From positions 1 to 23,215 of IMG/VR virus record IMGVR_UViG_3300032213_000289: a stretch of 23,215 bases of DNA. One strand, written 5' to 3'. The notes below the pieces were generated by a model. It saw nothing but the letters and a program-made list of their open reading frames with translations. It was not told the DNA's origin and did no database searches. This DNA is from a virus. Below are positions 1-23,215 of this stretch, in pieces; within the stretch, counting starts at the first letter, position 1, and each line of letters opens with the position of its first letter. The position numbers were made by a program, and so were the translations under genes.

Positions 1-2
1 AC

Positions 3-314
3 CAAGAACCAAATAAGGAAGATATGTCATCTGACGATGACGCCTTAACAGTCGATGATGTTGTTGAGGCTTGGAATAGTTTGGCAGCGGATCGTGGTCT
101 GGCTAAGATCGTCAAGCTGACAGAGAATAGGCGCAGGCAGATCAAGGCGCGTATCAGGGAATACGACGCAGAGGATTGGTCCACTGCGATGGCAGCCATT
201 TACAATTCAAAGTTCCTGTGTGGAGAAAACGATAGGGGCTGGAAGGCTGACTTTGACTTCCTCCTCCAGCCGAAGAGCTTTGTTAAACTGATAGAGGGGG
301 CATACAACAAATGA
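3..314 (+). CDS. C-terminal part of a phage replication-type protein (5' partial)
   Basis: The frame is open to the left edge of the window, so this is probably the end of a larger protein; an internal ATG at 24 could also start a 96-residue product. The visible part begins with an acidic linker. A helical region follows with a basic stretch (ENRRRQIKARIREY) and then a conserved-looking end containing FLCGEN, GWKADFDFLL and KLIEGAY. From memory, this ending is common at the C-terminus of phage helix-turn-helix replication or replisome-organiser proteins, where it follows an N-terminal DNA-binding domain. It overlaps the methyltransferase start by 4 bases (ATGA), so the two are probably translationally coupled. 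The role in replication is inferred from the ending alone, because the diagnostic N-terminal domain is outside the window. Confidence 0.6.
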   Translation, partial: QEPNKEDMSSDDDALTVDDVVEAWNSLAADRGLAKIVKLTENRRRQIKARIREYDAEDWSTAMAAIYNSKFLCGENDRGWKADFDFLLQPKSFVKLIEGAYNK

Positions 315-1372
315 GATACGGAAGCGTATGCTCTGGGATTGAGGCCGCGACTGCTGCTTGGCATCCCCTGGGCTGGGAGCCAGCTTTCTTTAGCGAGATT
401 GAGCCGTTTCCACGCGCAGTCTTGGCTCACCACTATCCAGATGTTCCACTGCATGGGGATTTCACCACAATTCAGGGAGATGAATATGGAGCAATTGACC
501 TTCTTGTCGGAGGAACGCCCTGTCAGTCGTTCTCAATCGCTGGCCTCAGAGGCGGATTGGATGACGATCGTGGCAACTTGGCGCTTGAGTTTCTTAGACT
601 TGCTCAGAGAACACGGCCCAGATGGTTGGTTTGGGAGAACGTCCCCGGCGTCTTGTCATCGAACGGAGGAAGGGATTTTGGTTCCATACTCGGAGGCATG
701 GTCGAATGCGGGTATGGGTTCGCCTACAGAGTGCTTGACGCTCAGTATTTCGGAGTGGCCCAGCGACGCCGCCGTGTGTTCGTTGTCGGATGTCTTGGAG
801 ACCCAGCCAGTGCCGCAGCGGTTCTTTTTGAGCGCCACAGCTTGCAAGGGAATCCTTCGCCGCGCCGAGAAAAGGGGAAAAGAGTTGCCGACACCCTTAC
901 TGTTGGCGCTAACCAATGCAGCGGGTTCATCGGAGATATAACGGAAGATAAATGGCCAGCAGAATTTGCTCCAACTTTAAACGCGCACTTCGGCGAGAAA
1001 ATGGGATTAGAAAATCAGCATATTTCTGGCGGTGGCGGATTATTCGTTCCTGATTTAATTGCCATAGGGTTTGACGCATACAACAACGATGTAACTGGAG
1101 ATGTGTCGAAAACTGTAGATACTGGGCAAGATTATCATCACGTTCCAAACGTAATCCATAAAAGCGGAGTTCGCCGATTAACGCCTATTGAATGCGAACG
1201 CCTACAGGGATTTCAAGACAACTTCACACGCATCCCGTGGAGAAATAAACAAGAAGATGATTGTCCTGATGGCCCGCGCTATAAGGCATTAGGCAACTCA
1301 ATGGCTGTTCCCGTGATGAACTGGATTGGCTGCAGAATTAACGAAGTGGAGAAGATCAATGGAGAGAAATAA
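311..1372 (+). CDS. DNA (cytosine-5-)-methyltransferase
   Basis: This enzyme transfers a methyl group from S-adenosylmethionine to C5 of cytosine in DNA. The class motifs appear in order: an AdoMet-binding motif I (SVCSGIEAA, residues 5-13), the catalytic motif IV with Cys71 in GGTPCQSF, motif VI (ENV, 109-111), motif VIII (QRRRR, 151-155), a motif IX-like RRLTPIECERLQGF, and motif X with GNS near 328-330. At 353 residues it is complete, with the variable target-recognition part at about 185-285. It starts on the stop of the upstream gene, and no cognate restriction endonuclease lies nearby, so it looks like an orphan phage methylase. Such enzymes usually protect phage DNA from host restriction, which is inference here. 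The recognition site cannot be read from the sequence. Confidence 0.95.
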   Translation: MRYGSVCSGIEAATAAWHPLGWEPAFFSEIEPFPRAVLAHHYPDVPLHGDFTTIQGDEYGAIDLLVGGTPCQSFSIAGLRGGLDDDRGNLALEFLRLAQRTRPRWLVWENVPGVLSSNGGRDFGSILGGMVECGYGFAYRVLDAQYFGVAQRRRRVFVVGCLGDPASAAAVLFERHSLQGNPSPRREKGKRVADTLTVGANQCSGFIGDITEDKWPAEFAPTLNAHFGEKMGLENQHISGGGGLFVPDLIAIGFDAYNNDVTGDVSKTVDTGQDYHHVPNVIHKSGVRRLTPIECERLQGFQDNFTRIPWRNKQEDDCPDGPRYKALGNSMAVPVMNWIGCRINEVEKINGEK

Positions 1373-1532
1373 AATCATCACTTACGCCAAGCCAACACCT
1401 GGTGAGAGCGGAGCGCCAACAGGCGTGGATGAATACGCAGCATGGTTTAACCAGACATTCAGGTTTGCGAAGGCGCTTGTGAAAGTTGATGGCCGAGGAC
1501 GTAAGTTCATTGATTTGGATTACAGCCGATGA
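1359..1532 (+). CDS. Small hypothetical phage protein (57 aa)
   Basis: A 57-residue protein of unknown function. I chose the ATG at 1359 rather than the upstream in-frame codon at 1326 because a GGAGAAG Shine-Dalgarno sits at 1348-1354. This start overlaps the methyltransferase end by only 14 bases. The protein is soluble and mixed charge, with a central segment DEYAAWFNQTFRFAKALVKV that could form an amphipathic helix and a C-terminal KFIDLDYSR. Its last codons overlap the next start by 4 bases (ATGA at 1529), so it belongs to the same translationally coupled series. No enzymatic motif or membrane segment is visible. Confidence 0.7.
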   Translation: MERNKIITYAKPTPGESGAPTGVDEYAAWFNQTFRFAKALVKVDGRGRKFIDLDYSR

Positions 1533-1765
1533 CCAAGGGCAAAGCACTAAAGCTAAGTGATGTTGAACGCATCCACGCTGACCTAATCAAGCACGATGAG
1601 GCAAGACTAGCCATCGCTAAGAAATACCGCATCACGCTGGAAACTCTCAACAAGATAGATAGGGTTCGTAAAATTGCCGGGAAATATGGGCCGCAAGCCG
1701 CCTTACGACTTCGTGGACATCAAGTTCCGAAACAATCAAGTAAGACGAAATGTGGAAGCGAGTAA
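1529..1765 (+). CDS. Small HTH-like hypothetical protein (78 aa)
   Basis: A 78-residue Lys/Arg-rich protein. Residues 8-50 read as two or three short helices (LSDVERIHADLIKH, ARLAIAKKYRI, TLETLNKIDRVRKIA). The spacing resembles a helix-turn-helix of the kind used by small phage DNA-binding proteins that interpret A-x-x-(Y/F)-x-(I/V)-(S/T) as turn and recognition helix. DNA binding is therefore plausible but unproven. It starts on the stop of the preceding gene. Its 3' third is overlapped out of frame by the Trp-rich ORF that starts at 1686. Function in regulation or replication is not established. Confidence 0.65.
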   Translation: MTKGKALKLSDVERIHADLIKHDEARLAIAKKYRITLETLNKIDRVRKIAGKYGPQAALRLRGHQVPKQSSKTKCGSE

Positions 1766-1847
1766 GTGGCGCTGGAAGTCATGGGGCTGGAATAGCGATT
1801 GGGACATCGTAAGCTGGCAACCTTCGACGGAAGATGAAAAAAAATAA
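1686..1847 (+). CDS. Tryptophan-rich small protein (53 aa) overlapping the upstream gene
   Basis: This 53-residue ORF is read in a different frame from the gene ending at 1765 and overlaps it by 80 bases. It starts at ATG 1686, just after a modest GGGAAA signal, and stops at TAA 1845-1847. Six tryptophans fall within residues 28-44, alternating with basic and polar residues (SKWRWKSWGW, then SDWDIVSWQP), after an N-terminal PYDFVDIKFRNNQVRR. That composition is unlikely to arise by chance, and the ORF neatly fills the space before the 1848-1917 gap. From memory, short phage proteins ending in a DWDIVSW-like motif exist, but their function is unknown. There is no signal peptide or membrane segment. 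Confidence 0.6.
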   Translation: MGRKPPYDFVDIKFRNNQVRRNVEASKWRWKSWGWNSDWDIVSWQPSTEDEKK

Positions 1848-1857
1848 CAACTAGGTA

Positions 1858-1886
1858 TTGACCAATGCGTTTTAGGCGCTAAAGAT
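1858..1886 (+). promoter_or_regulatory. Candidate sigma70-type promoter upstream of the 1918 gene
   Basis: TTGACC at 1858-1863 matches the -35 consensus at five of six positions. A 17-base spacer leads to AAAGAT at 1881-1886, a weak -10 (three of six). It lies in one of the few true intergenic gaps (1848-1917), which is where an operon start would be expected. The weak -10 keeps confidence low. Confidence 0.3.
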
Positions 1887-1917
1887 ACGTTCATAGACAA
1901 CGAAGAGGGATTTAGAA

Positions 1918-2142
1918 ATGCAGATGCACTTTACAGCAGTTCGTGGCAGCAACTACGCTCGATATGCAGCGCCAACGTCTGAGCAGACAGCAAAGGCTCG
2001 TGGCTACACTGCCGCCCAGATCGGTGGAGAAAACCCATACGACGCTGAAACCGCTGAACACGCTGCATTCAACTTCGCCTTCAACGCTTGGAAAGAATAC
2101 GAAGCTGAGAAGGCATCCAACGGCGGACGCTGGGTTCGTTAA
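1918..2142 (+). CDS. RMF/CrpP-like small protein (74 aa)
   Basis: A 74-residue protein preceded by an AGAGGGA ribosome-binding site. Its core, GYTAAQIGGENPYDAE followed by an aromatic and Trp-containing helix (FNFAFNAWKEYE), resembles the G-x2-A-x2-G...PY...W pattern of the ribosome modulation factor and CrpP-like fold as I remember it. In that family, RMF binds 70S ribosomes and promotes their dimerisation or hibernation. The usual Cys before PY is absent (NPY instead of CPY). If the resemblance is real, the protein might act on host ribosomes or tRNA, but this is inference from a short pattern. It opens the second block of micro-genes, after the 1848-1917 gap. Confidence 0.6.
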   Translation: MQMHFTAVRGSNYARYAAPTSEQTAKARGYTAAQIGGENPYDAETAEHAAFNFAFNAWKEYEAEKASNGGRWVR

Positions 2143-2166
2143 TAGAAACTGAAAGGGAGATTAGAA

Positions 2167-2259
2167 ATGAACACCAAGGAACTTATCTTTTGCATCGCCT
2201 GCTCGGCCTTCATTGGCTTCTGCATGACAATGGCTCTGGCATGGGAGTTGTCACTGTGA
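2167..2259 (+). CDS. Single-span membrane micropeptide (30 aa)
   Basis: A 30-residue ORF with a good GGGAG ribosome-binding site about 7 bases before ATG 2167. Almost all of it is one hydrophobic segment (LIFCIACSAFIGFCMTMALA), preceded by a short basic N-terminus and ending EWELSL-like. It is predicted to sit in the inner membrane. Its TGA overlaps the GTG start of the next gene, which favours real translation. Function unknown. Confidence 0.5.
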   Translation: MNTKELIFCIACSAFIGFCMTMALAWELSL

Positions 2260-2381
2260 ACAGCTATAAAGACTATCTCCGCCTGAAGTGGCTCAAGCCA
2301 ATCGTCATCGAGCGCACAAAGAAGCTGTCGGGCGACCACGTTCTGGTCTCAAGCTGCAAGCCAGTGGAGATCGTGAAGTGA
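2256..2381 (+). CDS. Small basic hypothetical protein (41 aa, GTG start)
   Basis: A 41-residue Lys-rich protein (YKDYLRLKWLKP, ERTKKL, SSCKPVEIVK). I chose GTG 2256 because it overlaps the upstream stop (GTGA) and has GGGAG at 2243-2247. The alternative ATG at 2190 would overlap almost the whole membrane micropeptide. No domain is recognised. Its end overlaps the next GTG start in the same GTGA manner. Confidence 0.5.
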   Translation: MNSYKDYLRLKWLKPIVIERTKKLSGDHVLVSSCKPVEIVK

Positions 2382-2599
2382 AGAACGCTATCATGATACG
2401 GCAGACTAAGCCGCCAGCAATCAACCGCTTGCCTGACCGATCTGATAGCCCGAAGCATTACGAATACGGGATGCTGCAATCAGCTAAGGCTTTACTGCAA
2501 GCCATATTGGAAAGCGGAAGGGTTCATGGCCCTATGACAGACGAAGAGCAGATTGATGCCATCGCCTGGGCTTATGACGTAAAAGTAACTGTAGCATGA
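2378..2599 (+). CDS. Small hypothetical phage protein (73 aa, GTG start)
   Basis: A 73-residue protein read from GTG 2378, which overlaps the previous stop and has GGAG at 2364-2367; ATG 2393 is an alternative start. The N-terminal third is Pro/Arg-rich. The rest looks helical: YGMLQSAKALLQAILESGRV, a turn, then DEEQIDAIAWAYDV. It could be a small interaction module. There is no membrane segment, no catalytic motif and no confident family. Confidence 0.6.
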   Translation: MKNAIMIRQTKPPAINRLPDRSDSPKHYEYGMLQSAKALLQAILESGRVHGPMTDEEQIDAIAWAYDVKVTVA

Positions 2600-2613
2600 A
2601 AGGGAGAAAGAAG

Positions 2614-2742
2614 ATGCAGGAAGTTTATGATGTTCTGATTGCCATTGTGGCGTTTTCCTTAACAACGGCTGTTTTAGCGTTCTGCGCTCGTGTCGGCTGG
2701 GAACTTGGTGGAAAGCTATGGCAAACGATGATGATTGGCTGA
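2614..2742 (+). CDS. Small membrane protein (42 aa)
   Basis: A 42-residue ORF with GGAG at 2602-2605, eight bases before ATG 2614; an in-frame ATG at 2596 would add six residues. One transmembrane segment covers about residues 7-26 (VLIAIVAFSLTTAVLAFCAR), followed by a short tail GWELGGKLWQTMMIG. It overlaps the next gene, which starts at 2718 in another frame. Function unknown. Confidence 0.5.
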   Translation: MQEVYDVLIAIVAFSLTTAVLAFCARVGWELGGKLWQTMMIG

Positions 2743-2843
2743 TCCTGATGGCAGCCAGAAGCATTTGCGCCGAACAGGCTGAAAAGCAGGACAACGACGA
2801 TTGGGTTAAATATCTCCTTGGAGATTGGGACCACACAGTTTGA
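2718..2843 (+). CDS. Small acidic hypothetical protein (41 aa)
   Basis: A 41-residue acidic protein starting at ATG 2718 after a GGTGGA-type ribosome-binding site. It is Asp/Trp-rich: MANDDDWLILMAARSICAEQ, then DNDDWVKYLLGDWDHTV. It overlaps the preceding membrane ORF by 25 bases and ends just before the next ribosome-binding site. No family is recognised. Reading-frame placement and spacing support it more than any homology does. Confidence 0.5.
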   Translation: MANDDDWLILMAARSICAEQAEKQDNDDWVKYLLGDWDHTV

Positions 2844-2871
2844 GTGCGTCTCACGGAGGAAGGCATCCGTA

Positions 2872-3060
2872 ATGGCTGAAATTTTTAAGGTGGTCAGAGA
2901 CATATTTTATGTTGTTTGCGCGGCCCACTTGGCTGTTTGGTTTGTGTTATGGGAAATCTCATTCTTTTGGGATTGGCAGCCTTCCGGTAGGTTTGCTCTT
3001 TTTTTCTTGGGTGTCGGCTTTGCCTTAATACAAGCAGCGGGGAGGTGGTTAAATGACTGA
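2872..3060 (+). CDS. Two-span membrane protein (62 aa)
   Basis: A 62-residue protein with a strong ACGGAGGAAGG ribosome-binding site at 2853-2862 before ATG 2872; the upstream in-frame ATG at 2818 is less likely. Two hydrophobic segments are visible, about residues 11-30 (FYVVCAAHLAVWFVLW) and 38-55 (FALFFLGVGFALIQAAG), separated by FFWDWQPSGR. It should be an inner-membrane hairpin. Whether it has a role in superinfection exclusion or in membrane modification is unknown. It overlaps the next gene by 8 bases. Confidence 0.65.
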   Translation: MAEIFKVVRDIFYVVCAAHLAVWFVLWEISFFWDWQPSGRFALFFLGVGFALIQAAGRWLND

Positions 3061-3238
3061 AGACGACAAGGCGCTGGTGGAGCGGCTGCGTAAGGTTGGA
3101 ACAAAGCTATCTGGATACGCAGGACACGATGATGACTGCGAAATTATGTTGAAAGGCGTATGGGGAGATAACACCCCATGCGATTGCGGATATGAGGACG
3201 CATGGAAAGCGTGGTCAGCACTGGGAGAGACGGAATGA
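3053..3238 (+). CDS. Small protein with H-x3-C...C-x-C-G motif (61 aa)
   Basis: A 61-residue protein with a GGGGAGGTGG ribosome-binding site. His25, Cys29, Cys43 and Cys45 form an H-x3-C-x13-C-x-C-G pattern that could bind zinc. The N-terminal part is a charged helix (DDKALVERLRKVGTKL), and the C-terminal part is DAWKAWSALGETE. The same arrangement, including an internal WGD, recurs in the ORF at 3436-3660. Function is unknown; metal binding is inferred from the residue pattern only. The next gene starts on its stop (ATGA). Confidence 0.65.
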   Translation: MTEDDKALVERLRKVGTKLSGYAGHDDDCEIMLKGVWGDNTPCDCGYEDAWKAWSALGETE

Positions 3239-3363
3239 AACCAGCATGGTATGGGGGCAACAAAATCCCCGATAGCTATCTAAAGCAATTCCAACGCAGC
3301 GATGATCGCGGAACAGATAATTGGAGAGGAGCATTTGAAATGACAAAGGAGGAAGTGAAATGA
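3235..3363 (+). CDS. Small hypothetical protein (42 aa)
   Basis: A 42-residue ORF coupled by ATGA overlap to the previous stop, with GGGAGA upstream at about 3223. It is polar and Trp/Gly-containing (MKPAWYGGNKIPDSYLKQF, RGTDNWRGAFEMTKEEVK). Its last codons contain the AAAGGAGG ribosome-binding site of the next gene, and its stop overlaps that start. No function is recognised. Confidence 0.5.
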   Translation: MKPAWYGGNKIPDSYLKQFQRSDDRGTDNWRGAFEMTKEEVK

Positions 3364-3539
3364 TTGAACTAGCATTTATCGGAGGCGGCCTGTTTGCAGG
3401 CTTTATCATTGGGTATAGCATTTGTGCTATAGTTCTTGGTGGACGCATTGAAGCTCTGGAGGAAGAAATTGCCACATACACAGATAGAGACGAACGCGGA
3501 CGCTTTAAAAAGTCCATGCGAACACTCAAGCACGATTAA
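3360..3539 (+). CDS. Membrane-anchored small protein with coiled-coil tail (59 aa)
   Basis: A 59-residue protein with one of the strongest ribosome-binding sites in the window (AAAGGAGG at 3345-3352, seven bases before ATG 3360). A Gly-rich transmembrane segment covers about residues 4-28 (LAFIGGGLFAGFIIGYSIC). A short helix (RIEALEEEIATYTDRDERG) and a basic tail (RFKKSMRTLKHD) follow. The layout is that of a small inner-membrane protein with a cytoplasmic coiled coil. The downstream ORF at 3436-3660 is in the +1 frame relative to this gene and overlaps it widely. Confidence 0.6.
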   Translation: MIELAFIGGGLFAGFIIGYSICAIVLGGRIEALEEEIATYTDRDERGRFKKSMRTLKHD

Positions 3540-3660
3540 GCATCACATAAACTGCGCGGTCACACGTTGGGGCGATAGTCGTTCTTGGTGTGACTGCGGT
3601 GCTGCTTTGTTAGCTAATAACCTAGCTAAGTTGACAAACGAGCCTGCAAATACGAAATAG
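3436..3660 (+). CDS. ORF with H-x3-C...C-x-C-G motif; start uncertain
   Basis: The second half encodes CEHSSTIKHHINCAVTRWGD followed by SRSWCDCGAALL. This has the same H-x3-C...WGD...C-x-C-G arrangement as the 61-residue protein at 3053-3238, so the segment from about 3515 to 3660 is probably expressed. The start is a problem: the only candidates in frame are TTG 3436 and GTG 3439, neither with a ribosome-binding site, and both lie deep inside the 59-residue membrane gene. Expression may instead need a +1 shift from that gene near TTTAAAAAG (3504-3512), or the phage may carry a decayed copy. The segment encoding LANNLAKL also contains an inverted repeat. Confidence 0.45.
   Translation: MVDALKLWRKKLPHTQIETNADALKSPCEHSSTIKHHINCAVTRWGDSRSWCDCGAALLANNLAKLTNEPANTK
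3610..3629 (+). repeat. Inverted repeat TTAGCTA / TAGCTAA, possible operator
   Basis: A perfect 7-base inverted repeat (3610-3616 and 3623-3629) with a 6-base centre lies one base before a perfect TTGACA. The 8-base palindrome TTAGCTAA is present at 3610-3617 and again at 3768-3775 inside the small terminase gene. The position suits an operator for the packaging and structural transcript, but the region may also be coding, so the repeat could be incidental. Confidence 0.35.
3631..3659 (+). promoter_or_regulatory. Candidate promoter ahead of the terminase operon
   Basis: A perfect -35 hexamer TTGACA at 3631-3636 stands 30 bases before the small terminase start. The -10 is poor: GAAATA at 3654-3659 with a 17-base spacer, or TACGAA at 3652-3657 with 15. 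Placement between the early micro-genes and the packaging block supports it; the weak -10 argues for an activator or against the call. Confidence 0.3.
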
Positions 3661-3665
3661 GCTGC

Positions 3666-3968
3666 ATGGAAGACGCCATTAAAAAAATGGAAGCTAATGG
3701 AAAGTTTGTTGAGGGACATCCTGGTGGCCCCGGCAGACCCAAAGGCGTTCCTAACAAGACTACTAGGTTAGCTAAGTCTGTTATTGCAGAGGCTGCTGAT
3801 CGTCTTGGTGGACCAGATCGTCTTGTTGAATGGGCTAAAGAGAACGCAGGAAACGAGCGTGTATTCTGGGGGACCATTTATCCAAAGCTACTTCCACTTC
3901 AGGTGAACGCAGAGATTGAAGGCAATATCGCGGTAAGGGGCGCGTTAGTGTGGAAGACGCCCAGCTAA
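3666..3968 (+). CDS. Terminase small subunit-like protein
   Basis: A 100-residue basic protein directly before the large terminase, with which it overlaps by 19 bases. The N-terminal region contains GHPGGPGRPKGVPNKTTR, a Gly/Pro/Lys-rich stretch common at the start of small terminase-like phage proteins. Helices follow (LAKSVIAEAADRLGG, RLVEWAKENAG) and then a conserved-looking VFWGTIYPKLLPLQV. Small subunits recognise the packaging site on phage DNA and regulate the large-subunit motor. At 100 residues it is short for the family, and assignment rests on position and on the GRPKGVPNK motif. The start at ATG 3666 has no strong ribosome-binding site. Confidence 0.7.
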   Translation: MEDAIKKMEANGKFVEGHPGGPGRPKGVPNKTTRLAKSVIAEAADRLGGPDRLVEWAKENAGNERVFWGTIYPKLLPLQVNAEIEGNIAVRGALVWKTPS

Positions 3969-5227
3969 CAGCCATTGAAAGCCCGTATGAGCCGCGCCAG
4001 CAGTTCATGCCTCTGCATCTCAGAGATACACGCTGGGGTATTGTCGTCGCGCATCGTCGTGCTGGTAAGACTGTTGCTTGCGTAAACGACCTAATCAAAG
4101 AAGCTGCCTGCTGCATTAAGCCGAACCCACGCTTCGCTTACATCGCGCCGCAACTCAATCAGGCGAAAGACATCGCTTGGTCCTATCTGCTCGAATACAC
4201 TGAATGCTTCGGCCCTGACCGCAAGATTAACGCTTCCGAGTTATGGATAGAGCTTCCCAACAACAACGCCCGCATCCGCATCTATGGCGCTGACAATCCA
4301 GATCGGCTGCGTGGTATCTATCTCGACGGCTGCGTTCTTGATGAGTTTGGGGATATGAACCCGACGGTCTGGTCGCAAGTTATCCGTCCTGCATTGTCTG
4401 ACCGCAAAGGCTGGGCAATCTTCATCGGGACGCCAAAAGGCAAGAACGTATTTTACGACCTATGGCAGAACGCAGAGGACGACGAAGATTGGTCTAGACT
4501 GATGCTCAAGGCATCTGAGACAGGGCTACTCGACGAGAAGGAACTTAACGACGCTCGACGCATGATGAGCGAAGAAGAGTTTGCACAGGAATACGAGTGC
4601 AGCTTTGAGGCTGCTATTCGTGGCGCATATTACGGCAAAGAGTTTTCCGAGATGGATCAGGCTGGCCGCATTACTAACGTGCCTTACGATCCTGCGCTTC
4701 CCGTTCATACTGCGTGGGACTTGGGCATGAGCGACAGCACTGTGATCTGGTTTGTCCAGGCGCATGGTGGTGAGACACGCTGGATCGACTGCCTCAAGGG
4801 TGAGGGTGTTGGCCTCGACTGGTATGTAAAACACTTACAGGAAAAGCCATACGTCTGGGGTAACCATTACCTTCCGCACGATGTTCGTGTAAGAGAGTTA
4901 GGGACGGGCAAGAGTAGATTGGAAGTCCTTAGTGAACTTGGCTTACGCAATATCGAAGTTGCGCCGCGCATGGACATCATGGACGGCATACAGGCGCTTA
5001 GGATGCTCCTGCCGCGCTCATGGTTCGACAAGACCACTTGCAAGCAGGGCATCGAGGCATTGCGAATGTATCGTCGGCACTACGACGAAAAGCGCCAAGA
5101 ATTTCAAACGCACCCGTTCCACGATTGGACATCTCACTACGCCGATGCCGCAAGGTATTTTGCCATAGCGCATAGAGAACAAATGGGTTATACGCCTATC
5201 AGGCGAAATATCCGTGGAATTGTTTAA
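3950..5227 (+). CDS. Terminase large subunit (ATPase and nuclease)
   Basis: The 425-residue DNA-packaging motor pumps the genome into the prohead through the portal and cuts the concatemer. The N-terminal ATPase shows a Walker A variant AHRRAGKT (34-41), Walker B VLDEF with Asp131-Glu132, and a GTP coupling motif at 160-162. The C-terminal RNase H-like nuclease shows WDLG with Asp257 (residues 256-259), His310-Asp311, and HYADAARY with Asp399 (residues 397-404) near the end. It starts at GTG 3950 with AAGGGG upstream and overlaps the small subunit. It lacks an obvious N-terminal extension, so its length is slightly below the usual 450-600. The fold class is clear; which packaging strategy (headful or site-specific ends) it uses cannot be read here. 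Confidence 0.93.
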   Translation: MEDAQLTAIESPYEPRQQFMPLHLRDTRWGIVVAHRRAGKTVACVNDLIKEAACCIKPNPRFAYIAPQLNQAKDIAWSYLLEYTECFGPDRKINASELWIELPNNNARIRIYGADNPDRLRGIYLDGCVLDEFGDMNPTVWSQVIRPALSDRKGWAIFIGTPKGKNVFYDLWQNAEDDEDWSRLMLKASETGLLDEKELNDARRMMSEEEFAQEYECSFEAAIRGAYYGKEFSEMDQAGRITNVPYDPALPVHTAWDLGMSDSTVIWFVQAHGGETRWIDCLKGEGVGLDWYVKHLQEKPYVWGNHYLPHDVRVRELGTGKSRLEVLSELGLRNIEVAPRMDIMDGIQALRMLLPRSWFDKTTCKQGIEALRMYRRHYDEKRQEFQTHPFHDWTSHYADAARYFAIAHREQMGYTPIRRNIRGIV

Positions 5228-5529
5228 TGAAAACTCCAGCTTGGCAGCGCAAAGAGGGCAAGTCCCCATCTGGCGGACTAAATGCCAAGGGCCGTGCGTC
5301 TGCAAAGGCTGAAGGAATGAACTTAAAGGCTCCTGTTAAATCAGGCGATAATCCTCGGAGGGCATCATTTCTAGCGCGTATGGGCAATATGCCGGGGCCG
5401 GAGCGTAATGCGAAAGGCGAACCAACCCGCCTACTATTATCGCTGCAAGCGTGGGGTGCGTCATCTAAAGCAGACGCGAAGTCCAAAGCCAAAGCTATTT
5501 CCGCCCGCAACAAGGGGAAGTCAAAATGA
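5227..5529 (+). CDS. DUF6321-like basic phage protein (100 aa)
   Basis: A 100-residue, strongly basic protein whose start overlaps the terminase stop by one base. It contains WQRKEGKSPSGGLNAKGRAS, LKAPVKSGDNPRRASFLARM and GNMPGPERNAKGEPTRLLLS in series. I associate this pattern with the DUF6321 family found next to terminase or portal genes in many phages, but this comes from memory. The C-terminus is a Lys/Ala/Ser tail (SSKADAKSKAKAISARNKG). Biochemical function is unknown. Its charge and position suggest contact with DNA or packaging into the virion. It overlaps the next gene by 4 bases. Confidence 0.75.
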   Translation: MKTPAWQRKEGKSPSGGLNAKGRASAKAEGMNLKAPVKSGDNPRRASFLARMGNMPGPERNAKGEPTRLLLSLQAWGASSKADAKSKAKAISARNKGKSK

Positions 5530-5678
5530 AGATGGGTTTGTATGCCAACATCGCAGCCAAGAAGGCGCGGATCAAGGCTGGCTCTGGGGAGAAGATGCGT
5601 AAGCCTGGAACAAAGGGCGCTCCAACTGCTGCTGCTTTCAAAGCCGCTGCTAAAACTGCAAAGGTGAAAAAGAAATGA
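5526..5678 (+). CDS. Small Lys/Ala-rich phage protein (50 aa)
   Basis: A 50-residue basic protein starting at ATG 5526, which overlaps the previous stop (ATGA). The sequence runs MKMGLYANIAAKKARIKAGS, then EKMRKPGTKGAPTAAAFKAA and a Lys-rich end. About a quarter of residues are lysine and a similar share alanine. The KMRKPG-KGAPTAAAFK pattern resembles small conserved proteins next to phage portals that I recall only generally. Function is unknown. The next gene again begins on its stop. Confidence 0.65.
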   Translation: MKMGLYANIAAKKARIKAGSGEKMRKPGTKGAPTAAAFKAAAKTAKVKKK

Positions 5679-5851
5679 AGAAACTCAGCGCAGCCGCCAA
5701 GAAGATCGGCAAAGTTATGGGTGAATACAAGCGCGGCACACTTCATGCTGGCGTAAACCCTAAAGGCCCAGCCAAAGCTCCGATGGCAAAGAGCCGTAAG
5801 CAGGCGATTGCTATTGCTCTGTCGGAAGCTGGCAAGTCGAAAAAGAAGTAA
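5675..5851 (+). CDS. DUF6496-like small basic protein (58 aa)
   Basis: A 58-residue basic protein starting at ATG 5675 in ATGA overlap with the previous gene. It contains KKIGKVMGEYKRGTLHAG followed by KSRKQAIAIALSEAGKSKKK. The combination VM-x-E-(Y/F)-x2-G-x-LH-x-G...KQAIAIALSEA is the pattern I associate with DUF6496, a small protein family seen in phages and bacteria with no assigned function. It is the third basic mini-protein in a row between terminase and portal, and an AAGGCGGA site for the portal gene follows it. Confidence 0.72.
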   Translation: MKKLSAAAKKIGKVMGEYKRGTLHAGVNPKGPAKAPMAKSRKQAIAIALSEAGKSKKK

Positions 5852-5860
5852 GGCGGAACT

Positions 5861-8110
5861 ATGGCATATCGGAAAAACGCAAAGCCCACAGATGTGGAGG
5901 TTGAAGACGCTATGGTGCTGGACGACGGCATCGAAGTAAGCGCCGAAATGCCTGAAGGTGAAGAGATGACTGACGAGCAGCTTCAGAGCATCGTCGCTGG
6001 CGAGATTGATGACGCTCAAGCGTATATCGACGACGTTATCTCTCCAGAACGTGCGGAAGCTGGTCAGTATTACAAGGGTGAGCCTTTCGGTAACGAAGAG
6101 GAAGGCCGCTCTAGTGTTGTGTCGATGGATGTCCGCGATACGGTCCAAGCCATCATGCCGTCAATTATGCGGGTGTTCTTTGGCTCTTCTACTGTTGTGG
6201 AATACGCTCCGAACGGCCCAGAAGACGTTGAGAGCGCCGAGCAGGCAACGGATTATGTCAACTACTGTTTGACACGCGACAACAACCTGTTTGCTCATTC
6301 CTATGCCTGGTTCAAAGACGCACTCATTCGCAAGAACGGTTTTGGTAAAGTCTGGTGGGACGAGAGCGAAACCGTAAAGACGTATGAGATCGAAGAGATG
6401 GACGAGAACGCCTACATGGTGCTTATGTCCGATCCAGAGGTTGAACTGCGTGAAGTTGAGGTTGAGTATTCCGAAACCGAGATGCTGACACCTGAAGGCA
6501 TTGCTACAGTCGTTCAGATGCCGTCTTACAGCGCAACAGTCGTTCGTAAGATGAAGGAAGGCCGTCTCAACGTCGCTGCGTTGCCGCCTGAAGAGTTTCT
6601 GATTGACCGTCGCGCCAAGTCTATGGATGACTTCGAGTTTATCGGCCATCGTCGTTATATGACAGTCTCTGAGCTTGTTCAGCTTGGCTATGAGCAGGAC
6701 GAAGTTGAGAACCTGGGCTTTGAAACTCAGGACGACTTTGAAGGCAACATGGAGACGTTTGACCGCAATCCGCAGGCAACCATCCTTGGTGCTGGCCGGA
6801 CTGACGTTGCAAGCCGCAAGGTTATGTATATCGAAGGCTATCTCTACGTTGACATGGACGGAGACGGCATCGCTGAACTTCGCAAGGTCTGCGTTGGTGG
6901 TTCTGCATATAAGATTTTGCACAACGAAGCTGTAGACGACCATCCGTTCTTCAACTTCTGTCCTGATCCAGAGCCTCACACGTTCTTTGGTATGTCGATT
7001 GCCGACGTTGTGATGGACATTCAGCGCATCAAGTCGTCGATTATGCGTAACACGCTCGATAGCTTGGCGCAGTCCATCTATCCGCGCATGGGTGTTGTCG
7101 AAGGTCAGGCGTCCATTGAAGACGTTCTGAACACGGAAGTTGGCGGCATCATCCGCATGAAGTCGCAGGGCGCTGTTCAGCCGTTCATTACGCCGAATGT
7201 GTCTAACGCTGCATTCCCAATGCTTGAGTATATGGATCAGGTGAAGGAAAGCCGCACAGGCATTAACAAGGCATCCGCTGGTCTCGACGCAAACGCACTG
7301 AACGGAGCCACTGCAACGGCTGTAAACGCCACTGTGACGGCAGCCCAGCAGCATATTGAGCTTATCTGCCGTATGTTCGCTGAGACAGGCTTTAAATCGC
7401 TTATGAGCAAGGCTCTTAGCCTCTTGGTCAAGCATCACGACAAGCCTCGCATGGTTCGTCTGCGTAACAAGTGGGTTCCGATTGACCCGCGTGTTTGGGA
7501 TGCGGACATGGATGTTGTGGTAAACATCGCACTCGGCACTGGTTCTGATGAGCAAAAGATGGGCTTCCTGAACCTTATCGCTCAGAAGCAAGAAATGCTG
7601 ATGCAGCAGCTTGGTCCAATGAATAACCCGCTGGTTAACTTTGAGGGCTATTACAACACGCTTGAGCAGATGCTGGCAATCGCTGGCTTCAAGGATGTTT
7701 CACAGTTCTTCCAGAACCCGCAGAACTTCCAGCCGCCACAGCCAACGCCTCCTCCGCCCAGCCCAGAAGCAATCTTGGCACAGGTTCAGGCGCAGAGCAT
7801 TCAGGCTGACATCCAGAAGAAGGCTGCCGAGCTTGAATTGCAGCGTGAAGATATGCTGCTTAAGGATGACCGCGAACGTGATAAGCTGGACGCTGAAGTT
7901 ATGCTCAAGTCCGCTGAGATCGAAGCCAAGTATGGCTCTCAGGTAAACACGGCGAATATCCAAGCCTTGATGCAGCGTGACCGTGAGTTTCTGAAGCAGC
8001 AGGGTGAACTGGAACGCGCAGTGGTTCAGGCTTCACAGGCCGCTCCCGCCGTCCCCATGCAGCCTGAGATGATTATGCCCGTTGAACTTCCGCCAGAAGG
8101 AATGATGTAA
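5861..8110 (+). CDS. Portal protein (P22-like, 749 aa)
   Basis: The portal forms the dodecameric ring at one head vertex through which DNA enters and leaves, and it nucleates shell assembly. After an acidic N-terminus (about 1-60), the core contains VRDTVQAIMPSIMRVFFGSS, WFKDALIRKNGFGKVWWDES, EEFLIDRRAKSMDDFEFIGH and HPFFNFCPDPEPHTFFGMSI. These are typical of large podovirus portals of the P22 type. Residues about 625-640 are Pro/Gln-rich, and about 640-715 form a charged coiled coil, the likely barrel or C-terminal extension. Length (749) matches P22-type portals (about 725). The RBS is AAGGCGGA. Its stop overlaps the next start by one base. Confidence 0.92.
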   Translation: MAYRKNAKPTDVEVEDAMVLDDGIEVSAEMPEGEEMTDEQLQSIVAGEIDDAQAYIDDVISPERAEAGQYYKGEPFGNEEEGRSSVVSMDVRDTVQAIMPSIMRVFFGSSTVVEYAPNGPEDVESAEQATDYVNYCLTRDNNLFAHSYAWFKDALIRKNGFGKVWWDESETVKTYEIEEMDENAYMVLMSDPEVELREVEVEYSETEMLTPEGIATVVQMPSYSATVVRKMKEGRLNVAALPPEEFLIDRRAKSMDDFEFIGHRRYMTVSELVQLGYEQDEVENLGFETQDDFEGNMETFDRNPQATILGAGRTDVASRKVMYIEGYLYVDMDGDGIAELRKVCVGGSAYKILHNEAVDDHPFFNFCPDPEPHTFFGMSIADVVMDIQRIKSSIMRNTLDSLAQSIYPRMGVVEGQASIEDVLNTEVGGIIRMKSQGAVQPFITPNVSNAAFPMLEYMDQVKESRTGINKASAGLDANALNGATATAVNATVTAAQQHIELICRMFAETGFKSLMSKALSLLVKHHDKPRMVRLRNKWVPIDPRVWDADMDVVVNIALGTGSDEQKMGFLNLIAQKQEMLMQQLGPMNNPLVNFEGYYNTLEQMLAIAGFKDVSQFFQNPQNFQPPQPTPPPPSPEAILAQVQAQSIQADIQKKAAELELQREDMLLKDDRERDKLDAEVMLKSAEIEAKYGSQVNTANIQALMQRDREFLKQQGELERAVVQASQAAPAVPMQPEMIMPVELPPEGMM

Positions 8111-10365
8111 TGGCAGTTGATATTGAAGCCCTGAAGGCGCTCGGCCTTAGCGACCAAGAGATCAACCAGCTTGTTGCCATTGAAGCTGGTGGCTTTCCGA
8201 CAAGGGCAGCATCACCGCAGCAAGTTACAAACCGTGTCGCTGGTGCGTATGACTACACTCCTCTTTACGGTGGTGGTGATATTGTTCCCGGCACGACGGC
8301 TGGCATTCTTGCCAATCTCGGCATTGAGAACCCAAATGTTCCCGTGTTTGAATTGCTGGGCAGCGCGAATAAGGGCGGAAACAACGCCAACGAGCGGCTA
8401 GCATTTGCCGCACAGCCAGGGCAGTCATTCCGTTTGGTGAATAACGCAACGGGCCAAGTTGTTGGCGAAGCAAGAACGCCAGAAGAAATTTCTTCGCTTG
8501 TTGCACAGTCAAACGCATTGTCGAAGCAGCTTGGTAAGAAGGCTGATTTGTCATTTGAGCAGTCAACTGGTGGCGCATATTCGCCAATCTTTGAAGACCA
8601 GCCAAACATTTTATTCGATACGCCAATGAAGCTGATTGCTGCGGGTATGCTTGCGTCAATAGGCGGTGGGTTATTGCAGCCAGGTGGACTTAGCGGTGCT
8701 GGTGCTGCTGGTTCAAACGCTGCAATCTCTAACAGTGTGGCTAATGCGGTTAATGCGGCCTACACTGGCGCTCAAGCTGGCGCTGCATCTGCACTTGCCC
8801 CTGTTTATGGCGCTGGTGCTGGTGCTTTTAGTGCGGGTGCTGCTGGCGCTGGTGGGCTTCTTTCTGAAGGTGCGTCACTTGCCCCCGGCGCATTGTCATC
8901 TTTGCCGAGCAATCTTGCGTCTATTAACGCTGCCACGCAGGCTAGTCTTGCTGGCGCTGGTTTAGGTGGAACGACCAGCGGTCTTGTGGCTGACGCATTT
9001 GGAAACCTTGCAGACCAGACGGGCGCGATTGTTGTCACAGGTGGTGGTGGCGGCTCTCTTCTACCCGCAGGGGCTGCTCTTACTGCTGCCGGAACAGCCG
9101 CCGCAACCACCTCTGGCGGAGCGGGCGCTGGTGGCGCTGGCGCTGCTGGTTCCGACGCGGCTATCAATGAAAGCCTGCAAAACACAATAGATACCGCATA
9201 TCAAAATGCCCAAACTGGTGCTGCTTCGAACTTGGCAGGAACATACGGTGCTGGTGCTGGCCCATTTGTCGCTCCCGGTGCAGGGGCTACTGCTGGTGCT
9301 GGCGGTATTCTCGGAACTGGTTTAAACCTAACAGAATTAGCAACACTTGGCAGTCTTGGCGCGTCCGCTTTGGGCAGCGTATTCGGTGGTGGCACTGGTG
9401 GAACTACGGGAGTGCCGTATGTGTCCCCATTTGGCACAACTGGTGGCTTCGGCGCAGGCATGGATTACCGCGCACAGCCTTCTATCGCTGATTACGAGAA
9501 GTATGGATTTGGCCCAGAAGCTACGTTCTTCCGCCCTGAATATAATAGACTTGTATCTACTGCTGCTGGCTTCGCTGGGGCCGCAACTCCTCCTGCAACA
9601 ACTGCAGGGGCGACAGCCACTGGCTCTACAACTCCTGGAGCCACAACTGCTCCCGCTACAACTGCTGGTGCTACAACGACCTCTTCGTCCGCAACTTCTG
9701 GTTCAACAAATCCTGCGGCTACGACAACTGGCGCAACAACAAGTCTAATAGATAGCGCAGCATCAACTGGCGCAACAAATCCAAGTGCATCGACAGCAGG
9801 AGCTAAAATTTCTTTGCCATCCGAAACTAATGTTGGTGGTGGATCACCTGTTTCAGTTGGCGGCAATATGGGACAAGTTCCAATATCTGCGGCTCAAAGA
9901 GAGATAAACACCATCAACAACGCGACTGCTGTAACTAATCCAGCAAATCGCGTTCAAAATCTCGGTCAAAAGGGTGTTTTTGATTACTATAAAACAGCCC
10001 TTGAAACGGCTGGGAATTATGCAAACAGCGGATACATAACGCCAGAAGCGGCTAGTTTGTATACTGCAAAGTTAAATTCAGCTTTGGCGGCTCCGAATGC
10101 AACACTGGAATCAATTAGAGCGGCTGCTCCGCTTCCACAGTATACATATACAGGATCGACGCAGCCGATTACTGACCCAAATAGATATGTTAACGATTTA
10201 TTTAAGCAAATTGGTTCGCAGTTTTCACAAGGACTTCTTAACCAAGAACAGGCGAGAAACATTCAAAGCCAACTTCAGAGAAACCTTGTATCTGGATCAA
10301 CTAGCACTGAGGCGTTGCAAAATATCTACAATACCGAAATGCAAAAGTATAAGCCGTTAATCTGA
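8110..10365 (+). CDS. Large Ala/Gly/Thr-rich repetitive protein between portal and scaffold (751 aa)
   Basis: A 751-residue protein of unknown function. Residues 1-190 are ordered-looking, with PVFELLGSANKGGNNANERL and SFRLVNNATGQVVGEARTPE. Residues about 190-430 are Ala/Gly-rich and carry two related units starting at 201 (GSNAAISNSVANAV...) and 347 (GSDAAINESLQNTI...), each leading into TYGAGAGP-like segments. A short ordered block with DYRAQPSIADYEKYGFGPEA near 455-480 precedes a Thr/Ala/Ser-rich tract at about 492-565 (TTAGATATGSTTPGATTAPA). The C-terminal 170 residues are helical, with Gln-rich repeats. The position suggests a virion component, perhaps an internal or ejected protein, but nothing proves it. 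The Ala/Gly DNA also gives open antisense frames that are shadows. Confidence 0.7.
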   Translation: MAVDIEALKALGLSDQEINQLVAIEAGGFPTRAASPQQVTNRVAGAYDYTPLYGGGDIVPGTTAGILANLGIENPNVPVFELLGSANKGGNNANERLAFAAQPGQSFRLVNNATGQVVGEARTPEEISSLVAQSNALSKQLGKKADLSFEQSTGGAYSPIFEDQPNILFDTPMKLIAAGMLASIGGGLLQPGGLSGAGAAGSNAAISNSVANAVNAAYTGAQAGAASALAPVYGAGAGAFSAGAAGAGGLLSEGASLAPGALSSLPSNLASINAATQASLAGAGLGGTTSGLVADAFGNLADQTGAIVVTGGGGGSLLPAGAALTAAGTAAATTSGGAGAGGAGAAGSDAAINESLQNTIDTAYQNAQTGAASNLAGTYGAGAGPFVAPGAGATAGAGGILGTGLNLTELATLGSLGASALGSVFGGGTGGTTGVPYVSPFGTTGGFGAGMDYRAQPSIADYEKYGFGPEATFFRPEYNRLVSTAAGFAGAATPPATTAGATATGSTTPGATTAPATTAGATTTSSSATSGSTNPAATTTGATTSLIDSAASTGATNPSASTAGAKISLPSETNVGGGSPVSVGGNMGQVPISAAQREINTINNATAVTNPANRVQNLGQKGVFDYYKTALETAGNYANSGYITPEAASLYTAKLNSALAAPNATLESIRAAAPLPQYTYTGSTQPITDPNRYVNDLFKQIGSQFSQGLLNQEQARNIQSQLQRNLVSGSTSTEALQNIYNTEMQKYKPLI

Positions 10366-10601
10366 TGGATAAATTCCAAGTTATTGCTGACGGAAATCAC
10401 GCAAAGCGCCTTCTGGAAGATGAAACTCTTCTGGGGGCGTTTGCTGCTGTTGAGGCTGACATTTACATGGAGTGGCGCACATCTCCAGTTGGTGATGACC
10501 GCGCCCGCCAAGACCTGTTTCACACGCTTAAAGGATTAGAGCGTTTGAAAACCCGCCTACAGGCAATTCTTGATGCAGGAGTGCTTGCAGCAAGGAATTA
10601 A
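10365..10601 (+). CDS. Small conserved-looking phage protein before scaffold (78 aa)
   Basis: A 78-residue helical protein beginning on the previous stop (TGATG). It reads as two or three amphipathic helices: NHAKRLLEDETLLGAFAAVE, ADIYMEWRTSP, and RARQDLFHTLKGLERLKTRL followed by QAILDAGVL. The pattern of a short helical protein containing W-x-T-x-P, placed beside portal and scaffold genes, recurs in many phages as I remember it, but no function is assigned. An assembly or portal-associated role is guessed from position. Confidence 0.65.
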   Translation: MDKFQVIADGNHAKRLLEDETLLGAFAAVEADIYMEWRTSPVGDDRARQDLFHTLKGLERLKTRLQAILDAGVLAARN

Positions 10602-10623
10602 CATTTATGAAAAAAGGTGATAT

Positions 10624-11640
10624 ATGACGGAACAAGTCGGCAACCCCAATGCTGGGATCGGCCTCCACGAAGCAACCTTAGCCATCAGTAAAATGCTCGG
10701 CCCTGAAGAGGATAACCAAAGCGAAGCTGAGGCGCTAGACCCGGAAACGGGTGAGGCAGAAGAAGATTACGAAGGCGAAGTTGAAGCCGATGGCGACGAT
10801 GAAGCTGAGTATGATGACGAAGCCGAACTGGACGAAGATGATGGTGAGGAAGAAGCCTCACAGGAACTTCCTGATGATGTCACAGTCAAGGTAAAAGTTG
10901 ACGGTGAAGAAGTGGAAGTCACCCTGGCAGAGCTTCGGAATGGCTATAGTCGGACTTCAGACTACACGCGGAAGGCGCAGGCTCTCGCTGAAGAACGTAA
11001 AGCGTTCCAAGGTGAAGCTGAAACCATCCGTCAAGAACGCGCTCAATACGCTGAACTTCTGCCATTGCTCCAGCAGCAATTGATGCAGCAAGCCAGTGCG
11101 GAGCCTGATTGGGACACTCTTTACAACGAAGACCCCATTGAGGCAGCGCGGTTAGAACGACAGTGGCGCAAATCTCGTGAAGAGCAATCGTATCGCTTCC
11201 AAGCCATTCAGGCTGAACAGCAACGCCTCGCACAAGAGCAAGCCACCGACCAGATGAAAGCCATACAGGCTTTTGTGGAAGCAGAACGGGCCAAGTTACC
11301 TGATGTTATCCCAGAGTGGAAAGATCAGGACACGATGGTCAGGGAAGCTAAAGAGTTGCGCGATTGGGCTGTGTCCCAAGGTTTGACAGAGCAGGAAATC
11401 GAGAGCCTGCGCCAAGCAAACCACGTTGCACTCATCCGCAAGGCCATGTTGTATGACCGGGGTAAGACGAAAGTCCAACAGGCCAAGGACCAGCCAAAGA
11501 GGGCATCCAAGGTTATCCGTCCCGGATCAAATGGCACACAGGTCAATGGTCGTTCAACCGAGGTAAAGAGGGCTTCTCAGCGCCTAGTGCGTAGTGGTCG
11601 TATCACTGATGCGGCTGCACTTTTGGATAAACTCATTTAA
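10624..11640 (+). CDS. Scaffolding protein
   Basis: A 338-residue protein directly before the capsid gene, with an AAAAGGTGAT ribosome-binding site. Residues about 20-88 are extremely acidic, dominated by Glu and Asp. A segment then reads VKVKVDGEEVEVTLAELRNG and YSRTSDYTRKAQALAEER, a motif pair common in phage scaffolds. The remainder is a long Glu/Gln/Arg-rich coiled coil, and the basic C-terminus (KRASQRLVRSGRITDAAALL) is a likely capsid-binding helix. Scaffolds guide capsid protein into proheads and then leave or are cleaved. No protease gene is evident here, so exit without cleavage is possible. Assignment rests on composition, motif and position. Confidence 0.85.
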   Translation: MTEQVGNPNAGIGLHEATLAISKMLGPEEDNQSEAEALDPETGEAEEDYEGEVEADGDDEAEYDDEAELDEDDGEEEASQELPDDVTVKVKVDGEEVEVTLAELRNGYSRTSDYTRKAQALAEERKAFQGEAETIRQERAQYAELLPLLQQQLMQQASAEPDWDTLYNEDPIEAARLERQWRKSREEQSYRFQAIQAEQQRLAQEQATDQMKAIQAFVEAERAKLPDVIPEWKDQDTMVREAKELRDWAVSQGLTEQEIESLRQANHVALIRKAMLYDRGKTKVQQAKDQPKRASKVIRPGSNGTQVNGRSTEVKRASQRLVRSGRITDAAALLDKLI

Positions 11641-11657
11641 CTCAAGGACTTTTAGTT

Positions 11658-12620
11658 ATGGCAATTGTTGCAAATACCTTCACCCGTTACTCGGCTATCG
11701 GTATCCGTGAAGACCTGTCGAACGTCATCTATAACATCTCGCCGGAAGAAACTCCGTTCATCTCGAACGTTGGCCGTGAGAACGTTAAGAACACCTACTT
11801 CGAATGGCAGACGGACGCTCTCGCAGCCGCTTCTTCCTCGAACGCCGCGCTTGAAGGTGATGACGTTTCTTCGTTCACTGCTGTTGTTCCGACTGCTCGT
11901 GTTGGTAACTACACGCAGATCAGCACGAAGAACGTCGTGATCTCCGGCACTCTTGAAAGCGTTGATAAGGCTGGCCGTCGCTCGGAACTGACCTATCAGC
12001 TTGCCAAGCTCGGTGCTGAACTGAAGCGTGACATGGAAAGCGCACTGCTTGCCAACCAGGCTTCTGTTGCTGGTAACACGACGACTGCCCGCCGCACGGC
12101 TGGTCTGCCTGCGTGGTTGACCTCCAACACCTCGTTTGGTTCTGGCGGTGCAAACCCGACTGTTGGCTCGACCCCGACTGCTGCCCGCACGGACGGCACT
12201 CAGCGTGCCTTCACGGAAGCCCTGCTGAAGACTGTTGTTCAGAGCGTCTGGACTTCGGGTGGCACTCCCAAGATGCTTATGGTTGGTCCGTTCAACAAGA
12301 CGGCTGCCTCGGCATTCACGGGTATCGCTACGCGCTTCCGTGACGTTCCCGCTGGTCAGCAGGCACAGATCATCGGCGCTGCCGACGTTTATGTGTCCGA
12401 CTTTGGCACGATCAACATCGTTCCGAACCGCTTCCAGCGTGACCGCGATGCGTTCATCGTCGATCCCGATTACGCTTCGTTGGCGATCCTTCGTCCGATC
12501 CAGCAGATGGAACTGGCGAAGACGGGCGACGCTGAAAAGCGCCTGATGCTTGTGGAATATGGCCTGAAGGTCAACACACAGGCAGCTCATGGGATCGTAG
12601 CCGATCTGACGACTTCGTAA
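11658..12620 (+). CDS. Major capsid protein (SU10-type, HK97-like fold)
   Basis: A 320-residue shell protein. Its N-terminal TRYSAIGIREDLSNVIYNIS followed by PEETPFISNVGRENVKNTYF and EWQTDAL is the signature I associate with the SU10 major capsid family (DUF5309). Further features include GDDVSSFTAV, RVGNYTQISTKNVVISGT and the central ELKRDMESALLANQAS. The conserved tail reads RPIQQMELAKTGDAEKRLML. It has strong GC-ending codon use, consistent with high expression, and an AAGGA ribosome-binding site at 11644-11648. A hairpin follows its stop. The antisense frame across it is open for 359 codons, a by-product of codon bias. Confidence 0.95.
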   Translation: MAIVANTFTRYSAIGIREDLSNVIYNISPEETPFISNVGRENVKNTYFEWQTDALAAASSSNAALEGDDVSSFTAVVPTARVGNYTQISTKNVVISGTLESVDKAGRRSELTYQLAKLGAELKRDMESALLANQASVAGNTTTARRTAGLPAWLTSNTSFGSGGANPTVGSTPTAARTDGTQRAFTEALLKTVVQSVWTSGGTPKMLMVGPFNKTAASAFTGIATRFRDVPAGQQAQIIGAADVYVSDFGTINIVPNRFQRDRDAFIVDPDYASLAILRPIQQMELAKTGDAEKRLMLVEYGLKVNTQAAHGIVADLTTS

Positions 12621-12629
12621 GTTGGGTGT

Positions 12630-12653
12630 GGGGAGGGGTTTCGGCCTCTCCCC
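12630..12653 (+). terminator. Strong hairpin after the capsid gene
   Basis: A 9-bp stem (12630-12638 with 12645-12653, one G-U pair) encloses a TTTCGG loop in the 51-base gap after the capsid stop. It looks like an intrinsic terminator stem, but the following TAACTCTTT is not a clean T-tract. It may act as a partial terminator or as an mRNA-stabilising end that separates high capsid expression from the tail genes. Confidence 0.65.
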
Positions 12654-12671
12654 TAACTCTTTGGAGGGAAT

Positions 12672-12980
12672 ATGTCTAAACGTATCATTGCAGACGATAG
12701 CAACCTTACAGGCATCGTTACATCGTTCCACTATGACGCTGACAAAGATGAGGCGATCATTCAGAAGGAACAGGATGTTACTGCAATCATCGAAGCCAAT
12801 AAGGCTGAATTTAACGCTGCACCTGAACGCTGGGGAGAGTGGACGAAGGTTGGCAGCATTCCGCTTTCAGTGTATTACGAGCTTGAGCGTCAAGGCATTC
12901 TGAATGACCAGAAGGCAATGGCGAAATGGCTGAACGACCCTGATAACAGAGCGTTCCGCACAAGGCCGGGAACTATTTAA
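12672..12980 (+). CDS. Conserved phage protein between capsid and adaptor (102 aa)
   Basis: A 102-residue protein with a TGGAGGGA ribosome-binding site. It starts with SKRIIADDSNLTGIVTSFHY, continues with a charged helix (IIEANKAEFNAAPERW), and ends in YYELERQGILNDQKAMAKWL followed by NDPDNRAFRTRPG. The ending resembles small proteins found after capsid genes in podovirus-like phages, as I recall. Function is unknown. A structural or connector role is suggested only by position. The adaptor start overlaps its stop by one base. Confidence 0.7.
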   Translation: MSKRIIADDSNLTGIVTSFHYDADKDEAIIQKEQDVTAIIEANKAEFNAAPERWGEWTKVGSIPLSVYYELERQGILNDQKAMAKWLNDPDNRAFRTRPGTI

Positions 12981-13600
12981 TGGCAATCACGACGTATTCA
13001 GAGTTGAAGACCGCAGTTGGAGATTGGCTCAACCGATCAGACCTGACTTCGGCCATCCCTAATTTCATCGCTCTGGCAGAGGCGCAGATGAACAGGCAAA
13101 TCCGTCACCGCAAGATGGTGACACGGGCTGATGCAACTCTGGATACGCCATATTTCGCTGTTCCTGCTGATTGGCAGGAGAATATCCGCTTTCAGTTGAA
13201 CACGAACCCAATCACACCGCTGGTTTATGTGACGCCTGAACAGCTAATCGAGGACAGCCAGGTGTATATCACCTCTGGTCAGCCCATGTTCTACACGATG
13301 GTAGGCCAGCAGTTTCAGGTTCTTCCGTCTCCTGATGGCTCTTACACGGGCGAATTGATGTATTACGCTAAAATCCCGTCTCTGAGCGATGCTGCACCGA
13401 CTAACTGGCTGCTGACAGAGGCTCCAGACATCTATTTGTATGCGGCTCTCACGCAGTCTGCTCCATATCTGAAGGAAGATGAGCGCACTGGTGTTTGGGC
13501 AGGACTTTATCAGACGCTCGTTAATGACATGAAAATTGCTGACGAACGTGCTAGAATTGGTAGCAGCAAACTCAAATCGCGTATTCGTTCTTTCGGCTAA
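12980..13600 (+). CDS. Head-tail adaptor protein
   Basis: A 206-residue protein of the phage adaptor class that docks beneath the portal and joins head to tail. Helical N-terminal segments TYSELKTAVGDWLNRSDLTS and IPNFIALAEAQMNRQIRHRK are diagnostic. They are followed by a beta insertion (VPADWQENIRFQLN to VLPSPDGSYTGELMYYAKIP) and a C-terminal helical part (LYLYAALTQSAPYLKEDERT-like, then LVNDMKIADERARIG). The pattern FIALAEAQMNRQIR plus YYAKIPSL matches adaptor proteins of SU10 and P22-type connectors from memory. The length is typical. Confidence 0.85.
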   Translation: MAITTYSELKTAVGDWLNRSDLTSAIPNFIALAEAQMNRQIRHRKMVTRADATLDTPYFAVPADWQENIRFQLNTNPITPLVYVTPEQLIEDSQVYITSGQPMFYTMVGQQFQVLPSPDGSYTGELMYYAKIPSLSDAAPTNWLLTEAPDIYLYAALTQSAPYLKEDERTGVWAGLYQTLVNDMKIADERARIGSSKLKSRIRSFG

Positions 13601-13610
13601 GGAGCTATAG

Positions 13611-13991
13611 ATGTCTTTCTCCAATTATCTTGAAAACAAGGTGATGCTGCATGTTTTCGGCGGCACATCCTACACCGCACCCGCAACCCTGTATGTTGGC
13701 CTGTATACGTCTGATCCGGGCGAAGGCGACACTGGCACGGAAGTTTCTGGCGGCTCTTATGCGCGTCAGACGGCTGCTTTCACCATCACTGGTGGCGCTG
13801 CTGCTAACACGGCGGCCATTGAGTTTCCGACAGCATCCGCATCTTGGGGAACTGTAACCTATGTTGGTGTCCGCGACGCCTCTACTGGTGGGAACCTTCT
13901 TGCATCTGGTCCGTTGACCACATCTAAGACCATTTCCAGCGGCGATGTGTTCCGTATTCCAGCAGGCGATCTCGACATCACACTGGACTAA
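13611..13991 (+). CDS. Small tail-fibre-type structural protein (126 aa)
   Basis: A 126-residue beta-rich protein with a GGAG ribosome-binding site. It opens with SFSNYLENKVMLHVFGGTSY, then TAPATLYVGLYTSDPGEG, VSGGSYARQTAAFTI and SASWGTVTYVGVRDASTGGN. It ends SGDVFRIPAGDLDITLD. This exact order is common in small phage proteins annotated as tail fibre proteins; I am confident of the family but less so of the role. It precedes two further repetitive fibre genes, which supports a place in the distal virion. Confidence 0.8.
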   Translation: MSFSNYLENKVMLHVFGGTSYTAPATLYVGLYTSDPGEGDTGTEVSGGSYARQTAAFTITGGAAANTAAIEFPTASASWGTVTYVGVRDASTGGNLLASGPLTTSKTISSGDVFRIPAGDLDITLD

Positions 13992-13994
13992 TAG

Positions 13995-14870
13995 ATGAGT
14001 TTCTACGGTAGCGGAAATTACGGGCTAGGGGTTTATCCCGCTGGCGTTCCGTCCGGCTACGGTAGTGGCCTCTATGGTCGTGGAAGCTACGGCGAAGACG
14101 CAATTGAGGGCGCAGCGTTAATAACTGCGTCCTCAGACGTATCTGCTACAGCCCAAAGGATTAAGGATGGCTCTGCTGCAATCGCGGCAACATCCGATGT
14201 AACTGCATCTGCTATCCGTTATGCAAATGCTGCATCATTAATCACTGCAACGAGCGATGTAACTGTAGCTGCGGTCCGTATTCTGGTCGGTGCGGTTGCG
14301 ATTGATGCAACATCTGACGTTACGGTTGTCGGCCAGAAGACCATCCCCGGCGCTGCAACGATTGATGCGACCAGCGACCTAACAGCGACTGCAACACGCA
14401 CCACATTTGCAGCAGCAGAGATTAACGCCACATCTACACTTACGGTTAACGCTAACCGTATCGTATTTGCAGCGTCCGAAATAAACGCTGTGAGCGCCGT
14501 TACAGCGTCTGCCGTGCGTTATGCCCAGACAACCATCGACATTGCCTCTACGACGGCTCTGACGGCCTCTGGGGTGATGGTTAACTCGGCTGGTGCGGTA
14601 ATTACTGCAACATCCGACGTAATTGTCTCTGCTGGCATTCGGTTTACGGACAGCGCAGTGGTAAACGCCACTTCAACGGTTATATGTAATGCCGTTAAGA
14701 AGTGGGAGCCGGAGCCAATAACGCCGGAAACATGGACACCACAGGCCGATACGAGCGAAACGTGGACACCTGTTGTCGTAACTTCTGAAACTTGGACAGA
14801 AGTTGCAAATACTAACAAGACATGGACGCCAATTTCTGTTACAGCAGAGACTTGGCAGGAAGCTGCATGA
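13995..14870 (+). CDS. Repetitive fibre-like protein with 20-residue and decapeptide repeats (291 aa)
   Basis: A 291-residue protein with three zones. Residues 1-36 are Gly/Tyr-rich (YGSGNYGLGVYP, YGSGLYGRGSYG). Residues about 39-234 hold ten imperfect repeats of 19-21 residues with consensus near A-x-I-x-A-T-S-D-V-T-x-x-A-x-R-x-x-x-x-A, likely a beta-solenoid or stacked fibre. Residues 245-291 are five decapeptide repeats beginning ETWTP, ETWTP, ETWTE, KTWTP and ETWQE. It sits four bases after a tail-fibre gene and before another. Role as a tail fibre shaft with a Trp-rich tip is inferred. No catalytic motif is seen. Confidence 0.75.
   Translation: MSFYGSGNYGLGVYPAGVPSGYGSGLYGRGSYGEDAIEGAALITASSDVSATAQRIKDGSAAIAATSDVTASAIRYANAASLITATSDVTVAAVRILVGAVAIDATSDVTVVGQKTIPGAATIDATSDLTATATRTTFAAAEINATSTLTVNANRIVFAASEINAVSAVTASAVRYAQTTIDIASTTALTASGVMVNSAGAVITATSDVIVSAGIRFTDSAVVNATSTVICNAVKKWEPEPITPETWTPQADTSETWTPVVVTSETWTEVANTNKTWTPISVTAETWQEAA
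14109..14696 (+). repeat. Ten tandem ~60-bp coding repeats
   Basis: Ten imperfect units of 57-63 bases encode the I-x-A-T-S-D-V-T repeats of the fibre-like protein. The core codons for ATSDVT vary at third positions between copies, so the array is old or selected at protein level rather than newly duplicated. Confidence 0.8.
14727..14867 (+). repeat. Five tandem 30-bp coding repeats (ETWTP decapeptides)
   Basis: Four full units and one partial unit of exactly ten codons, each starting with Glu/Lys-Thr-Trp, close the fibre-like gene. Synonymous codons for the shared Thr and Glu positions differ between units, for example ACA, ACG and ACT. Confidence 0.85.
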
Positions 14871-14878
14871 GGTAAAAG

Positions 14879-15616
14879 ATGGCTGATACAACCACAACAA
14901 ATCTTGGTTTGACGAAACCAGAGGTCGGTGCTTCCGCCGATACTTGGGGAACCAAGCTAAATACAGACCTTGATCTGGTCGATGCGCTGTTCGCTGCCGC
15001 AGGCACAGGGACGAGCGTTGGCGTCAACGTAGGCGCTGGCAAGACGATTGCTGTTGCCGGGACACTGGCTCTGACAGGCACGATGACGGCCAATGGCGCT
15101 ACTCTTAGCCCAACGGAACTAAGCTATCTTGATGGCGTAACGTCAAACATCCAGACGCAGCTTGGCAACGCGATTACCGCTTCCGGCACAGCAACGCTGA
15201 CGAATAAGACGATTGCGTTTTCCAGCAACACGCTGACAGGTGTGGCTCCGCTGGCCTCTCCGACCTTCACTGGCACGGTAACGACTGCAACGACTGACCT
15301 TCTTGGCTCGGTTCGCTCAAACATCACGGCTGTTTCTGCAAGCGCGATTGACTGCTCTGCTGGTAACTTCTTCACCAAGACCGCATCTGGTGCGCTGACT
15401 TGGACGTTTACCAATGTGCCATCATCTCGCGCCTTCTCGCTGCTTCTCGAACTGACTAATGGCGGCACAGGCACACAGACTTGGCCTGCTGCTGTTAAGT
15501 GGCCGGGTGGGACTGCACCGACGCTGACGACATCTGGTGTCGATATTCTCGGCTTCATCACTGACGACGGCGGCACAACATGGCGCGGTGTCGCCCTTAT
15601 GGTGGATAGCAAATAA
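14879..15616 (+). CDS. Tail-fibre-like structural protein (245 aa)
   Basis: A 245-residue protein with a GAGGTAAAAG ribosome-binding site. The N-terminal TTTNLGLTKPEVGASADTWG followed by TKLNTDLDLVDALF is a recurring opening of phage fibre proteins; it probably attaches to the virion. A low-complexity Thr/Gly/Ala region follows (NVGAGKTIAVAGTLALTGTM), with ATLTNKTI and SPTFTGTVTT, both typical of fibre shafts. The C-terminal 90 residues look like a compact beta domain (FFTKTASGALTWTFTNVPSS to DDGGTTWRGVALMVDSK). Host or surface contact is likely but the receptor is unknown. The next gene starts on its stop. Confidence 0.85.
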   Translation: MADTTTTNLGLTKPEVGASADTWGTKLNTDLDLVDALFAAAGTGTSVGVNVGAGKTIAVAGTLALTGTMTANGATLSPTELSYLDGVTSNIQTQLGNAITASGTATLTNKTIAFSSNTLTGVAPLASPTFTGTVTTATTDLLGSVRSNITAVSASAIDCSAGNFFTKTASGALTWTFTNVPSSRAFSLLLELTNGGTGTQTWPAAVKWPGGTAPTLTTSGVDILGFITDDGGTTWRGVALMVDSK

Positions 15617-17592
15617 TGCTTGACCGCATTTTGATTGGTTCTTCCGTAGAGCCATCCGACCCTAATTTTAAGAACGTAACGCTGCTGCTCCACGGCGATG
15701 GAAGCAACGGCGCACAGAACAACACGTTCCTCGACAGCAGCACGAATAACTTCACCATCACCCGTAACGGCAACACGACGCAGGGATCGTTCTCTCCATA
15801 TGGAAGCAACTGGTCGAACTACTTTGATGGAAGCACTGGGTATATTACAGTTGCGCATAATAGCGCGTTAGATGTTTGGGATAGCGGCAGCGGTTCATTT
15901 ACTGTTGAGGCATGGATTTACGCCACTGCATCAATTGGAAATAACATATCAATTGTAGGCAAGGCACCAAATAACGGCTCACCTAGCTGGTCACCGGGCT
16001 GGGCATTTCAGGTCTACAATGGCTACTTGAACGTCAATACTCCAAGCGACACACGCCTGTTTAATAGCAATACAACATCTGTTCCGTTGAACCAATGGGT
16101 TCATTGCGTTCTTGTTAAAAGCGGCAGCACAGTAAGTATTTATCAAAATGGCGTTCGTGTCGGAACGACAACTAACAGCACTGCATATAGCAATACATTA
16201 GATGTCGTATCAATTGGGATTGACCGAAATTTTGCAGGAGGCAAGTTTCCGGGATATATCAGCAATGTAAGAATGGTTAAGGGAACTGCTGTCTACGACC
16301 CTTCTCAGTCGAGCCTAACTGTTCCAACCACGCCACTCACAGCAATCACCAACACATCACTGCTGACTTGCCAGAGCAACCGCTTCCGTGACGCCAGCAC
16401 GAACAACTTCACCATCACCCGCAATGGAGATGTGAGGGTAACAAACTTTGCTCCGTTTGCGCCTTCATCTGCTTACAGCACTAGCACGAATGGTGGCTCT
16501 GCGTATTTTGATGGCAGTGGGGATTATCTAACGTCATCAAGTAGTTCTGCACTAGGATTTGGGACTGGTGACTTCACTATAGAACTATGGTTCTATACTC
16601 CTGCATTTACAGCAATTCAGGCTCTAATTGATTTGCGTAGTGGTGCTGTTGCAGAGCCATTGGCATTAAGCGTGTCATCCTCTGGTCTTGCAAGAAGTTA
16701 TGATTTGACAGTTCGCACTGGAGGACAGTGTAACGCAAATCAATGGAACCATATTGCATGGGTTCGCGCATCAAACGTAAATACGGTCTATGTAAATGGT
16801 GTCGTTGGTCATAGTTGGACTAACGGTGCTGACTATGGATCATCGCGTCCTTCATGGATCGGTATGTCAGCCGGGGGAGGTTCAGAGCCATTTACTGGAT
16901 ATATTTCCAATCTCCGTGTGGTTAAAGGTTCAGCAGTCTATACAGCGGCATTCACACCGCCAACATCTCCCGTTACGGCCATTACAAACACGCAATTGCT
17001 GTTAAACGCCACCAATGCCGCCATCTTCGACAACTCAATGAAGAACGACCTTGAGACTGCCGGAAACGCTCAGATCAGCACAAGCGTTAAGAAGTTTGGC
17101 ACGGGGTCGATGGCGTTTGATGGGAGTGGGGATTGGCTTGGTCTGCCATCAGCCCCACAATTATATTTCGGCACTAGTGATTTCACTGCTGAGGCTTGGA
17201 TTTATCCAACTGGCGGTTCAGGAAACCGCGCCGTTTTCACTGGCAGTGTAACTAACGGCTTTGCATTTTATATAAATAGCTCAGGTAAAATTGCAGTTGC
17301 AAAGTCCAGCGTTGCCGAAATCATCGCTAGCACAACAACCATTTCTACGTCTGGATTTACACATGTAGCTGCCACGCGCAGTGGTAATACTTTCCGTATT
17401 TTTGTAAACGGGACTCTTGAGGCGACAGTTACATCGTCTCAGGATTTTACGGCATTCAATGATAACAGGATAGGATACGAAAATGGTTCTTCATACTATG
17501 TTGGATACATCGACGAACTTCGTATCACATCTGGCGTAGCCCGCTATACCGCAACCTTTACGGCCCCAACGGCCCCATTCCCGAATAAGTAA
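15616..17592 (+). CDS. Triple LamG/concanavalin-like adhesin (658 aa)
   Basis: A 658-residue protein with three concanavalin A-like (LamG-type) domains at about 20-255, 257-470 and 472-650. Each has an FDGS strand (YFDGSTGYIT, YFDGSGDYLT, AFDGSGDWLG), a core strand (FTVEAWIY, FTIELWFY, FTAEAWIY), and a closing GYIS/GYID motif (GYISNVRMVKGTAVYD, GYISNLRVVKGSAVYT, GYIDELRITSGVARYT). Domains 1 and 2 are preceded by the same STNNFTITRNG linker. LamG folds usually bind carbohydrate or protein, so a receptor-binding role on the tail is likely. Placement between fibre and fibre-chaperone genes supports that. Base composition within the domains is more AT-rich than in the linkers. Confidence 0.85.
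   Translation: MLDRILIGSSVEPSDPNFKNVTLLLHGDGSNGAQNNTFLDSSTNNFTITRNGNTTQGSFSPYGSNWSNYFDGSTGYITVAHNSALDVWDSGSGSFTVEAWIYATASIGNNISIVGKAPNNGSPSWSPGWAFQVYNGYLNVNTPSDTRLFNSNTTSVPLNQWVHCVLVKSGSTVSIYQNGVRVGTTTNSTAYSNTLDVVSIGIDRNFAGGKFPGYISNVRMVKGTAVYDPSQSSLTVPTTPLTAITNTSLLTCQSNRFRDASTNNFTITRNGDVRVTNFAPFAPSSAYSTSTNGGSAYFDGSGDYLTSSSSSALGFGTGDFTIELWFYTPAFTAIQALIDLRSGAVAEPLALSVSSSGLARSYDLTVRTGGQCNANQWNHIAWVRASNVNTVYVNGVVGHSWTNGADYGSSRPSWIGMSAGGGSEPFTGYISNLRVVKGSAVYTAAFTPPTSPVTAITNTQLLLNATNAAIFDNSMKNDLETAGNAQISTSVKKFGTGSMAFDGSGDWLGLPSAPQLYFGTSDFTAEAWIYPTGGSGNRAVFTGSVTNGFAFYINSSGKIAVAKSSVAEIIASTTTISTSGFTHVAATRSGNTFRIFVNGTLEATVTSSQDFTAFNDNRIGYENGSSYYVGYIDELRITSGVARYTATFTAPTAPFPNK
15739..15770 (+). repeat. 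Direct repeat, copy 1, in the LamG gene
   Basis: This 32-base segment matches 16396-16427 with only three mismatches. Both encode the STNNFTITRNG linker in front of LamG domains 1 and 2, so it may mark the junction of a duplicated or exchangeable module. Confidence 0.8.
16396..16427 (+). repeat. Direct repeat, copy 2, in the LamG gene
   Basis: Second copy of the 32-base segment at 15739-15770. It lies at the boundary between LamG domains 1 and 2; no third copy precedes domain 3. Confidence 0.8.
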
Positions 17593-17604
17593 CTGGAGGC
17601 AAAA

Positions 17605-18054
17605 ATGATTGTCGCTATCGTAAATAACGGAGCCATCGAACAGACGGGTGACCTATACGTCCTGTTCCCTAACGTATCGTTCCCTGCCTCTGGGCCGGAA
17701 GCTGAATGGATGGCTGAGAACAACCTTGTTCCAGTGACCTATTTTAAGGCGCATGACGCAGCCACACAGAAGCTGGTTTCCTGCGAAGCCTATCTCGAAG
17801 GTGGCGATGTCTACGCAGTGAACGTGGAAAGCCTCTCGGCTGACGAACTGGCCGCTAAGGATGCGTCCACGATTGCGGTTTACAAGTCTGTCCGCAACAA
17901 GAAGCTGGCCGAATGCGATTGGACACAGCTTGCAGACGTTAACCTGACGGCTGACTGCAAGACTGCTTTCACGGCATACCGCCAAGCCTTGCGTGATGCT
18001 GATATGCTTAATCCGACTTGGCCGGACGCTCCTGCTGAAGAGTGGGCTGCCTAA
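17605..18054 (+). CDS. Tail fibre assembly chaperone
   Basis: A 149-residue protein after a CTGGAGGC ribosome-binding site. The C-terminal half contains VRNKKLAECDWTQLADVNLT, then AYRQALRDADMLNPTWPDAP. This is the R-x-K-L-x-E-x-DWTQL...YRQALRD...P pattern of phage tail assembly chaperones (the Phage_tail_APC type, as I recall). Such proteins help fibre subunits fold or trimerise and are usually encoded directly after the fibre gene, as here. The N-terminal half (IVNNGAIEQTGDLYVLFPNV) may contact the fibre itself. It is complete. Confidence 0.82.
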   Translation: MIVAIVNNGAIEQTGDLYVLFPNVSFPASGPEAEWMAENNLVPVTYFKAHDAATQKLVSCEAYLEGGDVYAVNVESLSADELAAKDASTIAVYKSVRNKKLAECDWTQLADVNLTADCKTAFTAYRQALRDADMLNPTWPDAPAEEWAA

Positions 18055-18056
18055 CA

Positions 18057-18275
18057 ATGGATATGTCATTCGGCATTGATACTCTTCTCACCCTGATTGC
18101 TGGCGTCTTTGCCATCATTGGCGTTTGGACGCAGTTAAGCAATCGTCTCGCTATTCTGGAAACAAAGCTGGAATATGGTGACGAGAAGTTCAACGCCATC
18201 GACAAGAAGTTTGATGAGGTGATGATGCACCTCCGCCGGATTGAAGACAAGTTGGACAATAAGGCAGACCGATGA
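18057..18275 (+). CDS. Membrane protein with coiled-coil tail, holin candidate (72 aa)
   Basis: A 72-residue protein. I start it at ATG 18057 (MDMSFGIDTLL); ATG 18063 is also possible, and the upstream ribosome-binding site is weak. A transmembrane segment covers about residues 8-26 (LLTLIAGVFAIIGVW). A cytoplasmic or periplasmic heptad-rich helix follows (LETKLEYGDEKFNAIDKKFD, MMHLRRIEDKLDNK). It opens the lysis cassette, overlapping the next gene by 4 bases. The single-span layout resembles pinholin- or antiholin-type proteins, but no family assignment is possible. Confidence 0.65.
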   Translation: MDMSFGIDTLLTLIAGVFAIIGVWTQLSNRLAILETKLEYGDEKFNAIDKKFDEVMMHLRRIEDKLDNKADR

Positions 18276-18724
18276 GTTTCTTAAACGACTTTGAGAGCAA
18301 GGCAGAGGGCGTGAACGATACTGTTGAGTTCGTTATCCGCGTTGCCATTGTAACGCTGGCAGCCGTTATCCTTGTGGTGGTTATGGCGCTGGTCGTCGGC
18401 CTATTCGTGCCGAACGATGTAGTTGAGAGTGCGGCCATCCTTGAGACAATCAACCCTGCGTTCCAGACCATCATCGGTGCGTTCGTTGGTTTGCTTGGTG
18501 GCCTTTCTCTGAACGCCAATGCGCGTGACAAGGAAGAGCCTGTTGAACCCGTTGAGCCTGAACCAGTAGCGCCGCCCGCACCACCAGCCCCAGCCGTTGA
18601 GTTGGATGACGACGACGACATGGAGCCGTGGGAAATGTATCGCAACGATCTTCGCTACGACAACAACGATGACGGCAAGGTTGACGAAGATGACTTTCCG
18701 AATTGGCGTAATCCGGGGCAGTAA
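18272..18724 (+). CDS. Two-span membrane protein with Pro-rich linker and EF-hand loop (150 aa)
   Basis: A 150-residue protein in the lysis region. Transmembrane segments lie at about 20-46 and 57-80 (LETINPAFQTIIGAFVGLLG). Residues 88-110 form a Pro/Glu linker (EEPVEPVEPEPVAPPAPPAP). The C-terminus is acidic and ends with a canonical EF-hand loop, DNNDDGKVDEDD at 130-141, with Asp/Asn at positions 1, 3 and 5, Gly at 6, Val at 8 and Asp at 12. Such a loop could bind calcium, although no paired EF-hand is present. It may be the holin or a holin regulator. Position is the evidence for that; the sequence gives no family match. Confidence 0.65.
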   Translation: MSFLNDFESKAEGVNDTVEFVIRVAIVTLAAVILVVVMALVVGLFVPNDVVESAAILETINPAFQTIIGAFVGLLGGLSLNANARDKEEPVEPVEPEPVAPPAPPAPAVELDDDDDMEPWEMYRNDLRYDNNDDGKVDEDDFPNWRNPGQ

Positions 18725-18891
18725 TGGCTGATAACCTATCGACCGTTGAACTGATCGGTCAACTCTGGCCCGTCGTTCTCGCCTTCATCTCGCTTACAAT
18801 CATCCTCGCCAAGATGGATGTGCGGCTGGGCGTGACGGAAGAGAAGATCAAGACGCTGTTTGAATTGTGGAATAAGGGGCAGGACAAGTGA
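18724..18891 (+). CDS. Membrane protein with short coiled coil, holin/antiholin candidate (55 aa)
   Basis: A 55-residue ORF whose start overlaps the preceding stop by one base (TAATG). One transmembrane segment (LIGQLWPVVLAFISLTIILA, residues about 10-29) is followed by a charged helix (RLGVTEEKIKTLFELWNKGQ). The layout mirrors the 72-residue protein at 18057: one span, then heptads. Its last codons carry AGGGG for the endolysin and overlap its GTG start by 4 bases. Role in timing lysis is inferred from position. Confidence 0.6.
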   Translation: MADNLSTVELIGQLWPVVLAFISLTIILAKMDVRLGVTEEKIKTLFELWNKGQDK

Positions 18892-19502
18892 GCCTGATTG
18901 AACTGCAAAAGAAGATCGGCGTTACGCCTGACGGAGCGTTTGGTCCCGGCACACTCAAGGCCGCGATGAAATATTACAAGCTGACACCACGCCGCGCTGC
19001 ACACTTCTTCGCCCAGTGCGCTCACGAAAGCGGCAACTTTAGGGCTTTTTCGGAGAACCTGAATTATGGCGCAAAAGGGCTTCGCGGTATTTTTAGAAAA
19101 TATTTCCCTACTGATGCAATGGCTAGGGCGTATGAACGACAGCCAAAAAAGATTGCTAATCGGGTATATGCAAGCCGCATGGGCAATGGTGACGAAGCGT
19201 CGGGCGAAGGTTTCGCATACAAAGGACGAGGAGCCTTGCAATTAACTGGCAAGGCTAACTACCAAGCGTTTGCAAATTATATCAATCGTCCTGACATCAT
19301 GACGAACCCTGATCTGGTAGCAACCGAACTGGCTTTTGAAAGCGCATTGTGGTTCTTCGACAAGAACAAGCTGTGGGCTATTTGCGACCAAGGCGTAAAC
19401 GACGCCGCCATCCTTGCACTAACTAAGCGCATCAATGGTGGGACGCATGGCCTCGATGACCGCAAGGCCAAGACAAAGAAGTTCTACTCTTGGTTCTCAT
19501 GA
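18888..19502 (+). CDS. Endolysin, glycoside hydrolase family 19
   Basis: A 204-residue muralytic enzyme that cleaves the glycan backbone of peptidoglycan at the end of infection. GH19 landmarks are AHFFAQCAHESGNF with catalytic Glu47, FSENLNY with Glu56, IANRVYASRMGNGDEASGEG, and YKGRGALQLTGKANY. Residues 1-30 (LIELQKKIGVTPDGAFGPGT) look like a shortened peptidoglycan-binding repeat fused in front. No signal peptide is seen, so export depends on a holin. It starts at GTG 18888 with AGGGG about eight bases before. Neighbours are holin candidates upstream and spanins downstream. Confidence 0.93.
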   Translation: MSLIELQKKIGVTPDGAFGPGTLKAAMKYYKLTPRRAAHFFAQCAHESGNFRAFSENLNYGAKGLRGIFRKYFPTDAMARAYERQPKKIANRVYASRMGNGDEASGEGFAYKGRGALQLTGKANYQAFANYINRPDIMTNPDLVATELAFESALWFFDKNKLWAICDQGVNDAAILALTKRINGGTHGLDDRKAKTKKFYSWFS

Positions 19503-19517
19503 AAGGGTGTTTGGCAA

Positions 19518-19877
19518 ATGCTCCCGTTTAATCCGATCATGGGCTATGTGGCGGCAGGCGCTCTTGTTATTGGCCTCGCAGCCGGATGGAAAGTCAAGGA
19601 TTGGCAATGTGATGCCGCGTATTCCAAGGCTCTGGAAAAAGCTGAAAAGCAACGCCAGCAGATGCAAGGAAAGATAGATGAGGTTTCTTCGCTTTACCAA
19701 GAACAGCAAGATAAAGCCGATGTGGTGGTCGCCGGAGAGCGAGAAACAATCCGCGAGATATATAAGACTTTTCCTGCTGTCCCTGCTGATTGCATTCCTG
19801 ATCATCGTGTTGTCGGGCTGCTCGAAGGCGGTGTCAATCGTGCCAATGCCGCTGCCTCCAGCGAACCTAGCAAGTAA
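19518..19877 (+). CDS. i-spanin (Rz-like)
   Basis: A 119-residue inner-membrane spanin subunit. An N-terminal anchor covers about residues 7-24 (IMGYVAAGALVIGLAAGW). A periplasmic coiled coil follows (YSKALEKAEKQRQQMQGKID, then QEQQDKADVVVAGERETIRE). The end resembles other phage Rz proteins (FPAVPADCIPDHRVVGLLEG). Together with the o-spanin it links and fuses inner and outer membranes after the endolysin has degraded peptidoglycan. This implies a Gram-negative host. The upstream AAGGG is about ten bases from ATG 19518. The o-spanin gene overlaps it by 200 bases in another frame. Confidence 0.85.
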   Translation: MLPFNPIMGYVAAGALVIGLAAGWKVKDWQCDAAYSKALEKAEKQRQQMQGKIDEVSSLYQEQQDKADVVVAGERETIREIYKTFPAVPADCIPDHRVVGLLEGGVNRANAAASSEPSK

Positions 19878-20025
19878 CTGCCCACCTCTTCCAAATCCGC
19901 CTTCCACACTCACCGATCCTGAACGCGCTATCTGGGAAGTAGAAATAATTGCCAAGTATGGTGATTGTGCGCTAAGGCACAAAATGACTGTTGATGCTTG
20001 GACGCAGGCCGCTAAGTCAAAGTGA
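19678..20025 (+). CDS. o-spanin lipoprotein (Rz1-like), overlapping the i-spanin gene
   Basis: A 115-residue lipoprotein read in the +1 frame relative to the i-spanin. ATG 19678 has AAGGA at 19666-19670, seven bases ahead; ATG 19720 would shorten the N-terminus to a more usual length. The signal region is LFLLSLLIAFLIIVLSGC with lipobox Cys48. The mature part is Pro-rich (VPMPLPPANLASNCPPLPNP) as in Rz1, then a short conserved-looking tail. It should be attached to the outer membrane and pair with the i-spanin. It starts inside and ends 148 bases past its partner, the overlapping Rz/Rz1 arrangement. Confidence 0.85.
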   Translation: MRFLRFTKNSKIKPMWWSPESEKQSARYIRLFLLSLLIAFLIIVLSGCSKAVSIVPMPLPPANLASNCPPLPNPPSTLTDPERAIWEVEIIAKYGDCALRHKMTVDAWTQAAKSK

Positions 20026-20037
20026 GGGAGATGGGCG

Positions 20038-21033
20038 ATGCCTAACATCATAGTTAGCGACGAAGAATTTGTTAAAATGTGGCAAGAGGCAGACGGCAGC
20101 CCGCGCCGAATGCACGAAATGACAGGTATAACCGAGCGGAATATCTACGCCCGTCGTCACGCTCTTGCTGGCCGTGGCATTATCCTAAAAAGCATTCCAC
20201 GAGGAACCGCTAAAGGCAATTGGTCAAAAGATAATGTTGGCCGTTCGTATAAGGGCCAAAACAATCTGAGCGTCCACAATGGAAACGTTATTGTGTTCTC
20301 AGATGCCCACTGGTGGCCGGATCACCAGCGCACGGTTGCAAATGAAGCCCTTCATATTCTCATTAAAGACCTAAAGCCAGTTGCTGTCGTTGCTAATGGT
20401 GACTTGTTTGATGGCGCTAGGGTGTCACGCCACGCACCAATTGGCTGGGCTGATTTACCATCTGTTCGCGGTGAGCTTGAGATTTGCCAAGAACGCATGG
20501 CTGACATTGAGATGATTATCCCCAAAGGCTGTCAGACGTTCTGGAATGTCGGGAACCATGATGCCCGCTTTGACCGTGCGCTGATTACGAACGCTCCAGA
20601 ATATGAAGGCGTTGTCGAGCGTTTAGAAGATAAGTTTGACCGCTGGGATTTTGCTTGGTCGCTGACAGTCAACGATGATGTTATGATTAAGCATCGTTAT
20701 CACAACGGCATCCACGCTGCGTATAACAACGCTCTCAAGTCTGGGAAGACAATCGTTACTGGACACCTTCATCGCCTCGCTGTGACGCCCTGGGCGGACT
20801 ATAATGGCCGTCGCTGGGGTGTGGATACTGGAACGCTTGCCAATCCTCACGGACCGCAGTTTGATTACGCTGAGAATAATCCTTCTCCTCACACATCGGG
20901 ATTTGCAGTCCTAACTTTCAAGGATGGGATGCTGCTTCCACCAGAGCTTTGCGAGGTGATTGATGACAAGGCGTATTTTCGGGGCCAATGTGTATACGAC
21001 GGAGCAAGTGAAGATGACCATCTCAGCGATTGA
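20038..21033 (+). CDS. Calcineurin-like metallophosphoesterase (331 aa)
   Basis: A 331-residue predicted metal-dependent phosphoesterase. The motifs of the superfamily are present in order: SDAH (88-91), NGDLFDG (120-126, Asp122), GNHDAR (172-177), a KHRYHNG His (about 219-222), and GHLH (242-245). Residues 1-45 resemble a small helix-turn-helix (RRMHEMTGITERNIYARRHA), a layout seen in phage DNA-acting phosphoesterases. Substrate is not clear: DNA ends, nucleotides or another phosphate ester are all possible. It lies between the lysis and tail genes, with a GAGGGAGATG signal. The next gene starts within its 3' end. Confidence 0.88.
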   Translation: MPNIIVSDEEFVKMWQEADGSPRRMHEMTGITERNIYARRHALAGRGIILKSIPRGTAKGNWSKDNVGRSYKGQNNLSVHNGNVIVFSDAHWWPDHQRTVANEALHILIKDLKPVAVVANGDLFDGARVSRHAPIGWADLPSVRGELEICQERMADIEMIIPKGCQTFWNVGNHDARFDRALITNAPEYEGVVERLEDKFDRWDFAWSLTVNDDVMIKHRYHNGIHAAYNNALKSGKTIVTGHLHRLAVTPWADYNGRRWGVDTGTLANPHGPQFDYAENNPSPHTSGFAVLTFKDGMLLPPELCEVIDDKAYFRGQCVYDGASEDDHLSD

Positions 21034-21343
21034 GTTTCTTGAACGTGCCGCCGACCTGATGCTCGAAAGGGCTAAGGAATACGACAGCGAAGATGGTGAA
21101 CGGAGCATGAGATCAACGGTTGCGGCGTTCAACGTCCTGACCGGGAATATCCTCTCAGAGCAGGAAGGTTGGCTGTTTATGCTCCTTCTAAAGATTGCTC
21201 GACAGCATCAAACACCTGATTGGCATCAGGACAGTTCAGAGGATGCGATTGCTTATGCGGCCTTAATGGCAGAGGCATGGCAAAACGAAGAGGAAGATGA
21301 TATAGAGATCATATTCAAGTTCACTCCTGACGATGATGAGTAG
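21014..21343 (+). CDS. DUF6378-like small protein (109 aa)
   Basis: A 109-residue helical protein. I start it at ATG 21014 (MTISAIEFLERAADLMLERA), nine bases after GGAG; ATG 20963 would add 17 residues and also has a GAGG signal. The sequence AKEYDSEDGERSMRSTVAAF followed by NVLTGNILSEQEGWLFMLLL and SSEDAIAYAALMAEA is the pattern I associate with DUF6378, a phage and prophage family without a firmly assigned function. The acidic tail reads EEEDDIEIIFKFTPDDDE. It overlaps the phosphoesterase by 20 bases and precedes the gp10-like gene by two. Confidence 0.75.
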   Translation: MTISAIEFLERAADLMLERAKEYDSEDGERSMRSTVAAFNVLTGNILSEQEGWLFMLLLKIARQHQTPDWHQDSSEDAIAYAALMAEAWQNEEEDDIEIIFKFTPDDDE

Positions 21344-21345
21344 CT

Positions 21346-22830
21346 ATGGCCCTAGTTCCACTGAATATTCCACCGGGTGTAGTCCGCAGCGGAACAGAGC
21401 TTCAGTCTTCTGGTCGCTGGTATGACGTTAACCTTGTCCGCTGGACAGAAGGCGCGATGGAGCCTGTTGGCGGCTGGGAGCGTCGTGGGAATGGAACGCT
21501 CACAGGCAAGTGCCGTGGCCTCCTAACATGGAAAACTAATAGCGGCGTTCGCTTCGCTGGCCTTGGAACGTCTTCAAAACTTTATGCGATGACGCAATCT
21601 AGCGTATTGGTTGATATTACTCCTACTAGTTTTACTGCGGGGTCTGACGATGCTTCTACAGGCGCTGGTTACGGGATTAGCACTTATAGCACTGGCTATT
21701 ACGGCACACCTCGCCCTGACGCTGGTTCTGTAACACCTGCGACAACGTGGAGCCTTGATACTTGGGGCGAATATCTTGTCGGCTGCTCAACATCTGATGG
21801 CAAGCTATACGAATGGCAGCTTGATTTTGTAACGCCCACGAAAGCTGCTGTCATTACAAATGCGCCGACAAACTGTCAGGGGCTTCTCGTTACAGCTGAA
21901 CGCTCTTTGTTCGCACTTGGTGCATCTGGTGATGGTCGTAAGGTAGCTTGGTCTGACCTTGAGAATAACACCATTTGGACTGCTGCATCCACGAACCTTG
22001 CTGGCAGCGTTATTCTCCAGACAACTGGCAAGATTGTGTGTGGCAAGCGCGTTCGTGGTCAGAACCTTATTCTTACAGACATTGACGCCCACACACTGAC
22101 TTACGTTGGTCAGCCTTTTGTTTATCAGGCTGAAATTGCTGGTCGTGCTTGCGGAATTGTGTCTGCGAATGCTGTTGCGGTTCTTGATAACATGGCTGTG
22201 TGGATGGGGCAAAAAGGCTTCCACGTTTATGATGGTTATGTGAAGCCATTGCCGTGTGAGGTGTTTGATTTTGTTTTTAACAACATCAACATCAACCAAA
22301 TCTCTAAGGTTTATGCGGTTAACAACGCGCAATACAACGAGGTGTGGTGGTTCTACCCGTCTGCCAACTCAAACGAAAACGACAGCTACGTTGCTTGGGA
22401 TTACGTTGAGAACCACTGGACGATTGGCACATTGGCTCGCACGGCTGGCACTGACCGCAGTGTGTTCCGTAACCCGATTATGATTGGCGCAAACGGCTAT
22501 ATCTACGACCACGAAGTTGGTTTGAACTACGATAGCTCTTCACCATATGCCGAGAGTGGCCCAGTGCAGATCGGCAACGGCGATAACATCATGTATATCA
22601 ATGAATTGATACCTGATGAGCGCAATCAGGGTGGCGTTACGGCTACGTTTAAAACTCGCTACTATCCGAATAGCGATGAAAGCACATACGGTCCGTATAG
22701 TCTGACCAATCCGACATCGGTGAGGTTTAATGGCCGTCAGGTAAAGATGCGCGTTACAACGACAACCCCGGCAACTAGCTGGCGAGTTGGGACGCAGCGT
22801 CTGAATGCAATCGCTGGGGGCCGTAGGTGA
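21346..22830 (+). CDS. gp10-like (phage stabilisation/tail) structural protein
   Basis: A 494-residue beta-rich protein. It opens with ALVPLNIPPGVVRSGTELQS and SGRWYDVNLVRWTEGAMEPV GGWE, an opening common to structural proteins of podovirus-like phages that resemble P22 gp10, which plugs and extends the portal-adaptor channel. Repeated beta-strand blocks (WGEYLVGCSTSDGKLYEWQL, VAVLDNMAVWMGQKGFHVYD, VWWFYPSANSNENDSYVAWD) suggest a propeller. Function as a tail hub or DNA-stabilisation factor is inferred; the fold resemblance is from memory. It follows the DUF6378-like gene by two bases and overlaps the next GTG by 4 bases. Confidence 0.75.
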   Translation: MALVPLNIPPGVVRSGTELQSSGRWYDVNLVRWTEGAMEPVGGWERRGNGTLTGKCRGLLTWKTNSGVRFAGLGTSSKLYAMTQSSVLVDITPTSFTAGSDDASTGAGYGISTYSTGYYGTPRPDAGSVTPATTWSLDTWGEYLVGCSTSDGKLYEWQLDFVTPTKAAVITNAPTNCQGLLVTAERSLFALGASGDGRKVAWSDLENNTIWTAASTNLAGSVILQTTGKIVCGKRVRGQNLILTDIDAHTLTYVGQPFVYQAEIAGRACGIVSANAVAVLDNMAVWMGQKGFHVYDGYVKPLPCEVFDFVFNNININQISKVYAVNNAQYNEVWWFYPSANSNENDSYVAWDYVENHWTIGTLARTAGTDRSVFRNPIMIGANGYIYDHEVGLNYDSSSPYAESGPVQIGNGDNIMYINELIPDERNQGGVTATFKTRYYPNSDESTYGPYSLTNPTSVRFNGRQVKMRVTTTTPATSWRVGTQRLNAIAGGRR

Positions 22831-23215
22831 GCATTAAACTACCGCCACCTCCAGGCACATATAACCCTGCGTATGAAGCGCAGCGGAACCGCCTTATAGA
22901 GCTTTATTCTAACACCCTTTACGAGAAGGGTCAGGACGTTGGCATCTATGCGCCAGCAAAGCTGATTTACGAAGGCTTCTACGGCCAGTTCAAGAAGACG
23001 ACCAGCGTATCTCCTGCCGCGACGAATACGGCTTACGCGATTACGTTTGACACAACCGAAGAAAGCAACAAAGTTTCAATCGGCTCTCCTGCATCTCGGA
23101 TTGTTGTAGAGGAAGCTGGCATCTATAATTTCTCAGCCCACTACACAATTCTATCTAATAACAGCAGCGCAAAAACTACATATTTTTGGTTCAGGAAAAA
23201 TGGAACCGATGTTCC
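22827..23215 (+). CDS. Virion structural protein (3' partial)
   Basis: It starts at GTG 22827, overlapping the previous stop (GTGA), and runs off the window after 129 residues. Residues 1-55 are ordered (SIKLPPPPGTYNPAYEAQRN, LIELYSNTLYEKGQDVGIYA). From about 55, the sequence TTSVSPAATNTAYAITFDTT then VEEAGIYNFSAHYTILSNNS and TTYFWFRKNGTDV resembles jelly-roll domains (C1q-like) used in phage virion proteins. It is likely part of the tail or a fibre. Its full length and terminus cannot be seen. Confidence 0.7.
   Translation, partial: MSIKLPPPPGTYNPAYEAQRNRLIELYSNTLYEKGQDVGIYAPAKLIYEGFYGQFKKTTSVSPAATNTAYAITFDTTEESNKVSIGSPASRIVVEEAGIYNFSAHYTILSNNSSAKTTYFWFRKNGTDV

Follow-up and report, generated by a model that had tools for sequence, protein, structure and literature searches.

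How podovirus DNA passes the periplasm, and what supplies the energy for this step, is still an open question. To our knowledge, TonB powers phage entry only through receptors (T1, phi80). Strand addition is the way in which the TonB boxes of transporters and colicins bind TonB at its C-terminal domain, this box-binding domain is periplasmic, and colicins carry TonB boxes of their own. In the open papers, of which coverage was incomplete, TonB boxes are treated for receptors and bacteriocins and for no phage particle protein. Among phage proteins, gp20-24 of the podovirus SU10 were defined as ejection proteins by mass spectrometry, being present in virions and lost on genome release (PMC9509320). 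A further point of comparison is gp066 of the Caulobacter phages RW, RLK, KcrB and GB2A, which is annotated as hypothetical and, in GB2A, as a tape measure. In RW, the gp066 gene is preceded by that of a phrog_3287 protein and one small ORF, and stands directly upstream of ej1 (phrog_4287, 'DNA ejection protein'), ej2 and ej3, with a lytic transglycosylase, away from the head genes.

The DNA analyzed here is an IMG/VR fragment of 23,215 bases (the window) with a head module of the SU10/LUZ24 type, consisting of terminase, SU10_portal, scaffold (phrog_3927), SU10_MCP and SU10_adaptor. An ORF next to the portal gene, whose product we call X, had been recognized from the letters alone (the sequence-only reading) and is real (Table 1); a second contig of 6,411 bp (L007) encodes X at 100% identity and X is therefore not a private assembly error. 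The first base of the gene is also the final base of the portal stop codon, and its end coincides with the first base of a 78-residue ORF. Thus, the placement of X between portal and scaffold was correct on the portal side, but the small ORF separates it from the scaffold gene.

Table 1. Features of protein X and its neighbors in the window.
Feature	Position	Strand	Evidence
SU10-type portal protein (PF23899)	5861..8110	+	E 3.6e-211
Protein X, 751 aa	8110..10365	+	ORF; identical copy in L007; 82 distinct relatives
N-terminal helical pair, residues 1-27	8110..8190	+	AF2 helices 5-10, 15-25
N-domain, residues 61-165, beta-beta-alpha-beta-beta core	8290..8604	+	AF2 pLDDT about 90 over 101-160
Glycine-rich hydrophobic segment, residues 166-200	8605..8709	+	Composition and hydropathy
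Internal repeat 1, residues 196-247	8695..8850	+	Protein and DNA alignment
GAIVVTG, residues 305-311, single degenerate TonB-box-like copy	9022..9042	+	Word counts; family-wide enrichment
Internal repeat 2, residues 342-393	9133..9288	+	Protein and DNA alignment
C-module, residues 400-478 (ILGTGL...PYVSPFG...DYEKYGFGPEATFFRPEY)	9307..9543	+	In 76/81 relatives; invariant columns in A1, A3
Thr/Ala-rich tract, residues 492-565	9583..9804	+	Predicted disordered
C-terminal helical domain, residues 594-746	9889..10347	+	AF2; blast
C-terminal PLI	10354..10362	+	Ends 65/71 complete relatives
Small ORF, 78 aa (phrog_8161)	10365..10601	+	Directly after portal in phages without X
Scaffolding protein (phrog_3927)	10624..11640	+	PHROG match
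SU10-type major capsid protein (PF17236)	11658..12620	+	Pfam match

Elsewhere in the window, a fibre-region protein (13995-14870) has several short repeats of the type 'xAxIxATSDVTVxAxR', and a 658-residue tail protein (15616-17592) has three Laminin_G_3 (concanavalin-like) domains; fibre-region genes also vary among relatives. Two Rz/Rz1-like spanin genes (119 and 115 aa; 19518-20025) overlap out of frame and are followed by a calcineurin-like phosphoesterase gene (20038-21033) that has a phrog_3287 structural gene on its other side and is also retained in the genome of a relative (L009).

X had been said to have no recognizable family, and indeed no match was found in Pfam, PHROGs, NCBIfam, PADLOC or PDB, or by tblastn against annotated phages and plasmids. 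Ejection families gave 0 PHROG or Pfam matches for the window protein and do not appear among the weak matches of its family members. Tape-measure models did not match the window protein, and 2 of 55 family members matched one such model (phrog_167) weakly (best E 0.0017). No Pfam model of a TonB-dependent transporter plug or barrel matched the window protein or any of 55 members, no plug match was found in a relative's genome, and X, unlike the transporters and colicins that carry TonB boxes, showed no receptor-binding or toxin domain. Fold searches against PDB returned nothing at E≤0.001, where a separate model of the N-domain was poor (pLDDT 55) and its search means little, and a BFVD fold search gave four significant matches, one of them a 580-residue entry, the length of gp066.

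An AF2 model built on 55 homologues predicted a confident N-domain, disorder at about residues 181-590 and a confident helical domain at the C-terminus, where pLDDT was mostly 83-97 and where helices had been expected. X had been described as low-complexity, but residues 61-165 form a predicted domain, and X is therefore not wholly low-complexity. Likewise, the idea of an elastic linker fits the middle region (pLDDT below 50) and not the other parts. The two related internal units of the sequence-only reading are real, since the 52-residue repeats align without gaps at a score of 155 (best of 1,000 shuffles, 70), and they are also detectable in the DNA, at 8695 and 9133; their starts, given as 201 and 347, had been set about 5 residues too late. 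A comparison of repeat number among relatives, which had been proposed as a check, showed one copy of the window repeat in L010 and a match to the second copy in L160, with no match in other relatives. The Thr-rich tract was also borne out (32% Thr, 27% Ala) and has no match among relatives. The C-terminal helical domain, with similar sequence in only 4 relatives (L024, L025, L028, L160), is not supported as an internal duplication (score 32, reached by 44 of 1,000 shuffles), and the N-terminal helical pair has blast matches in 4 of 81 relatives, all near relatives of the window phage. By hydropathy, X of the window has no segment with KD>1.5 and so no strong membrane-like segment; 76 of 82 relatives have a segment above this value, and most relatives have a stronger, membrane-like one at the position of residues 166-200. 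No signal peptide was seen by eye, and a periplasmic role of X would therefore need ejection.

Relatives were gathered by a portal scan and by a C-module scan. Among readable loci of the portal scan, all those with portals at least 59% identical to that of the window had one X-type gene after the portal gene, and those with portals at most 53% identical had no X and a small ORF directly after the portal gene. The C-module scan added 73 loci with the X gene in the same place in all, and every relative of X that was checked occupies this locus. Altogether we found 82 distinct relatives, 71 of them complete (360-963 aa). In the annotated relatives phiM5, PaP3, HTVC106P and the Manatee Spring phages, the gap between portal and scaffold consists of one or two short ORFs only. 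The N-domain was absent from 14 no-insert genomes or contigs, and no copy of X was found elsewhere in them. Since phiM5, PaP3 and other relatives lack X, it is dispensable for SU10-type virions. A locus from an Alphaproteobacteria MAG (L179; portal 34%) has an unrelated-looking 524-residue Gly-rich protein (5179-6753) at the same junction of portal and small ORF, so this site may accept different inserts. A genome scan for hosts gave 11 capsid relatives in bacterial genomes, none of them a trustworthy host; the best (L181; CP070811.1, Anaerolineales bin12) is a fragment of the clade among N runs of a 'complete' MAG chromosome and probably reflects mis-binning or the joining of contigs, not integration as a prophage.

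At the level of sequence, X is a hypervariable mosaic of interchangeable parts. Alternative N-terminal ends and the N-domain are followed by the glycine-rich, hydrophobic stretch, then by a middle region that varies, and lastly by the C-module (consensus 'YVSPFG...DYE(K/R)YGFGPEA.FF'), after which the protein ends in 'PLI'. Among the 1,109 pairs of loci whose portals share 90% identity or more, the median identity of the portals was 94% and that of the scaffolds 92%, compared with 39% for X; in one pair (L127 and L141) the three values were 99.4%, 99.5% and 35%. From these differences we conclude that X is exchanged or rewritten among near-identical neighbors. In a single 38.6-kb contig (IMGVR_UViG_3300020042_005023), the two ends (L104 and L113) have portals that are 98% identical but differ in the adjoining X gene (472 and 482 aa; 41% identity), as if the assembly had crossed between strains of one population. 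In L118, L135, L141, L108 and L136, the N-terminal 50-300 residues add a long Ala/Gln/Arg helix and a Pro-rich stretch; these recall the periplasmic regions of TolA and TonB, a low-complexity likeness noted by eye only.

A relative of X (L038) matched gp066 of the four Caulobacter phages weakly (E 0.01), and hhalign of the X family against RW gp066 gave a probability of 98.9 and E 2e-17 over 130 columns, which supports homology over the N-domain and the glycine-rich hydrophobic stretch; a scan of viral contigs with RW gp066 gave no match. Besides these two parts, gp066 resembles X in its linker, which is rich in Pro and in which DEIVVTP-like strands recur, and in its end module (DRDWTQYGMGPEASFF). 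Unlike X, which in the window clade lies outside the cassette, between portal and scaffold, gp066 precedes the ejection cassette, its end resembles tape-measure proteins, and its motif has P in place of A/G (DEIVVTP). Two relatives of the window phage (the genomes of L017 and L009) keep a full ejection cassette downstream, which rules out X as the relocated ejection gene itself and makes it an additional member, relocated or gained.

Because RW gp066 directly precedes the ejection cassette, we favor an ejected internal head protein, and the internal head protein or ejected channel component of the sequence-only reading gains from the phrog_4287 and transglycosylase genes beside gp066. Our main reading, to which we give a probability of about 0.55, takes X to be an ejection-type protein carried inside the virion. 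With SU10 gp20-24, the phages that carry X share the virion type (portal, adaptor and capsid families), and the RW homologue shares the link to an ejection cassette; X differs in matching no ejection-protein family and in that its relatives also keep the canonical cassette. We file X as a protein that would work like an ejection protein, not as a proven member. Late expression of the portal operon would yield X, which would be packaged in the head and would leave it with the DNA to enter the cell envelope. The N-domain and C-module may attach X to other proteins of the virion. A membrane channel may be entered or lined by the glycine-rich hydrophobic segment, with the long disordered middle perhaps spanning the periplasm. 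The exchange of X between near-identical flanks (L127 and L141) is as expected for a host-facing part. Points against this reading are the full cassette that relatives keep elsewhere, the dispensability of X for SU10-type virions and the want of a strong membrane-like segment in the window protein.

A short peptide in the middle region bears on what X might face. In an unbiased gapped-word count of this region, D-I-x-V and I-V-V-T words were the most enriched after TQ/QA repeats. We counted 70 copies of the pattern [DE][ITL][IVLT]VT[AG], spread over 51 of the 82 proteins, where shuffling predicts 0.27, and 28 copies in a non-redundant set of 30 representatives, where local shuffling predicts 0.14. 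These expectations are not strict tests, since the expression was written after the sequences had been seen. The stronger arguments for the motif are the control ORFs and the codon diversity. The other ORFs of these loci, examined over 286,803 residues, contain no copy, and the 70 copies comprise 55 different DNA sequences encoding 13 peptides, which indicates selection at the protein level and rules out a DNA-level repeat or recombination site as their source. With a slightly wider pattern, all copies (95 of 95) lie N-terminal to the C-module, in a region predicted to be disordered in the window protein. Most relatives have 1-3 copies per protein, and 25 to 31 of the 82 have no clear one. The window protein has the single copy GAIVVTG, without the acidic residue; because shuffling the protein 5,000 times yields a relaxed form of it in 68 cases, a likeness to TonB boxes could not be argued from the window by itself.

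The likeness lies in the family as a whole. Like the TonB boxes of FhuA, FepA, BtuB and the group-B colicins, the motif is a short acidic-hydrophobic-V-T-A/G peptide in an unstructured region, and a heptapeptide of this form in a flexible segment was found in the family, the window copy being degenerate. The X family differs in having 1-3 copies inside a long linker, where transporters and colicins have one near the N-terminus. DTITVTA in one relative (L008) and DTIVVTA in another (L135) match, over all 7 residues, peptides read from the E. coli K-12 genome in FhuA and FepA, respectively, which are the established TonB boxes of these proteins. Two Paraburkholderia transporters have DTVVVTGTR and DRVVVTGTR, compared with DEIVVTGTRP in the phages. 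On this likeness we propose, tentatively and at less than even odds, that proteins of the X family bind TonB, and for the window protein we hold this to be less probable than for the family. The peptides, once in the periplasm, would bind the TonB C-terminal domain by strand addition, and this binding might anchor or energize entry. The degenerate copy in the window, the relatives with no clear copy and the proline of the RW motif speak against it. A wider idea is that injected phage proteins carry mimic TonB boxes in arrays, by which the particle itself and not its receptor engages host TonB during entry, and that rapid shuffling of these arrays between phages matches them to different hosts; this is a conjecture that we consider doubtful.

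The same peptides may have another explanation within the particle, in which X is a virion protein whose [DE]IVVT[AG] peptides pair as beta-strands with a phage partner, such as the portal barrel, the ejection proteins or X itself; the resemblance to TonB boxes would then reflect convergence toward a sequence suited to strand pairing. The RW copies (DEIVVTP, DPVVVNP, SPVTVSP, DELVIKP) would agree with this, since they keep the strand and lose A/G, as would the degenerate copy in the window and the position of the X gene beside the portal gene. However, several relatives equal host TonB boxes over 7 residues, and X changes against a background of nearly constant portal and scaffold proteins, so that a fixed phage partner would not need changing numbers of motifs. 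We regard this reading as unlikely.

That the gene lies between those of portal and scaffold and that the starts are coupled would also suit a head-assembly or minor capsid or decoration protein, for example a portal-scaffold co-factor, whose disordered tail has little specific meaning. This is improbable because close relatives with SU10-type capsids assemble without X, because the length of X differs by a factor of two to three among loci, most of which share 91-95% identity in the capsid protein, and because the RW homologue lies in the ejection cassette, distant from head genes. That X is a non-virion late protein, acting in superinfection exclusion or host interference by titrating TonB or another factor, is very improbable, because, although its hypervariability and cassette exchange would suit this role and TonB-box-like peptides could block TonB, no export signal was recognized by eye while the box-binding domain is periplasmic, PADLOC gave no match, and the RW homologue is in an ejection cassette.

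Whatever the function of X, its locus shows cleanly how a gene of a virion operon can be hypervariable and swapped within a head module that is otherwise nearly constant. If X is an ejected protein that binds TonB, a phage particle protein with its own TonB boxes would join phage entry and colicin strategies.
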